Source of the DNA: Arenicellaceae bacterium
GTDB taxonomy: Bacteria > Pseudomonadota > Gammaproteobacteria > Arenicellales > Arenicellaceae
NCBI GenBank assembly: GCA_029246505.1
Contig: JAQWNC010000003.1
Coordinates: forward strand, 62,001 to 126,000
Direction of reading: 5' to 3'
Length of the DNA stretch: 64,000 nucleotides
The notes beneath the pieces were generated by a model. It worked only from the letters and a program-made list of their open reading frames with translations. It was not told the DNA's origin and made no database searches. This document shows positions 1 to 64,000 of this stretch, piece by piece; position 1 is the stretch's first letter; each line of letters begins with the position of its first letter. Position numbers and translations under genes: made by a program.

Positions 1-251
1 CGTTCATTGAATTGGCACACGACGTAAAGACAATGAGTCGCTACGCTAAAGATCACAATATAACCATCGCGGTGATGGGCTGCCGGGTAAATGGCCCAGG
101 CGAAACCGACGATGCAGATCTCGGCTTATGGTGCGGTCCTACCACTGTAAACTTAAAGCGCCGCGGTGAAAAATTAGGGACCTTTCCGTACGATAAAATT
201 CTGGGCAAGCTAAAAACTGAATTGGATTGTATGGTGCTGCAACGACCATAA
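1..251 (+). CDS. ispG: 4-hydroxy-3-methylbut-2-enyl diphosphate synthase, 3' end only
   Basis: This is the C-terminal part of IspG (GcpE), the iron-sulfur enzyme of the methylerythritol phosphate isoprenoid pathway that makes HMBPP from the cyclic diphosphate. The frame is open from the window edge (first full codon at base 3, reading FIELAHDV). The fragment carries the family signature [11 protein letters not shown]. Its Cys corresponds to the third [4Fe-4S] ligand and its Glu to the conserved residue that completes cluster coordination. The N-terminal TIM barrel and the other two Cys lie outside the window. The end looks normal for the family. Confidence 0.93.
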
Positions 252-302
252 AATTTTACCCTCATCTATATCAAGTATCGAGCATATCTCCTCTAAAAAA
301 GT

Positions 303-326
303 AAAAAAAAGCCCCCCGGAAGAGGC
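303..326 (-). terminator. weak Rho-independent terminator candidate
   Basis: On the minus strand GCCTC pairs with GGGGC (one G-U pair) around a six-base loop and is followed by eight T. It lies about 185 nt downstream of the lipoprotein stop. The plus-strand reading has a mismatch in the stem, so any use by ispG would be weaker. Confidence 0.4.
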
Positions 327-510
327 CCAATTTTTTCGTACTCCCCGACTGCTAATGGTCGTTTAATTAATCTAACGTTTATCTTTCAAAGCCCAAAATT
401 CGCACGAGTAGTATGTTCACCGCTCTCGTTTTCGATGAAATAAGGGCTAATGTTATTATTCTCAACTATTTTAGTTTAGTTATTTCAATTGACCATAATT
501 GGCGAATTAA

Positions 511-1110
511 TTATTGGAGTGTCGCTGCAATGATGCCGTTTTCAATAATAAAGTCAGCTTGTAAACCGGATTGATTACAGGTGCCGCTACCGGTAATCGT
601 GCCAGATATTGCTGAGGCTCCAACCGACAAAAAAAGCTGCAAAGTTCCTACGCAGCGCAGATCACCATCGACCTCATCGAACGGCACGTTCGCATTAACG
701 GTCCCATTACTGATCGCGCTAGTCTCGCTATTTCCATCCACGGTTACAGTAGCTAAATTGTTTTCATCAATAACTACGGTAAACGATTCAGCAAATGGTT
801 CAGTAATCAAGCCACCGCCAACGGATATAGTCCCTGAAGCATTCCCAACATAGGTGCCTATCAAACTCGAAGGTTCGGCAGGTGATAAATTACTGGAACT
901 TGGTGTAGCCGGTGTAGCCGGTGTTGATGTGATGGTTGCTGGTGTTGATGTGATTGTGGCTAGTGTAGCTGTCGCAGCAGAACCACTACTAGCTAGAGTG
1001 GTGGTTTCCGAGGAACTCGAAGCCGATTCGGAGCCGCCACCGCTAGTGCTATCACCGCCACCGCAAGCGTACAAAAATGCCGTTAAGAGTATGATAGGTA
1101 ACTGTCTCAT
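511..1110 (-). CDS. putative lipoprotein with Thr/Pro/Ser repeat linker
   Basis: A 199-residue exported protein of unknown function. The N-terminus has a short hydrophobic segment ending in a lipobox (LYAC, Cys16), so the mature protein is probably lipid-anchored. After Gly/Ser-rich sequence comes a low-complexity linker (about residues 40-75) built from Thr-Ile-Thr-Ser-Thr-Pro-type units, then a folded C-terminal domain of about 115 residues with repeated valine/glycine beta-strand character and a Cys pair. The start is supported by AGGAG just upstream. The linker is encoded by tandem 9-bp and 21-bp DNA repeats at about 902-961. I do not recognise the C-terminal domain. Confidence 0.75.
   Translation of the reverse strand: MRQLPIILLTAFLYACGGGDSTSGGGSESASSSSETTTLASSGSAATATLATITSTPATITSTPATPATPSSSNLSPAEPSSLIGTYVGNASGTISVGGGLITEPFAESFTVVIDENNLATVTVDGNSETSAISNGTVNANVPFDEVDGDLRCVGTLQLFLSVGASAISGTITGSGTCNQSGLQADFIIENGIIAATLQ
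902..961. repeat. tandem 9-bp and 21-bp repeats in lipoprotein linker
   Basis: GGTGTAGCC occurs twice back to back (902-919). A 21-bp unit beginning GGTGTTGATGTGAT follows in two near-identical copies (920-940 and 941-961). The repeats are in frame and encode the Thr/Pro/Ile linker of the lipoprotein, so length changes by slippage would keep the frame. Confidence 0.8.
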
Positions 1111-1217
1111 GGGGCTTCTCCTGAATAGGGATTACCTATATTTTAAATATATAAATCCAATTTAACAGAAACTTATATAATATATCAAGTTTTTACTTTA
1201 ATATGGGAACCCAACTG

Positions 1218-3068
1218 TTAATAAAATAGATTAAGAAGTAAAACAGTTACTACCAAAAATAAAATGGTCATTCCTCCACCAGCACGCAAAAAATCTAATA
1301 CTCGGTATCCGGCCGGCCCCATAATAAGAGCATTAACCTGATGTGTCGGGATTAAAAACGAGTTAGACGCACATAACGCTACGGTCAACGCGAACATCGC
1401 AGGATTAGCCCCCACCCCCAAAGCTATTTGAATTGCGATAGGTACTAACAATACTGTCGCACCTACATTGGACATAACCAATGTAAATATGGTCGCTAAT
1501 GTACCCAGAGCAAACTGAACTTGCAAAACCGAAGCACCATCTAAAATATACAAGGCCTCGGATGCCAGCCAGGCTGCGGCACCTGTGGTTTCCATCGCCA
1601 AACCAAGAGGAATCAAACAGGCCAACATAAAGACCGTCTGCCAACTAATTGCCGCATAAGCCTCATCAATTTGAATGACGCCCGTAAGAATCATCCCGAT
1701 TGCCCCAGCCATCAGAGCAACTGACAAAGGTAAGGCAGTAAAAAGCACTAAGCCAATGGCTAGTGTGAAACACACGGATGCATAGATTAGTTTATTAGGT
1801 CTAAACGTTTCGCGAGGAAAATCAGTTACAACAGCAAAATCTCTACTATCTGTAACAGCAGTCAATTCGTGCCATCGTGAATGCAGAAGTAAGGTATCGC
1901 CCGCTTGTAATTCAACGCTCGAGATATTTTCGTCGATAACATGATCAATTCGATATATCGACAATATTCGAGCGCCGTATCTACGTCGAAACTGTAATTC
2001 CGAAATCGATTTCCCAATAAGCTGAGATTCCGGTGGTATTACTACCTCAGCTATTCCCGCGTTAGTCACACTCAATATTTCCGCAAACTTATTCAAATGC
2101 GCCTCTACTTCGAGGCCATGTTGTTCAGCATAAGGGAGAACTGATTCTGCCGGCCCCATAATTGCCAGCACCGAGCCTGCCCGTATCTCAGTCTCTTGTG
2201 GGGGCGTAATCTGGGTTGAGTCTTGATTGCTAATCCCTAGAATCCAACCGTCTCGACCGCGGGCCTCTATTTCACCTAACATCTTGCCACATAGGCCACT
2301 TTCTTCAGTTACCGTGACTTCCCAGGTACGAGAATAAATGCCGTACATATCGCTAAAATATTGCAGCATCTCCGGCTTCTTACCCTTGCCTGCACCAACC
2401 GGTAACAGCCATTTACCTAGGAACTGAAAGTAAGTAGTGCCAATGAGCACTAAGGTAAGTCCAATTGGAGCAACCGCAAATAATCCATATGGCTCCATAG
2501 TTTCTACGTTCATTGGTAAACTACGATTCGCAGTAAGCAGTAAATCATTGAGCAAGATCAGAGGGCTGGAACCAATCATGGTAAGCGTCCCACCAAGAAT
2601 AGCGCTAAAACCCATCGGCATTAACAAACGTTTTACCGGTATTCCCGTACGTCTGGAAATACGATTTACCACTGGTAAAAATAACGCAGCAGCGCCTATG
2701 TTCTGCATGAAACTGGAAACAAATGCTACTGAACTACTAATCGTTCCAATAATTCGCGATTCAGTTCGACCACCGTAGCGCAAAATATAAGATGCAAGGG
2801 TCCCCATAACACCCGTTTTATCCAGCCCCGCGCCAATAATCATCACCGCTATAATTGACATAACCGCGTTACTGGAAAACCCATCAAATAGAAAGCGGAC
2901 CGGCACCAGCCCTTCGTAGTCGGAAATCAAACTGGAAAGGCCCAGTAACACGAGAACCAAGAGTGCGGTTACATCCACTCGAACCACTTCAAACGCAAAC
3001 AGCAAGACCGCCAAACCTAAAAGCATCAAGATTGCGATGATCTCGGTATTTAAGGCGACTAATTCCAT
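1218..3068 (-). CDS. SLC13-family permease with two RCK_C domains
   Basis: A 616-residue inner-membrane transporter. Two hydrophobic halves (about 1-230 and 430-616) flank a soluble middle (about 240-420). The middle holds two TrkA-C/RCK_C-type modules, each with the usual pattern of a hydrophobic strand, 'G..L.EI' and a 'AGD/AGS.L...G' segment. This is the layout of the SLC13/DASS group of sodium-coupled sulfate or dicarboxylate permeases with regulatory RCK_C inserts. The substrate cannot be read from the sequence; sulfate, arsenite or dicarboxylates are all possible. It is divergent from a second member of the same family, with a shared 216-bp intergenic region. Confidence 0.85.
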   Translation of the reverse strand: MELVALNTEIIAILMLLGLAVLLFAFEVVRVDVTALLVLVLLGLSSLISDYEGLVPVRFLFDGFSSNAVMSIIAVMIIGAGLDKTGVMGTLASYILRYGGRTESRIIGTISSSVAFVSSFMQNIGAAALFLPVVNRISRRTGIPVKRLLMPMGFSAILGGTLTMIGSSPLILLNDLLLTANRSLPMNVETMEPYGLFAVAPIGLTLVLIGTTYFQFLGKWLLPVGAGKGKKPEMLQYFSDMYGIYSRTWEVTVTEESGLCGKMLGEIEARGRDGWILGISNQDSTQITPPQETEIRAGSVLAIMGPAESVLPYAEQHGLEVEAHLNKFAEILSVTNAGIAEVVIPPESQLIGKSISELQFRRRYGARILSIYRIDHVIDENISSVELQAGDTLLLHSRWHELTAVTDSRDFAVVTDFPRETFRPNKLIYASVCFTLAIGLVLFTALPLSVALMAGAIGMILTGVIQIDEAYAAISWQTVFMLACLIPLGLAMETTGAAAWLASEALYILDGASVLQVQFALGTLATIFTLVMSNVGATVLLVPIAIQIALGVGANPAMFALTVALCASNSFLIPTHQVNALIMGPAGYRVLDFLRAGGGMTILFLVVTVLLLNLFY

Positions 3069-3145
3069 TACTTAGGTGATGCTTTGGCTTTAATTCGGCG
3101 TTGCTTCGATAATCATTAGTTATAACTTACGCCTTGTGAACGGCG

Positions 3146-3173
3146 TTAAGGTTATACCCAAGTTTAACCTTAA
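3146..3173. promoter_or_regulatory. inverted-repeat operator candidate between divergent permeases
   Basis: A perfect 9-bp inverted repeat TTAAGGTTA / TAACCTTAA with a 10-bp spacer, so half-site centres are about 19 bp apart (two helical turns). It sits in the shared promoter region of the two SLC13 genes, 78 bp from one start and 112 bp from the other. A second, imperfect repeat (CTTACGCC / GGCGTTAAG) overlaps it on the left. The regulator is unknown. Confidence 0.45.
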
Positions 3174-3284
3174 GCCATGTATCGGTGTGACAAATCTTAA
3201 ACTCAATTCCATAACACCTGCACGACGAACTGATGATAGGATTTAACCCATAGACTTATAAAGGGTTCAATTTCCACATTTAAT

Positions 3285-5117
3285 ATGCTTGATCTTCCTC
3301 TAGTACCCAATGAACATGCCCTGTTTGCACTTCTGCTGACGCTATTTGCGCTAATTTTATTTTCGCGCGATCGTATTCCACTGGAATCTTCAAGCCTGAT
3401 TATCATCGCTGTTCTTACTCTGACATTTACATTATGGCCCTATGGGGTAGGCAGTAATCGACTAGACCCAACACTGTTTTTTACTGGCTTTGGACATCAG
3501 GCGCTAATAGCGGTCTGCGCACTTATGGTTGCCGGCCATGGACTTGTGCGCACCGGGGCGCTAGAACCCGTTGGCAGATCGCTTTCTAAGTTATGGAGTA
3601 TTAGCCCGGCATTATCTCTTATATCAACGCTGATAATTGCTGCAGTTCTCAGCGCATTTGTAAACAACACTCCTATTGTGGTTTTGTTATTACCAATCTT
3701 GATCAGTGTTTCTATTCGCACTAATACTCGTGCCTCGGGCATTCTCATGCCAATTGGTTTTGCCACTATTCTTGGTGGTATGGCCACGACTATCGGAACT
3801 TCTACAAACTTGCTGGTTATAAGCGTCGCCGCAGACCTTGGCTTGCCAAGGATCGGTATGTTTGACTTTTTTGCGCCAGCATCAATTGTTGCTGGTGTGG
3901 GAATTTTATATTTATGGCTAATTGCACCACGCCTTCTACCGGAACGCGAAGCGGCGATGCCAGATGCCTCACCACGCTTATTTACCGCCCATATCAAAAT
4001 TCCAAAAAGTTCCTTTGCGGATGGAAAAACCATTCGTGAACTTATTGAGAAAACTGGTGGTCGACTGCAAGTATTACGAATTCGAAAATCAGAGCAAACT
4101 TATATCTTTCCGCTTCCGGATGCGACGGTCCGAGCGGAAGACCGATTACTAGTGCGGGACACGCCGCAAAACTTAAAGGAATTTGAAACAATTCTCGAAG
4201 GCCAGCTATTCTCTGGCGAGCACATGGTTGACGAAGAGAACCCGCTCAGCGATGAGGACCAGCACCTTGCAGAAATCGCGATTGATCGTGGATCCCCATT
4301 AGCGCATCGCACACTGAACGATTGGCGATTTGCCGACACCTATCAGGTAGTCACTCTGGCAATTCACCGCAAAGGCCGAGTGCTTGAGAGCATGCCTAGT
4401 GGCATCGGAAAAATTCGATTACGCTTAGGTGATGTGCTGCTAGTGCAGGGTTCGCACGAAAGCATAGAAGAACTAAAACGCCGTGGACATTTTTTAGTCT
4501 TGGACGCAACAACTGAACTTCCGCATACACACAGAGCAACACGCGCATTAGGCATAATGTCACTAATAGTTATTACCGCAGCACTAGGCATTCTACCTAT
4601 AGCGGTAAGTGCAACCTGTGGAGCTCTGTTAATGCTGATAACCAATTGCCTGGATTGGCGTGATATTCAACGTGCGCTAAGCGCTCAAGTGATATTTATA
4701 GTTGCCGCGAGTTTGGCTTTAGGGAATGCATTAATCCTGACAGGTGCCACCGAATATCTTGCCAGCAGCTTTATAGTGTTAACCAGTGGCCTTTCAACCC
4801 ACGGTATTTTTTCTGGATTGGTCATTCTAATGGCTCTGCTCACCAATATAGTATCGAACAATGCTGCAGCAGTAATTGGTACCCCAATTGCGGTAAGCAT
4901 TGCTCAAAACCTTAACCTACCGCCTGAAGCCTTTGTGCTAGGCGTGTTATTTGGCGCAAATATGAGTTTTGCGACCCCAATGGCCTATCAAACCAATTTA
5001 TTGGTTATGAATGCTGCCGGTTACAGTTTTAGCGATTTTGTGAAAGTTGGTGTGCCGCTAACTATATTATTATGTGCAGTAGTATCCTGGGTCATCCCAG
5101 CAATGTACCAATTTTAA
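3285..5117 (+). CDS. SLC13-family permease with two RCK_C domains
   Basis: A 610-residue inner-membrane transporter paralogous to the divergent gene. Membrane halves (about 1-220 and 420-610) surround two RCK_C-like modules (about 230-320 and 330-410; the second has the RLGDVLLVQG signature). The N-terminal half has FVNNTPIVVLLLP and the C-terminal half has LTNIVSNNAAAVIGTP. These paired 'NN/NT-P' re-entrant loops are the substrate and Na+ sites of the SLC13 fold. The two neighbours are clearly different in sequence, so this is not a recent duplication. The substrate is unresolved. Confidence 0.85.
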   Translation: MLDLPLVPNEHALFALLLTLFALILFSRDRIPLESSSLIIIAVLTLTFTLWPYGVGSNRLDPTLFFTGFGHQALIAVCALMVAGHGLVRTGALEPVGRSLSKLWSISPALSLISTLIIAAVLSAFVNNTPIVVLLLPILISVSIRTNTRASGILMPIGFATILGGMATTIGTSTNLLVISVAADLGLPRIGMFDFFAPASIVAGVGILYLWLIAPRLLPEREAAMPDASPRLFTAHIKIPKSSFADGKTIRELIEKTGGRLQVLRIRKSEQTYIFPLPDATVRAEDRLLVRDTPQNLKEFETILEGQLFSGEHMVDEENPLSDEDQHLAEIAIDRGSPLAHRTLNDWRFADTYQVVTLAIHRKGRVLESMPSGIGKIRLRLGDVLLVQGSHESIEELKRRGHFLVLDATTELPHTHRATRALGIMSLIVITAALGILPIAVSATCGALLMLITNCLDWRDIQRALSAQVIFIVAASLALGNALILTGATEYLASSFIVLTSGLSTHGIFSGLVILMALLTNIVSNNAAAVIGTPIAVSIAQNLNLPPEAFVLGVLFGANMSFATPMAYQTNLLVMNAAGYSFSDFVKVGVPLTILLCAVVSWVIPAMYQF

Positions 5118-5199
5118 ACTCAGCCCCACAGTGCTTCTTATTACTTTTACCGCTGCTAACATTGCTTATTCTCAATAATAATATTTAGAGGATTTAAAA

Positions 5200-5460
5200 T
5201 TGGAAACATTAATAATTTAACTTATAACTGGGGCCGTTGGCGGAAACCTGGCCGGCACTGTACTAAAAAAGTTTAGCCTAGGCACGATTTAGAACTCGGT
5301 GGTAGGAATTCTTGGTGGCGGATTTGGCAGTCAAGTTCTGGGTGGCCTATTAAGCTCCGGGCTTGTTGGTGATATAGCCTCCGGTGGTATTGGTGGTACG
5401 GTGTTAATGGTAGTCGTTGGCGTGGTAAAAAATCAATTGCCAATTAAATTAAATAATTGA
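5200..5460 (+). pseudogene. small Gly-rich membrane protein gene with two in-frame stops
   Basis: Reading from TTG at 5200 gives a continuous protein-like frame METLII*LITGAVGG..., then ...SLGTI*NSVVGILGGG..., ending at TGA 5458-5460. Stops are TAA at 5218-5220 and TAG at 5290-5292. The product (about 86 codons) matches a widespread family of small glycine-rich hydrophobic proteins with a 'GAVGGN.AG' start, a central 'VGILGGG.G.Q.L' and a final 'GGxxLMxxVGxxK' helix. A good ribosome-binding site (AGAGGA) lies upstream. No frameshift is needed, only the two stop codons. These could be genuine inactivation or base errors. The start codon is uncertain. Confidence 0.65.
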
Positions 5461-5484
5461 TTTAATTTATGAAGCACCACATAT

Positions 5485-5512
5485 AAAAGGCCGCAAAATA
5501 TCGCGACCTTTT
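5485..5512. terminator. bidirectional Rho-independent terminator
   Basis: The stem AAAAGGCCGC (5485-5494) pairs with GCGACCTTTT (5503-5512) around an 8-base loop, with one mismatch that becomes a G-U pair on the minus strand. A/T runs flank both sides. It separates the decayed Gly-rich gene from the converging Tyr/Asn-rich gene. Confidence 0.7.
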
Positions 5513-5542
5513 CTTTACTTAAATGAATGGTGCCGGTGGCAT

Positions 5543-5953
5543 CTAGTCACAGTGGTAATGGTCCTCATGGCTGTAACAACTCCTGTTTAACCGATTGTTA
5601 TAGATAGCGTCGTAGCCCAGGCAATAATTATTACTCTTATAGCTACGATTATCATAATTACCATTACTATAGCTTCTATTGTTATAGACCCTATTGTTGT
5701 AATAGCTATTATAATAGTTACGATTGCCGTAGTACCGTTTATTGCGTTGCCGGCTATCATTTCGCCGATTGCTCGAATAACCGTAACGATTATTTACAAC
5801 CGGTCCACTTCGGTAACCAAAGTGCATCGATAAACCAGACCTAGAGGAGTCATAGTATCTATACTGGCCACGATAGCTATCTGCATTTGACGCACTACTG
5901 GCGCCAAGACTAATCGCAATTTTTGCTACTATAAGTATTAGCTTTGCATTCAT
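5543..5953 (-). CDS. secreted Tyr/Asn/Arg-rich protein, unknown function
   Basis: A 136-residue protein with a signal peptide (about residues 1-24, cleavage near SNA). A low-complexity body follows, dominated by Tyr, Asn, Arg, Ser and Gly ('YNNR', 'NRSY', 'NYDNRSY' units), then a Cys/His-containing tail (CLGYDA...SCYSHEDHYHCD). Aromatic/Asn-rich exported proteins of this type are often cell-surface or matrix components, but no family is recognised. The start is fixed by AGGAGG seven bases upstream. The promoter region carries four 11-bp-spaced repeats typical of OmpR/PhoB-family regulators, so expression is probably under two-component control. Confidence 0.75.
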   Translation of the reverse strand: MNAKLILIVAKIAISLGASSASNADSYRGQYRYYDSSRSGLSMHFGYRSGPVVNNRYGYSSNRRNDSRQRNKRYYGNRNYYNSYYNNRVYNNRSYSNGNYDNRSYKSNNYCLGYDAIYNNRLNRSCYSHEDHYHCD

Positions 5954-6003
5954 TGTTGCCTCCTAAAAAAGTAATACCATTGGCGACAGCATACATTGGA
6001 GGT

Positions 6004-6045
6004 ACTGAACGTTTACTGAACTCAAAGTGAACCGTATATGAACCG
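6004..6045 (-). promoter_or_regulatory. four 11-bp-spaced direct repeats, OmpR/PhoB-type regulator site
   Basis: TGAAC recurs at 6006, 6017, 6028 and 6039 on the plus strand, exactly every 11 bp. Read toward the gene, the 7+4 pattern is GGTTCAT-ATAC, GGTTCAC-TTTG, AGTTCAG-TAAA, CGTTCAG. One half-site per helical turn in tandem is how OmpR/PhoB winged-helix response regulators bind. A plausible -10 (TATGCT) follows 12 bp after the last repeat, as expected for class II activation. The half-site is not the PhoB (CTGTCAT) or canonical PhoP (GTTTA) word, so the regulator is unidentified. Confidence 0.6.
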
Positions 6046-6097
6046 AGAGCTAAAAAATCACTATTTTTCCGCTCTAATGGCTTATAACTTCAGACGA

Positions 6098-7615
6098 TTA
6101 AGAATCGGCTAAAGCCAGATGCTGGCCCAAAAAGTAAATGAGCCAAACCACGGGAACACCTAACAAACTGGCAACAAGAAAGAAATTTGAGTACCCAATC
6201 GCCTCTACCATCGTACCCGAGTAACCGCCTATTAGTTTTGGGAACAGTGTCATTAGCGAGCTGAATATTGCGTACTGCGTCGCAGTGAATGAAACATTGG
6301 TCAAGCTCGATAACCAGGCGATAAAAGATGCCACGGCGATCCCGCCGCTTAGATTATCGGCTGCAATCACCACAATTAATAACTGGATATCTACCGCATT
6401 ATTCGCAATTACCATAAATAGCAAGTTGGTCAGCGACACCAGTATTGCTCCTAACATTAAGATGCGCATCACACCATATTTCAACACCAAAAAACCGCCC
6501 ATAAAACTTCCGGTGATGGTCATAATTACACCGAAGGTTTTAGCAACAGAAGCTATCTCATTTTTGCTATACCCCATGTCCTGATAAAAAACATTTGCGA
6601 TTACACCTAGCACAATATCTGAGACTCGATAAAACCCGATTAATAGCAACACCCAAAACGCAAGACGTCCATATCTACTTAAAAAGTCAGCTAACGGTTG
6701 CACATAGCTTTCGCTAACCAATTGACGATTCGCTATGCCAAGCATCAAACTCAACTTTGCAGCGGCCACTGCTACAACTATTGACACGCTAAAGGCCAAC
6801 GCCGAAAAACAAAATGAAAGTATCAATTGCAAATACCCCTCGAAAATTTCTGGCGTATCAGGAAAAAGCTTAAATGTCGCTACAAAGGCACTGATCGAAA
6901 TGATGAATAACAACAAGAACCGACCATAATCAGAAGTGGCATAGGGATAAACTTTATCTTGTGTAGATGAATCGGGCTCGCGAATAAGCATCGTGGTCAC
7001 CACACCAACGAGCATAACCACCGCCATACACAAGTATGTATTCCGCCAGGCTTCATAGCTGTAGTGATCTGCTGTACTGCCAAAACTTTGAGCCAAATAT
7101 AGTGCGCCTGCGCCAGAAATGATCATTCCTATTCGATAACCGGCGACATAGGTTGAAGAAAGTAAGGCCTGCATTCGCCCATCGGCGAACTCAATGCGCA
7201 ATGCATCAATAACAATATCTTGAGTTGCGGACGAAAATCCAAGCGCAATAGCAGCGAAAGCAATAGCCACCAACCCATCCTGTGGATCAATCAACGCCAT
7301 CCATACAATCGCCGAAATCACAGCAATTTGCGACAGTAACAGCCATCCACGACGACGCCCGAGTAGACTGGTTAAATAGGGCAGCGGAAGTTTATCTACT
7401 AAAGGAGCCCAAATAAATTTAAACGAATAGCCCAGCGCGGCCCAACTAAAAAATGTAACCGCAGATTTGGCTACTCCGGCCTCACGCAACCAAAGCGACA
7501 AACTTGAAAAAATAAGAAATAGCGGAATACCTGCAGAAAGGCCCAGAAAAAGTAGAACCCAAAGCGACTTTTGCTGCCACCAAATTAGCTCAGCCTCTGC
7601 CTCTGCGACTTTCAT
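6098..7615 (-). CDS. ampG: AmpG-type muropeptide permease (MFS)
   Basis: A 505-residue major facilitator with 12-14 hydrophobic helices. The N-terminal segment (FLGLSAGIPLFL, SLWLREAGV, FKFIWAPLVDKL) is characteristic of AmpG. AmpG imports GlcNAc-1,6-anhydroMurNAc peptides from the periplasm for cell-wall recycling and is linked to beta-lactamase induction. Its ATG overlaps the stop of xth (TAATG at 7613-7617), which indicates translational coupling. The pairing with a DNA-repair nuclease is a genomic arrangement and does not suggest a shared pathway. A closely related AmpG-like sugar transporter cannot be excluded. Confidence 0.82.
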   Translation of the reverse strand: MKVAEAEAELIWWQQKSLWVLLFLGLSAGIPLFLIFSSLSLWLREAGVAKSAVTFFSWAALGYSFKFIWAPLVDKLPLPYLTSLLGRRRGWLLLSQIAVISAIVWMALIDPQDGLVAIAFAAIALGFSSATQDIVIDALRIEFADGRMQALLSSTYVAGYRIGMIISGAGALYLAQSFGSTADHYSYEAWRNTYLCMAVVMLVGVVTTMLIREPDSSTQDKVYPYATSDYGRFLLLFIISISAFVATFKLFPDTPEIFEGYLQLILSFCFSALAFSVSIVVAVAAAKLSLMLGIANRQLVSESYVQPLADFLSRYGRLAFWVLLLIGFYRVSDIVLGVIANVFYQDMGYSKNEIASVAKTFGVIMTITGSFMGGFLVLKYGVMRILMLGAILVSLTNLLFMVIANNAVDIQLLIVVIAADNLSGGIAVASFIAWLSSLTNVSFTATQYAIFSSLMTLFPKLIGGYSGTMVEAIGYSNFFLVASLLGVPVVWLIYFLGQHLALADS

Positions 7616-8382
7616 TAAACATCATATTCCAACGTTAAAGGCGCATGGTCGGAAAAACGTTCATCTTTATAAATATCCGCTCGAACTACTTTTTTAGCCA
7701 ACCCGGGTGTCACTACATGGTAATCGATCCGCCATCCGGTATTGTTTGCCCAGGCTTGCCCTCGATTCGACCACCAGGTGTATTGTTCTTCCCGGTCATC
7801 CACTTCACGAAAAGCATCTGAAAATCCTGCCTCACCGAACAGCCAATCCATCCAGGCTCTTTCTTCAAGAAGAAAACCGGAATTTTTCTGATTTCCGCGC
7901 CAATTTTTAATATCGATTTTTTTATGAGCAATATTCCAGTCTCCGCAAATAATCCATTCGCGATCCTGCTTTCGCATTTCTTTTAGTACAGATTCAAATC
8001 GCTCCATAACCACATATTTGAAATTTTGCCGCTCTTCTTTACTGGATCCGGAGGGCATATACAACGAAACAACACTTAGGTCTGGGTAATCTAACTGTAA
8101 ATAGCGACCTTCGCTATCAAACTCTTTCCAGCCCAATCCAACCTGGACATTCTCTGGTTCGACAAGACTATACATTCCGACGCCGCTATAGCCTCTCTTC
8201 TCAGCAGAATGGAAATAGGTGTGGTAGCCCTCTGGATGGTAGAGCGCATCGGTAATTTGATCTGGCTGCGCTTTAAGCTCTTGCATACATACAACGTCTG
8301 GCTGTTCCTTCCCCATCCAATCATAAAACCCTTTTCGCCCTGCTGCCCGGATGCCATTTACATTTACAGATACTATTTTCAT
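7615..8382 (-). CDS. xth: exodeoxyribonuclease III (AP endonuclease)
   Basis: A 255-residue EEP-fold nuclease that cleaves at abasic sites and acts as a 3'-5' exonuclease in base-excision repair. Visible motifs in order: SVNVNGIRAA at the N-terminus, MQELK (metal-binding Glu near 35), SLYMPSG, CGDWNIAHKKIDIKNW (catalytic Asp-Asn), WRIDYH and the terminal FSDHAPL with the catalytic Asp-His pair. The start is set at the ATG giving MKIVSVNVNG, the normal family N-terminus, with a GAAGAG site upstream. The frame extends 14 codons further. It is co-transcribed with ampG by a one-base overlap and is divergent from pyrE. Confidence 0.93.
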   Translation of the reverse strand: MKIVSVNVNGIRAAGRKGFYDWMGKEQPDVVCMQELKAQPDQITDALYHPEGYHTYFHSAEKRGYSGVGMYSLVEPENVQVGLGWKEFDSEGRYLQLDYPDLSVVSLYMPSGSSKEERQNFKYVVMERFESVLKEMRKQDREWIICGDWNIAHKKIDIKNWRGNQKNSGFLLEERAWMDWLFGEAGFSDAFREVDDREEQYTWWSNRGQAWANNTGWRIDYHVVTPGLAKKVVRADIYKDERFSDHAPLTLEYDV

Positions 8383-8518
8383 AATTCTCTTCAGTGTGTG
8401 CAAACTTTTGGGGTCTCGTATCACCGCTAGATACAGTATGATACGCAGGAACCACCGGCGGTACTAACCGAATTTTTAATTCAACCGTTCAACCAAAATT
8501 TATTTTCTAATTATTTCA

Positions 8519-9172
8519 ATGAAAGATTACCAACTTGAATTTCTAGAGTTTGCCATTCAAAGTCAGGTGCTGCGGTTTGGTGAGTTTAAACTCAAATCAG
8601 GCCGCGTCAGCCCATATTTCTTTAATGCCGGAAAGTTTAATAATGGCGCCGCTATGAATGCCATTTCACGCTTTTTTGCTGAATCTATTCTCGATAGTGG
8701 GATCCAATTTAACGTTTTATTCGGGCCTGCCTACAAGGGCATCACCCTTTCGTGTGCGACCGCGATGGCACTGGCCGAGAGAACCAATAAAGATGTACCC
8801 TACGCATATAATAGAAAAGAAAAAAAGGATCATGGTGAAGGTGGAACTACCGTAGGTAGCCAATTAATAGGGCAAATCGCAATTATTGACGATGTGATAA
8901 CGGCAGGCACTTCAGTTCGTGAATCAGTTGGGCTTATAAGCGCGGCAGGAGCATTTCCTGCAGCCGTTTTCATCGCACTTGACCGGCAAGAACGTAGCTC
9001 CGATTCACAGCTTTCTGCAGTTGAAGCGGTACAGAAAAATTTTGATATGCCAGTGGTGGCAATCGCGGGATTGAACGAACTATTGGAATACATCAAAGAT
9101 AGGGTCGAATTTCACCAACATTGGGATGCAATCAGTAAATACCAGGATCAATACGGCGTATCCAGCGAATAA
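8519..9172 (+). CDS. pyrE: orotate phosphoribosyltransferase
   Basis: A 217-residue cytosolic enzyme of de novo pyrimidine synthesis that adds ribose-5-phosphate from PRPP to orotate, giving OMP. Seen in order: the hood-type N-terminus, FGPAYKGI, the catalytic-loop segment AYNRKEKKDHGEGG, and the PRPP-binding motif IAIIDDVITAGTS (about 121-133). Its length matches gammaproteobacterial PyrE. The xth/pyrE neighbourhood recurs in gammaproteobacteria. The leader is about 136 bp from the xth start, and I see no clear attenuator. Confidence 0.95.
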   Translation: MKDYQLEFLEFAIQSQVLRFGEFKLKSGRVSPYFFNAGKFNNGAAMNAISRFFAESILDSGIQFNVLFGPAYKGITLSCATAMALAERTNKDVPYAYNRKEKKDHGEGGTTVGSQLIGQIAIIDDVITAGTSVRESVGLISAAGAFPAAVFIALDRQERSSDSQLSAVEAVQKNFDMPVVAIAGLNELLEYIKDRVEFHQHWDAISKYQDQYGVSSE

Positions 9173-9215
9173 GGCTTAACGCGACCGTTATAATTTACTG
9201 TCTTCGATAAATACT

Positions 9216-10451
9216 ATGGTCACATCTGCAGACAAATCAAATATCTATTTAGTTGGTGGCGCAGTTCGGGATCGCTTACTTAACAAGCCGATCAAAGATC
9301 GTGACTGGGTAGTCGTAGGAAGCTCTCCTGAGGAGATGTCTAAAGCAGGCTTTAGACCTGTAGGTAAGGATTTTCCGGTATTTTTGCACCCAAAGACCCA
9401 TGAAGAATACGCGCTGGCAAGAACCGAGCGAAAAACTAGTCGGGGCTATCATGGCTTTGCTTTTTCTACTTCACCTGGCATCACTGTGGAAGAAGACCTT
9501 CGAAGAAGAGATTTTACCATCAATGCGATGGCTGAAAGCAAGAATGGAGAACTTATTGACCCTTATGGCGGACAACGTGATCTTCAACTTGGAGTCATTC
9601 GCCACGTATCGGATGCTTTCGCGGAAGACCCCGTTCGCATACTTCGCGCCGCCCGCTTTGCGGCACGCTTTAATTTTTCTATCGCTGATGAAACGCGTAC
9701 ACTAATGGAAGAAATGGTGCACAACGGTGAGGCTGATGCTCTAGTCGCAGAGCGGATATGGCAAGAAACTGAATTAGCCTTGGGCACAGCGAGCCCGCAA
9801 AAATTTTTTTCGGTGTTACGCGAATGCAAGGCTCTCGGTGTTATTTTTCCCGAGATCGATTCCTTATTCGGCATCCCCCAAAATGCAAAGTGGCACCCGG
9901 AAATTGATACCGGCATCCACACTCTTCTAGTGCTCGAACAAGCCGCGCTGCTTAGCGAGCGTATAGACGTGCGCTATGCCGCGTTGACTCACGATTTAGG
10001 AAAAGCATTGACTGCGAAACGCGAATGGCCTTCACATAAAGGCCATGAGCAGAAAGGTCTTGCTCTGGTGGAGCAACTCGCAGATCGTTTGCGGCTTCCA
10101 AAAAGGCTTAGGAAACTATCCCGTGTGGTGTGTGAGTTTCACTTGCATACCCACCGGGCGATGGAACTTAAACCCACCACTGTCCTAGAATTGCTCGAAG
10201 CATGCGATGCGTTTCGTAATCCAAATGAGTGGCAAGGCTTTCTTTTGGCGTGTGAAGCTGATACTCGTGGACGTACGGGCTTGGAAAAAAAGGATTACCC
10301 CAATGCGGATTTTCTGAATAGCCTATATAAAGCCGCCAAATCCGTGGACGGAGGAGCCATAGCAAAACAATTACAAAACGGCGAAGAGATTGCAGAAAAA
10401 ATTCGAGTCGCGCGAACCAGTGCTATTAAGGAAGCACAAAGTGAATACTAA
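9216..10451 (+). CDS. cca: CCA-adding enzyme with HD domain
   Basis: A 411-residue class II tRNA nucleotidyltransferase that builds or repairs the 3' CCA end of tRNA. The head domain has YLVGGAVRDRLL, the catalytic Asp pair in KDRDWVVVG, EEDLRRRDFTINAMA and the ERIWQE nucleotide-selection region. A C-terminal HD phosphohydrolase domain starts near residue 225 (GIHTLLVLEQA, LTHDLGKAL, HKGHEQKG), as in the multifunctional gammaproteobacterial Cca with 2',3'-cyclic phosphodiesterase and phosphatase activities. It begins 43 bp after pyrE. Confidence 0.95.
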   Translation: MVTSADKSNIYLVGGAVRDRLLNKPIKDRDWVVVGSSPEEMSKAGFRPVGKDFPVFLHPKTHEEYALARTERKTSRGYHGFAFSTSPGITVEEDLRRRDFTINAMAESKNGELIDPYGGQRDLQLGVIRHVSDAFAEDPVRILRAARFAARFNFSIADETRTLMEEMVHNGEADALVAERIWQETELALGTASPQKFFSVLRECKALGVIFPEIDSLFGIPQNAKWHPEIDTGIHTLLVLEQAALLSERIDVRYAALTHDLGKALTAKREWPSHKGHEQKGLALVEQLADRLRLPKRLRKLSRVVCEFHLHTHRAMELKPTTVLELLEACDAFRNPNEWQGFLLACEADTRGRTGLEKKDYPNADFLNSLYKAAKSVDGGAIAKQLQNGEEIAEKIRVARTSAIKEAQSEY

Positions 10452-10500
10452 ACGTGCGCTGTATCTATTTATATTATCCGCAGGTAATTAGCCAATAAAC

Positions 10501-10533
10501 ATAAAAGACTGGCTCCTTTGGAAGCAACCAGTC
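10501..10533 (-). terminator. terminator hairpin at the end of the structured RNA
   Basis: GACTGG (10507-10512) pairs with CCAGTC (10528-10533), with an inner TCC/GGA stem. On the minus strand the hairpin is followed by TTTTAT. It could end the structured RNA and/or the parC transcript. Confidence 0.6.
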
Positions 10534-10650
10534 ATTACAGCATAGGAGGAGGAAAACCTGTAACCCTTGCAACACCCTGTTAGCCTACCTTGGGAGGGGT
10601 GTGAGATGTATGCAAGTGATCGTAGCCTCCTAGCTGTAACCACCCGGGTG
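10501..10650 (-). ncRNA. candidate structured RNA between cca and parC
   Basis: This 150-nt stretch has nested inverted repeats. The outer arm TTACAGCATAGGAGG (10535-10549) pairs with CCTCCTAGCTGTAA (10626-10639), 14 bp with one bulged A. The middle arm is CTTGCA (10566-10571) with TGCAAG (10611-10616), and the inner arm is ACACCC (10572-10577) with GGGTGT (10597-10602). On the minus strand it ends in a hairpin plus T-run. A second CTGTAA (10558-10563) could compete for the outer arm. No protein frame fits. It is not a family I recognise; the shape loosely resembles a short 6S-like rod, but length and position do not match. Strand choice rests on the terminator. Confidence 0.5.
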
Positions 10651-10967
10651 CATCACACGGGGGAGGTTAATATTCTCGTGTTTTACGCTTAAGTACAGGC
10701 ATAACGCGTGCCAATATTTTAAATTTAAGAGAATATAATTTTGAGTAACTATTAATTAGTAGTTTTAAAAGTTCCCAAATCAATCTTAATTACTGAACAT
10801 TTAGGCCAATTAACAAGTTGGTGATAATTTTTGTCATTCTACTTCAAAAAAAGTGACATATTTTTTCGGCACGCACTCATATAACCAGAGTTTTAGGGCA
10901 AGAATTATCGCCAATCATCAAAATCAAGTTCTTCGGACACATCTATCCGTGAGTTGCCCAGAACAAC
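10651..10967. other. intergenic stretch downstream of parC
   Basis: AT-rich, with no supported gene. The in-frame sequence just after the parC stop (10905-10967) reads as a further 20 acidic codons before TAA; see findings. Short TGTCA/TGACA inverted words near 10830-10857 are not convincing. Confidence 0.4.
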
Positions 10968-13202
10968 CTACTCTACCCCTAACCGCCTAACTTGCTGAAA
11001 GCCTCTAGGGAGCTTTTTACCACGTAAACCTCGTGTGCCACGATAATGGTCTTGTTCCGAAGCTTTTAAATTTAGATAGCGTTGGCCGGAATGAACTACC
11101 ACCATTTGGCCTGGTGAAAAAGCAACCGCGGAAACCACGTACTCATCACCAGATTTTAACAACTTGGAAGGTATGTTGATTACCTTCACGCCCTTACCCC
11201 GCCCTAGCTCAGGTAATTCACTCGCTGCATAAATTGCCAGATAACCTGCTGAAGTAACTACCGCCAAGGAATCTGTTTGATATTCGCTCACTGAACTTGG
11301 TACCAGCGCGGTAAAACCATCCGGCACTTTTAGGGTAGCTTTACCTTTTCGGTTTTTTGATAACATATCGGCGACTGAACAAACAAACCCGTACCCGGCA
11401 CTACTGCACAGTAGATACTTATCATTCGACTGACCCATCAATAATCCCGCAAAGCCTGCGCCAGCAGGAGGATCGATCAAACTAGTCAGCGGCTCACCCT
11501 GCCCTCTTGCTGACGGCAATTTATGGCCAGGAAGTGCGTAGGTTCGACCGGTGGTGTCGATAGGAACTAACATTTGATTTGAACGCCCGCGCACCGAATG
11601 AAGATAATCATCACCAGATTTATAGCCTAGTTCACTGGCATCTATCTCATGTCCCTTAGCGGCGCGCACCCAACCTTGATACGACAATACCGCGGTAATA
11701 TTCTCTGACGGGATCAGATCAGTTTCTTCCATCGCACGGGCAGCTTCGCGAGCGACTATCGGTGAACGCCGCGCATCGCCAAACTCTTCCGCATCAGCTT
11801 TTAACTCTTTTTTAACCACGGTTTTAAGGCGGGCATCAGAACTTAAGAGTAGCCCAAGTCGATCGCGCACCTCGGACAACTCTTCCTGTTCACCACGAAT
11901 TTTAATTTCTTCAAGTTTAGCGAGTTGTCGCAAGCGCAGTTCCAAAATTGATTCCGCTTGACGATCCGACAAGTCAAAGGCCTCCATTAGTGCAGACTTC
12001 GGCTTCTCCGAAGCTCTAATAATCCGGATAACTTCATCAATATTTAGGAATGCTGCAAGTAGTCCATCGAGTACATGCAAGCGATCAACAACCTTATCAA
12101 AACGATACTGGAGGCGTTTGCGGACCGTTCCTACTCGATATTCCAGCCACTGTTTTAGCAAACTTCGAAGATCAAATACCCGAGGTCGACCGGTCAGGTC
12201 GATCATGTTCAGGTTCACTCGATAACTTTTTTCAAGATCTGTTGTGGAAAATAGGTGGGCCATTAGACCCTCGTAATCAACCCGGTTAGAACGCGGTTCA
12301 ATAACCAGTCGTACAGGATTTTCCTGATCAGACTCGTCTCGAAGGTCAATTACCATCGGAAGTTTTTTATCCCGCATTTGTCCCGCGATTTGCTCGAGTA
12401 CCTTTGAACCTGATGCTTGATATGGCAAAGCAGTGATTACGATTTCGTTTAATTCACGACTCCAAATCCCACGTTGACGAACTGAGCCATTACCGGACGC
12501 ATACATTTCGCGAATTTGTTCCGGCGGCGTAATAATCTCGCCAACCGATGGAAAGTCAGGTCCTTGCACAATGTCACAAATCTCATCAAAACCCGTACTA
12601 GGCTTATCCAGTAGTAGCACGCAAGCTTTAACCACCTCCCGCGCGTTATGAGGTGGAATATCAGTTGCCATACCAACCGCTATTCCCGAGCCACCATTTA
12701 ACAAAACATTTGGCAATCGAGCTGGCAAGGATTTAGGCTCGTTCAGTGTGCCATCAAAGTTCGGAATCCAGTCAGAGGTTCCCTGACCTAGTTCGGACAG
12801 AAGTGTTTGCGCATACCTGGTCAACCTTGATTCGGTGTAGCGCATAGCCGCGAAAGATTTTGGGTCGTCCGTGGAGCCCCAATTTCCTTGCCCATCGATC
12901 AGCGGGTAGCGGTAACTAAAGGACTGTGCCATCAACACCATGGCTTCGTAACAAGCTGAATCGCCATGCGGATGAAATTTACCCAATACGTCACCGACAG
13001 TTCGAGCAGACTTCTTATACTTAGCTGCAGCATTTAGCCCAAGCTCGGACATGGCATACACTATCCGGCGTTGCACAGGCTTGAGGCCATCTCCTATAAA
13101 CGGTAACGCACGATCAAGAATTACGTACATTGAATAGTTAAGATACGCTTTCTCTGCAAATTCGGCGAGTGGCTGACTTTCGATATTAGGGTTTATACTC
13201 AT
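10968..13202 (-). CDS. parC: DNA topoisomerase IV subunit A
   Basis: A 744-residue ParC, the DNA-cleaving subunit that decatenates chromosomes together with ParE. Strongly conserved N-terminal sequence includes [35 protein letters not shown] and the quinolone-determining stretch [13 protein letters not shown] (wild-type Ser and Glu, so no classical resistance change). The catalytic Tyr is in AAMRYTES (near 122), and [18 protein letters not shown] follows. The C-terminal pinwheel domain ends with [15 protein letters not shown]. The ATG at 13202 matches the family N-terminus; a GTG at 13211 is also in frame. parE is not in the window. Confidence 0.96.
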
Positions 13203-13288
13203 AGGACACACTTAGGCTGATTGTCACCCGAATTATTTCACATAAGTGGCCACGATCAATTACTAAAGATCAATCTCAAAAGTATTTA

Positions 13289-13315
13289 TCGTAAAATAGT
13301 AAATTCTATTTACGA
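13289..13315. promoter_or_regulatory. inverted-repeat operator candidate upstream of TonB receptor
   Basis: TCGTAAAATAG (13289-13299) and CTATTTACGA (13306-13315) form a near-perfect inverted repeat with one extra A in the left arm and a 6-bp AT spacer. It lies about 60 bp before the receptor start and about 90 bp from parC. The position suits a repressor of the receptor promoter. It is not a recognisable Fur box. Confidence 0.4.
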
Positions 13316-13374
13316 CCAAATTTACTTTTTAAGCGTGCTAACATCGCCACAAAAATTAGCTCACGAACTTTCAA

Positions 13375-15480
13375 ATGACCTTCCTATCTACCCTTAGTGC
13401 CCGATTCTGCCAAACAAGTTACCTGATATGCCTATGCGGCATCGCTAACATTTCAATGGCCCCTTATGCCTATGCACAAAGTGCTGGTCTTGAAGAAGTT
13501 AGTATTATTGGAACTCGTCTGCCAGTTCCCGCCGATACGGTTTTGCCCAATATCGTCGTTTTATCTAGCGGCCAATTGGAGCGTATTAACCACAGCCATA
13601 TTCAAGAATCTTTGAATCGTGTGCCAGGTGTCAACCTGCAACGTGGTAGTGGTCAGGAATATTTACCATCTATTCGCAGTCCAGTACTTACCGGTGCAGG
13701 CGCTTGCGGCAGCTTTATGATCAGCGAAAACAATATTCCTGTGCGTGCGGCAGGTTTTTGTAACATTAACGAGTTATTTGATGCTCATGCCGAGCAGGCT
13801 GGTCAAATAGAAGTTTTACGTGGCCCAGGGACCGTAGCTACTGGCAGCAACGCTTTAACCGGTGGTGTCAATGTGCAATTAGATACCAATGCGAATAGCG
13901 CAGTAAGTGTAGAAGTAGGTTCGAACCAATGGGTACGAGCCAAGGCACGCTTTTCCTCAACTACAGATAGTGGACGTTTAGCCGCTTTTCTCACTAGCAC
14001 ACACGATGGTGGCTTTCGAGATAGCTCAGGATTCAACCAACAAAAATTCAGCCTCCGTCATCAAGTAAACTGGAATAATGGCACGCTCAATAGCGGCTTT
14101 ACCGTTGCTTATCTGGATCAGCAAACAGCTGGGTTTATGGTTGGAGAAGATAGCTATTTAGATAAAAACCTCAGTAGCCAAAATGCTAATCCAAATGCAT
14201 TTCGGGAATCACTCTCGATACGCGCCTGGAGCAGTTACCGCTTTGAAAGCAGTAATGGCCTAGAATGGCTAATTACACCATTCGCACGACACACAGATAT
14301 GGACTTTTTGCTGCATTTTGCCCCTGGCACTGCGCTAGAAAGTAACCAACAAAAAAGTGTTGGCGTACAAAATTCCGTAAAATGGCAACCCTCAAAATCA
14401 CTTACTATTAGTACTGGGCTGGATTTCGATTTCGCCAAAGGTATGTTATTAGAGGCCCAGGCAAACCCAACCCAGGGCTCGGCCTTCCTGCGGGCAACGA
14501 TTCCCACCGGATCGCACTATGATTACGCAGTTGATGCAATCAATATTGCCGGGCACATTAGCGCTCAATGGTTATTAGGAGATTCATGGTCGCTGGCACT
14601 CGGAAGCAGAGTCGAGCAGCAAAACTACGATTACGATAACCAAATTGTTGATGGGAGAACTCGTGATAATGGTACGCCTTGTAGTTTTGGAGGGTGTCGA
14701 TTTTCGCGCCCTGCTGATCGCTCAGACAATTACACAACTATTTCTCCGCGGCTAGAGTTGAGTAATACATTAAATGGCAATAGCCGCTTATTTGCAATTG
14801 CCAGCACGTTTTCCCGGGCGCCACAGGCTACCGAACTTTATCGATTACAGCGTGAACAAACTGTTGCCGATTTAGACCCGGAGAAGACTAAAAGTCTCGA
14901 ACTAGGGTACCAGTGGAAATCGGACAATTTACGTTTCGATGCCTCACTATGGGGTATGCGTAAAACCAAAGTGATTTTACGCGACAGTAATTTCTTTAAT
15001 ATAGCAGATGGTGAAACCAGTCACTACGGTCTGGAAGGCTCGTTTGGGTTCAACCCAATTAGTAGCGTTGATATCTCCGGCTCACTAAATTTCGCGCGCC
15101 ATAAATATCAAAATAATGCAGGTGTGGGAGCAGGCACAAGTATCGAAAACAACGAAATAGATACAGCGCCAGGGTTTTTTGGAGACTTAAGGCTACTGTG
15201 GAATGTAACCGAATCTGCCAGCCTTGAACTACAGGCGAGCAAAATGGGTAGCTACTACCTTGAACCAAACAACCTTCATGAATATTCAGGTCACACGGCT
15301 TATCACCTACGGGGCCAATTGAATATAGACCAAAATTGGCGCGCCTTTGGGCGCATATTAAATCTGACTGATAGACGTTACGCAGATCGCGCAGATTTCA
15401 CTAGCTTCTCCGGACAAAGGTATTTCCCAGGAGCGCCTCGATCAGTTTTTGTAGGATTTGAGTGGAGGGATTCTCAATGA
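13375..15480 (+). CDS. TonB-dependent outer-membrane receptor
   Basis: A 701-residue receptor. A signal peptide (about 1-35, ending YAYAQ) is followed by a TonB-box-like EEVSIIGTR, a plug domain (about 45-170, with ESLNRVPGVNLQRG and IEVLRGPGTVATGSNALTGGVN) and a 22-strand beta-barrel ending in FVGFEW. The plug contains a Cys pair (ACGSF...AGFC). No siderophore, heme or cobalamin gene is adjacent, so the ligand is unknown. It stands alone, with an inverted-repeat operator candidate upstream. Confidence 0.9.
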   Translation: MTFLSTLSARFCQTSYLICLCGIANISMAPYAYAQSAGLEEVSIIGTRLPVPADTVLPNIVVLSSGQLERINHSHIQESLNRVPGVNLQRGSGQEYLPSIRSPVLTGAGACGSFMISENNIPVRAAGFCNINELFDAHAEQAGQIEVLRGPGTVATGSNALTGGVNVQLDTNANSAVSVEVGSNQWVRAKARFSSTTDSGRLAAFLTSTHDGGFRDSSGFNQQKFSLRHQVNWNNGTLNSGFTVAYLDQQTAGFMVGEDSYLDKNLSSQNANPNAFRESLSIRAWSSYRFESSNGLEWLITPFARHTDMDFLLHFAPGTALESNQQKSVGVQNSVKWQPSKSLTISTGLDFDFAKGMLLEAQANPTQGSAFLRATIPTGSHYDYAVDAINIAGHISAQWLLGDSWSLALGSRVEQQNYDYDNQIVDGRTRDNGTPCSFGGCRFSRPADRSDNYTTISPRLELSNTLNGNSRLFAIASTFSRAPQATELYRLQREQTVADLDPEKTKSLELGYQWKSDNLRFDASLWGMRKTKVILRDSNFFNIADGETSHYGLEGSFGFNPISSVDISGSLNFARHKYQNNAGVGAGTSIENNEIDTAPGFFGDLRLLWNVTESASLELQASKMGSYYLEPNNLHEYSGHTAYHLRGQLNIDQNWRAFGRILNLTDRRYADRADFTSFSGQRYFPGAPRSVFVGFEWRDSQ

Positions 15481-15659
15481 TCACGCTACCTACCGAGCAA
15501 CTCCCTAGCTAGGTACTTCGACGAAAAAACACTAAGAAGGAACAACAAACGAGAACATCGCACTCTACTCCTTTGCTTTATCTACTTATCCCATTAGTGC
15601 GCTCGCATTAGCGTACATAACCTTCTTTTGGCACTATAAATTCCGACTTTTATAGCATC

Positions 15660-16321
15660 TTATAAATGCTCATCAATATATGGGTTGCTATTACCCTGTA
15701 TTTTTTCGGTAAGTTGATTGCGACGAATTTCGAAGCTATCAGGTGGATCAGCACGATCCAAGGCCAGCATTCGTAACCGCTGTGCGGTATATAACTCCAA
15801 TCCCATATCAGCATATTGACTGCTCATATAAAGCATGGCGCAAGCCACATCTCCTCTACTCTGAGGGCTCGGTTCTACTTCTCGATTTTTCTGATCGATT
15901 TCAAAATCACAACCTTGAAAAGCACTATGCTCACCGCCAATTTCCGTAAAAGAAAAACTACTCCGCGCAGAATTAACCTCACTCAAAGCAGGAAATAATT
16001 TATGCATATCTGCTTCAATTCGGTTAAACATCTTACTGGTATTTCTATACTGTTGTCTGGTAGCACAACTGAGTGCTCGTGTAACCCACGACATTGGAAA
16101 TACATGTTCGATATTCACCCGGTTAGCATCCCTCAAATTGTCGCCGACTTTAATAGAGTTTCACCATCACCCTGATACACAGAGTTCCAGAATTCGGTTC
16201 TAGCCTGTCGATAATCTTCAATTGAACGAGAGCCACCTAAGCCGTTGTCAGGTGCATAGACGAAAACAATCAGTAAGCCAACCAACACGCCTACACTATG
16301 CAATATATCGCTACGCTTCAT
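15660..16321 (-). pseudogene. endonuclease I (EndA/NucM-type), frameshifted
   Basis: Two frames together encode one periplasmic endonuclease I. The first (16321-16133) has a signal-anchor and IEDYRQARTEFWNSVYQGDGETL, the normal N-terminal helix. The second (from about 16136) carries NRVNIEHVFPMSW with the catalytic His, IEADMHKLFP, EVNSARS, RGDVACAMLYMSSQY and the closing IQGNSNPY. In relatives GETL is followed directly by YCG; here that spot reads LKSATI and a stop. A net two-base gain in TATTGC would explain the shift. Everything downstream is well conserved, so loss is recent or a sequence error. The role would be nonspecific nuclease activity on extracellular DNA. Confidence 0.75.
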
Positions 16322-16335
16322 AATACTAAGCTCCT

Positions 16336-16355
16336 TTGACCCGGTAACCGGTCAA
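16336..16355 (-). promoter_or_regulatory. intercistronic hairpin beside ribosome-binding site
   Basis: TTGACCGG and CCGGGTCAA pair around TTA (one bulge). The hairpin starts at the acyl-CoA synthetase stop codon and ends against the AGGAG ribosome-binding site of the endonuclease gene. There is no T-run, so it is more likely an mRNA-processing or translation-control element than a terminator. Confidence 0.35.
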
Positions 16356-18199
16356 GAAAATACGCGGTGCCCTTCGTACAAACCCTCAATTTCGGTAGCG
16401 AAACGCTCAGCAACTTTGGGCCTTTTTATTTTAAGTGTTGGCGTTACTAACCCATCCTCCATAGTCCACTCAGTCCACGCAGAATGAACCCGACGTATTT
16501 GCGCGTAACCGGGGAACTCTTTTAGATTTTTCGCCAATTGAGCCAATATCAACTCTTCGACCTTTTCATCATTTAGATCGACATGGTCAGCCAACCCATT
16601 AGCCTTACAGAAGGCCTTCCAGGCCTGTGATTCCAGCACCAATAGAGCTGATAAATAGGGTTTTCCTTCACCCACGATCATCACCTGACTCACTAAAGAA
16701 TTCGAAACCAGCGCTTGCTCCATATCAGCTGGTGGAACTTTCTCTCCATTTGCCAATACTAAAATATCTTTTAGCCTACCGATGATCTTTAGATACCCAT
16801 CGTCAAAACAAGCTTTATCACCTGTTTTCAACCAACCATCGTCAGTCATAGTACCCGCTGTCGCTTCTTCATTTTGCCAATATCCCAACATAATATTACC
16901 ACCTCGGGCCAACAACTCATCATCATCGCCTATGCAAACCTCAACCCCACGCAACGGTAACCCAATAGTATCCAATCGATTACCAGCCTCAGTATTTACC
17001 GAAATAACTGGACTGGACTCGGTCAGCCCATAACCTTGAATGAGAGGTATGCCTATCGACGCAAAAAATTTAGCCACATCGTAAGATAGCGGGGCACCAC
17101 CAATAATAGCGAAACGCAACCTACCTCCAGTAAGTTCGCGAACTTTTGATGCAACAAACTTGTCCAATAAAGGCCAAAGCAACAGAGAAGGAAACCAATT
17201 GGTAACTTTCTGTTCGTATTGAAATTTACACCAACCAAGCTCTAGTGTTTTTTCCAACAAGGTTTTTTTTACTTTAGAGCTACTAGAAATCGACTGCATC
17301 ATTCGACTATAAAATCGTTCGAACACCCGGGGCACAGAAATCAGCGTTGTAGGCTGATGGATCTGTAAATCCTCTACGATAAACTTAATAGACCGATTAT
17401 AAACCGCCCTGCATCCCGCCATAATCCCGACGTAATAACCGATCGTACGCTCAAAAGTGTGAGATAGCGGAAGAAAAGACAATGCCACATCGTCAGGGCG
17501 AACCGGAACACTGCGCAATGAGGCATACGCATTACTAAGCATATTTCGATGCGACAGCATTACCCCTTTTGGCCGACCCGTTGTGCCCGAGGTATACACG
17601 ATAGAGGCTAAATCGCCAGGGTTGGACAAGCCTCTCTCCAAATGCGCGCCAGTGCGCGGCAACCATTCATTCAGAAAGTGTACATTCTGTGGCAAAGGTT
17701 CTGTCGCTGTAACTACTACAACCGTTTTTAATCTGGGCAGTGTCTCATCGCATTGTTCAATCTGTCGCCATATGTCGAGTGATTTGGTTACTAGAACGCT
17801 GGCACCGCTGTGCTCCAAAACGTAGCTCGCATTATCAGGCCGATCATCAACGTAAAGAGGAACAACTACCAAGCCAAGTCGTAAACACGCCTGATCACAA
17901 GCAACCCAATGAATGCCATTAGGGATATGTATGGCGATACGATCACCCTTATCAGGATTCAGATCACTAATTGCGATCTGCCAGCGCTTCACCTGGGCTG
18001 CCATATCAGCCCAGGTGAAATCAACCCATGAACCACTGTCAGGATTAAATTCTGTGAATGCTACTCGGTCAGCAGAACGCCGAACCCGTTCACGAAACAG
18101 TTCGTCTAGTGTAGTTGCCTGGTCCGGGGCGATAATATCAAGATGTTGGTCACCACTAATCCCATCCTGAGGATAAACAACCGCTTGATTTTCGTTCAT
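16352..18199 (-). CDS. long-chain acyl-CoA synthetase (AMP-forming)
   Basis: A 615-residue ANL-superfamily ligase that activates fatty acids to acyl-CoA via acyl-AMP. The P-loop is SIVYTSGTTGRPKGVMLSH (about 200-218). IQGYGLTESSPVIS follows near 385, then GWLKTGDKACFDDGYLKIIGRLKDIL (about 455-480) and the hinge region LANGEKVPP. Length and order fit the FAA1/long-chain subfamily (COG1022) rather than classical FadD. No membrane helix is obvious. It is followed after 30 nt by the frameshifted endonuclease and is divergent from adk. Confidence 0.9.
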   Translation of the reverse strand: MNENQAVVYPQDGISGDQHLDIIAPDQATTLDELFRERVRRSADRVAFTEFNPDSGSWVDFTWADMAAQVKRWQIAISDLNPDKGDRIAIHIPNGIHWVACDQACLRLGLVVVPLYVDDRPDNASYVLEHSGASVLVTKSLDIWRQIEQCDETLPRLKTVVVVTATEPLPQNVHFLNEWLPRTGAHLERGLSNPGDLASIVYTSGTTGRPKGVMLSHRNMLSNAYASLRSVPVRPDDVALSFLPLSHTFERTIGYYVGIMAGCRAVYNRSIKFIVEDLQIHQPTTLISVPRVFERFYSRMMQSISSSSKVKKTLLEKTLELGWCKFQYEQKVTNWFPSLLLWPLLDKFVASKVRELTGGRLRFAIIGGAPLSYDVAKFFASIGIPLIQGYGLTESSPVISVNTEAGNRLDTIGLPLRGVEVCIGDDDELLARGGNIMLGYWQNEEATAGTMTDDGWLKTGDKACFDDGYLKIIGRLKDILVLANGEKVPPADMEQALVSNSLVSQVMIVGEGKPYLSALLVLESQAWKAFCKANGLADHVDLNDEKVEELILAQLAKNLKEFPGYAQIRRVHSAWTEWTMEDGLVTPTLKIKRPKVAERFATEIEGLYEGHRVFS

Positions 18200-18375
18200 C
18201 TATATTACCCAACGTGGCGACAAAATAAGTATCCCATAAGTCTTCGCGTACTGTGAAAGACTTATCAATAAATTATCTGTTGGCGACAAAGCAAAAGCGT
18301 ATGTGCTAAAGTTCTCTGTCGCTTAGTAATACATAATTAACATTATAATTCTAAGTGCGGTTCACCAGAACCTAA

Positions 18376-19080
<705 letters not shown>

Positions 19081-19115
19081 CTCACAGCCACATATAGCCA
19101 TAGAACTAATCTCTT

Positions 19116-19460
19116 TTAGCTGCTACCTTTTTCCGTTAAGTAAGCAATTATAGTATTGGATTCGTACATCCATTGAGGTCCGCCTGCGACGTCAATTCGT
19201 AAACACGGCACTTGATTTGAACCTCCTCCCTTCGCAAGCTCTTCGCGATACTCAGGATGCTGCATTATATTTTTAGATTCTAGATTCAAACCTAAGGAGC
19301 TTATTGCTTGCTCCACCTTTGCGCAAAAGTAACAAAGGTGGTGCATGTACAAGGAATGTCCGGCTAGCACTGGCGGAGTATGCTCTGCCACCTCTCCGCC
19401 AGCTCTTTCTTCGCCTGCACCTCCTTCAGGAGATGTTTCCGACACGTCATCAGACATCAC
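19116..19460 (-). CDS. glutaredoxin/GST N-terminal-domain protein
   Basis: A 114-residue thioredoxin-fold protein. After a Glu/Gly-rich N-terminal extension (about 1-35) comes a compact domain with the redox motif CYFC (about 43-46), the cis-Pro loop NQVPCLRID and the glutathione-binding segment YESNTIIAYL. These are marks of glutaredoxin-like GST N-terminal domains without the helical GST C-domain. It probably catalyses glutathione-linked thiol-disulfide exchange. It is followed closely by the convergent adk gene and preceded by the FKBP gene by 18 bp, so both may share a transcript. Confidence 0.8.
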   Translation of the reverse strand: MMSDDVSETSPEGGAGEERAGGEVAEHTPPVLAGHSLYMHHLCYFCAKVEQAISSLGLNLESKNIMQHPEYREELAKGGGSNQVPCLRIDVAGGPQWMYESNTIIAYLTEKGSS

Positions 19461-19478
19461 AGTAGGCTCTATAAACGT

Positions 19479-20162
19479 TTAGCGAATTTCCAAAAGTTCG
19501 ACGGTAAACACCAACGCCTGATTAGGGCCTATTGAACCAGGGGCATTCGCGCCATATGCCAATTCAGGTGGAATATAAAACTCATACTTCGCGCCAGCCT
19601 TCATCAACAGCAAGCCTTCTTGCCAACCTCGTATAACACCGTTAAGCGGAAACTCAGCGGGTTCACCGCGATCGTAGCTGCTGTCAAATTTGGTTCCATC
19701 AATCAGCGTGCCTGAATAGTGCACAACCACCGTGCTAGAAGGCGTAGGCGCATCGCCAGCGCCTTCAGTTTCGATCTTATATTGCAAGCCAGAGTCTGTG
19801 GTCATCACTCCTTCTTTACCCTTGTTGCCGGCCAAAAATGCATCACTTGCAGTTTGATTATTATCCCCGGCAAGCTGATTTTCTTGCTGCACTTGTTGTT
19901 GGAAAGCGACAAAACTTGCCTGCATCTCCTCATCAGTCATTTGCAAATCTCGACCCGCTAAAACATCAGCAATTGCCGCGACCATAGCTTCGTGATCCAC
20001 TTCGCCAGAAATCCCCTGCTGAATAAGATTTTGTGCCATTTGAAAGCCAAACGTATAACCAAGTTTCTGCTTATCTGTTTCCATTGCCGCGGTGGCAACC
20101 AAGCTAGTAGCAGTAAGAACTGCTAGCGCAATGGCGCTATAAAATACACGGGTATGCTTCAT
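19479..20162 (-). CDS. FKBP-type peptidyl-prolyl isomerase (FkpA/Mip-like)
   Basis: A 227-residue exported prolyl isomerase/chaperone. A signal peptide (about 1-25) is followed by an N-terminal helical dimerisation domain (DKQKLGYTFGFQMAQNLIQQG to about residue 110), then the FKBP domain (about 130-227) with VVVHYSGTLIDGTKFDSSYDRGEPAEFPLNGVI and YGANAPGSIGPNQALVFTVELL. Arrangement and length match periplasmic FkpA and Mip proteins that help outer-membrane proteins fold. The start is supported by an AGGAG-type site. Confidence 0.92.
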   Translation of the reverse strand: MKHTRVFYSAIALAVLTATSLVATAAMETDKQKLGYTFGFQMAQNLIQQGISGEVDHEAMVAAIADVLAGRDLQMTDEEMQASFVAFQQQVQQENQLAGDNNQTASDAFLAGNKGKEGVMTTDSGLQYKIETEGAGDAPTPSSTVVVHYSGTLIDGTKFDSSYDRGEPAEFPLNGVIRGWQEGLLLMKAGAKYEFYIPPELAYGANAPGSIGPNQALVFTVELLEIR

Positions 20163-20393
20163 TAAATTCTCCTGATAAATTGACTATCCAAATAACTTCT
20201 GAATAATCTAGTAATTGTTGATTGCTCTAATCTGCTGCGCGAACTTAACAAACGGTTTTATTGAAGGCCAGAGGAATTAGGTGAAAAAGTGGTAAGAACT
20301 CTAATTTTTTCGGTAAATATACTAATCAACCCGCTCGACACGTGTTACTAAAAAAGATGCAAGTAAACATAGGTGTCGTAGAAAGCAATTTAT

Positions 20394-21248
20394 TTACTTC
20401 GGCATCGCTTCAACCAGGAGTTGCGGGTCTACACGGCGTTTGCCGATATCCATACGCCAGTCTAAGTGAGGCCCAGAAGCTCGGCCGGTAGCTCCAATTT
20501 CACCAATTAATTCACCCTGTTCTACGCGCTGACCAACCTCTACTCCCACCGCACTTAGGTGCAAGAACGAAGAGGACAAACCGTGTCCGTGATCAATAAT
20601 AATTAAGCCCCCTGAAAAGTATGTCTCTGAATTGGCAAATGTAACGTAGCCACCCTGAGGGGCATGCACCGGGGTGCCCTTAGGGCGTGCAATATCAACG
20701 CCATAGTGTGGCCGACCTGGCGTACCATTGTACACTCGCTGAGAACCATAAACCCCACTGATAGGCCCGGTTACTGGCCATTGCCAAGCACCTAGAAAAT
20801 CAAGATGTGGCCGATTTGTTCGTTTGGCGGCGCCAATTTCTCGCGCCTCCCGCTGAATACGTTCAATTTGATCCGCCGGCGGGTTAACCGTTTGCTGCGG
20901 CACGCCATCCACTCTCTGAACATTATATTCCCGGGGCGCTATATCAAGTGATCTGGCTACTTGCTCACCATCTGGCAAGGTAATCTGCAGAGGCACTGTT
21001 GTTGGCTCGTCTCGATGAAAACCAATCACAAATTGACCATCCTCAGAAACTCGAATCTCCTGACCATCATAGACAACCGTACTACCCGCAGAAGTCATCC
21101 CAAGTACCAATCCGCCCTGAACAAAATCACCTTGGATATCTACAGCTACAAGATCAACACTTTCGCCCGCCGAATGAACCGGAGCAGTAATTGCCCCGCA
21201 CAGCAGGATCACAGGTCCAAGTCGATTATATATGTTCCATATTCGCAT
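20394..21248 (-). CDS. M23-family (LytM) peptidase-like protein with HxD motif
   Basis: A 284-residue secreted protein. A signal peptide (about 1-27) is followed by a beta-rich N-terminal domain, an acidic helix and a C-terminal LytM/M23 domain (about 160-284). The first zinc motif HYGVD (181-185) is present. In place of the usual HxH near the end it has SGPHLDWRMD (His261, Asp263), so one His ligand is Asp. Such HLDW variants recur in proteobacterial M23 proteins, and whether they cleave peptidoglycan or act as regulators is unclear. Its ATG overlaps the thrS stop (TGATG at 21246-21250). Confidence 0.85.
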   Translation of the reverse strand: MRIWNIYNRLGPVILLCGAITAPVHSAGESVDLVAVDIQGDFVQGGLVLGMTSAGSTVVYDGQEIRVSEDGQFVIGFHRDEPTTVPLQITLPDGEQVARSLDIAPREYNVQRVDGVPQQTVNPPADQIERIQREAREIGAAKRTNRPHLDFLGAWQWPVTGPISGVYGSQRVYNGTPGRPHYGVDIARPKGTPVHAPQGGYVTFANSETYFSGGLIIIDHGHGLSSSFLHLSAVGVEVGQRVEQGELIGEIGATGRASGPHLDWRMDIGKRRVDPQLLVEAMPK

Positions 21249-23218
21249 CAGCCATCAACTCTAGCGGTTTGGTCACTCGACTCAGCGTTAACGGTATCAA
21301 CACTTTTATAACCAGGTACATTTTCTAACGCCAACTGCGACAACACCTCGTCTAGCGCTAACACTTTTTGATGCTTGCTGCCAAAACGTCGAATTGCAAG
21401 CGTGCCCTCCGCAGACTCTCGCATGCCAATTGCCGCGATGATCGGTACTTTTTGCAAACTATGCTCACGAACTTTATAACTTATCTTTTCGTTACGAATA
21501 TCGAGATCAGCCCGAATTCCGGCGGCGGTTAATTTATTCAGCACTTCGGTAGCGTACTCATCAGCATCTGAAACAATCGTAGCAATCACAACCTGAACAG
21601 GGGCTAACCAGAACGGAAATGCACCCGAATGTTGTTCAATTAATATTCCAATAAATCGCTCCAACGAACCTAAGATAGCTCTATGCAGCATTACCGGCAC
21701 ATGTTTGCTGCCATCTTCACCAACATATTCCGCATCTAATCGCGCTGGCATCGAAAAATCAACCTGTATGGTGCCGCATTGCCATACACGACCAATACAA
21801 TCGCGCAGCGAAAACTCGACTTTTGGACCATAAAACGCACCCTCACCCGGCTGTAAACCCCAATCCAGGCCCTTGGCATCAAGCGCCTCGGCTAGAGCTG
21901 CTTCCGATCGATCCCAATCTTCATCGCTACCAACCCTTTGTTCCGGTCGTGTCGACAATTTGTACAACACATCATCAAATCCAAAATCCTCGTACACCTC
22001 GTGTAGAAAACTGATGAACTTCGCAACTTCGACCTGTATCTGCTCCTCAGTACAAAAAATATGCCCATCGTCCTGAACAAAACCACGTACGCGCATGATT
22101 CCATGCAAGGCACCGGACATTTCGTTTCGATGGCATGAGCCAAACTCGGAAAGCCGTAACGGTAATTCACGATAACTTTTTAGTCCTTGATTAAACACCT
22201 GTACATGACACGGGCAATTCATCGGCTTAACCGCATAGGTACGCTCATCGACCTGCAGGCTAAACATATCATCGCCAAATTTATCAGCGTGGCCAGACTT
22301 CTCCCACAAGCTAAGATCTACTAATTGCGGAGTTTTTATTTCCTGATAGCCGTGAGCATCTTGAGCTTTACGCATATATTGTGCAATTGATTGGTAAATA
22401 CTCCAGCCTTTTGGGTGCCAAAACACCATACCTGGTGCCTCTTCCTGCATGTGGAATAGGCCTAGCTGCTTACCCAATAACCGGTGGTCCCGTTTTTCGG
22501 CCTCTTCCAATTGTCGCAGATATTTCTTTAGTTGTTGATCATTCGCCCAAGCAGTCCCGTAAATACGCTGCAACTGTGCATTTTTTGCATCACCTCGCCA
22601 ATAAGCTCCTGCCAACTTGGTCAACTTGAACGCGTGCCCTAGCACGCCAGTTGACGGCAGATGAGGACCCCGACACAAATCAAGATACTCTCCCTGACGA
22701 TAAACTGAAATGACTTCGTCTTCCGGCAAGTCCCCGATAATCTCAGCCTTGTAGTTCTCGCCAATAGATTTGAAGTATTCAATAGCATCATCACGTTGCC
22801 ATGCTTCACGAACAATTTCCTCGTTACGTTTAACGATATCTTTCATTCGCACTTCAATCTTCTCGAAGTCTTCCTGGGTAAACGGATCGTCACGAACAAA
22901 ATCGTAATAGAACCCATTTTCAATCGCGGGCCCAATAGTCACCTGCGTTTCCGGAAAAATCTCTTTTACTGCTTCGGCTAATACATGCGCAGCATCATGT
23001 CGAATTACTTCCAGGCCCTCATCGGTATCACGAGTAATCAACTCAACTGTACAGTCGGCTTCTATCTCTCGGGTAAGATCCAAAAGGTCGCCATTGACCC
23101 GGATCGCTACCGACTTTTTACGAAGAGAATTACTTATCGACTCGGCTATTTTCAAGCCGGTTACTGGTGTATCAAACGATCGCGAGTTGCCATCGGGAAA
23201 CTGAATCTGAACTGTCAT
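21248..23218 (-). CDS. thrS: threonyl-tRNA synthetase
   Basis: A 656-residue class II aminoacyl-tRNA synthetase. In order: the TGS domain ([15 protein letters not shown]...), the editing domain with [11 protein letters not shown] and GFYYDF, and the catalytic core with [12 protein letters not shown] (zinc Cys) and [15 protein letters not shown] (motif 2). [22 protein letters not shown] is motif 3, and an anticodon-binding domain follows. The ATG at 23218 gives the usual [10 protein letters not shown]; a TTG eight codons upstream is also open. Unusually it is coupled to an M23 gene, and the common infC-rpmI-rplT genes do not follow. Confidence 0.96.
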
Positions 23219-23501
23219 GATTGGCTTGCAAGCAGAGATCAACAGCTCTGCATTCGGTTAAATATTTGCGGAGATTCTACCTTGTAACAGCATGAGTTGT
23301 TAGGCCGCCATTGTTTGAAATCACCTAAACGATCAATTACTTATTCAATCTGCTTTAAGTCAGCGAACTGCGGAGTAACCAGCCCGGGATAATGAGCCAA
23401 CCGAAATGCCAACCACACTGAATTCAAAACTCGTTAAGTGATCTAGTAAAATTGTGTTAAACCGAATATATAGCTAAAATGTCGACAAGTAATTTCTGGA
23501 T

Positions 23502-24602
23502 ATGACGATGATGACATTAACTAAAAATCTAATTTACCAACGCTTTTTACTTACTTTATCAAAGCCGATTCAGTTACTCGTAGTTCTATGTTTGACCTCG
23601 CTAACCGCAAGCGCCCACCATTCTAGATCAGAATATTCAGGTAACCCAATAAGCGAGATTGAAGGGACCGTAATCAGCATTTCCTGGCGAAACCCTCACG
23701 TCATGATTACCGTCAAATCGTTGGAAGCTAGTGGCTCAGAAACACTTTGGGAGCTAGAAGGCTCTGATGCTGGAACCTTTAAACGTCGTGGTCTGGATGA
23801 AAGCCAAATCAAAGTTGGTGATGACATTAAAGCCGCTGGCAGGATCTCTAGTCGTCGCGGAACCTGGATAGCAATGTCCAACATCCTCCTCCCTAATGGG
23901 GTAGAAATGGTTTTTGGGCAAGGCGAACCACGCTGGGCAGATGAATATGTTGGCGGAAAACTTTTCCGCGAACCTATAAATCAGAGTGAAAAAGATGCAG
24001 TTGAAGGCATATTTCGTTTGTGGATCCGATCCGTCGGTACGACTTACGGCGTGCAGGACGAGCCGCCGTTGACACCCGAGGCCCGCGCTGCCTACGAAAG
24101 CTACGATCAACTTATAGACGATCCAGTGCTCGACTGCACTCTTCCGGGTATGCCACGTGTGATGACCGTGGTCGGCTATCGTCCAATCGAGTTCGAGCAA
24201 GATGGTGATGACATATTATTGCACTCGGAAAATTTTAATCTAACTCGCAGCATTCATATGAACAGCGAAGCAGATGTGAGCGCGATAGAAGCAACTCCAC
24301 TGGGTTACTCAACTGGCGAATGGGATGGCAATACATTGGTTGTAACCACCACTCGAGTAAGTTGGCCGTTCTTTGACCTACCACCACTAATTGCTATTCC
24401 TCAGAGCGAAGAAACCAAGATCGTTGAACGATTCGAGCTAGACGACGTTAACGATACATTGACTTACGGTTTTTGGGCTTACGACCCTGCAAACTTCACT
24501 GCCCCAATTGAGAAATCTGACTATATGGTCTGGGGATACCAGCCTGGGCAGGAACGTGAAACTGACGGTTGTGTAGACTATGTAGATGTCCCTGCCATTT
24601 AA
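23502..24602 (+). CDS. secreted DUF6152 + C-terminal domain fusion protein
   Basis: A 366-residue exported protein of unknown function. The signal peptide ends ...LTASAHHS, so the mature protein starts with the His-His-Ser typical of DUF6152. The first domain (about 38-135) has ISWRNPHVMITV, LWELEGSD and KVGDDIKAAG. The second domain (about 190-366) has DCTLPGMPR, GYSTGEWDGNTLVVTTT and a final CVDYVDVP. That second domain is the same as the stand-alone protein at 27565-28212 and the end of the protein at 41626-42615. Two conserved Cys bracket it, perhaps as a disulfide. I do not recognise a catalytic motif. Confidence 0.8.
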   Translation: MTMMTLTKNLIYQRFLLTLSKPIQLLVVLCLTSLTASAHHSRSEYSGNPISEIEGTVISISWRNPHVMITVKSLEASGSETLWELEGSDAGTFKRRGLDESQIKVGDDIKAAGRISSRRGTWIAMSNILLPNGVEMVFGQGEPRWADEYVGGKLFREPINQSEKDAVEGIFRLWIRSVGTTYGVQDEPPLTPEARAAYESYDQLIDDPVLDCTLPGMPRVMTVVGYRPIEFEQDGDDILLHSENFNLTRSIHMNSEADVSAIEATPLGYSTGEWDGNTLVVTTTRVSWPFFDLPPLIAIPQSEETKIVERFELDDVNDTLTYGFWAYDPANFTAPIEKSDYMVWGYQPGQERETDGCVDYVDVPAI

Positions 24603-24682
24603 AGTCTCGCTGCGTAAGCTCCGCTAAGAGCTCTAAGATACTGAAGCGTCTAACAACGACTTATAACACTACCCTCTAAACG

Positions 24683-25114
24683 CTATTTGCGTTTTACAGT
24701 CGGAGGCGGAACGATATCACGCACTCCTGGTTGATTAACTTCATCCAGGATAACCGTCGTGCCGCGTTCGGTAGTCATAGCACTTATAGTCATATCGTCC
24801 TTCCCGTTTCTGGCTGGCCAGCCGACAATACTCACCATTTCACCCACCTCGGCAATATCACGAGGAAGGCCTCGGTCATCCCAACGACGTGGATTCATAC
24901 TTTCAATAGTCCAATGCTCGGTGCTGCCATCCTCATTGGTAACGTCCAATTCCAATTCAATATGAGGGTTAGAAAACGCTAGTTTGGTTAGCACCCCGGT
25001 TCGGGATATTTTATTGTCTATATCGTATATTGCGAATGAGTGGTGTGCCTGTGACGAAAACGAAAATGAAACCAGCACGAACAGAGCTGCTATCAAATTA
25101 AATAAATCTTTCAT
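24683..25114 (-). CDS. secreted DUF6152 protein
   Basis: A 143-residue single-domain DUF6152 protein. The signal peptide ends SSQAHHS, followed by the family pattern FSNPHIELELDV, HWTIESMNPRRWDDRGL and VGEMVSIVGWPARNG. The ATG at 25114 gives a normal signal peptide; the open frame extends eight codons further. It is convergent with the fusion protein at 23502-24602, its closest neighbour of the same family. Mature N-terminal His-His suggests metal binding, but this is inference. Confidence 0.8.
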   Translation of the reverse strand: MKDLFNLIAALFVLVSFSFSSQAHHSFAIYDIDNKISRTGVLTKLAFSNPHIELELDVTNEDGSTEHWTIESMNPRRWDDRGLPRDIAEVGEMVSIVGWPARNGKDDMTISAMTTERGTTVILDEVNQPGVRDIVPPPTVKRK

Positions 25115-25339
25115 GTGTTGAGCCTCGATTGACTGCATTTCCCACTAAAACGTAAACAATATCTGATTAGTGATATTCTACTTCAAGATCATCCGCAATA
25201 TGTGAGCAATTCAGAAAATCACGATTTACTCCACATTGTGCACACTTTACTAGAACTGCTTGATGCGAAACTGAAATAATCAGTAGCATTCCTCTTTTTT
25301 TAAAATTTTACGGAACAACGATCAGCGCGGAATAATACA

Positions 25340-25864
25340 ATGAACAGGCTAATACACATTAATGCAGCACTTCTAATATCTCTTTTAGGAATCTCTACGT
25401 TAGGGGTCTCAACGTTTGCGGTAGCGCAGGAAACAAAAACTGATATTGCAGACGAATACGATAAAGTTTGTTCCTATTTACAATACGAACCAAAGTCAGG
25501 AGATCTTTTTAATCGTGATGAAATGCTCCCGATCACCACCGTGTGGTTTGAAGATACGTCGTGCATGGAAGATTCAGAAAAAAATAGATTAAAAATCATT
25601 GATTCGATTGCACGCTCATACGGACATGAAGGCACTGATTTTGAACAAAAGCAACCAAAGGTTAGCAGGCAAAACGCTCATGGAGATTGCTACGAGCTGC
25701 CCGACGATTCTTCTGTATCGTTAAACATCTACTATATTTATGATACCGAATTCATTCAGGGTTTTGTACATGCTCAGCCTAAAGAGGGCGTGTGTGTCGA
25801 ATCTGCCGGTCGTGGTGCAGGTGGCCGTAATGCCGGCGGACGTTTGGCGACCCGACGGCGGTAG
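25340..25864 (+). CDS. hypothetical secreted protein
   Basis: A 174-residue protein with a clear signal peptide (about 1-30, ending AVAQ). The acidic mature domain has five Cys (CSYLQYE, SCMED, GDCYELP, GVCVES), suggesting periplasmic disulfides. A Gly/Arg-rich tail (RGAGGRNAGGRLATRRR) could bind nucleic acid or a surface polyanion. No family is recognised. It is followed after 55 bp by a decayed secreted NAD(P)-binding gene in the same direction. Confidence 0.65.
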   Translation: MNRLIHINAALLISLLGISTLGVSTFAVAQETKTDIADEYDKVCSYLQYEPKSGDLFNRDEMLPITTVWFEDTSCMEDSEKNRLKIIDSIARSYGHEGTDFEQKQPKVSRQNAHGDCYELPDDSSVSLNIYYIYDTEFIQGFVHAQPKEGVCVESAGRGAGGRNAGGRLATRRR

Positions 25865-25919
25865 ACCTGGAGGCAATGGGTGACTTGGTTTGAGGGATTA
25901 ATTTTAGGAGGTCGACAAA

Positions 25920-26517
25920 ATGATTAGACGAAAGATAGGCGGTATATTTCTTAGCATTGCGGCAGTTATTAGTTTTATGCTTATACCAGTCCTACCGATA
26001 AAGGCTGACAATATTGTCGTTTATGGTGCCAGTGGATCGGCGACCTCATCGTTACCGCAGCCCTTAGTCGCCGACACAATGTTATCGGGGTCTCCAGAAA
26101 CCCAGGTGGCCTGAAAAATGAGCATCTAAATTTCTCAGCAATAGCAGGTGACTTTCTTCCCTAGACTAAATGATTAAGGTCGGTGGTGGACCCATGCTTT
26201 GGGTTAACGGTGTCTGGGCGCTTGAGGAACTAGAACTGGAAGAGGGAACCCCTCGATATGGCCAGTATTATGGTTACTGGATCGCTCTAGAAATCTACAA
26301 GGCATTATCGGATATAGAATGGACGGGTGATGATGCCCCACCCTCCGCAATGCAACCGCAAGTCCGTACGGGTGAATCTCGCTTGGCTGAAGAGGAAGTT
26401 CTCAATGCCGAAGGCGAGAGTTTTATATCGGCTGAAGACTTTGTCGTAGCGCCGGTAGATGAACCTGAAAGTGGGAAATCAATGAGCAAACGTATTGCGG
26501 TAGGACCGCCCTACTAG
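25920..26517 (+). pseudogene. secreted NAD(P)H-binding (NmrA/SDR-type) protein, broken
   Basis: Three frames together match one Rossmann-fold protein. Frame 1 has a signal peptide and NIVVYGASG (from 25920; AGGAGG upstream). From about 26037 a different frame continues IGDLIVTAALSRRHNV then IGVSRNPGGLKNEHLNFS, ending GDFLP at a TAG (26162-26164). From 26170 a third segment gives MIKVGGGPMLW and VRTGESRL, then ISAEDFVVAPVDE, the normal C-terminal part. The break after GASG fits loss of four bases (one-base loss also restores the frame). Perhaps 50 or more middle residues are missing. It would have been an exported NAD(P)-dependent epimerase/reductase-like protein; now non-functional. Confidence 0.7.
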
Positions 26518-26686
26518 GCCCTACAGAGACCGCCCTAGACTGGTCAATTTTTTGCTAAGCGAGACTTTCAGATTTGCGTCATTCTACTCGATAGCCGTCG
26601 GATACAATCAGGTGGACGTCGAGGCAGAACTTTGTAAATCCGTCCTAATCGTCACTCTCTAACCGTGCTTATCTAATAGCGTTTGT

Positions 26687-27125
26687 CTAATGTTGTGGGG
26701 CAGAGAAAGCCTGCAGATCTTCGGCAGTCGCGCTTCCCTGCGGTGCGTAGAACGTCACAAAATTACCATTCGGAAGTAAAACATGCGTGACCCGCAACAT
26801 CGTTACACCGTCACGCCCAGGATTACCTATTAAAGTTAGCCTGTCACCAGGGTTAATTTCTCCACCTAGTACGCCATTTCTACGCATCATATTGTTTGCC
26901 GGCAGCTCAGCGACCCATTCTTTTACAGCACCATTCTCATCGGCCATAGTATAAACCAAGCGACCATGTGGATTAACGGGTGTATATGAAACAGCCGTTG
27001 CGTCGGTATGCACTACACGTTCGCGCATATCAAAATAGTAAAGGGTTGTGATGAGCCAGTGCTGCGGAAAGACTTACAAACAGCATAAAGGTCACAGAAG
27101 CTAAAACCATATTCGGCCTAGCCAT
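26687..27125 (-). pseudogene. DUF6152 gene with single-base frameshift
   Basis: The ATG at 27125 overlaps the upstream stop (TGATG). It starts a signal peptide MARPNMVLAS...SAALAHHN and then hits TGA after LLF. Removing one C from the CCC at 27043-27045 (coding strand) restores HHNLYYFDMRERVVHTD and continues through VNPHGRLVYTM and INPGDRLTLIGNPGRDG to TAA/TGA at 26687. The repaired product is 145 residues, equal to the upstream paralogue. So either this is a fresh one-base frameshift or a sequencing error. It is the last gene of a three-gene operon. Confidence 0.78.
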
Positions 27126-27562
27126 CATTCACCCGAACGAGTAATTCCTGCATTAGCACCAACAAGCTGAGCAACGTCGCCATTTTCGAAGTCAACTCGT
27201 GATAAACGCATGAAATTTGTACCACTCCGCGCTGGAGACCCAGTTACCGTCTTCAATTTATCACCAGGTTTTAATATCGCACCACCAAGACCAAGCCGAC
27301 GAAGATTATTCGAACTTGCCAATTCTCCAGTCCATTCCTGTTGGACACCCGCCTCGTCATTAAATTTATATGTTAAACGACCATGAGGATTTACAAGTAC
27401 GTATTCAACCACTATCGCATCGTGCTGAATTATTTCCACTTCTAGATCGAAGTATGCAACACCACTGTGGTGTGCCATTGCAGGAAACCCTATTAAAACC
27501 CCAAGCGCTACTATGAAAATCGCTATTCGGTATTCTTTAAATGTTGTTTGCATATTGAACAT
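27125..27562 (-). CDS. secreted DUF6152 protein
   Basis: A 145-residue exported DUF6152 protein. The signal peptide ends PAMAHHS, followed by VAYFDLEVEIIQHDAIVVEYVLVNPHGRLTY, EWTGELASSNNLRRLGL and LKPGDKLKTVTGSPARSG. It starts 3 nt after the stop of the stand-alone second-domain gene and ends by overlapping the next DUF6152 gene, so the three are one operon. In the NPHG...EW...N.LRR.G...PGD pattern it is closest to its frameshifted neighbour, suggesting local duplication. Confidence 0.82.
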   Translation of the reverse strand: MFNMQTTFKEYRIAIFIVALGVLIGFPAMAHHSGVAYFDLEVEIIQHDAIVVEYVLVNPHGRLTYKFNDEAGVQQEWTGELASSNNLRRLGLGGAILKPGDKLKTVTGSPARSGTNFMRLSRVDFENGDVAQLVGANAGITRSGE

Positions 27563-27564
27563 TT

Positions 27565-28212
27565 TTATTTAACTCCAGCATACTCAGGTATGCATTCATA
27601 TTCCCAAATCTCGCCGTCCGGAGCAAAAGTCCAATGTCCATTAACAACATATGGTTTCTCATAATTAGTTGCATCGTGGACTTCACCAGTGAGATTCAGT
27701 TCATCTCCATCTCGAGACCAACGCTCCACCACATATGCACTCTCATCACCTGAGAACGGATATCCCGCTGTCCAAGTATTATTATCAGGTGACAAATGTG
27801 TCGTGGTTATAACCAGGGTATCTCCATCCCACTCGCCAGTTGAATATCCTCCCAACGACGGTTGCCAATGATCGGGAGCTTTGCGGCCGTCAATAAAAAC
27901 TCTACGAACCTGATGGAAATGCTCATACAGAATCAAAATCTGATGCTCCTGATAAACAATCTCAATTGGATAAGGATCAATTAAGCCCAATGGAATACCC
28001 GGCATTAGACAACGCAATTGTGTGTCTTTCTCCGGGGTAAAAGCTTCAAACTCCGCAAGACCTGCAGGCGTCATTTTTACTGCCGATGGATCTGGTTGCC
28101 CCATTCTAGGGGGGTGATTCGCCATCCAAATACCCTCGAAGTCGCCCTGGGCAGTGGCGCTACTGACGAATAAAATTAGAGTGAATGCTAGTACGATTTT
28201 TTTGGAAAACAT
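27565..28212 (-). CDS. secreted protein, stand-alone partner domain of DUF6152 proteins
   Basis: A 215-residue exported protein (signal peptide to about SATAQG) with no named function that I recognise. It holds GIWMANHPPRMG, TPAGLAEFEAF, LRCLMPGIPLG and VFIDGRKAPDHW. GGYSTGEWDGDTLVITTT follows, then YVVERWSRDGDELNLTGEV and a final WEYECIPEY. The same order of motifs, with the same two Cys (C.PG... and YEC.PE), makes up the C-terminal halves of the fusion proteins at 23502-24602 and 41626-42615. Here it is encoded separately but directly in front of two DUF6152 genes. Confidence 0.8.
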   Translation of the reverse strand: MFSKKIVLAFTLILFVSSATAQGDFEGIWMANHPPRMGQPDPSAVKMTPAGLAEFEAFTPEKDTQLRCLMPGIPLGLIDPYPIEIVYQEHQILILYEHFHQVRRVFIDGRKAPDHWQPSLGGYSTGEWDGDTLVITTTHLSPDNNTWTAGYPFSGDESAYVVERWSRDGDELNLTGEVHDATNYEKPYVVNGHWTFAPDGEIWEYECIPEYAGVK

Positions 28213-28351
28213 TTTTATCCTCGAATCAAAGAGACTGTAGAAAAGTATACGCTAGGCATACACCACACAACAAGCAAGAGGGTTAACTATCACCCATTGC
28301 TTAAAAGAAGCATCAGTCGAAGTGCACTCCATTAGTTCTCATGCGCGGGAC

Positions 28352-28382
28352 AAAAAAAGCCCCTTTCCAGAGGAAAGGGGCT
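28352..28382 (-). terminator. strong Rho-independent terminator
   Basis: AGCCCCTTTCC (28358-28368) pairs perfectly with GGAAAGGGGCT (28372-28382) over an 11-bp stem and 3-base loop. On the minus strand it is followed by T6-7. It ends the TonB receptor transcript. Confidence 0.92.
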
Positions 28383-28408
28383 GATCAAATTACAGCATAA
28401 ATAAACTT

Positions 28409-30628
28409 CTAAAAGCGAAACTGCGCTCCAACGGAGAGTGTTCTAGATTTATTCGGGCGCGCGCCATAAGGCTGACGGCCCATAATATCTTGTTCATCAG
28501 TTAAGTTTTCTACCCGAACCAGCAAACGTAGATCTTCGCTCATATTGTAAGAACCAGATAAATCAATCGTGAAATTACTATCAGTTTTTTCAAATACACC
28601 ACATGAAGCACGTGTGCATGTCGATCCAGCATACACTCCACTCAAGTAACCTGACCACTTCTCGCCCTCTAACCCTAATGCGATCTGGCCTTGATTCTTA
28701 GGAATGTACGGAAGTGGGTCACCTACCGCCACATCACCAAAAAATTCGGTATCAGCAATATCAGTATCAAACTGACTATTAATATGTGTGAATGTAAAAT
28801 TAAGGGGGACGCGAATACCGTTAAACTCAGCCAATTGTGCTTGTATCATTAACTCAACACCCTTAACGGTAGCGGCATCACCATTAAATGCACTCCCAAT
28901 CTCACAATTACTCCCAGAAGAAGATGTGCACTCACCAACGAGATTTTTATAATCACTCATGAATAATATCGCTTCTGCATTCAGTGTATTATTTGCATAG
29001 CGCAACCCAAATTCATAATTTAACGCTTCTTCTTCTTTGGCACCCGGTGAATTGCTTGGCGCAGTAAAACCCTTATGCACCCCTGCCACTAATGTTGTAC
29101 GATCACTCAATTTGTATAAGGCTCCGATACCCGGCAAAACTACATTTGTATTATTTTCTCTATCATCTCTAAAAGTACGTTGTGCACCATTACGATAGCG
29201 GGTACGTTTTTGATCAATATCTTCAAAACGCAATCCTGGTGTAAACGTCCAGTTTCCCAACTCAATCCGATCATATATGTGCCCTGAAAGTGCTTTCGCT
29301 TCTTGCACCCGATTCCCTGCATTACCTAAAATACCTATATCGTTGAGCGCTAATTCCCCATTTATCTGCTGATAGGTACTATTACGTTGCAATCGGTCTT
29401 CTTCATCTTCGTGAAAGCGCAAGCCAGCTTCAATACTATGTGTCGCCTTACCAATCTGTGCGTCCCATTTCATACCAAATTGAATTCCACGAGAAAAGTA
29501 TTCGCGGGCATTAGAGCGCACCTGAATACTACCTTCAGCGGTATTCACACTACCATCGAGTATTCCTTGTAATTGGTCCACGCCAAATGCACCAATGGCA
29601 TTTCCATTATTTATAGAGCTAACAACTGATGACCAACTAGTCTTCTTGAAGCTCTGTGCGTTTGTACTTCCATTAAAGTCAATACCCTCTGTTTTAAACC
29701 AATTTCTCTCATGTTTATTGTTATAAGCGACAGCAGTAAATGATAAGTTTTCACTAGCCTTAAAACCATAACGCAAAATAACCTGACTATGATCAGTAGC
29801 TATATTATCGAGCTCCGACAAACCATACCGTGAGTAAGAGTCTTTCCGAAAATCAGAATCGGTTAACCCTAAATAACTCATATTTGAAGTCTGTTTGGTT
29901 GATTGCAGTTTCAACTCAACGCTATGCGCTGAATCAGTTGGTGCGTAAGCTAACTTCAATGTGTAATCTGTGACATCCAATCCAGTGTTAGAATCACTTC
30001 TGGCAATATTTTGAAACCCATCAGATTCCCACTTATGAGCTTCAAGTAAATAGCCAAAACCATTATCCAATTTGCCTCCATAAGTTCCGTGTAGACGATA
30101 TGTCGAATTTTGACCAGCCTCTACTGTAACTTGGCCAACTTGGCTTTCCGGAATGGGCGTCGAAATCATATTAAGAGCACCTCCAATAGTATAAGGACCC
30201 TGGGTAATTGCTGCAGGTCCTTTAACCACTTCAAATGCACTCATTCTTGCAGCGGTAGGAAAATAATATGCTGATGGCGCTGAATAAGGTGCAGGTGCTA
30301 TAAGTATATTATCCTCTAATAGCGTAACACGACCGCTCCGTTCAGTAGCCACACCACGAATGCTGATGTTGGGACGTAATCCATACCCATCTTCGACCTG
30401 CACTGATACACCCGGAACCTGCCTAATAATCCGTTGGATATCATGGTATCCAAATTTTTGTAATTCGGCCTCTCCAATATACTGGGCTGCACCAGCAGCA
30501 CCTTGAGCCTCGGTCTGGCTACCATAAATAGTAACTGTTTCCAAAGCAGTTTCATTCTGTCCTAATACCTGGCAACTTAATGAAGCTGCGACGATAGATA
30601 AAGGTAAAATACTAATTTTCATTTTCAA
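28409..30628 (-). CDS. TonB-dependent receptor, probable ferric-siderophore type
   Basis: A 739-residue outer-membrane receptor. The signal peptide ends CQVLGQ, followed by a TonB-box-like LETVTIYGS. The plug domain has YHDIQRIIRQVPGVSVQVEDGYGLRPNISIRG, TLLEDNI and FEVVKGPAAITQGPYTIGGALN. A 22-strand barrel ends in LSVGAQFRF with the C-terminal Phe needed for insertion. Plug sequence is of the FecA-like type that takes up ferric citrate or related chelates, but the ligand is inferred only. A Fur-box-like sequence lies about 75-100 bp upstream of the ATG and a strong terminator follows. Confidence 0.9.
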   Translation of the reverse strand: MKMKISILPLSIVAASLSCQVLGQNETALETVTIYGSQTEAQGAAGAAQYIGEAELQKFGYHDIQRIIRQVPGVSVQVEDGYGLRPNISIRGVATERSGRVTLLEDNILIAPAPYSAPSAYYFPTAARMSAFEVVKGPAAITQGPYTIGGALNMISTPIPESQVGQVTVEAGQNSTYRLHGTYGGKLDNGFGYLLEAHKWESDGFQNIARSDSNTGLDVTDYTLKLAYAPTDSAHSVELKLQSTKQTSNMSYLGLTDSDFRKDSYSRYGLSELDNIATDHSQVILRYGFKASENLSFTAVAYNNKHERNWFKTEGIDFNGSTNAQSFKKTSWSSVVSSINNGNAIGAFGVDQLQGILDGSVNTAEGSIQVRSNAREYFSRGIQFGMKWDAQIGKATHSIEAGLRFHEDEEDRLQRNSTYQQINGELALNDIGILGNAGNRVQEAKALSGHIYDRIELGNWTFTPGLRFEDIDQKRTRYRNGAQRTFRDDRENNTNVVLPGIGALYKLSDRTTLVAGVHKGFTAPSNSPGAKEEEALNYEFGLRYANNTLNAEAILFMSDYKNLVGECTSSSGSNCEIGSAFNGDAATVKGVELMIQAQLAEFNGIRVPLNFTFTHINSQFDTDIADTEFFGDVAVGDPLPYIPKNQGQIALGLEGEKWSGYLSGVYAGSTCTRASCGVFEKTDSNFTIDLSGSYNMSEDLRLLVRVENLTDEQDIMGRQPYGARPNKSRTLSVGAQFRF

Positions 30629-30701
30629 ATCCCACTATCAGCATATATTTTTAAGCTGAATTCTAATTATTAATTGATGTGGGGCAATAATAACTAAGAG
30701 T

Positions 30702-30724
30702 TAATCTAAATACAAATCATTCTC
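30702..30724 (-). promoter_or_regulatory. candidate Fur box
   Basis: On the plus strand AATCATTCTC matches nine of ten bases of the right half of the Fur consensus (AATCATTATC). The left half is poor. It lies roughly 75-95 bp upstream of the TonB receptor ATG, in the expected promoter zone. Confidence 0.4.
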
Positions 30725-30934
30725 AGTTAGATTTTTAATTAGTTTTGATGGATCTATAACTACTAATAGCTTTAACACTTTTCTGCCTTATTACTAAACG
30801 TAACTGCTGCTTCATGCAAGGTCGCGCACTTACCAAAAAACGCATACCACGCACCCATCAAGGAAATATACGTTACACAACCAACGCACCTTCTCCAAAC
30901 GAGACGATGCAAATTATTGAGTGGGCCCGTATAC

Positions 30935-30965
30935 AAAAAAAGCCGGCGCAATGCACCGGCTTTTT
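30935..30965. terminator. bidirectional Rho-independent terminator
   Basis: GCCGG (30942-30946) pairs with CCGGC (30956-30960), flanked by A7 on the left and T5 on the right, so it works in both directions. It lies directly after the torF-type porin stop. Confidence 0.85.
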
Positions 30966-30988
30966 ACAAATAAACCTCTCTCTTACAC

Positions 30989-31732
30989 TTAGAGCTCGAA
31001 GTCAATCGCGTAGGAAATTACGAATTTAACATTGTCATTATCACGAGCCGGCGTGACCGCGAAGGAGCCATCGTCTTCTAGGTCAGTCCCGGTTATAGCA
31101 AAAGTAAAACCACTCTTGGAAGCACTGACAGCATAATCAAAGTACGAATCTGATGTACCGTTAAACGATTTCTGAAAATCGCCATCGTGGTAACCAATAT
31201 GTAGACCGAGCTCCACACCACTGGCAAGTTCGATAGCATAATCACCAGAGAGATAGTAAGTACTACCAAAACCAAAATCCTCACCTGGCCCCTCTTCCGG
31301 CTGTGCATTAGCTAGAACATTGGCCGTCGCACTGAAACCAGCATAACCAACCGAACCATAAATTTCGCCAAAGTCGAATTGAGCACCTGAATCATAGTTG
31401 TAGTACAAATAGCCAACGTCCCAAGTTAAATCTTCACCACCGGAGAAACCGAAATACAAATCATGCTCGTAAGAGTAGACATCATCGGACTCATACTGAA
31501 CATTAGATACCCAGGTACCTGCATAAAAACCGCTTTCGTCTGCATAATCAACACCGCCCTGCACAGCAGGTTCATTGGTAGATTGAGTCAGACCACGCCA
31601 GATATAATTATTAGTAAGATTCGCATTTGCTGACCACTCTGCGTGGCTCGGCGCAGACATAACGAAAGCAGCCATAGATAGTATTGAGATAGCTAGCGGC
31701 CGTTTCAGGGTGTTAATCAGCGACTTATTCAT
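30989..31732 (-). CDS. TorF-family putative porin
   Basis: A 247-residue outer-membrane beta-barrel of the TIGR02001 ('gcw_chp'/TorF) family. The signal peptide ends PSHAEWS. Typical sequence follows: LTNNYIWRGLTQSTNEPAVQGGVDY, GFYAGTWVSNVQY, YEHDLYFGFSG and a closing amphipathic strand FVISYAIDFEL. Members are often found beside glnK/amtB in proteobacteria (recalled family knowledge). That fits the promoter here, which carries a sigma-54 -24/-12 element and upstream NtrC-like sites, pointing to induction under nitrogen limitation. A bidirectional terminator follows. Confidence 0.88.
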   Translation of the reverse strand: MNKSLINTLKRPLAISILSMAAFVMSAPSHAEWSANANLTNNYIWRGLTQSTNEPAVQGGVDYADESGFYAGTWVSNVQYESDDVYSYEHDLYFGFSGGEDLTWDVGYLYYNYDSGAQFDFGEIYGSVGYAGFSATANVLANAQPEEGPGEDFGFGSTYYLSGDYAIELASGVELGLHIGYHDGDFQKSFNGTSDSYFDYAVSASKSGFTFAITGTDLEDDGSFAVTPARDNDNVKFVISYAIDFEL

Positions 31733-31806
31733 ATTTGATACTCCTAGAAATTAAAAGGTAATAAAATTTTGTTTTACAGGAAATTTAGCATCTCCTATCT
31801 CTAACT

Positions 31807-31824
31807 AAGCAAGTATCAGGCCAA
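31807..31824 (-). promoter_or_regulatory. sigma-54 (-24/-12) promoter of TorF porin
   Basis: The minus strand reads TTGGCCTGATACTTGCTT, matching the RpoN consensus TGGCACG-N4-TTGCW. It has the invariant GG and GC exactly 10 bp apart. Transcription would start near 31797, about 65 nt before the ATG. Confidence 0.8.
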
Positions 31825-31905
31825 CTTTTTAAGTGTTTGATTTATCTGAATATTTTTCGTTCTAGGGGGTTTTCAGGAAGCTTTAAGGGCTAAATGAATC
31901 TGTTA

Positions 31906-31953
31906 TGCACCAGAATCATGCGCCTATTTTTAGAACTGCACCATCTTGGCCCT
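31906..31953 (-). promoter_or_regulatory. pair of NtrC-like enhancer sites
   Basis: Two TGCACCA words lie about 100-130 bp upstream of the sigma-54 element: 31906-31924 (TGCACCA...TGCGCC) and 31937-31953 (TGCACCA-TCT-TGGCCCT). The NtrC consensus is TGCACCA-N3-TGGTGCA, so each has one perfect and one weaker half. Their centres are about three helical turns apart, as in glnA-type enhancers. Confidence 0.65.
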
Positions 31954-32106
31954 GTTAGTGTTATTTGTGAAACACATGCTTTATACTGATTATTAAATCG
32001 TTGGCGCGGTCGTAGGTATTTTAGGCTTTAAAAACGAAGCGGATTGAAGTTGCCACCTGTACTAGACGAGCTTATCGGTACTAACCGAGTACAAGGGAGA
32101 AGAAAC

Positions 32107-32730
32107 ATGAGACGACGAATTTATATGGCATTTTCTGCCTTGATGTTACTAGGCGCTTCGATTGGTGCTGCAGTGTGGGCTCAACATTCAAATGACTGGG
32201 TAACTATATTCGACGGCAGTAATTTGGATAGCTTTCTCTTAACCGGTGAAGCTAACTGGCATATCGCAGGCGACATAGTCGAAGCGACGGATGGTAATGG
32301 TTATCTCGTGGTTACAGAGCCCTACTCAGATTTTGTCTTAACTTTAGATTTCTGGGTTGCTAGCAGCGTGAACAGTGGCGTCTACATTCGTTGTCCCGCT
32401 CCGGAAGAGCACGGCGGGGGCATCTGTTACGAAATTCAGATTCACGATTATCGGCCAAACCAGATTTATCGAACGGGTGGAATTGTCCGGCATCGTTCTC
32501 CAGCAGAACACGTTACGTCACTTGCGCGTTGGAATACCTACGAAATCAGAGCAGAAGGCGAACAGATTACGGTCAAATTAAATGGCATAGTGACCGCTGA
32601 AATTGAGAATAGCGACTATGTCTGCGAACAGCCCTGTGCGCATCGACGCGGCGGCTTTATCGCGCTGCAATATAACGACGATTCAGGCGGCGTACTTAAA
32701 TTCAGAAACGTTAAGATTCAACCGCTATAA
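32107..32730 (+). CDS. secreted DUF1080 (3-keto-disaccharide hydrolase-like) protein
   Basis: A 207-residue exported jelly-roll protein. The ATG at 32107 has GGGAGA upstream and yields a signal peptide ending VWAQHS; the open frame begins 21 codons earlier. The DUF1080 concanavalin-like fold is visible as WVTIFDGSNLDSF, WHIAGDIVEATDGNGYLV, YSDFVLTLDFWV, NSGVYIRC, YEIQIHD, WNTYEIRAEGEQITVKLNG and GGFIALQYND...LKFRNVKIQPL. Family members hydrolyse 3-keto-glycosides or bind sugars. The substrate here is unknown. It stands alone between the TorF porin promoter and the OprP-like porin. Confidence 0.85.
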   Translation: MRRRIYMAFSALMLLGASIGAAVWAQHSNDWVTIFDGSNLDSFLLTGEANWHIAGDIVEATDGNGYLVVTEPYSDFVLTLDFWVASSVNSGVYIRCPAPEEHGGGICYEIQIHDYRPNQIYRTGGIVRHRSPAEHVTSLARWNTYEIRAEGEQITVKLNGIVTAEIENSDYVCEQPCAHRRGGFIALQYNDDSGGVLKFRNVKIQPL

Positions 32731-32907
32731 ACTGATCGCCATATAACAACTTATACTTAGATAGACTATCTCGACAATTCGAAGCTCCAATCCATCATCG
32801 CCTCAGGAGTTGGAAATATAGAAGTGTGGCACCGGAAAATCTGACAATATCCCAAGTACCGAAAATGACTAGCTCAATTACTAGTCAATCCCAGTGCCGC
32901 TATTCAT

Positions 32908-34350
32908 TTAAAACGACACATCCCACTGTAAGCGGACACGATCATCGCTATCATTTATACCGACCAATCCGTCATCGATAGTGAGATGGGAGTAGTCCAG
33001 CGTAACCTTATTGTTGTGGCTCGAGAAAAACCAGTTGAGCCCGAGCGTGTACTCTTTGCGCTCGTTATTTACCGAACGATCAGCTCTGTTAGGCTCCTCA
33101 ACATAGGCATAGCGTACGGCTAGCTCTAGGGGTGTGGGAAAACCTTCATAAAGGTTATGAAAGAAATAACCGGACTGTATATACAAGCCGCTCATGTCAT
33201 TCTCGGTACCTTCAACACGATCAATAACGTTCTTGCGGTGGTACTCCTGTTGAAAAGAAAAGCCACGATATTTGAATGCGAGTTCCTGCACCCATTGTGC
33301 AATCTTGAATTGATTACCTGCAGCCGCAGCTGGGCTGGTATACCCATCCAGATTACCGCAACCCGACGATGACCAACGTGTACAGGGTCCTTCGGTTGTC
33401 ATTCCTGCGAACGCCAGACTACCAGTTGGCTTTTCGGTAAAATCGATATCCGTTTGACGCCAAGCCAGATCACGACCCATGAAATTCCACTGTAAGCGGC
33501 CGGTATACATTAAGTTTTTATCAGCATTATTTACGCTGCGACCTTCACCATTAAAGACACCAGCGTAGTAACGCATATCTGCCCGGGTACCGTTGAAAGC
33601 GCGACCGCGTATTTGAACACCAAGCTGTCTATCAATTGTGAAAGTTCGATTGACTATTGAGCGCTCCACAAATTGCTGCCGACCGGACGAGTCAACCCGT
33701 TCACGGTTGTGGTCGATCTTCCACTGGCCCACACGAAAACCACCCCAGCCCCACTTAGCCACATCAATTCGGTAATCAATAACACGGGTAGAAGAAGATG
33801 AGGAACCATCATCCATGTTGCGGCTCGGCTGCAGGTCCACCTCAAAGTAGTATTTCAACCATGGCTGAAACCCATGCCCGCCAATCTTCATGCGCAGACG
33901 ACGAGCTTCAAAATTCGATCGGCCTTCATCTGCAAAATTACTCAATGACCGCGGGTCACTTCGATAAGGAGAGGTGGCCCGCACCTGCGCACGCCATTGC
34001 AAATTAGTTTGAAATTTACCGTCACTAGTCTCAAGCCGAAAGCCACTACTACCGTGGCTGGCCTTTACCGGAAATTCCTCTTCAATCTTGGCGGCTACCG
34101 CATCAGCGACAGCAGTATCAATATATTCATCGGTTTGGGTTTCCCCCGCTTGAGGTGCGAAAAAAATATCCTCAGCGGCCAATGTCTCTTTTTCCATTAG
34201 ACCGTCATACTGCTCCTGAGTAATGGCTCCGTTCTCCATCAAGACATCAAGCAGTGCCTTGTCGGCTGCATTTGCGCTGGCTATTACACCGGACAACAGC
34301 CCAGCGACAAGCGCACTTCTTACTCGTTGTTGCATTTTACGAAAACTCAT
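32908..34350 (-). CDS. phosphate-selective porin (OprP/OprO family)
   Basis: A 480-residue outer-membrane porin. The signal peptide (about 1-29, ending ASANA) precedes a periplasmic N-terminal helix region (ALLDVLMENGAITQEQYDGLMEK), then the 16-strand barrel. The sequence from LQWRAQVRATSPY through ARRLRMKIGGHGFQPWLKYYFEVDLQP is typical of PF07396 porins, and the protein ends RLQWDVSF with a C-terminal Phe. OprP-type porins import phosphate or polyphosphate. The promoter carries two tandem Pho boxes, so PhoB control under phosphate starvation is strongly indicated. The ATG at 34350 was chosen over one five codons upstream as giving the better signal peptide. Confidence 0.9.
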   Translation of the reverse strand: MSFRKMQQRVRSALVAGLLSGVIASANAADKALLDVLMENGAITQEQYDGLMEKETLAAEDIFFAPQAGETQTDEYIDTAVADAVAAKIEEEFPVKASHGSSGFRLETSDGKFQTNLQWRAQVRATSPYRSDPRSLSNFADEGRSNFEARRLRMKIGGHGFQPWLKYYFEVDLQPSRNMDDGSSSSSTRVIDYRIDVAKWGWGGFRVGQWKIDHNRERVDSSGRQQFVERSIVNRTFTIDRQLGVQIRGRAFNGTRADMRYYAGVFNGEGRSVNNADKNLMYTGRLQWNFMGRDLAWRQTDIDFTEKPTGSLAFAGMTTEGPCTRWSSSGCGNLDGYTSPAAAAGNQFKIAQWVQELAFKYRGFSFQQEYHRKNVIDRVEGTENDMSGLYIQSGYFFHNLYEGFPTPLELAVRYAYVEEPNRADRSVNNERKEYTLGLNWFFSSHNNKVTLDYSHLTIDDGLVGINDSDDRVRLQWDVSF

Positions 34351-34443
34351 TAACCGTGTCTCCAAATATTCAAAATTGTTGTATCCATCTGCGGGTCAGC
34401 ACAAAGTGCTACCTAGGACAGAGTGCGATTTTGCTACGCGGTT

Positions 34444-34483
34444 ATTACAGTTTCATGACGATTAGCTGAATGTTGACTGAAAG
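34444..34483 (-). promoter_or_regulatory. two tandem Pho boxes upstream of the porin
   Basis: Read on the minus strand there are four 7+4 repeats in register: CTTTCAG-TCAA, CATTCAG-CTAA, TCGTCAT-GAAA, CTGTAAT. The PhoB consensus is CTGTCAT-A/T-rich N4-CTGTCAT. The promoter-proximal pair matches 11 of 14 half-site bases, with spacer GAAA. An AT-rich -10 region (TAGCAAAAT) follows. The 5' leader to the ATG is about 90 nt. The rest of 34366-34678 has no supported gene, only a short hydrophobic open frame. Confidence 0.75.
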
Positions 34484-34678
34484 TTACCTAAACCTGATCA
34501 TCAACCTAACTATTCGCCCGCAGGCGCAGGCGATACTAAACAGTTGTTATTTGACGCGAGCATGCTGACGGCGGCTACCCACTTGAGCTTTAAGCTCATC
34601 GGTAAACTCATAGGCGAGCTATCATTTTTAGCTTTTTGAACGCTATAGGCGCACCCGCCGCCTACCTGTAACGCTAAG

Positions 34679-35083
34679 TTAGCGCGCAGGCTTTCCCCTA
34701 CAGTTATTTCCCTTCGATGATGCGCCAGTAATTATTCCGCTGGAATTGGCGATGAACGTCGTTGTACACCACATGTTTACTTCGCGAATTGGCGCCTGGC
34801 GTGTAACTTCGGTTGTCTCCATACCGCTATTAGTAGTTGGTCCCATAGTAACGATCGTATCTACGTAATTATAACCTCCAGACTGAACATTACTTTGCTG
34901 GTTATATTCGATAATTTGGCGACCATCGGAAACCGTGGAACTACGATCAGGTTGCCCCCAAGATGTATAAAGCTTATCCACATGCCCACCGGGCCAGGTA
35001 TCAAGAATCTTGCTGTATATAGTATTTGTGGCACAGCCAGCAAAAATTAATACCAGAAAGCTCATTGGCAATAGTTTGTTCAT
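34679..35083 (-). CDS. small lipoprotein of unknown function
   Basis: A 134-residue predicted lipoprotein. The signal sequence ends in lipobox FAGC (Cys17). The mature part has TWPGGHVDKLYTSWGQPDRSS, DGRQIIEYNQQ and a C-terminal CTTTFIANSSGIITGASSKGNNC. The 'W..G...D.L...WG.P' pattern with a later 'F..d..G.I....  GN.C' recurs in small SmpA/OmlA-like or outer-membrane-assembly-type lipoproteins, but I cannot assign a family. The two Cys near the end may form a disulfide. It is an isolated gene. Confidence 0.72.
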   Translation of the reverse strand: MNKLLPMSFLVLIFAGCATNTIYSKILDTWPGGHVDKLYTSWGQPDRSSTVSDGRQIIEYNQQSNVQSGGYNYVDTIVTMGPTTNSGMETTEVTRQAPIREVNMWCTTTFIANSSGIITGASSKGNNCRGKPAR

Positions 35084-35403
35084 ACTAGTAATACCGACAT
35101 GTTCACACGCATTGCTGTACCCGGTCGAAGCCGAGTGATAAAGCGGCGCTTTAAATAAGAATCGACCGAAATTAGCTTATGCGCATTTATTAGCGCTCTT
35201 AATACCCTCTCTTATTACTCTTCGCTTTGCAAGCCTGCTAACTACAAAGCACAATCGTGAAACTTGATTTGTTGGTCAGCGGCCCAAACGAACTCCTCAA
35301 TTATCGCTGCGGGCCACAATCAAGAATCTCTTAGCACTTGCGGTGTACCACTCTGCAATTGAGAAAGTTTTAGGTAATGGCTAGCAAATAAAGATCTCAA
35401 TAA
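35084..35403. other. 320-bp intergenic region, nothing recognised
   Basis: I read all six frames and found no gene remnant, tRNA or convincing hairpin. It presumably holds the promoter of the lipoprotein gene. Confidence 0.5.
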
Positions 35404-36123
35404 TTACATAGAGCGGCCAATCCAGAACCTGAACTGGGTGTCGGGAGCCGCATCTGAAATACCGAACAATACGCCTGAGAAAATAGACCAACTAACTGTG
35501 AGCGGAACCGCGTAGGTTGGCCCCAATGTATGATTTTGAGAATCAAAGCTCCCCATACCGTCCATGCTTCCATAAAAGTTAAATATTTCCAGTCCAACTG
35601 TATGACCAGAATCCAATCGTTTTGCTAATCTCCAGCGCGTGTGCAGATTAAGCCCATTGGAGGCTCTATCGCCGAACTGAACCGTATTCATAAGAATTGC
35701 ACCTGCAGTCCAGTCGTCACCAAGAATAAAATGGTTTATCCAAAGCAAACCAACATGATCTGGTCGGTTACCACCACCAAAACGCAAATCTAAACGCATA
35801 CCGGTTCGGAAGTTCGAGCCATCTTTACCTAAATCCCAAAATAAACCAGTGTGTAGAAAGTCAAAATCAAAGTCTGAATTACTAGTACGGTGTGCACCAC
35901 CAAAAACTGTCAACTTAAAATCATCATTAAGAGCTTGTATATAGTGTAGACGCTGGGCAACCGCAGTTTCTTCATTAGCACTATCTGGATCAATAGCTAT
36001 TCGATACTGCAAAGATTTAAACCCTGAGTTGGCCATGGGTGGGAAGACACCCCCAGTGTTTTGCGCGTTAGCCACATTAGCTAGCCAAAACAGTCCTAAG
36101 AAGACAGAAAGACTTTTAAGCAT
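35404..36123 (-). CDS. hypothetical outer-membrane beta-barrel protein
   Basis: A 239-residue exported protein. The signal peptide (about 1-20, ending NVANAQ) is followed by alternating amphipathic strands with turns rich in Asp/Asn/Gly: LQYRIAIDPDSANEE, LHYIQALNDDFKLTVFGG, FRTGMRLDLRFGGG and GLNLHTRWRLAKRL. It ends FRFWIGRSM. Roughly ten to twelve strands fit, so it is likely a small outer-membrane barrel. No family is recognised. It lies 255 bp downstream of the TPR gene on the same strand. Confidence 0.68.
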   Translation of the reverse strand: MLKSLSVFLGLFWLANVANAQNTGGVFPPMANSGFKSLQYRIAIDPDSANEETAVAQRLHYIQALNDDFKLTVFGGAHRTSNSDFDFDFLHTGLFWDLGKDGSNFRTGMRLDLRFGGGNRPDHVGLLWINHFILGDDWTAGAILMNTVQFGDRASNGLNLHTRWRLAKRLDSGHTVGLEIFNFYGSMDGMGSFDSQNHTLGPTYAVPLTVSWSIFSGVLFGISDAAPDTQFRFWIGRSM

Positions 36124-36378
36124 TATTTAAATCTGAAATTGTAGATAACCGCAATGGAATCAAACACCAGGAATAGAGCTAATCCATCGGGTAGCACACC
36201 TTCTATTTATGCCACCCCCGTTGTCAGGTTATAACGCTGGCATCAGGTGCTGATAAGAGATTCCATCATTTCGCCTAAATTAACGAAAGTTGAAGCCCGG
36301 TATTCACGCCTGCGAACACCGAGCCACACCTTGGTGGTGAAGCTCGATGACAAGGCAAATCTTATTTGGTCGCTTGCT

Positions 36379-37935
36379 TTAGCGAGCAGGCAACTGGCTG
36401 TCAGATGCATTTATACTTGTAAGCAGCTCACTACTATTCGGCAGGTCAGATGGTGCACTTGCTAGTTGAGCTTCTTCTAACCCCATTAGCGAACGCTCAC
36501 GCCCAACAGCACGTTGCAATGAGTCTGTGTAAAACTGCTCCGCCATCTGGTGGTTGCCCAAAGCAAGATATGTATCCGCGAGTAGCTCCGCCATAGGCTG
36601 GACAGGAACAGCAGGGCCATATTCAGCAGGTAACGCGCCTTCCAAACCTTCAGCTTCGGCGATTAACGCTACTCCAGGGTCAGTATTCCCGGCTGCCATC
36701 TCGATTTGTCCTTGCAACGCTAACCTTAGTAAATGTGGTGAAATGGTCTTACGATTTCCTCCCTGCAACTTCTCTTCGCCGCCCATTGCTGCCAGTGCGG
36801 TTCTTGCACCATCGAGATCTGCACGATTTAGTGAAACGAGGCCCTGTAAGTAGAAATCTGTTGCAATCGAGTAAGCATCTAAATCCGTGTGATCGACTTT
36901 CACGTTGGCTAAATCGCTGTTCCATTCGCCTGTATCGACGATATAAGACGCTCTTGTAGATACCAAGTGCTGGCGGGCTACCGGATTATCTGGATACAGG
37001 GCGACTTGTTTACTTATTAAAGCAACATATTCGCGCGCTTCATCGCGCTTTCCAGCTTGCTGAAGACCGTAAGGGATCCAGGTTAATGCATGGTATGCCT
37101 GATGTCCGTATGAATCATCTGGATACTCTTGACGAGCAACAGCTTCCTCGAAGGATCGAGTATTTCGATCAACACCGTCTTCCCACATACCAAGTGCATA
37201 ATAGATATGTGCACCCATATGCAGCGCGTGAATAGCTGATGGCGCAACTTGAAAGTATCTCTCTGCTGCACGAAGACCCAAAGGAGCATGAGTAGGATCA
37301 TCATAACTATGAATGTTGTAATGTAGCGCGCCTGGGTGAAGTGGGTTTATTTCCAATATACTTTCGGTTATTGCAGCGGCCTGCATGTAGCGCGAAATAT
37401 CGCGACCACCATAGGTAGTAAATAGTATAGAAAGCGCATAGAACGCTGCAGCATCTTGGTCATCGGGGTATTGTTCATGAATGAGCCGGAGCGCTTCAGA
37501 ATATCGAACTTCTCGCTCTTCTTGAACACCTTCTGAAAATAGAATTTCGATCGAATTTAGATAAGCCTTTTCGCGCTTTGTCTTGGCCTTTGTTGCCCGC
37601 TCTACCGGGTTTGCACCCAAACGAGCAAGAACTGCTCTAGATGCTTCGGTATTGAAACGCCCCCAAAAGGAGTGCTCGTAGCTCAATGCTTCGCCCCAAT
37701 ACGCCATGGTAAAATCTGGATCAATGGCAAGGGCTGACTGAAACGAACCTCGGGCATCGTCAAATTCGAAGTTATGCATTTGAAGTAGGCCTTTGATGAA
37801 ATCGACATGCGCGGCTTCTGAGCCAGTTGCTTCGAAGCTTGTTTGGCCGTAACTCTCCTGCTGGGCATGCGCTAGTCCGGTCAGTGCAAGACTGCCTAGG
37901 AGCGTGAAATAAACTAATTTTTTAATTTGGTACAT
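36379..37935 (-). CDS. exported TPR-repeat protein
   Basis: A 518-residue protein with signal peptide (about 1-24, ending LAHAQ) and tetratricopeptide-type helical repeats. Examples are the pair around AHVDFIKGLLQMHNFEFDDARGSFQSALAIDPDF, AMAYWGEALSYEHSFW, and later AAERYFQVAPSAIHALHMGAHIYYALGMWEDGV. His-rich segments (HYNIHSYDDPTHA, HALHMGAHIYY, YGHQAYHAL) recur in this group of periplasmic TPR proteins and could bind metal, but that is inference. It probably acts as a protein-binding scaffold. No operon partner is obvious. Confidence 0.78.
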   Translation of the reverse strand: MYQIKKLVYFTLLGSLALTGLAHAQQESYGQTSFEATGSEAAHVDFIKGLLQMHNFEFDDARGSFQSALAIDPDFTMAYWGEALSYEHSFWGRFNTEASRAVLARLGANPVERATKAKTKREKAYLNSIEILFSEGVQEEREVRYSEALRLIHEQYPDDQDAAAFYALSILFTTYGGRDISRYMQAAAITESILEINPLHPGALHYNIHSYDDPTHAPLGLRAAERYFQVAPSAIHALHMGAHIYYALGMWEDGVDRNTRSFEEAVARQEYPDDSYGHQAYHALTWIPYGLQQAGKRDEAREYVALISKQVALYPDNPVARQHLVSTRASYIVDTGEWNSDLANVKVDHTDLDAYSIATDFYLQGLVSLNRADLDGARTALAAMGGEEKLQGGNRKTISPHLLRLALQGQIEMAAGNTDPGVALIAEAEGLEGALPAEYGPAVPVQPMAELLADTYLALGNHQMAEQFYTDSLQRAVGRERSLMGLEEAQLASAPSDLPNSSELLTSINASDSQLPAR

Positions 37936-38330
37936 TTTATTCCTCGTATGTAAGTTAGAACCCTTCGAACATAATTAAAGAAAAGATAGCCTTACGCTAT
38001 GATAACTGCCCGTCAAATTACTACATTATTTTTTAACTAGCCTACGATTGACACCTATGGGTATCATATAGCGAATCAAACCCTGTCAGATTGATCAACA
38101 TTTATGCGATTTACTTAGGGGCCAGAATCACCAGCTACGCTTTGTACTGCGCAAGCGACATGGTAGATCGCTATGGCTGCGCGTGCAACACTTTGCGAAC
38201 ACAAAAAGGCGTCAGATAACCCTATTCTTTGACTCAGATACCAGACTAAATTATCAACTATTCGGTATGCAGTGTGCTTTTAGGCGACATAGAAACTACA
38301 TGTTTTAAATTGATACATTAATAGGCAATG
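37936..38330. other. 395-bp intergenic region, nothing recognised
   Basis: It contains one more GC-rich patch (about 38120-38210) with short open stretches on both strands but no similarity I can name. The start-proximal part presumably holds the TPR gene promoter. Confidence 0.4.
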
Positions 38331-38990
38331 CTAACACCGATCAACTGTTAAATTCGGTGGGAGAATAAACGAAATCACACCCAAAACCTCTAGGCCATCA
38401 TCCGCTGGGCGCATTACGATCGCAGCACCCTCAGGAAATTCAGATTGCCGTACTTGGCCAAATAGCGCAATAATTGCCGGGGTACGATGGCCTACTAGAA
38501 TTCGATTTGCACCTGGCTCGGGATGGATTGCGAATAAGCGGCGATGTTCACGAATAACCCAGTCTACTCCGTAATCTCCAGCATAGTCGTCTGCCAGCAA
38601 ACCGTCAGTTACTTCTACAAGCTTCGCACTAAAAGCAAATTCTGCGGTATCTCTGGCACGAAACACAGGGCCAGCTAAAATCGGATACTGAATAGGAATT
38701 TCAAGCTCAGCGAGCTTCTCGCCAATCTTTCGGGACTGAGCCTTACCGTCTTCCGATATATTGCGCTGCCCGAGCCGCTGACCTACCTTATAAAGCCGAT
38801 CACACGGCATACCCGTAGTATCCGCGTGTCGGAAGAAAATGACCAAACCTCCTTGTCTCAGCTGCTCGATCAAAACTTCGCCTTCGGCTTCCGAAGGCGA
38901 AGTTTGAGCAAACACTATTGTCGTAGCGAAAGTAATAGCCAACAGAAAAACATTGACTGTAGAAGCGCTCATGTGACCAACCCATTTCAT
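38331..38990 (-). CDS. exported histidine phosphatase-superfamily protein
   Basis: A 219-residue protein with a signal peptide (about 1-29, ending VFAQ) and a branch-2-like histidine phosphatase core. VIFFRHADTTG carries the catalytic Arg-His (54-55, with Ala in the usual Gly position). FRARDTAEFAF follows, and LVGHRTP carries the second His (168). This type is a periplasmic phosphomonoesterase; the substrate is unknown. A perfect 15-bp inverted repeat lies inside the gene just after the signal-peptide codons (38873-38905). An alternative start at Met7 is possible. Confidence 0.8.
   Translation of the reverse strand: MKWVGHMSASTVNVFLLAITFATTIVFAQTSPSEAEGEVLIEQLRQGGLVIFFRHADTTGMPCDRLYKVGQRLGQRNISEDGKAQSRKIGEKLAELEIPIQYPILAGPVFRARDTAEFAFSAKLVEVTDGLLADDYAGDYGVDWVIREHRRLFAIHPEPGANRILVGHRTPAIIALFGQVRQSEFPEGAAIVMRPADDGLEVLGVISFILPPNLTVDRC
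38873..38905. repeat. perfect 15-bp inverted repeat inside the phosphatase gene
   Basis: AAACTTCGCCTTCGG and its exact complement CCGAAGGCGAAGTTT are separated by CTT. The repeat covers codons 29-39 (SPSEAEGE region). In mRNA it would form a very stable hairpin with UUCGG-like inner sequence just after the signal peptide. Confidence 0.9.
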
Positions 38991-39044
38991 AATTGGCTAC
39001 TTCAATATTAACCATGCTCGGTTATATAGAAAAAGCAAAAAACA

Positions 39045-40163
39045 CTAAACTGCATTGCCTTCAATATCACGGTTGAGTTTTAGCAATCTAATCAAATTAC
39101 CGCCCATTATGGCCTCTTTATCGGCATTACTCAGATGCACAGAATTCAAGATGATATCCATGGTATCTGGCCAACCAAGCGGCATGTCAGTACCATAAAC
39201 TACTTGGCTTGCGCCCATCTCGGCTACTAAATGCCGTAATCCTTCATCAGAAAACACCATGCTATCAGCAAATATTTGAGTTTTTAAATACTCTCTTGGG
39301 GGCTTCTGGTATTTACAATCATCAGCCTGAATAGGATCTACTCCGACAAACTCACCATCAGCATTGATAGCCCGGCCACCAAAGGCACTGCAAGCAACCT
39401 CGGCTCGACCGAAGTATGATGGCAAATACCCGCCACCATGAGCACCACAAATTTTTAGCCCGGGAAAACGATCAAAGGTCCCATCAAACATAAGTTTAGT
39501 TAAGAACAGAGTCGTCTCAAGCGGATTCCCAATAATATTTCCCTGATCGCCAGCAAATGCCAAGCCATCCTCTTTAACAATATTTGACGCATTATTAGGA
39601 TGCATAAAAATAGGCACATCCAATTCTTGTGCCTTAGCCCAAAACACATCATAGGCGGGCCCCGATGGTACCTCTCCATTTACATGGCCACCCATAGATG
39701 CACCGCGAAAACCCAATTTATTGACCGCATAATCTAACTGCTCGGCGGCTAACTCTGGAAACTGCAGCGCAACAGAGGTAAGCGCTACAAAACGATCAGG
39801 ATATCGGCTCACCCATTCAGCAAAACCCTCATCCTGAACCCTAACAATCTCTCTAGCTAACTCTGGGTCTTGGGCTGCATACCACCAATATTGATTGGCG
39901 CTTATAACAGAAACATCAATACCCCAAGCATCCATCATGTCTAATCGACCCAAGTTTAGCAGCCTTGGCCCGCCAATCGTCCGATCAACCGGTGTACCCG
40001 CAATCACCTTCTCTACATCCTTAATGGAAGCGTGCGCGTGAATATCGACGGTTTTAATCCGTTTGCCATTTATGAGCACTTCTTTTCTTGACTGAGAAAA
40101 AGCACTTGGCATCAAAGCGCTGGCTGCCAAACCGGCTAAGAATTCTCTTCTTTTAATTTTCAT
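39045..40163 (-). CDS. Tat-exported amidohydrolase (ACMSD-like)
   Basis: A 372-residue metal-dependent hydrolase/decarboxylase of the amidohydrolase-2 group. The N-terminus KIKRREFLAGLAAS is a twin-arginine signal, so the enzyme is exported folded. The TIM barrel shows VDIHAHAS (HxH metal site), PIFMHPNN, KICGAHGGGYLPS and the catalytic YGTDMPLGW Asp near the end, with LSNADKEAIMGGNLIRLLKL as the typical C-terminus. Relatives decarboxylate aromatic acids (ACMS, o-pyrocatechuate), but the substrate is not evident. It stands alone beside a field of gene remnants. Confidence 0.85.
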   Translation of the reverse strand: MKIKRREFLAGLAASALMPSAFSQSRKEVLINGKRIKTVDIHAHASIKDVEKVIAGTPVDRTIGGPRLLNLGRLDMMDAWGIDVSVISANQYWWYAAQDPELAREIVRVQDEGFAEWVSRYPDRFVALTSVALQFPELAAEQLDYAVNKLGFRGASMGGHVNGEVPSGPAYDVFWAKAQELDVPIFMHPNNASNIVKEDGLAFAGDQGNIIGNPLETTLFLTKLMFDGTFDRFPGLKICGAHGGGYLPSYFGRAEVACSAFGGRAINADGEFVGVDPIQADDCKYQKPPREYLKTQIFADSMVFSDEGLRHLVAEMGASQVVYGTDMPLGWPDTMDIILNSVHLSNADKEAIMGGNLIRLLKLNRDIEGNAV

Positions 40164-40328
40164 GGGTCCCCCTATAATTTAAAATTAGTGATTATTCGAA
40201 GATGGTAAATTGTACTGCTTTATTATTATATCTTCGAATCTTCAGAAATAATGCATATATCTATTAAATCGAATTGCAGATTAATTTTCACAAAATGTTT
40301 ATAGATAAAAACTTTACTGAAACAAGCT

Positions 40329-40791
40329 ATGATTTTGTACGCAAATGATATAGCCGATCAATCAATTCTTTTGTGTATGCATAAGGTATGGCAGCGGGCG
40401 CGTAATACGGTCCAAAACTATCATAGCCGCCAACTTTATCTAGAAGCCTTAACATTGGTAAGCTGGCCTGAAGGTAAAGGAATAAGTTTTTTATTATGAC
40501 AATGCGATTAGTGCGGGGCACGAAGACACGGCGACCCCCTCGCGTGATTTCAGCGCTATCGTCTATTTGGATGAAGACTTCGATGATGGTGAGCTATATT
40601 TCGAAAGAGATGAGGAAAATCTTGAAATTAAACCTGAAACTGGAATGTAGGTTTCGTTTGATTCAGGACCATCGAATTGGCATGGCGTGCATCCATGCAG
40701 AAACGGTACGCGAAACACCATGGGCTTATGGTTCAACGAACAGCCAGAAAGAATGTATTCGTTGGAACCATTTTTGGATGTTAAAACTTAG
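40329..40791 (+). pseudogene. 2OG-Fe(II) oxygenase (prolyl 4-hydroxylase-like), decayed
   Basis: Two frames together match a 2-oxoglutarate/Fe(II) oxygenase. Frame A (40329-40499) gives MILYANDIADQSI... and RQLYLEALTLVSWPEGKG, then stops. Frame B (40486-40791) resumes with YYDNAISAGHEDT (metal HxD) then FSAIVYLDEDFDDGELYF and LEIKPETGM, an in-frame TAG at 40648-40650, then VSFDSGPSNWHGVHPCRNGTRN with the distal His and 2OG-binding Arg, and MGLWFNEQPERM. So one frameshift near 40485-40497 and one nonsense codon separate it from an intact gene. The substrate is unknown. Longer open frames over this stretch on either strand are artefacts. Confidence 0.7.
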
Positions 40792-41013
40792 AAATTCTAT
40801 GCGCACTGTATTGATTGCGATTTTCTGTATAGAGCCTTTTAGCAATTATGATTCAGATCGGGTAAGGCTAGATTATCCAACAAACCATTACGGTGACTAC
40901 GGAACAAACATCATCAAAACCATGTTCTATACGTGAATTATTTTCGAATCCCCATAACAAATTAAGTTGTCGTGTTGCGCAGTGACCTACTCATACAGTT
41001 AAACAGAGTGCTT

Positions 41014-41421
41014 TTAAAAAGCTACATTCGCACCAAACATTAAGATATCGGACTTGGCGTTACTATCGCTATGTGTAGCAGCAGGATCGTCGAGATTACC
41101 GCCACTGATGAAGTTAAGCGGTGCATAACCATCCGTGTGGACATATTCGCCGAACAATTTCACGCTTGGGCTCAGGAATAAGGCTACGCCTAACACGATC
41201 TGATCCTGTTTCTCCCAGGGTGCGCCGGACGGGCCAGCCACAAAGCGACTAAAGTCTGCTGATAGATCAAACGGTTTCTTAAAAGCAGAAGTTATGTATT
41301 TTCCGCCGATACCCCAGCTGGTGACTTTACTGGCTGCATGCTGCGGGTTACTCAGATTAAATGTACCGGGCCATTCATTAACAGTTTCAGCGAATTCAGC
41401 CACATTACTGCCACCTTCCAA
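41014..41421 (-). pseudogene. C-terminal fragment of an outer-membrane porin
   Basis: A 135-residue open frame without a signal peptide. It reads as the last strands of a beta-barrel: KVTSWGIGGKYITS, PFDLSADFSRFVAG, DQIVLGVALFLSPSVKLFGEYVHTDGY and a final ILMFGANVAF with terminal Phe. A TAG lies in frame four codons before the first possible start. Upstream sequence belongs to a bioD remnant, so the N-terminal part of the porin is missing. It is almost certainly not functional. Confidence 0.65.
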
Positions 41422-41425
41422 GTAG

Positions 41426-41602
41426 TTAGTTAGCTATCCACCCTGCAATGGGAACATTGGACCGGGCGACCGATTCCAAGGTCAAAAGTCCATGATTAAT
41501 ACATCCTAGCCGAATACCTACCACCACAATTACTGGTAAATTTAGGGCAATTGCCAGCGACTGCATATCGTGATACCCAGAAATAGGCACCCCCGTATGC
41601 AT
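41426..41602 (-). pseudogene. bioD: internal fragment of dethiobiotin synthetase
   Basis: A 58-codon frame (ATG 41602 to TAA 41426) reads [17 protein letters not shown], then [20 protein letters not shown] and VPIAGWIAN. This is the well-known BioD core ([24 protein letters not shown]....GWIAN), roughly residues 125-180 of a full enzyme. The ATP P-loop half and the C-terminus are absent. The fragment starts right after the DUF6152 fusion gene stop and runs into the porin fragment. An intact bioD is expected elsewhere in the genome. Confidence 0.75.
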
Positions 41603-41625
41603 GGCAAATTAAATGCTCAGAGCGA

Positions 41626-42615
41626 TCACTCAAACCCGGCCTGTCTAGACAACTCTGGCACACAGTCATAACGAAATAGCTCTAATTCGGGAGTGTAAAC
41701 CATCTCTATATAACCAATATACGGTTCAGCCAAAAATTCAGGGTCTTCCACAACGATATCTACTATTGCGAGAGTTCCATCTTCACTCAAGGAGTATCGC
41801 TCGGTCATATGTTTTTGCTTACCGGAGGGAACACCACGGCCATTACCCGAGGGGTGACCAGCGAAATCTACTGTGTCCACGACCAAAACATCACCATCCC
41901 ACGCACCGATGGAATGCCCCTCATTGGTCGGTTCTTGATCTTGCGGGTGGTCTCGGCCATCCGTGTAAACGATGCGAGTTTGGTCAAAATACTCATTTCG
42001 AAGTATTACGCGATCGTCTAAAACATCGATTCCATTTAGATACACATTAGTCCCCACGAGAAAGGGCGGAGGAGGTGCGACGCAATCTGCGACCGGGCTA
42101 TCTCGAAAATATTCAAACTGCTCCTTAGCTGCTATAGCCGCCGGCGTCAGAGGCATTTCACTGAACCCTCTAAACACGCTAAAGGCGCTTCTTCCACGCC
42201 AAACACCGTTAAGGCCGGTCGCTGTAGATGTTACTTCAGGGTCTGTGTCTTTTTGTGCCCACAACTTACCATCCGTTGTTTCCAGTGTATTCACCATTGC
42301 CTTAGCCCTACCACTCCGCTCCGGATGCATACGCACTCTTATGATATCACCGGCTTTCAATAACCCCTCCGACCAACCACTACGAGTCATTATAGGTGTA
42401 GATCCGCTCTCAAGCTCCCATTCCACCCGCTCCCCTGATTCGGCCTCTGTTTCTACGAAAATCGTGACATGCGGATTCCGGAAAACGTATCGAACAACCT
42501 CCGCTTCGAACGCAACAATCGTTTCAAGATCATAACCTGCATCACTATGATGCGCCCCCACAGGGAATGTTAGTCCAACAAAGAAAAGAAAGGAAATACT
42601 GTATAAAATTTTCAC
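41626..42615 (-). CDS. secreted DUF6152 + C-terminal domain fusion protein
   Basis: A 329-residue exported protein with the same two-domain plan as the one at 23502-24602. The signal peptide ends PVGAHHS/D. The DUF6152 domain (about 22-115) has VFRNPHVTIFVE, EWELESGSTPIMTRSGW and LKAGDIIRVRMHPERSG. The second domain (about 140-329) has DCVAPPPPF, IVYTDGRDHPQDQ, GHSIGAWDGDVLVVDTVDF, HMTERYSL and a final FRYDCVPEL. The gene is isolated, followed directly by gene remnants, and lies 100 bp downstream of the GarR-like gene. Function unknown. Confidence 0.8.
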   Translation of the reverse strand: MKILYSISFLFFVGLTFPVGAHHSDAGYDLETIVAFEAEVVRYVFRNPHVTIFVETEAESGERVEWELESGSTPIMTRSGWSEGLLKAGDIIRVRMHPERSGRAKAMVNTLETTDGKLWAQKDTDPEVTSTATGLNGVWRGRSAFSVFRGFSEMPLTPAAIAAKEQFEYFRDSPVADCVAPPPPFLVGTNVYLNGIDVLDDRVILRNEYFDQTRIVYTDGRDHPQDQEPTNEGHSIGAWDGDVLVVDTVDFAGHPSGNGRGVPSGKQKHMTERYSLSEDGTLAIVDIVVEDPEFLAEPYIGYIEMVYTPELELFRYDCVPELSRQAGFE

Positions 42616-42715
42616 ACTGCTACTCCTAATTTTTTATAATGTTAAGTGTAAGTATTGCAGGCTAGAAATCCCACTGCGCGACGGATGATTTACGAAGCAT
42701 AAATCATACTTGCTT

Positions 42716-43606
42716 CTAACCACGAATTCTAACCTTACCTAACTGCTCGTAAGCCTTAACTAAGGCTTGTGTACCCAAACGCCCTTCCCCCTCATCCATA
42801 AGTCGGTCAAATAATTGTTTCGCCTTACTAGTTGATTCTGCGACCGTTCCCGCCGCATCCAATGCTTCCTCGACTATACGCAAATCCTTAGCTAGCAACT
42901 CGATCATGAATCCCGGATCTAGTTGATTGTTCAGTATAGCAGGCCCTAAATTGTCCAATTGCCAGCTCTGCGCAGCGCCTCCGCCTAAGGCTTTTACCAA
43001 GGGCTTTAATTCAATATCGTTGGCAGCAGCTAAACCAAGCGCTTCGCAGACACCCATCAAATTAGAAGCAACTAGTATTTGATTGCAGGCCTTGCAAATC
43101 TGACCAGCGCCACTTGCACCAATGTGGGTTGCTGTTTTACCCAAGCAATCAAATATTGGCAGTGCCCGCTGAAAAGTAACTGCGTCACCCCCCACCATAA
43201 TAGTAAGCGTTGCATTAATTGCCCCAACATCGCCGCCAGATACCGGTGCATCCAAAAAACCGACTTGTTTGGCGCCTAATTTCCCGTAAATTACTTGGCT
43301 AGCTGCCGGGCTGATGGTACTCATGTCGATCACCGTAGCACCTGATTGGATTGTAGAAATAACGCCGTGTTCACCCAAAAGTAATTGCTCGACATCTGGT
43401 GTATCAGCAACCATGGTGATAACGACATCGGCATCACTTGCAGCCTCGGCTACAGTAGCCGCTAGTTTCGCACCTTGTTTAACCAAAGAATCTGTTTTAC
43501 TCACAGTACGGTTATAAACCGTTAAAGGGTAACCCGCCGCAAGCAAATGCCCTGCCATAGGTAAACCCATGATGCCCAAACCAAGAAAGGAAATACGAGT
43601 ATCCAT
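42716..43606 (-). CDS. NAD-dependent beta-hydroxyacid dehydrogenase (GarR-like)
   Basis: A 296-residue enzyme of the 3-hydroxyisobutyrate / tartronate-semialdehyde reductase family. The Rossmann motif GLGIMGLPMAGHL is at the N-terminus, FLDAPVSGGDVGA is the substrate-binding signature, and GQICKACNQILVASNLMGVCEAL contains the catalytic Lys. The C-terminal helical domain has LAKDL.IVEEA. The GarR-type spacing suggests 2-hydroxy-3-oxopropionate reductase, but hydroxyisobutyrate or succinic-semialdehyde relatives are close. The ATG overlaps the gltX stop (TAATG), so the pair is co-translated. Confidence 0.85.
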   Translation of the reverse strand: MDTRISFLGLGIMGLPMAGHLLAAGYPLTVYNRTVSKTDSLVKQGAKLAATVAEAASDADVVITMVADTPDVEQLLLGEHGVISTIQSGATVIDMSTISPAASQVIYGKLGAKQVGFLDAPVSGGDVGAINATLTIMVGGDAVTFQRALPIFDCLGKTATHIGASGAGQICKACNQILVASNLMGVCEALGLAAANDIELKPLVKALGGGAAQSWQLDNLGPAILNNQLDPGFMIELLAKDLRIVEEALDAAGTVAESTSKAKQLFDRLMDEGEGRLGTQALVKAYEQLGKVRIRG

Positions 43607-45015
43607 TAATTAGCAAACCTCGCTGAAAAGTTTGTGATTGCCGCAGCGATCCGCTTCAACGTCAACTCTCGACCTAAACACGCTAACGTTTGGTCAATCG
43701 AGGGAGACTGAGTACTGCCGGTAACTGCTATCCGGATGGGTTGAGCTACTTTGCCAAACCCTACTTCATTATGGGCAACAATGTTCTGAACTACATGATG
43801 AATATCTTCAGCTTGCCAGTTAGTAAGTGACTCGAGCTCTTGTTGCACCTGAGTAAGCAACTCGGCTGATGGCTCACGAATATTTTTCTTTATCGCAGAC
43901 TCATCGTACGACTTAAACTCCTTAAAGAAAAACAAGGACTGGCTCACCAATTCTTTGAGTGTTGCAGTACGCTCGCGAATCAGCCCAACAACCTCCCCCG
44001 CATTGGAATGCTCTTCGATATTTATATCTTGCTGCTGATAGTGCCAAATAGCCGCTTCAACCAAGGCAGCTGGGTCCATGGCCTTCATATGCTCATGATT
44101 TACCCACAATAATTTGTCGGTATTAAAGGTCGATACAGATCGGTTAACATCTTCAATACGAAAGTACTCCAGTAGCTCTTGCCGACTGAATAATTCCTTG
44201 TCACCGTGCGACCACCCGAGTCGGACTAAATAATTCAGCAGCGCCTCCGGCAAATACCCATCATCGCGATACTGCATAACACCGACCGCGCCGTGGCGTT
44301 TGGACAAGCGCTTGCCATCATCACCGTGAATCATCGGCACATGGGCGTACTCCGGCAAGTCAATTCCAAGCGCCTTCAATATATTGATCTGTCGCGGCGT
44401 GTTATTTATGTGATCATCACCACGAATAACCTGCGTAATTCCCATATCCATATCGTCTACCACCACACATAAATTATAGGTCGGCATGCCGTCAGGGCGA
44501 GCAATCACAAGATCATCTAACTCTTCGTTAGAAATACTAATACTACCTTTTATTAAGTCTTTAAATATAACCGCGCCGGCCTCCGGGTTTTTAAATCGAA
44601 CCACCGGCTCAACACCGTCGACTTTATTCACGCTATGTCTACATAGTCCATCGTATTTTGGCTTAACTCCTTTAGCACGTTGTGCTTCGCGCATTTCATC
44701 TAGACGCTTCTTGCTGCAATAGCAATGGTAAGCATGGTCGCTATCCAATAATTGCTGGATCACACCCTGATAGCGTTCCAGCCGCTTGGTTTGATAATGT
44801 GGCCCTTCGTCGTAGTCCAGGCCTAACCAGCTCATACCATCGGTAATGGCCTGGATCGCCTCATCGGTTGAGCGCTCACGATCGGTGTCTTCAATGCGCA
44901 ATACAAAACTGCCTTCATTTTGACGGGCATGCAACCATGAATACAATGCGGTACGAGCGCCACCGATATGCAGATAACCGGTCGGGCTGGGAGGAAATCG
45001 AGTGGTAATACCCAT
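43606..45015 (-). CDS. gltX: glutamyl-tRNA synthetase
   Basis: A 469-residue class I aminoacyl-tRNA synthetase. The HIGH-type motif is in PTGYLHIGGARTALYSWL near residue 10. The zinc-like region CYCSKKRLDEMREAQRAKG...YDGLCRH follows, then RGDDHINNTPRQINI and the KMSKS-type loop KRLSKRHGAVGV near 240. The C-terminal anticodon domain ends normally. Length fits. It is cotranscribed with the GarR-like gene by a one-base overlap. Confidence 0.95.
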   Translation of the reverse strand: MGITTRFPPSPTGYLHIGGARTALYSWLHARQNEGSFVLRIEDTDRERSTDEAIQAITDGMSWLGLDYDEGPHYQTKRLERYQGVIQQLLDSDHAYHCYCSKKRLDEMREAQRAKGVKPKYDGLCRHSVNKVDGVEPVVRFKNPEAGAVIFKDLIKGSISISNEELDDLVIARPDGMPTYNLCVVVDDMDMGITQVIRGDDHINNTPRQINILKALGIDLPEYAHVPMIHGDDGKRLSKRHGAVGVMQYRDDGYLPEALLNYLVRLGWSHGDKELFSRQELLEYFRIEDVNRSVSTFNTDKLLWVNHEHMKAMDPAALVEAAIWHYQQQDINIEEHSNAGEVVGLIRERTATLKELVSQSLFFFKEFKSYDESAIKKNIREPSAELLTQVQQELESLTNWQAEDIHHVVQNIVAHNEVGFGKVAQPIRIAVTGSTQSPSIDQTLACLGRELTLKRIAAAITNFSARFAN

Positions 45016-45149
45016 AGGAATTGGAGTGATGCTCTCTAGCTTCTTGCTTGGAAACGCATTTTAACCCAATAAAAAACTTGAGTAGAACAATATTATCGAA
45101 GAATCAAAATTAACTAAGGCGCAGCTCTGCGCAGCGACTGGGGCCTCAA

Positions 45150-46067
45150 CTATTGACCGAAATACTCCTCTAGCGTCATCGCAATAAGTTCACCAACTTT
45201 AGGGTCGGTAAATCTACCGTGCCCTCCGCCGGCAACAGTGTAAAACTCAACCTCAACCCCTGCGGCTTGTAGCGCCTCAACCAATATCTCGCTCTGATGA
45301 TGTGGGACGAGTGGGTCTGCGTCACCGTGAACAACCAACATAGGTGCGTCTCCTTCACTAATATAAGTAATTGGATTTGCACGCGCCACCGCTTCAAGAT
45401 TTTCTTGCAAGGCCCCACCAATAAATTGTGACTCAAAAGAATCGGCTAGATTGTGTTCCTGGCCGCCTGGTAAGCGATGAGCATCCATCTGAGCAAAGTC
45501 AGTTGGGCCATAGTTATCGAGTACGACCTGCACAGCACTGGATACATCTTGATTCTCCCCAACCTCAAACTCAGATACTCCACTGGTAACGCCCAACATA
45601 ATGGCAAAATACGACCCAGCAGACTGCCCCCAAGCTGCAAATCGATTAGGATCAACTCCGTACTCATCCGCATTAGCTCGCAACCACCGAACTGCTGTTT
45701 TCACATCCTCAAGTGCCGCCGGAAATATAGCGTCCTGGCTCAAGCGATAATTAAGACTCGCCACAGCGTACCCCTTCTCCAAATACGATGCAGGTGGGAG
45801 CTGTTGCGCCTTACTTCCCCGGCTAAACCCACCTCCGTGTATATATATTATTAATGGCCGGCTTACTCCTGACTCCGGTAAAAATAGATCGAGTTTCTGA
45901 TTCTGATGACCATCTGGTACATACGAAATATCTCGAAACTCTTGCGTACCTTCTGGCAACACCACAGGTGCTCGTTGACCTTGCCTCGCTCTTCCTTCCT
46001 GAGCTTGTAAATTTAACGACACCACCAGCACCAACGTAGCTATAAAACAACACCAAAACCTTTTCAT
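45150..46067 (-). CDS. exported alpha/beta-hydrolase (HSL-type esterase)
   Basis: A 305-residue secreted hydrolase. The signal peptide (about 1-22, ending LQAQ) is followed by the HSL-family oxyanion motif YIHGGGFSRGS (about 74-84). WGQSAGSYFA contains the nucleophile Ser in GxSxG (about 149-153), HGDADPLVPHHQS has the acid, and GGGHGRF has the catalytic His near 285. Family enzymes cleave short-chain esters or polymer-derived substrates outside the cytoplasm. The substrate is unknown. Confidence 0.85.
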   Translation of the reverse strand: MKRFWCCFIATLVLVVSLNLQAQEGRARQGQRAPVVLPEGTQEFRDISYVPDGHQNQKLDLFLPESGVSRPLIIYIHGGGFSRGSKAQQLPPASYLEKGYAVASLNYRLSQDAIFPAALEDVKTAVRWLRANADEYGVDPNRFAAWGQSAGSYFAIMLGVTSGVSEFEVGENQDVSSAVQVVLDNYGPTDFAQMDAHRLPGGQEHNLADSFESQFIGGALQENLEAVARANPITYISEGDAPMLVVHGDADPLVPHHQSEILVEALQAAGVEVEFYTVAGGGHGRFTDPKVGELIAMTLEEYFGQ

Positions 46068-46275
46068 TGATATGACCTATCTTGTTTCATTAATTTGTTA
46101 GGCAAACGTATATTTCCTTAATCAGGTTTTACAGAGCAAAACCTACAACAACTCCAAGTTGCTATCGTCATTCACATCGTAGGTGCCCTATAAATTCTCG
46201 ATGCTCATGCTAGAATCGCGCATCATTTTATCATAGCTCTGGTTATGAGATAAGGTACGCACGCTAGAAAAACTT

Positions 46276-47121
46276 ATGCGCACATTATTCGTAGACAATT
46301 TAACCGTTATTGACTGTTCGTTACTAGACAATGAGTTAGGCTTAAGCGGTGCCAGCTGGATTGTTGACCTTTCCTTATCGGGAAATCTTGATGATGAAAG
46401 CATGCTGCTCGATTTTGGTGTTGTAAAGAGGCAGGTAAAAGCACTAATCGACACGGAGGTTGACCACAAATTAATCGTTCCTCAAGCATCGAAACAATGT
46501 GCGCTTACAATTGGCGATGACACTAGTGCAATAAAATTCAACACCAATACTAGCCAGCAGTTTTCAGTTATCGCACCAAACTCAACCTTCTGTATACTGC
46601 CAAGCGACACTATAAATACACAAGTGGTAACGGCGTATTTAAACGATAGATTGAGGGCACTGTTACCAGAAAATATAAGCGTGATTGATGTTAGTTTGCG
46701 TAATGAAGCAAGAGACGATGCCGTTTGGTTTCGCTATAGCCACGGCTTAAAAAAGCACAATGGTAATTGCCAGCGCATCACTCACGGGCACCGGTCCCGA
46801 TTAGAAATTTTTGTTGATGGAGCACGCGATAATGCTCTGGAACAAAAATGGGTTAATCGTCTGGATAATATCTATATTGCTAGCCGTGAAGATTTGCAGG
46901 AATCATCAGATGGAACAAGCCAATTCAGTTACCGGGCAGACCAAGGTACGTTCAAGCTAACGCTACCAGATCATCGCGTTTATCTCGTCAACTGTGATAC
47001 CACTATCGAAGAGATTGCGCAGACATTGGCAGACACCGTCGCCAACAGTGTGTCAGGTAAAAATGTAAAGGTTATTGCCTGGGAAGGCGTTGACAAGGGC
47101 GCAATAGGAATCGCTAACTAA
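46276..47121 (+). CDS. two-domain 6-pyruvoyltetrahydropterin synthase-like protein
   Basis: A 281-residue protein related to QueD/6-carboxytetrahydropterin synthase. The first half has LDFGVVKRQVKALIDTEVDHKLIVP, the usual 'DF..vK..........DH..L' signature. The second half has the zinc-site sequence HGLKKHNGNCQRITHGHRSRLEIFVDG, with His in HGH and the catalytic Cys. The order (DF/DH before the HGH stretch, with extra sequence) shows a divergent, possibly circularly rearranged or duplicated PTPS fold. It may function in queuosine or folate-type pterin metabolism. No queC/queE neighbours are in the window. Confidence 0.68.
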   Translation: MRTLFVDNLTVIDCSLLDNELGLSGASWIVDLSLSGNLDDESMLLDFGVVKRQVKALIDTEVDHKLIVPQASKQCALTIGDDTSAIKFNTNTSQQFSVIAPNSTFCILPSDTINTQVVTAYLNDRLRALLPENISVIDVSLRNEARDDAVWFRYSHGLKKHNGNCQRITHGHRSRLEIFVDGARDNALEQKWVNRLDNIYIASREDLQESSDGTSQFSYRADQGTFKLTLPDHRVYLVNCDTTIEEIAQTLADTVANSVSGKNVKVIAWEGVDKGAIGIAN

Positions 47122-47169
47122 ATTTAAGCTAATCCGAATTTGAGTTAAACAAACTGTCAGCTAAAACGA

Positions 47170-47595
47170 CTAAGAGCTGCCTAAATTCAGTGCTGCTTGC
47201 TCATATATTACCTTAAGCATGGAATGCAGGCCGTTACTGCGGGTCGGGCTTAAATGCTCATCAAAACCAATATCTGATATAAATTCTGGCCCGGCATCTA
47301 AAATATCGTTAGGTTTTTGGCCGCTATAAACACGAAGCAATAATGCGATTAAGCCGGACACAATAGCCGCATCGCTAATTCCCTGTATATCCATTCGCCC
47401 ACTGTCTTGCATTTCAATCTGGAACCACACTTGAGACTGACAGCCTCGGATACGATTTACTTCGGTTCGCCATTCCACCGGAAAATTTGGCAAGGCTTTG
47501 CCCAAATCAATAATGTGCTCATAACGAACCATCCAATCATCAAATAATTGAAATTCCTCAACCGTATCTTGTTGAGCTTGGGCAACAGGGTTCAT
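47170..47595 (-). CDS. sufE: cysteine desulfuration protein SufE-like
   Basis: A 141-residue sulfur-acceptor protein. The active Cys is in RIRGCQSQVWF (Cys52). Family sequence before and after (DDWMVRYEHIIDLGKALP, SDAAIVSGLIALLLRVYSGQ) is intact. SufE takes persulfide sulfur from SufS/CsdA for Fe-S cluster assembly. No suf or csd desulfurase gene is adjacent, so it could be SufE or the paralogue CsdE. It is 56 bp downstream of cysS on the same strand. Confidence 0.88.
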   Translation of the reverse strand: MNPVAQAQQDTVEEFQLFDDWMVRYEHIIDLGKALPNFPVEWRTEVNRIRGCQSQVWFQIEMQDSGRMDIQGISDAAIVSGLIALLLRVYSGQKPNDILDAGPEFISDIGFDEHLSPTRSNGLHSMLKVIYEQAALNLGSS

Positions 47596-47651
47596 AAGAA
47601 TAACTCTTAATTATTGTGGGTTGTCATGGAACTACAACTGACGATAACTTG

Positions 47652-49028
47652 CTATCTAGCCTTGCGCCAGCGAGTACCGCCTGCAACATCTTCTAATTCT
47701 ACGCCAAGCGCCAACAACTTATCTCGTATCGCATCAGCTTCAGCATACTGCTTGTCCACCCGAGCTTGTTCCCGATCGGCCACCAGCTTATCAATCATAT
47801 CTTCATTAAACGCCCCGGAATCACCAGCAAACCATGTCGCTGGATCTTGAGCTAGAATCCCAAGCAGCTGCCCGCAAGCCAATAGCGCTGACTTTAGCTG
47901 CAACCGTTCTGTATCATCATTACTAATGTTCAACGCACGCGCCATATTAAACATCTCGGCTAAGGCTTTAGGTGTATTTAAATCATCTAGCAATGTATTC
48001 ATGAAGGCTGGTGGCGCGGCAACATTCGATATACCTATATCTTCCGCATCTCTTAAAGCACCGTATAATCGGTCCAGTGCTGCTTGGGCCTGGCGGGCAG
48101 TGTCATCGGACCATTCCAACTGTGCTCGATAATGCGCACTTAGTAAAGCATATCGAACTACTTCACCACGATAATCTTTAACCAAATCTTTTACTAATAG
48201 TACGTTCCCTAACGATTTCGACATCTTCTCAGCATTAACGTTTATAAACCCGTTGTGTATCCAGAAGCGAACATAGGTATCCCCGCCGTGAGCGCAGGTA
48301 CTTTGCGCCGCCTCATTCTCATGATGTGGAAACACCAGGTCTGTTCCTCCACCATGAATATCAATTGTTTTTCCTAAATGTGCCTTCGCCATTGCCGAAC
48401 ACTCGATGTGCCAACCTGGTCTGCCACGACCCCACGAACTCTCCCAACCTGGCTGGTCGTCACTGGAGGGCTTCCACAGCACGAAATCACTGGGGTTTTT
48501 CTTATACGGTGCAACTTCGACTCTGGCACCAGCTATCAACTCGTCTTGGTTCCGCCCCGATAGTTCGCCGTAGGCTTTATAAGTACTGACATCAAAAAGC
48601 ACATGTGATTCGGCCTCGTATGCAAAACCATCTTCAATCAACGTGCTTATCATGGCCAAAATTTCTGGTAAGTGCTTGGTAACTCGTGGCTCTAAATCTA
48701 CTGGCAGCACCCCCAGCATTTCCAAATCCGCGTGAAATGCTTTAATATATCGCTCGGAGATCACATCGATACCAACGCCCTCTGCCTTGGCCGCAATATT
48801 AATCTTATCGTCTATATCGGTGATATTCCGAACGTACTCAACATTCCGATACAAACTTTTTAGCAGCCTTGCAAGAATATCAAACACTACCGGGGGTCGC
48901 GCGTTCCCGATATGCGCAAAGCTATATACTGTAGGCCCGCACACATACATTGTCACTCGCTCAGAATCAAACGGAACAAAAGCCTCTTTTCTACGAGTGA
49001 GTGTATTGTGGAGTCGTAGTTCAGACAT
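47652..49028 (-). CDS. cysS: cysteinyl-tRNA synthetase
   Basis: A 458-residue class I synthetase. Zinc ligand Cys is in MYVCGPTVY, the HIGH motif is AHIGNARP, and further zinc ligands are in WHIECSAMAKAHLG and FPHHENEAAQS. The KMSKS motif is EKMSKSLGN near 265, and the C-terminal DALR/anticodon helices end ELEDVAGGTRWR. All landmarks are at family-typical positions. Its sulfur-linked neighbour sufE follows on the same strand. Confidence 0.96.
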   Translation of the reverse strand: MSELRLHNTLTRRKEAFVPFDSERVTMYVCGPTVYSFAHIGNARPPVVFDILARLLKSLYRNVEYVRNITDIDDKINIAAKAEGVGIDVISERYIKAFHADLEMLGVLPVDLEPRVTKHLPEILAMISTLIEDGFAYEAESHVLFDVSTYKAYGELSGRNQDELIAGARVEVAPYKKNPSDFVLWKPSSDDQPGWESSWGRGRPGWHIECSAMAKAHLGKTIDIHGGGTDLVFPHHENEAAQSTCAHGGDTYVRFWIHNGFINVNAEKMSKSLGNVLLVKDLVKDYRGEVVRYALLSAHYRAQLEWSDDTARQAQAALDRLYGALRDAEDIGISNVAAPPAFMNTLLDDLNTPKALAEMFNMARALNISNDDTERLQLKSALLACGQLLGILAQDPATWFAGDSGAFNEDMIDKLVADREQARVDKQYAEADAIRDKLLALGVELEDVAGGTRWRKAR

Positions 49029-49102
49029 ATCGTATAGAAATCAGATAGCAAAGATTTGGAAACTATTTTTAATTGTTACTACAAAATAGTGATTATAAAA
49101 TG

Positions 49103-49128
49103 AAAAACGGCGGTCCAAGCCCGCCGTT
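49103..49128 (-). terminator. Rho-independent terminator
   Basis: AACGGCGG (49106-49113) pairs with CCGCCGTT (49121-49128) around a 7-base loop. On the minus strand it is followed by TTTTT. It ends the autotransporter gene. Confidence 0.85.
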
Positions 49129-49150
49129 CGCCTCAAATTGTTAGCAGACT

Positions 49151-51334
49151 CTACATAAACAAACGAAGAGTTACCATAGCCGAATAATCAGTACCGACAC
49201 CTTGCACATGGTTAGGCTCTGATCGCATCATTAAAAAGCTACCTATTTCACCAAAACCGAAAACAGGTATGCGGTAATAAGCTTCTAGGCGATGTTCAGC
49301 GCCCTCTGATTGCAAGTCAAGGCGGCTAGTATTTTTCAACACTGATCGCTGCGCATCCAAAGCATACGGAATCACGTAGTCGACTTCTCCGCTGGTAATT
49401 CTCATTGGTTGAGACCAGGCAATACCTGCCCTGTCACCATCTGAAAACAGATTGTTGGCCAACAGTCCAAAACCAAACCATTCGCTGCGCACATTCGAGA
49501 AATTGTGCAACAAGCTTTCATCTGCTTCATCAATATAACTTAGCCCTTGGCCCATATTGCCAACCAAAGCGATTCGTTCGGACAAACGATAATGCGCGGT
49601 AAGGTTAATTGTCCAGGTTTCAGTTTGATCGACGCCAAAAACTCCACCACTAGAACCACCAAAAAAGCTTTGGTTTTCTGTTAATTGCGCAAACTGAACG
49701 TCCACCGCCCCACGCTCACTCAACCGATACTCTAACTGTAGAAGCGCACTGGAGCTATCCAGGCCAAACTCCTGTACTTCATCAACCGAAACTACTCCCA
49801 TTTGTAAACTCAAATCATCTGCTAATGGATAAGAAATTGCGGCTGAATTGGCGCGACTCGAAAAACCGAGAGCGGGTGAGACAAAGGTTTTGCCCGACAG
49901 AAACACAGCCTGGCTCATGACCCCACGTGAACCTTGGTCGGTAACCGAAGCAAACTGCGTATTAGGATTAGTATTGTGGTTAATTCGATAATTCAGTCCA
50001 TCTTGCTGACCGCTAGAAAACGAGAACGATACATCGGTATTTTGTTCCTCGGCCCAAACAACATCTCCAGCAAGTGCTGAATGACGGTCAAATTCAAATG
50101 GCTCTGTACCAAATGACGAATAACTAAAGTCAATGAAACTATTGTCCAGACCGGTTTGCATCCGCACTGCGCCGTACTGTTCGTCCAAAGAACTAAAGAA
50201 GCTATCTACATCAGTGGCACGATCTGAGACGGTCACATAATCGCCTAAATCAACCTCAAATGGTCGACCGTAAGAATCTAAAACCAAGGTCTTCTCGAGC
50301 TGACCTTTACTTCCCCCGTCTTTACTTCCCCCACGCGCAAGCAATGCACCGGCAACGACGCCACCTACCAGTAGCGCAGCGCCCACACCGCTAGAACCAC
50401 CGCCACCGCTACCACCAGAACCACTAGTCGCTTGATTAATGGTCGGCACAGTCACTGGCCCAACAATTGAATTTGTTACCTGCGCAGCATCTAAAACAAA
50501 ACCATTTCCCCACTCTGCATCAACACCTGCATCGCCGCGGTCGATAGCCGAAGCAAAAATCACTTGCGCAACATCTTCGCCAGTCAGTGTAGGATTTTGT
50601 ACTAGCACCGCCGCACCAATACCTGCAATTCTCGCAGCTGCAAACGAAGTTCCGAACACAGGACTAAAACCAGTCACACCGGGCGTTACAACATAGCGTT
50701 GCGCAGTTCCCCCTGCTCGATTAGATTGAGGTAATAACTCTCCCTCAGCATCCGAGCCTCCGACAATCACAACGCCCGGTAACACGAAATGTGCGGAAGC
50801 TACCTCGCTGGGCTCAGCCAAAAAGCCATTACCGGATTGAATAGAAATAAATTTACCCGCGCCGGAAAGGAGCCCCATGTTATTTGAAAAACTTTGAGCA
50901 CCTTCACTTAATGACAAAACCCGGATATTAGAGTTCTGTGCAGCAGCTAATATAGCGGCTTCAGTCGCGGCTTTTGTAGTAAAATAGTTCGCGTTGGCTA
51001 CTTTTAGGGCAGCAATTGAGATACCGGATGACTGCTCGTCAATAATGAGAGCTGAAGTGGTGCCATGAAAAATTTCTGTACCGTCATAAAACGATCCATT
51101 ATTTAACAAAAAATCGGTGCTAAATTCAGATATGATATTGAGATTATTATTGTCAGTGTTCACTCCAGTATCCACCAAACCTACTACAATCGTGCCTTCA
51201 GGAACGATTGCCGGAGTTTCAGTCGTTTGTGCATAGGCCGCACTATGAACGAGCAGCACCGTAGACATGGCGACTGACCCGAATAGCCATTTAGTGGCCG
51301 ACATAATCAATCCAATAATTATTTTAGCATGCAT
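49151..51334 (-). CDS. subtilisin-type (S8) autotransporter protease
   Basis: A 727-residue surface or secreted serine protease. A signal peptide (about 1-36, ending AAYAQ) is followed by the S8 domain with catalytic Asp in GLVDTGVN, His in FHGTTSA and Ser in FGTSFAAARIAG. A Gly/Ser-rich stretch and a hydrophobic Gly/Ala/Val segment precede an autotransporter-like beta-barrel of about 300 residues. The barrel ends MVTLRLFM, with Phe penultimate rather than last. The ATG at 51334 has GGAGGG nine bases upstream; the open frame runs 33 codons further. A terminator follows. Confidence 0.85.
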   Translation of the reverse strand: MHAKIIIGLIMSATKWLFGSVAMSTVLLVHSAAYAQTTETPAIVPEGTIVVGLVDTGVNTDNNNLNIISEFSTDFLLNNGSFYDGTEIFHGTTSALIIDEQSSGISIAALKVANANYFTTKAATEAAILAAAQNSNIRVLSLSEGAQSFSNNMGLLSGAGKFISIQSGNGFLAEPSEVASAHFVLPGVVIVGGSDAEGELLPQSNRAGGTAQRYVVTPGVTGFSPVFGTSFAAARIAGIGAAVLVQNPTLTGEDVAQVIFASAIDRGDAGVDAEWGNGFVLDAAQVTNSIVGPVTVPTINQATSGSGGSGGGGSSGVGAALLVGGVVAGALLARGGSKDGGSKGQLEKTLVLDSYGRPFEVDLGDYVTVSDRATDVDSFFSSLDEQYGAVRMQTGLDNSFIDFSYSSFGTEPFEFDRHSALAGDVVWAEEQNTDVSFSFSSGQQDGLNYRINHNTNPNTQFASVTDQGSRGVMSQAVFLSGKTFVSPALGFSSRANSAAISYPLADDLSLQMGVVSVDEVQEFGLDSSSALLQLEYRLSERGAVDVQFAQLTENQSFFGGSSGGVFGVDQTETWTINLTAHYRLSERIALVGNMGQGLSYIDEADESLLHNFSNVRSEWFGFGLLANNLFSDGDRAGIAWSQPMRITSGEVDYVIPYALDAQRSVLKNTSRLDLQSEGAEHRLEAYYRIPVFGFGEIGSFLMMRSEPNHVQGVGTDYSAMVTLRLFM

Positions 51335-51682
51335 GTTAACAAACCCTCCAAATCCGTAACTTACTAAGCATCGCAAAAAATCAATGTTTTTTGCGCCAAT
51401 AACCAATTTAGCGATTGAAGCTGCGAAGATCAATTGACGAATCAGATATTAAACCAGTCGAACTATATTAATTATTTTTAGACTAGCAGACACCTTCCCC
51501 TATCGCCATACAAAACAGCCGCCCGCGCCCATTTCATCCTTTTTATTTTAGTCTAGGCAACAGAATCTAATATTTATACCGATTTTGGAACAAAAATTTA
51601 TAGGCCATTATTTCAAACACATTACTTTATTCTAGCGTTCGTTTTGGCTCTATGCCTTACGTAATATTCCGCACACTCAGTA

Positions 51683-52186
51683 TCAACTGAAAATGCTAGG
51701 CCGCGCTTTAAATAATTGCTGCAACGTCACCAGACACATAACCCCAAATATAAACACCATCCAGGTTGGCATACTCATACCTAAAAGCGACCATTGAATT
51801 TCAGCACATTCGCCGCTGCCTGACAGCACTGTAGAAATTGTTTCCAAAAGTGGAAACGCCTGCAGCATAAAGTCCAAATCAGGACCACAGGCTGGCACTT
51901 GATCAGCTGGCAAGCCTTGCAGCCAAACTTGTCTACCCGCAATCACTGCTCCAGAAAGTGAAAATAAAGCCGCAAGACCAGCGTAAATGCGATGCCCGGT
52001 AACTCCTGGGCCATGAAAAAACGCAACTAAGCAAACTACCCCAACAGCAATAACGAAAACCCGTTGAAACATGCACAATGGGCAGGGGTTGAGCCCCATG
52101 AAATGTTCAAAGTACAAAGCGCCCAACATTAATCCAACACAAGTTAGAAAACCTATTAAATATAGATGGGTAGAAGGGCTTCGCAT
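51683..52186 (-). CDS. dsbB: disulfide bond formation protein B
   Basis: A 167-residue, four-helix inner-membrane quinone reductase that reoxidises DsbA. The first periplasmic Cys pair is in NPCPLCMFQR (Cys35/38). The second pair is Cys100 (PACGPDL) and Cys127 (GSGECAE), all present. The ATG at 52186 has AGAGG nine bases upstream, better than the TTG three codons before it. dsbA is not in the window. Its presence fits the many exported Cys-pair proteins here. Confidence 0.92.
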   Translation of the reverse strand: MRSPSTHLYLIGFLTCVGLMLGALYFEHFMGLNPCPLCMFQRVFVIAVGVVCLVAFFHGPGVTGHRIYAGLAALFSLSGAVIAGRQVWLQGLPADQVPACGPDLDFMLQAFPLLETISTVLSGSGECAEIQWSLLGMSMPTWMVFIFGVMCLVTLQQLFKARPSIFS

Positions 52187-52299
52187 TACCAGCAACCTCT
52201 AAAAATTAGTGATTAATAAACCTTTACAAGCAATCGGCACGCAGCATACAACACAATCGTGACAGGCTACAATCCTAGCTCGTTGATTTATTGAATAAG

Positions 52300-52818
52300 C
52301 TACGTATCTTCTGGCCAATCAACAACATACTCCTCCCAATCTTGATCGGCAGATTGCTCGCTCCGAACCCGCCCTCGTACCGACATACCTGCCTTATGCG
52401 CTGAATCTGGATCGCCAGTAACCAGCGGGTGCCAGATTGGCAATTCTTCTCCCTCAAATAACAGGCGATAAGCACAACTTGAGGGAGCAAATTCAGCGCA
52501 CTCAGCTAAGTTCTCTGGCGTCAGTACCATACAACGGGGAACAAGAGATTTTCGTTCCTGATAGCGGGTACAACGGCACGCCTGCTGATCCAATAGATCA
52601 CAACACACGTCTGTATATACCAAAGTGTTAGTCTCAACATCTTGTAATTGGTTCAGGCAGCACTTCGCACAACCATCACAAAGAGACTCCCACTCTTGTG
52701 TTGACATTTCCTGCAAGCTTTTTGATTTCCAAAATGGCAATTCTTCGGAATCCGATAACGCTCCTTTCGATACAACAGGGATAGTCGGTGATAGATTTTG
52801 CTCTAATTTAGACTTCAT
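52300..52818 (-). CDS. YcgN-family cysteine-cluster protein
   Basis: A 172-residue UPF0260/YcgN-like protein. The CxxCxxCC motif is LCDGCAKCCLNQL (Cys47, 50, 53, 54), and more Cys follow in YTDVCCDLLDQQACRCTRY and CAEFAPSSCAYRLL. The ending IWHPLVTGDPDSAHKAGMSVRGR is highly typical. The Cys set probably binds a metal or Fe-S cluster. The biological role of the family is not established. It lies between dsbB and the DNA glycosylase, all on one strand. Confidence 0.88.
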   Translation of the reverse strand: MKSKLEQNLSPTIPVVSKGALSDSEELPFWKSKSLQEMSTQEWESLCDGCAKCCLNQLQDVETNTLVYTDVCCDLLDQQACRCTRYQERKSLVPRCMVLTPENLAECAEFAPSSCAYRLLFEGEELPIWHPLVTGDPDSAHKAGMSVRGRVRSEQSADQDWEEYVVDWPEDT

Positions 52819-52870
52819 TTTTTCCTAGAGATAGCCACATGAATTATGGTCTTCTTTTAACGACACAAGC

Positions 52871-53422
52871 TCAAATGTAGCTTGCGATTAGTTGCCACTC
52901 TGACAGTTTTTGCTCAAAACTAAAACCAGCATTCGCCGGACTGGTAGAGGGTAATTTAATCATCTTCGGAAGCATACTCGCATCTACACCCCTCTGCGTT
53001 AAATCTGGCACTACATATCGATTAAAATATTTTTCCGCGGCCGCGCCATTAAAAGCAATCAGTTTTAAAGACTTAGAATCAAGCAAAAAAGAAAACTTAT
53101 TAACCTGTAAACCCGGTGTTTTGATGCTGCTATCAAGGCTTCCTACGCGATGTGCGCTATGCACGACATCCCACAACATAATTCCACGACCAGCTAAACA
53201 GCTTACCCGATCAGAGTAAGTACTAGTAACCTCAAAACCAACAATCGTCGCCATAATAGACCAAAATTGGTTTCTGGGATGAGCAAAGTATTGCTGCTCT
53301 TTAAGCGATGCAACTCCAGGCAATGACCCCAGAATAAGCACGGTCGGTTGTGGGCTACCAACCGCTGCAAAACCTGTTGCCAGTGTGATTGTGGCTTTCT
53401 CGGTGCTAGCGTTGGCAGTCAT
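52871..53422 (-). CDS. uracil/hypoxanthine-DNA glycosylase superfamily protein
   Basis: A 183-residue UDG-fold enzyme of the DNA-deoxyinosine glycosylase / Mug-like group. The activating-water motif region is LILGSLPGVASLKEQQYFAHPRNQFW. GIMLWDVVHSAHRVGSLDSSI follows, then LIAFNGAAAEKYF, and the C-terminal DNA-intercalation motif is KLPSTSPANAGFSFEQKL. The GS(F/L)PG..SL...YYahPRN.FW pattern is that of hypoxanthine-DNA glycosylases, which remove deaminated adenine; E. coli Mug is a weaker match. It is 53 bp upstream of the YcgN-like gene. Confidence 0.82.
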   Translation of the reverse strand: MTANASTEKATITLATGFAAVGSPQPTVLILGSLPGVASLKEQQYFAHPRNQFWSIMATIVGFEVTSTYSDRVSCLAGRGIMLWDVVHSAHRVGSLDSSIKTPGLQVNKFSFLLDSKSLKLIAFNGAAAEKYFNRYVVPDLTQRGVDASMLPKMIKLPSTSPANAGFSFEQKLSEWQLIASYI

Positions 53423-53469
53423 GGCCTGTATTCACTCTGTCTGCCAAGCATCGACCGACACATAAAAGC

Positions 53470-54534
53470 TTACTGGACCGTAGGGTCTAATTCTCCACGC
53501 GCATATAATTCGGTCATACTTTCCAAACTTATCGGGCGAATCTTACTGGCATGCCCCGCCGTTCCAAACGCTTCATAACGAATAATACAAATATCCGACA
53601 TAGCTTTGAGTGCCTTGCCCATGTATTTTCGTGGATCGAACTCTGCAGGATTATCAGTAAAAAACTGTCGAATAGCCCCGGTTACTGCTAGTCGCAAGTC
53701 AGTATCAATATTCACTTTTCTTACGCCATGCTTAATCCCTTGTTGAATTTCTTCAAGTGGCACACCGTAAGTCTCACCAAGGTCACCACCGTGTTCGTTA
53801 ATAATCTTTAGCCATTCTTGCGGAACAGACGAAGAACCATGCATCACTAGATGAGTGTCGGGAATACGTTTATTGATCGCCTTAATACGGTCGATAGCCA
53901 GAATATCGCCAGTTGGAGGACGGGTAAACTTATACGCCCCATGGCTGGTTCCTATAGCTATCGCCAAAGCGTCAACATGGGTATCCCGAACGAAATCAGC
54001 GGCTTCATCCGGATCTGTTAATAATTGATCGTGACTCAACACTCCTTCGGCACCTGATCCGTCTTCGTCACCCGCCATTCCAGTTTCCAATGAACCAAGA
54101 CAACCCAGCTCACCTTCAACCGAAACACCGCATGAGTGAGCTAATTCTACAACCTTAAGAGTCACCCCCGAATTATAATCATAGTCAGCTGGCGTCTTCA
54201 TATCTTCTTTCAGTGAGCCATCCATCATTACCGACGTAAAACCTAACTGTATCGATCGCTGACACACTGCCGCAGACGCACCATGATCTTGATGCATTGC
54301 GACTGGAATATGTGGCCACTCCTCGGTAGCGCTCAAAATCAAATGCCGTAAGAACGGAGCGCCGGCATATGCACGTGCGCCCGCAGATGCCTGCACAATA
54401 ACCGGGCTATCCGTTTTGTCGGCAGCCTCCATAATGGCTCGCATTTGTTCCAAATTATTCACATTGAATGCTGGCACGCCGTAGCCAAATTCAGCCGCAT
54501 GATCCAACATTTGTCGCATACTTATTAATGCCAT
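53470..54534 (-). CDS. fba: fructose-bisphosphate aldolase, class II
   Basis: A 354-residue zinc-dependent aldolase of glycolysis, gluconeogenesis and the pentose pathway. Zinc ligands sit in [32 protein letters not shown] and [30 protein letters not shown] closes the active site. The long inserts and end [28 protein letters not shown] match the Calvin-cycle-type subgroup found in many gammaproteobacteria. It is the last gene of tkt-pgk-pyk-fba. Confidence 0.94.
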
Positions 54535-54746
54535 TACGATAACTCCTTCTTATTCATAGAAATTTTTAAATTAACCATCTATCTGAAATATTATTCTTTT
54601 AACGATCTAATTTCCCATACTATATTCGTTTAACCGAGGTGTTAATTTCACCAGTGTGCATCGGTGGGTTGAGTTATTTTAGCCTATATTTTATGTTTGA
54701 CCTTTATTCCGGGTCTACTTTCTAATCTGACAAAACCGGTAAGCAG

Positions 54747-56195
54747 TTAAGGAATGGTGACTAATTTAAGTGTATTTGTATTGCCCTCCACACCCTCAAG
54801 GTCACCAAACGTTATCAACACTGTGTCACCAGAATCCAGCTTCAACAATCCGCGAAGTACTTCTACCGCCTGAAACGGTGGCGCGACTTCACTGTTTCTA
54901 TCAATATCCCACAAAACCGGATAGACGCCTCGATACAGGGTGACGCGATGCACAGTTGCCGCACTACGTGATAGCGCCATAATCGGAATACCGGAACTGA
55001 TGCGCGACATTAGTTTAGCGGTTTGACCAGATTCTGTTAATGCCAGGATTGCCCGCACCCCCAGGTGATTGGCTATATACATGGCACCCATTGCTATCGA
55101 TTCTTCGACATCATTCAAAGGCTCATCGACCCGATGGCGAGATGTTCGTGAAAGCCGATGGCGTTCCGCCCCCAGACAAATACGCGCCATCGCTTCGATC
55201 ACTTTATCGGGATGCGCACCGACGGCAGTTTCCGCTGACAGCATAACTGCGTCGGTACCATCCATTACGGCATTCGCAACATCTAAAACTTCGGCGCGCG
55301 TAGGTATGGGGCTCTCGACCATAGATTGCATCATTTGTGTTGCTGTAATGCATACACAATTACGTTCGCGTGCAGCGTTAATCAAGATTTTCTGAATCGC
55401 AGGTAACTCGGCATCACCGATTTCCACTGCTAAATCTCCGCGCGCTATCATCATTGCATCCGAGGCATCAATAATTTCTACATGCTGTTCAACTGCTTCA
55501 GCCCGCTCAATTTTCGAAACAATCAAGCCTTGCCCCCCGGCTTCACGCAGCAACTTGCGCGCCAACTCTACGTCGGCCGCGCAGGTTACAAAAGATACTG
55601 CCAAATAATCTGCCCCGACTTTAGCTGCCGTCAAAATATCAGCTTTATCTTTTTCTGTAAGAGCGGCAGCCGATAAACCACCACCCGCCAGATTCAGACC
55701 CTTTGAATCTGACAACACACCGCCGATAATAACCTCTGTGATAACGCTCAACCCATCGATAGCGGTCACCTGAAGCTCTATCAAACCATCATCCAGCATT
55801 AAACGATCGCCTATTTTTACATCTTTGGCTAATGGTTTATAGGTAACCCCCACGTGATATTGATCACCAACTGCCCCTTTAAGACTTGAATCCAATACAA
55901 ACTCATCGGTCTCGTTCAGAGTGATTTTTCTCTCGCTAAACTTCCCTATTCGAATTTTGGGCCCTTGTAAATCGACTAAAATACCAACCGTGCGCCCAAA
56001 TTCCCGACTTAGGCGTCGAACTCGCTCAATTCGATCAACGTGGTCTTTCTCAACGCCATGTGAAAAATTAACCCGTACGACATCCAATCCATGCTTAAGC
56101 ATTTTATTGAAAACCTTATCCTCATCAGTCGCAGGACCTAATGTGGCAAGAATTTTGGTGCGTCTTAAATGTTCTGTCTTTGTGTTTGTATTCAT
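54747..56195 (-). CDS. pyk: pyruvate kinase
   Basis: A 482-residue enzyme catalysing phosphoenolpyruvate + ADP to pyruvate + ATP. Core motifs are TKILATLGPATD, VRVNFSHG, VDLQGPKIRIG, the signature VSKIERAEAVE (catalytic Lys, metal Glu), MIARGDLAVEIG, ITATQMMQSMVESPIPTRAEVLDVANAVMDGTDAVMLS, and a C-terminal regulatory domain with LTESGQTAKLMS. The length matches PykA-type enzymes. It sits between pgk and fba, replacing the epd/gapB often seen in such clusters. Confidence 0.94.
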   Translation of the reverse strand: MNTNTKTEHLRRTKILATLGPATDEDKVFNKMLKHGLDVVRVNFSHGVEKDHVDRIERVRRLSREFGRTVGILVDLQGPKIRIGKFSERKITLNETDEFVLDSSLKGAVGDQYHVGVTYKPLAKDVKIGDRLMLDDGLIELQVTAIDGLSVITEVIIGGVLSDSKGLNLAGGGLSAAALTEKDKADILTAAKVGADYLAVSFVTCAADVELARKLLREAGGQGLIVSKIERAEAVEQHVEIIDASDAMMIARGDLAVEIGDAELPAIQKILINAARERNCVCITATQMMQSMVESPIPTRAEVLDVANAVMDGTDAVMLSAETAVGAHPDKVIEAMARICLGAERHRLSRTSRHRVDEPLNDVEESIAMGAMYIANHLGVRAILALTESGQTAKLMSRISSGIPIMALSRSAATVHRVTLYRGVYPVLWDIDRNSEVAPPFQAVEVLRGLLKLDSGDTVLITFGDLEGVEGNTNTLKLVTIP

Positions 56196-56302
56196 TATCT
56201 ATACTTAAATCGACCGAACTTTTCGCTTGGACATTTTTTAATTAAACCTATATTCACTCTATTTAAATTGATAATAGTTATTTTGTGGTTTGCATTACCT
56301 AA

Positions 56303-57484
56303 TTAAGCTGCAGATCGGGCTTCTAATGCAGCGACTGCCGGAAGCTTCTTGCCCTCCATAAACTTCAGGAAAGCACCCCCGCCAGTTGATATATACGAGA
56401 TGTCTTTTATTACTCCAAATTGATCCACAGCTGCCAGAGTATCTCCTCCGCCTGCTATCGAAAAAGCAGCGCTGTTTGCAACCGCAATTGCCAGATCTTG
56501 CGTGCCCCGAGAGAACTGGGGGAATTCAAATACACCAATCGGACCGTTCCAAATAATTGTTCCGGCAGCAGCAACTATATTATTGAATGCCGCTGAACTC
56601 TGAGGGCCAATGTCAAAAATCATATCGTCGGACTGCACACCCTTGACCAGTTTTAAGACTGCCTCAGCTGATGCTGAAAGTTCTTTTCCACAAACCACAT
56701 CAACCGGCACAGGTATTGTGGCGCCGCGCGACTTCATGAGTCCTGTTAAGGCTCTAGCCTCATCTAATAAATCTTCTTCGTATAGAGAATTACCCACGGG
56801 GTGTCCCGCTGCTGCAATAAATGTATTAGCAATGCCACCACCAACAATTAATTGATCGACAACATTTACCAAACTTCGTAAAACAGAAAGTTTGGATGAA
56901 ACCTTGGAACCACCTACTATTGCTACCAATGGCCGTTTAGGGTTTTTCAATGCGCAAGCCAAGGCGCTTAATTCAGCCGCCAACAATGGGCCAGCACACA
57001 CCTCATTGGCATACAAAGCTACGCCATGTGTTGATGCTTGTGCACGGTGCGTGGTACCAAATGCATCCATAACAAACACGTCGCAGAGCGCTGCATATTG
57101 CCGCGCCAATTTCTCATCGTCAGCTTTTTCACCCGCCCAAAAACGTACATTCTCTAATATTCTAATTCCACTTCCTAATGGCTCTAGTGTCTCTGGATGC
57201 GAACTCTCAAGTACTACTTGTATGTCCAAGGCAGTAGACAAATAATCCGCAATGGGCTGCATACATAGCGCTGCATCGACTTGACCCTCTACAGGACGAC
57301 CTAAATGAGACATTATTGTAACGCTCGCCGCGTCGTCTAGCGCGCGACGCAAGGTCGGCAATGACGCATCTATTCGCTTACTACTAGTGATTTTACCGTC
57401 GACTAACGGTACATTTAGATCCTGACGAATTAATATTCGCTTGCCGGTCAGATCAATATTGTTGAATGTATTAATCATCCTCAA
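56303..57484 (-). CDS. pgk: phosphoglycerate kinase
   Basis: A 393-residue two-domain glycolytic kinase transferring phosphate between 1,3-bisphosphoglycerate and ADP. It has [83 protein letters not shown]-type sequence and [17 protein letters not shown] near the end, all standard. It follows tkt by three bases, so the two are tightly coupled. Confidence 0.95.
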
Positions 57485-57487
57485 ATA

Positions 57488-59494
57488 CTACGCAAGCAAG
57501 CCTTTACTGTGGGCAAGCACATTGTCGACAGTAAAGCCGAAATGCTCAAATAATTCAGGCGCAGGCGCCGATTCCCCAAAACTATCCATACCTATGACGG
57601 CACCATTCAAACCGACATACTTACGCCAATAATCAGATGAAGCTGCCTCAACTGCCAAACGTCGATCGCATGCAGCAGGTAAAACAGATTCACGGTAAGC
57701 GGCATCTTGCCGATCAAATTCGCTGGTAGATGGCATTGATACTAAGCGAACCTGCACCCCACTCTCGCGCAACTGTTCTTTCGCCAGATGCGCTATTCCA
57801 ACTTCGGAACCGCTCGCAATAATGATTAGTTCGGGCAAGCCCTCGCAATCTGAAAGTACATAACCACCCTTTTCGACGTTAGTCAGATCAATATTATCTC
57901 TGTTCATATGCGTTAACGTTTGGCGCGAATAAACCATGCTGACAGGTGTATCAGTTGATTCACAGGCAAACTTCCACGTAACGGCCGTTTCAACTGCATC
58001 GCAGGGTCTCCAAACGGAATGGTTTGGAATAAGCCGCAAGCTTGCAAGATGCTCAACTGGTTGATGGGTTGGCCCGTCTTCTCCAAGACCAATTGAGTCG
58101 TGAGTAAACACAAATAAAGTTGGCTGCTTCATGAGCGCGGCCATTCGAATAGCATTGCGCGCGTAATCTGAAAACACCAAAAATGTTCCTGCATACGGCT
58201 TGAAACCCTCATGTAACGATATTCCATTCATTATCGCAGCCATTGCAAATTCGCGTACACCGTAATAAATATAGTTGCCACTAGGGTACGCGGCTGAAAT
58301 CGTCTTTGAACCACTCCAATTAGTATTATTTGAACCCGTCAAATCAGCTGAACCACCTATCAACTCGGGTAATAATCCAGCGAAGTATTCAAGCGCACGC
58401 TGGGATGATTTACGTGTTGCGAGTGTCGGGCCTTCAATTTGAGTGTCTTTAATAAAAGCCTTGGACAGTTCTGCCCAACCTTCAGGCATACCGCCTGTCA
58501 TCCGGCGCTGATATTCGGAGGCTAATTCAGGGTGTTTGCTTTTATATTCATCGAAAACTCCGTTCCATTGAGTCTCATCTTGTAAACCTTGCGCGCACGC
58601 ATTCCAAGCTTGGTAGAGCTTTTCCGGAATATCAAACGATGCGTGAGGCCAATCAAGACCTTCACGTACTAACTTAATCTCTCCCTCGCCTAACGGTGCC
58701 CCGTGACTACCAGCAGTACCCTGCTTGTTAGGTGCACCGTAACCAATAGTTGTTCGGCAGCAAATTATACTAGGCTTGCCGGTTTCAGCAACGGCAGAAT
58801 CGATTGCGGAATTTACGGCTTCGGCATCATGCCCGTCGATATCACGTAACACATGCCATCCATAAGCCTCAAACCTTGCTGCGGTATCATCAGTAAACCA
58901 ACCATCCACCGGTCCATCAATCGATATCTGGTTGTCATCCCAAAAAGCAACCAACTTACCTAAGCCAAGCGTACCGGCCAGCGAGCAGGCTTCATGGGAG
59001 ATACCTTCCATCAAACAACCATCGCCCAAAAATACCCATGTGCGGTGATCCACCAACTCAAGTTCAGCCTGATTAAATTGTGCTGCAAGTACTTTTTCTG
59101 CCAAGGCAAAACCAACTGCATTCGCAATGCCCTGCCCAAGTGGGCCAGTGGTAGTTTCAACCCCTGGAGTATAGCCGTGCTCAGGATGGCCTGGCGTTCG
59201 TGACTCAAATTGCCGAAAGTTCTTTAAATCCTCAATGCTCAAGTCGTAACCTGTCAAATGAAGTAAAGAATAAATAAGCATGGAGCCGTGTCCATTCGAA
59301 AGCACAAACCGATCCCGATTTTGCCAGCCTGGATTAGCTGGGTTATGTTTTAAGTGGTGATTCCATAATACCTGGGCAATATCGGCCATACCCATTGGTG
59401 CACCGGGATGACCGGAATTAGCTTGCTGCACAGCATCAGCAGTTAAAATTCGTATCGCGTTTGCCATCAAACGCGCATCAACTGTGGTCGTCAT
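57488..59494 (-). CDS. tkt: transketolase
   Basis: A 668-residue thiamine-diphosphate enzyme of the pentose phosphate pathway that moves two-carbon units between sugar phosphates. The N-terminal domain has [31 protein letters not shown] and the ThDP motif [14 protein letters not shown]...[14 protein letters not shown]. The middle domain has [27 protein letters not shown], and the C-terminal domain is intact. It is the first gene of the tkt-pgk-pyk-fba cluster. Confidence 0.95.
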
Positions 59495-59688
59495 TTATTG
59501 ACTCCATTGGTGGAAATTGTTTAGGAATATATAGGAGGACTATCTCTCAGCTTATATAGCGTCGGCAGCTAAAAAATACTACCTAATTAGCTAGCGTAAC
59601 TATATACAATGCAATCAATTTATAACAGGCGAAACCGGCATCTAAAAGATACGTAAACACCCAAAAGTTAGCATTTCTACCTCAAAGC

Positions 59689-59874
59689 CTAGAGCGCCGG
59701 AAAGGTGTCCAACAAAGCACTTATATCGGGTATCACCGCTAGCCTCCCCTTTACATTTACACCCATAACCGCAAAACGAATATCCAAGTCTGGTAGTAGT
59801 TTTATTTCAACAGCGGCGTCATCAATGGTAACTGTCTTTGGATTCCCTCGCTTAACAACGCAAGCCTTGACGTT
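59689..59874 (-). pseudogene. possible gene remnant downstream of HAD gene
   Basis: Between tkt and the HAD gene a 61-codon minus-strand frame without a usable start codon (preceded by TAA at 59875-59877) reads TVTIDDAAVEIKLLP, DLDIRFAVMGVNVKG and RLAVIPDISALLDTFPAL. The balanced charge and hydrophobic pattern look like the tail of a real protein, but I recognise no family. The plus-strand open frame over the same bases is Ser/Thr-rich and looks like its shadow. The rest of 59495-59986 shows nothing recognisable. Confidence 0.3.
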
Positions 59875-59986
59875 TTACACCCATGCAGGATACCTGCTAA
59901 CCCTTCCAAGTGACAAGCAATAGGCTAACGGCAACACCAATTTTTAATGAGCGAGACAGTAAGTCGATAAATAGCAGTTAGTCGAT

Positions 59987-60604
59987 TTAATGATCAATCA
60001 ACCACATATGGGTGCTTAACAGCCTACTTCCAAGAGACTTCGACCTAGATGCAGCAAACCGAACCTCCACAGGCACAAATTCACCGGATGAATATTGAGG
60101 CCGGATTTCACCAACTACAATCGCAGCAGCAGAGCACTGCCATACACTAATATCGGCCAACGCATCGCCCGCATAAACAAAATCACGCTCTCCAAATAAT
60201 GAGCACAATTCACGCGCCTTAGCCCAGCCCTTAATATTTTTGCTCCCGCTACTGGCTATAACGGTATCAAACAGACCAAAATGATCTGCTACGCTCTGGG
60301 CTATTGATTGATCAGCCGCTGTGGCTAGACAGATACATCTGCCGGCATTCCTTTGTATACGCAAATAGTTTATCAGCGGCTGATTCCATGCTAATTTAGC
60401 TAAATCGAGCTGCACGTGTTTGAATACAAATTGCTTAAACCTAGCCCGATTACCAATCAAACCAAGACTTTTAATAAACTGCAACGGCTGAGCGCGCAGT
60501 AACTCAATAACCCCCTCGAATAGCGTATAGGTATGGCATAAGGTACCGTCAAGATCCACCGCAAGGGGCAATAATTCGGTAGTAGTTTCAGTTTTGGCAG
60601 CCAA
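59987..60604 (-). CDS. HAD-family protein, resembling the front half of HAD-UbiA fusions
   Basis: A 205-residue HAD-superfamily protein with motif I LAVDLDGTLC (Asp17/19), motif II-like CLATAADQS, and YAGDALADISVW as motif IV. The whole length (FEGVIELLRAQPLQFI, FKQFVFKHVQLDLAKLAWN, YLRIQRNAGRCICLATAADQSIAQ, ...AAIVVG) follows the HAD domain normally fused to a UbiA prenyltransferase in decaprenyl-phosphate phosphoribosyltransferase-like proteins. The end, SRLLSTHMWLIDH, resembles the first UbiA residues (LRPHQW.KN) and then stops. It may be a functional stand-alone phosphatase or a truncated gene. Confidence 0.7.
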   Translation of the reverse strand: MAAKTETTTELLPLAVDLDGTLCHTYTLFEGVIELLRAQPLQFIKSLGLIGNRARFKQFVFKHVQLDLAKLAWNQPLINYLRIQRNAGRCICLATAADQSIAQSVADHFGLFDTVIASSGSKNIKGWAKARELCSLFGERDFVYAGDALADISVWQCSAAAIVVGEIRPQYSSGEFVPVEVRFAASRSKSLGSRLLSTHMWLIDH

Positions 60605-60744
60605 ATCTCTTCTATGTAGCTATTACAAGGCAGCTGATCGATTATTGATTGTATAATGACAAGCTCTGTCAGCACAGGAGTTGATTAAGAGCATCAAACA
60701 GTAAATAGTAATAATACACATGGGCTTTAAATATAGGTTTAATT

Positions 60745-61695
60745 ATGGGCATTAATATTGGTGTGGTTATGGACCCCATATCGTCCAGCAATTACAAAAA
60801 AGATAGTACTCTAGAAATGCTGTGGCGCGCCAGTGAGCGCGAATGGCCAATTCAATATATGGAAATGGGTGATCTTTATTTAGTCGATGGCCATCCTCGC
60901 GCAATCATGCGACCACTTACTGTCAAAAGAGACCCCAAAGATTTCTATGCACTAGGCGCGCCAACTGATCAATCGTTGACGGCTCTCGACGTCATTCTAA
61001 TGCGCAAGGACCCGCCATTCGATCTGGAATACATCTACGTTACTTATATGCTTGAACGGGCTGAGCAAGAAAATGTACTAATTATCAATAAGCCAGCATC
61101 TCTACGCGACTGCAATGAAAAGGTTTTTACTGCATGGTTTTCGGAATTAACTCCACCTACCCTAATCAGCCGCAATAGTAATCAAATTAAATCCTTTATA
61201 ACCAAACACCAAGATACAATTATTAAACCTCTGAACGGTATGGGTGGTACCTCAATATTTCGACTTAGGGCGCAAGATCCAAACGTCAATGTTGTGTTGG
61301 AGCATATGACCGCCCACAATACGCAGTTTACAATGGTACAAACCTTTCTCCCAGAGATTGTAGATGGCGACAAGCGCATATTAATGATTAATGGAAAACC
61401 AGCCGATTATGTTCTCGCTCGTATTCCGAAAAAAGGGGAGACTCGAGGGAATCTCGCTGCTGGTGGAACTGGAGTAGGACAGAAAATAAATGCATCTGAT
61501 CGGAAAATCGCTAATATTGTCGGCCCCGAACTAGAAAAACGTGGGATTGTTTTCGCCGGATTAGATGTTATTGGAGATCGAATAACAGAAATAAATGTGA
61601 CCAGCCCAACGTGTATTCGTGAGCTAAACGATCAGTTTGGTTGCGATATTGCGGGCGATTTGCTGGACGCAATTGAAAGATTATTAAGCGCGTAA
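60745..61695 (+). CDS. gshB: glutathione synthetase
   Basis: A 316-residue ATP-grasp ligase that joins gamma-glutamylcysteine and glycine. Family landmarks are GVVMDPISSSNYKKDSTLEML, VILMRKDPPFDLEYIYVTYMLE, KPLNGMGGTSIFRL (ATP-binding loop), GDKRILMINGKPADYVLARIPKKGETRGNLAAGGTG and EINVTSPTCIRELN. It heads the run gshB-tonB-like-yqgE-ruvX-pyrR, a conserved order in many gammaproteobacteria. Confidence 0.96.
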   Translation: MGINIGVVMDPISSSNYKKDSTLEMLWRASEREWPIQYMEMGDLYLVDGHPRAIMRPLTVKRDPKDFYALGAPTDQSLTALDVILMRKDPPFDLEYIYVTYMLERAEQENVLIINKPASLRDCNEKVFTAWFSELTPPTLISRNSNQIKSFITKHQDTIIKPLNGMGGTSIFRLRAQDPNVNVVLEHMTAHNTQFTMVQTFLPEIVDGDKRILMINGKPADYVLARIPKKGETRGNLAAGGTGVGQKINASDRKIANIVGPELEKRGIVFAGLDVIGDRITEINVTSPTCIRELNDQFGCDIAGDLLDAIERLLSA

Positions 61696-61702
61696 AACTA
61701 CC

Positions 61703-62611
61703 TTGAAGGCGATCGAGTTACAAATAGACACTCATGATACCGAACGGTTGGGTGTTACCGCCTTCATTTCATTAGTTGCCCATATTATCGTTATACTGGG
61801 AATCGGCTTCACACTTCCAAAAATCGCATCACAACCGAAGCTAAGCAACACGCTCGAAATCCTTTTGGTAAATGCACCAAACTATCAAGAAGCTGAAGAT
61901 GCTGATTTCGTCGCCCAACACGATAGTCTTGGCGGCGGTTACGCAGAAACGGTAGCCCAAAGTCCACTGCTATTCGAACCAGGCGCGCAAGATTCAGCAG
62001 CTAGCCCGACCAGCAAGCAACAGCAAAGTGATAGCCAATCTCCAGATATTCAAACCATCAAAGGCGAGCAGTTTAACGCTCCATCGGAAAGTCCTGAAAC
62101 CACTGTACCCCCTCCTATAAACGAGCCAATTCCAGAAGTCACCAGCGATAACACTGCTGCTGTCGCACTAGCAGAACGCCGCCGCCTAATCGCGCAAATT
62201 AGCCAACGCTGGCAGAAATACCAAAAAAAACCAAGGCGTACGTTCTTATCCCCTAGCGTAAAAGCAGATGCTGCCGCAAACTATATGGCAATATGGCGAG
62301 AGAAAGTAGAAAGTATCGGCAATGAAAATTACCCTGCTCAAGCGCGACAACAGCAGATCTCTGCAGAACTCATCATAGATGTCGCGATTAATCCTAATGG
62401 CAGCATTAATAAAGTTAACCTGGTTAAACGTTCTGCCTACCCTTTTCTGAACGACGCAGCTATTCGATTTATAAAATTAGCTAGCCCATTCGCACCCTTC
62501 CCTGAAGAATTAAAAGCCACGAGCGACATCATACATATAACTCGGTCATTCCATTTTCTTGAGGGTGAACTAAATACTCTAGCTGCAGATCGAGCGGACT
62601 CACAGCAATAA
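61703..62611 (+). CDS. TonB-family energy-transducing protein
   Basis: A 302-residue inner-membrane protein starting at TTG, 8 bp after gshB. One N-terminal helix (about 21-40) is followed by a Ser/Gln/Pro-rich periplasmic linker and a basic helix (AERRRLIAQISQRWQKYQKK). A TonB C-terminal domain (about 205-285) has NYPAQARQQQISAELIIDVAINPNGSI and YPFLNDAAIRFIKLASPFAPFPEE. It probably powers one or more of the TonB receptors, using ExbBD encoded elsewhere. A TonB-like gene in this operon position is common in pseudomonads and relatives. Confidence 0.85.
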   Translation: MKAIELQIDTHDTERLGVTAFISLVAHIIVILGIGFTLPKIASQPKLSNTLEILLVNAPNYQEAEDADFVAQHDSLGGGYAETVAQSPLLFEPGAQDSAASPTSKQQQSDSQSPDIQTIKGEQFNAPSESPETTVPPPINEPIPEVTSDNTAAVALAERRRLIAQISQRWQKYQKKPRRTFLSPSVKADAAANYMAIWREKVESIGNENYPAQARQQQISAELIIDVAINPNGSINKVNLVKRSAYPFLNDAAIRFIKLASPFAPFPEELKATSDIIHITRSFHFLEGELNTLAADRADSQQ

Positions 62612-62619
62612 ACCTTAAC

Positions 62620-63207
62620 TTGGCTCATCAATCTAACAACTCTTTCTCACTAGCAGGACAATTGCTGATCGCAAACCCTGGCATGCTAGACCCGCACTTT
62701 AAAAAGACCGTAACTCTGATTTGCGAACACGATGAAAAGGGCGCGTTAGGAATAACTATCAATCGACCATCCACACAATCGCTCGCAGAAGTACTAACAG
62801 AAATTGGCATTTCTATTAACGACCCAAGCAATCTGGAACGTTTAAGTCAGAGCCAGATATTGTACGGCGGCCCTGTACATTCAAACCGAGGATTAATTCT
62901 CCATACTGCGGACGGCATTTGGGAATCTTCGATCAAAGTTTCCGATCAAATTCACTTGACCAGCTCCAAAGACGTTTTAGAATCCATAGCGACCGGCTGC
63001 CCACCTCTTCACTATCGCATGGTTCTCGGCTACACCGGATGGGGATCAGGCCAACTAGAACAGGAACTTATAGAAAATGCCTGGCTGCACGCCAGCGCGA
63101 CACATCAGTTAATATTTGAAACCGAACATCAGCACTGTTGGCGCGCAACGGGCAATTCCCTAGGAATAGATATTAATAGTATGTCTACCCAGGCAGGCCA
63201 CGCGTAG
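62620..63207 (+). CDS. YqgE/AlgH family protein (UPF0301)
   Basis: A 195-residue protein starting at TTG, 8 bp after the tonB-like gene. It has the conserved LIANPGMLDPHFKKTVTLICEHDEKGALGITINRP, QILYGGPVH and LGYTGWGSGQLEQELIENAWL. The biochemical role is not settled; AlgH in Pseudomonas was linked to alginate and general regulation. No catalytic motif. Operon position between tonB-like and ruvX is typical. Confidence 0.92.
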   Translation: MAHQSNNSFSLAGQLLIANPGMLDPHFKKTVTLICEHDEKGALGITINRPSTQSLAEVLTEIGISINDPSNLERLSQSQILYGGPVHSNRGLILHTADGIWESSIKVSDQIHLTSSKDVLESIATGCPPLHYRMVLGYTGWGSGQLEQELIENAWLHASATHQLIFETEHQHCWRATGNSLGIDINSMSTQAGHA

Positions 63208-63270
63208 CATTATCTAGGCCATGAACTTATCAAACATATTAGTACTCGTTAAAAGTCCAAGATTCACCAC

Positions 63271-63741
63271 ATGAAAGGTACAACCGTGCTGTGTTTCGAT
63301 TTTGGCCTAAAACGTATTGGGGTTGCAGTAGGACAAACGGCTACTAATAGTGGTCGCCCGCTTACTACTATAAGCGCAGTCTCCGGCATCCCGGATACAG
63401 CCGTGTTGAAACGAGTACTAAACGAATGGCAGCCAGAACTTGTGATCGTTGGTCAAACCTATTCAGATACTTCAAAAAGTAAGAGTAACAAACGCTTTAA
63501 CAAAGCCCATAATGAATTCATCAATCAACTTACCTCACAGTATGGCTTGCCAGTGGAAATCATTAATGAAGCCTACACAACATTAGCAGCGAATCACGCA
63601 TTAGCCGAAGAGGGTATTAAAGCGCATAATAGAACCGCACTGAGAGACCAGTACGCCGCACTCGAAATACTCAACACCTGGATGAATGAGCGGCATAATC
63701 AACGAACAAAGACTCTCGATCAATTGAACAGTAATCTGTGA
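63271..63741 (+). CDS. ruvX: putative Holliday junction resolvase / pre-16S rRNA nuclease
   Basis: A 156-residue YqgF-fold nuclease. It has CFDFGLKRIGVAVG (first metal Asp), VIVGQTYSDT, VEIINEAYTTLAA (metal Glu) and RDQYAALEILNTWM (last Asp). YqgF/RuvX processes the 5' end of 16S rRNA in E. coli and was predicted as a resolvase. The stop overlaps the pyrR start by four bases (GTGA). Confidence 0.93.
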   Translation: MKGTTVLCFDFGLKRIGVAVGQTATNSGRPLTTISAVSGIPDTAVLKRVLNEWQPELVIVGQTYSDTSKSKSNKRFNKAHNEFINQLTSQYGLPVEIINEAYTTLAANHALAEEGIKAHNRTALRDQYAALEILNTWMNERHNQRTKTLDQLNSNL

Positions 63742-64000
63742 GCAATACACCAAAAATCCCGGCGGTTGAGATACTGCTAGCCAGCTTAGTCGATGAGTTA
63801 ACAGCAGATGCTTATTCGGATGGTGTGCTTGTGGGTATTCGCCGAGGTGGGGCCTGGATCGTCGATGAATTGCAAGCAAGACTCGGGCGCACAGACCCTC
63901 CCGGCTATATAGATATCAGTTTTTATCGTGATGATTTTGCCATGGTCGGACTACAGCCTGAAGTAGGCGGCTCAGAATTACCGGTCAGTATCGACGACGC
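63738..64000 (+). CDS. pyrR: PyrR regulator / uracil phosphoribosyltransferase, 5' part
   Basis: A GTG start at 63738 overlaps the ruvX stop. The frame is open to the window end and reads VGIRRGGAWIVDELQARLG, then PGYIDISFYRDDFAMVGLQPEV and LPVSIDD. These are PyrR signatures (GI..GG..., DISFYRDD). In this gammaproteobacterial operon pyrR is usually followed by pyrB and pyrC-like genes. The PRPP loop lies beyond the edge. Confidence 0.92.
   Translation, partial: MSNTPKIPAVEILLASLVDELTADAYSDGVLVGIRRGGAWIVDELQARLGRTDPPGYIDISFYRDDFAMVGLQPEVGGSELPVSIDD

Follow-up and report, generated by a model that had tools for sequence, protein, structure and literature searches.

A TorF-family gene under predicted sigma-54/NtrC control in an Arenicellaceae bacterium and its possible role in nitrogen uptake

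The uptake of nitrogen compounds is usually described at the inner membrane, i.e. with respect to the Amt and Urt transporters. In Herbaspirillum seropedicae, the nlmA (orf1)-glnK-amtB operon, in which nlmA encodes a membrane protein of unknown function, is NtrC-dependent and induced in nitrogen limitation, with expression of an amtB::lacZ fusion rising 21-fold (PMC3023670). For Hsero_0083, also a membrane gene of unknown function, a 14-fold induction accompanying that of glnK was seen in rice roots (PMC6646362). Our guess is that Hsero_0083 is nlmA. Literature searches on gcw_chp, PF09694 and TIGR02001 yielded nothing useful. The TorF family takes its name from the TorR/TMAO-regulated torF of Shewanella. 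Here we consider a torF gene within a 64,000-nucleotide stretch of DNA (the window) from an Arenicellaceae bacterium, a gammaproteobacterium of marine type. The conserved sequences upstream of the gene make it very probable that it is under sigma-54/NtrC nitrogen-starvation control.

The torF gene (30989-31732, minus strand) encodes a 247-residue TorF/Gcw_chp family protein, with scores of 5.4e-26 and 92.4 bits against PF09694 (cut-off 24 bits) and of 1.3e-39 and 136.2 bits against TIGR02001 (cut-off 47.15 bits); it is the only Gcw_chp gene found in its genome, where it is present in single copy. A likely ribosome-binding site, AGGAG, is read at 31741-31745 (minus strand). A strong intrinsic terminator with a trailing U run (30935-30965, minus strand; -21.7 kcal/mol, z -4.55) is located directly 3' of the gene, such that torF is probably transcribed alone, as a single-gene unit. 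The transcription start is predicted at 31797 (minus strand), 12 nt downstream of the C of the -12 element, giving a leader of about 65 nt; this position is the lower coordinate of the feature described in an earlier, sequence-only reading of the locus. A search for a sigma-70 promoter upstream of torF found none, with the sole match falling within the gene. Nearby are a second outer-membrane porin gene (Porin_O_P; window positions 32908-34365, minus strand) and, on the opposite side of torF, a TonB-dependent receptor gene (28409-30628). Two neighbouring small proteins encoded at 26687-27562 (minus strand) resemble each other (VVEYVLVNPHGRLTY / AVSYTPVNPHGRLVY), and proteins resembling this pair are also encoded on another contig of the genome (C1; L097 6934-9292).

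The sequence-only reading had proposed a -24/-12 element with GG and GC exactly 10 bp apart and, about 100-130 bp upstream, two sites with perfect TGCACCA halves. The -24/-12 element is indeed seen, as TTGGCCTGATACTTGCTT, on the minus strand of 31807-31824, with a GG-to-GC spacing of 10 bp in a TGGCACG-N4-TTGCW-like context. On a simple sigma-54 matrix, which was hand-set after the general consensus, its core, TGGCCTGATACTTGCT (GG-N10-GC; 31808-31823, minus strand), reaches 15.8 of 18.3; it departs from the most frequent base at two positions (5 and 6), and the -24 half is off consensus, with CTG for ACG. The full 18-mer has no second copy in the genome. On its own, however, the -24/-12 word says little, because TGGC-N7-TTGCW has 103 matches in the 2.64 Mb genome (35 for the reversed pattern).

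The two upstream sites are likewise present, NtrC-like site I at 31906-31922 (plus strand, TGCACCAGAATCATGCG) and site II at 31937-31953 (plus strand, TGCACCATCTTGGCCCT). Each matches 11 of the 14 specified positions of the 17-bp NtrC consensus TGCACCA-N3-TGGTGCA, with one half being a perfect TGCACCA (31906-31912 and 31937-31943) and the other degenerate; the site I block is conserved in relatives. When the segment was dinucleotide-shuffled 300 times, a match of 11/14 arose once. The site centres are 91 bp (I) and 122 bp (II) upstream of the -24 T, corresponding to -117 and -148 from the predicted start, so the proposed distance was approximately right. The sites are 31 bp apart, a value that is among the commonest paired-site spacings. 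As a search criterion, the NtrC-type palindrome alone was rejected as too common, occurring at 58 genomic places with at most one mismatch. Between the enhancers and the promoter there is a tentative IHF-like site, AATCAAACACTTA (31830-31842, minus strand), which matches the IHF consensus WATCAANNNNTTR perfectly. Among 149 other torF promoters, 12 contain a match to the same consensus, where mononucleotide shuffling gives a mean of 1.5 and at most 6; the site counts as weak evidence.

The genome encodes the regulators that such a promoter would employ. RpoN is present (PF04552, 1.6e-64; TIGR02395 over its cut-off), and glnA, ntrB and ntrC are consecutive, with family scores over cut-off for all three products (TIGR01818 and PRK11073 identifying NtrC and NtrB). 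The glnA promoter has a textbook -24/-12 element, TGGCACGCCTTTTGCT, together with NtrC-like sites, and is thus organised in the same way as that of torF, as had been claimed when the torF layout was said to mirror glnA-type promoters; NtrC-like sites are common to glnA and torF. A composite pattern (GGTGC, 65-95 bp, TGGC-N8-TGCW) is found at 11 places in the genome, 9 of which overlap open reading frames, and solely before glnA and torF is a copy both intergenic and facing the gene. Because the composite was designed after the torF and glnA spacings had been seen, it ranks torF beside glnA and supplies no independent probability; the independent test of the torF promoter against chance is the comparison of orthologues.

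The picture at the two glnK-amtB loci of this genome is mixed. The sharing of sites that the sequence-only reading had suggested looking for holds for glnK1-amtB1, which has a -24/-12 element, TGGCATACTTCCTGCT, albeit with weaker NtrC-like sites, and holds in part for glnK2-amtB2, upstream of which there is an NtrC-like site but no recognisable -24/-12 element. The NtrC-like sequence in question is CGCACTTTTATGGTGCA, accompanied by a second half-site (L097, C1:38500-48500, upstream of 5661 on the minus strand); judging from these sequences, NtrC may act differently at glnK2-amtB2. Matches resembling TGGTTTAATAATTGCT, approximately 460 bp upstream, were rejected as promoters; they fall at the glnK start and look coding, and in the present genome TGGCTTAATAATTGCT sits inside glnK2.

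The sigma-54 activator domain has four matches in the genome, two of which are strong, i.e. NtrC and an NtrX-like protein that scores under the cut-off of its model. The existence of this second strong activator leaves room for a reading in which the sigma-54 promoter is real, but is served by NtrX or responds to another signal, with torF answering to the redox or envelope state. We consider this improbable, since the palindromes upstream of torF fit the NtrC consensus and are common to glnA, and since torF is linked to glnK-amtB in relatives. Control by NtrC remains the preferred reading, and would place torF, as a unit of one gene, in the general nitrogen-starvation regulon (NtrB/NtrC, sigma-54).

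Comparison with relatives bears directly on whether the promoter is genuine. When the region upstream of torF is aligned with those of ten close orthologues, the blocks of conservation coincide with the two enhancer halves and with TTGGC...TTGCT; it is thus the -24/-12 element and the GCAC/GTGC blocks, conservation of which the proposal had been staked on, that are the conserved parts. Among the 25 torF genes of the nearest 20 torF-bearing genomes, 19 have an upstream site scoring at least 15, with a twentieth, TGGCACGATTTCTGCT, being added on correction of a start codon (relative G032; L020/L111); some start codons in the upstream scans were guessed. Loci within each of the sets compared here are interrelated, so that the counts do not represent independent events. 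In a class sample of 184 genomes, 94 of which have Gcw_chp genes, a sigma-54 site scoring at least 14 precedes 44 of the 85 torF genes for which upstream sequence was available, compared with 5 of 297 control genes from these loci, and is seen both in the glnK/amtB-linked genes (20/37) and in the unlinked ones (24/48). Approximately half of the class-wide Gcw_chp genes are without a strong site, and sigma-54 control is therefore not a family-wide rule. RpoN is encoded in 87 of the 94 torF genomes and in 62 of 90 others (Fisher p 5e-5, a value that is indicative only, the genomes being related).

In a tree of torF sequences, made by a quick method with SH-aLRT support only, the present gene is separated from the amtB-linked genes of its own family and falls with three other stand-alone genes in a clade with full support. 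A scan for this subfamily yielded 80 loci, from Alteromonas, Salinimonas, Luminiphilus, other Halieaceae and many gammaproteobacterial MAGs. In 77 of the 80 the best site is a GG-N10-GC element scoring at least 8.5, which is the case for 23 of 487 upstream regions of control genes; with the limit raised to 14 the figures are 31/80 and 1/487. The Alteromonas sites have a divergent yet constant form, GGGCATC...TTGCG, and the genes neighbouring torF in Alteromonas look like housekeeping genes. NtrC-like palindromes (at least 11/14) are found in 40 of 79 subfamily promoters, whereas 200 permuted palindromes gave a mean of 0.2 and a maximum of 3; among torF promoters lacking a sigma-54 site, NtrC palindromes are not enriched (1/22). 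It could be argued, from the frequency of the TGGC-N7-TTGCW word in the genome, that the -24/-12 and TGCACCA words in this AT-rich intergenic region arose by chance. Such an origin is extremely improbable, given the conservation at the same place in the 77 orthologous loci and class-wide and the restriction of the intergenic composite to glnA and torF; the orthologue comparison already contradicts it.

Gene neighbourhoods offer an indication of what an NtrC-controlled TorF might do. In all 20 of the torF-bearing relatives checked, amtB is close to a torF gene, either in the order torF-glnK-amtB or with torF divergent from glnK-amtB, often with back-to-back sigma-54 sites; class-wide, glnK or amtB is near 37 of 85 torF genes. 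The expectation that torF genes often neighbour glnK/amtB is thus borne out in the wider family, but not in the present genome, where both amtB genes are on other contigs and where we found no amtB, urt or other recognised nitrogen gene adjacent to torF; a ubiK-like gene follows glnK1-amtB1, with torF absent from that locus, and the subfamily to which this torF belongs is mostly stand-alone.

Links with urea uptake recur elsewhere in the family. Six loci in the survey have ureG- or urtA-like genes near torF, and the one that was checked by family search has the order ureG-torF-urtA-urtB. These loci (L201, L203, L207, L210, L215 and L217) are from several families and combine urease accessory or urea ABC transporter genes near torF with a sigma-54 site. 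In one relative (G007), a second torF (L103 4715-5569) is divergent from a putative urea ABC/UAAP1 operon (405-4483), with back-to-back sigma-54 sites; the putative urea ABC binding protein scores under its curated cut-off.

Other contexts are more varied. Plasmid matches of TorF have mixed gene contexts, torF being beside an ammonium transporter in Aquabacterium and in an unrelated context in Marinobacter. On plasmid pAZKH of Azoarcus sp. KH32C (L331), genes for an electron-transfer flavoprotein and an Fe-S protein precede torF, and sensor kinase genes and narL are nearby. Within 5 kb of torF in the subfamily loci (L224-L303), inspection by eye revealed a SulP-like transporter gene in 13 of 80 and a carbonic-anhydrase-like gene in 8 of 80.

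An AlphaFold2 model of TorF (62-sequence alignment) has 12 strands with a mean pLDDT of 87.4, with 174 of 247 residues being at a pLDDT of at least 90, and thus predicts a transmembrane beta barrel, as is characteristic of outer-membrane porins. Its best matches in the PDB include the intimin and invasin barrels, Tsx and KdgM, with Foldseek E values of 2.3e-5 for Tsx and 3.2e-4 for KdgM. The resemblance to 12-stranded barrels is weak, at a TM of about 0.5, and non-pores, for example intimin, are among the matches; a search of solved structures with the TorF sequence gave one weak match, a porin. The structure matches indicate a barrel rather than a substrate, and gene context says more on the role of TorF than they do. 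From that context, we give even chances to TorF admitting small nitrogen compounds (ammonium, urea or similar); such a role would agree with the amtB, urtAB and putative urea ABC operon contexts, as well as with the predicted 12-stranded barrel.

The main competing view accepts regulation by NtrC, but takes TorF, made when nitrogen is short, not to pass nitrogen compounds and to be instead a barrel with a structural, signalling or stress role or a pore for solutes in general. The many Gcw_chp genes without the promoter and in unrelated contexts are in its favour, as are the SulP-like transporter and carbonic-anhydrase-like genes that recur near torF in the subfamily, whereas the recurrent association of the family with amtB and urea uptake genes argues against it; we regard it as unlikely, though deserving of consideration.

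Taken as a whole, a model in which NtrC/sigma-54 control is combined with uptake of nitrogen compounds by TorF is, in our estimate, likely to be correct. When fixed nitrogen is short, phosphorylated NtrC would, as inferred from the conserved sequence, bind at 31906-31922 and 31937-31953 and activate RpoN polymerase waiting at 31808-31823, perhaps with IHF helping to bend the DNA. Transcription would begin at approximately 31797 and end at the terminator behind torF. The product is predicted to be exported and to fold as a 12-stranded outer-membrane barrel, and, as gene context suggests, may raise the permeability of the outer membrane to ammonium, methylamines or urea, so supplying Amt, Urt or similar transporters of the inner membrane. 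The relatives checked have torF linked to glnK-amtB, whereas the present lineage, with a different subfamily on the tree, would use a stand-alone form. More tentatively, and with somewhat less than even confidence, NtrC-controlled TorF proteins may be dedicated outer-membrane pores for small nitrogen compounds that work with Amt (ammonium) or Urt (urea) across Gammaproteobacteria in the wide sense, with the present genome having the stand-alone version. A widespread outer-membrane barrel that shares the starvation switch of these transporters and is repeatedly found beside them would provide Gcw_chp, a family without a settled function, with a testable role, and would suggest that cells alter the permeability of the outer membrane at times of ammonium or urea scarcity, a condition encountered in the sea.

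With respect to known systems, torF resembles glnA-type sigma-54/NtrC promoters in having two NtrC-like sites approximately 30 bp apart above a -24/-12 element, but differs in that the gene controlled is for an outer-membrane protein and in that each NtrC-like site has one perfect half. Tsx and KdgM, the substrates of which are nucleosides and oligogalacturonate, respectively, have 12 strands, as predicted for TorF; however, identity with TorF is about 10% and the TM about 0.5, and the intimin and invasin barrels have similar scores. Among the putative porins of the TorF family (TIGR02001/Pfam Gcw_chp), the present protein passes both cut-offs, yet its subfamily is separate on the tree from the amtB- and urea-linked members. 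In H. seropedicae, nlmA holds the place that torF has ahead of glnK-amtB in many of the surveyed genomes, the two being matched by operon position only. Since an NtrC-dependent nlmA ahead of glnK-amtB has been published (PMC3023670), the regulation of torF may not be new and, by this analogy, NtrC control of a TorF protein may already be known in substance. The present torF differs from nlmA in standing alone, with its own promoter and terminator, and it is this stand-alone unit, together with the breadth of the association, that our analysis adds.
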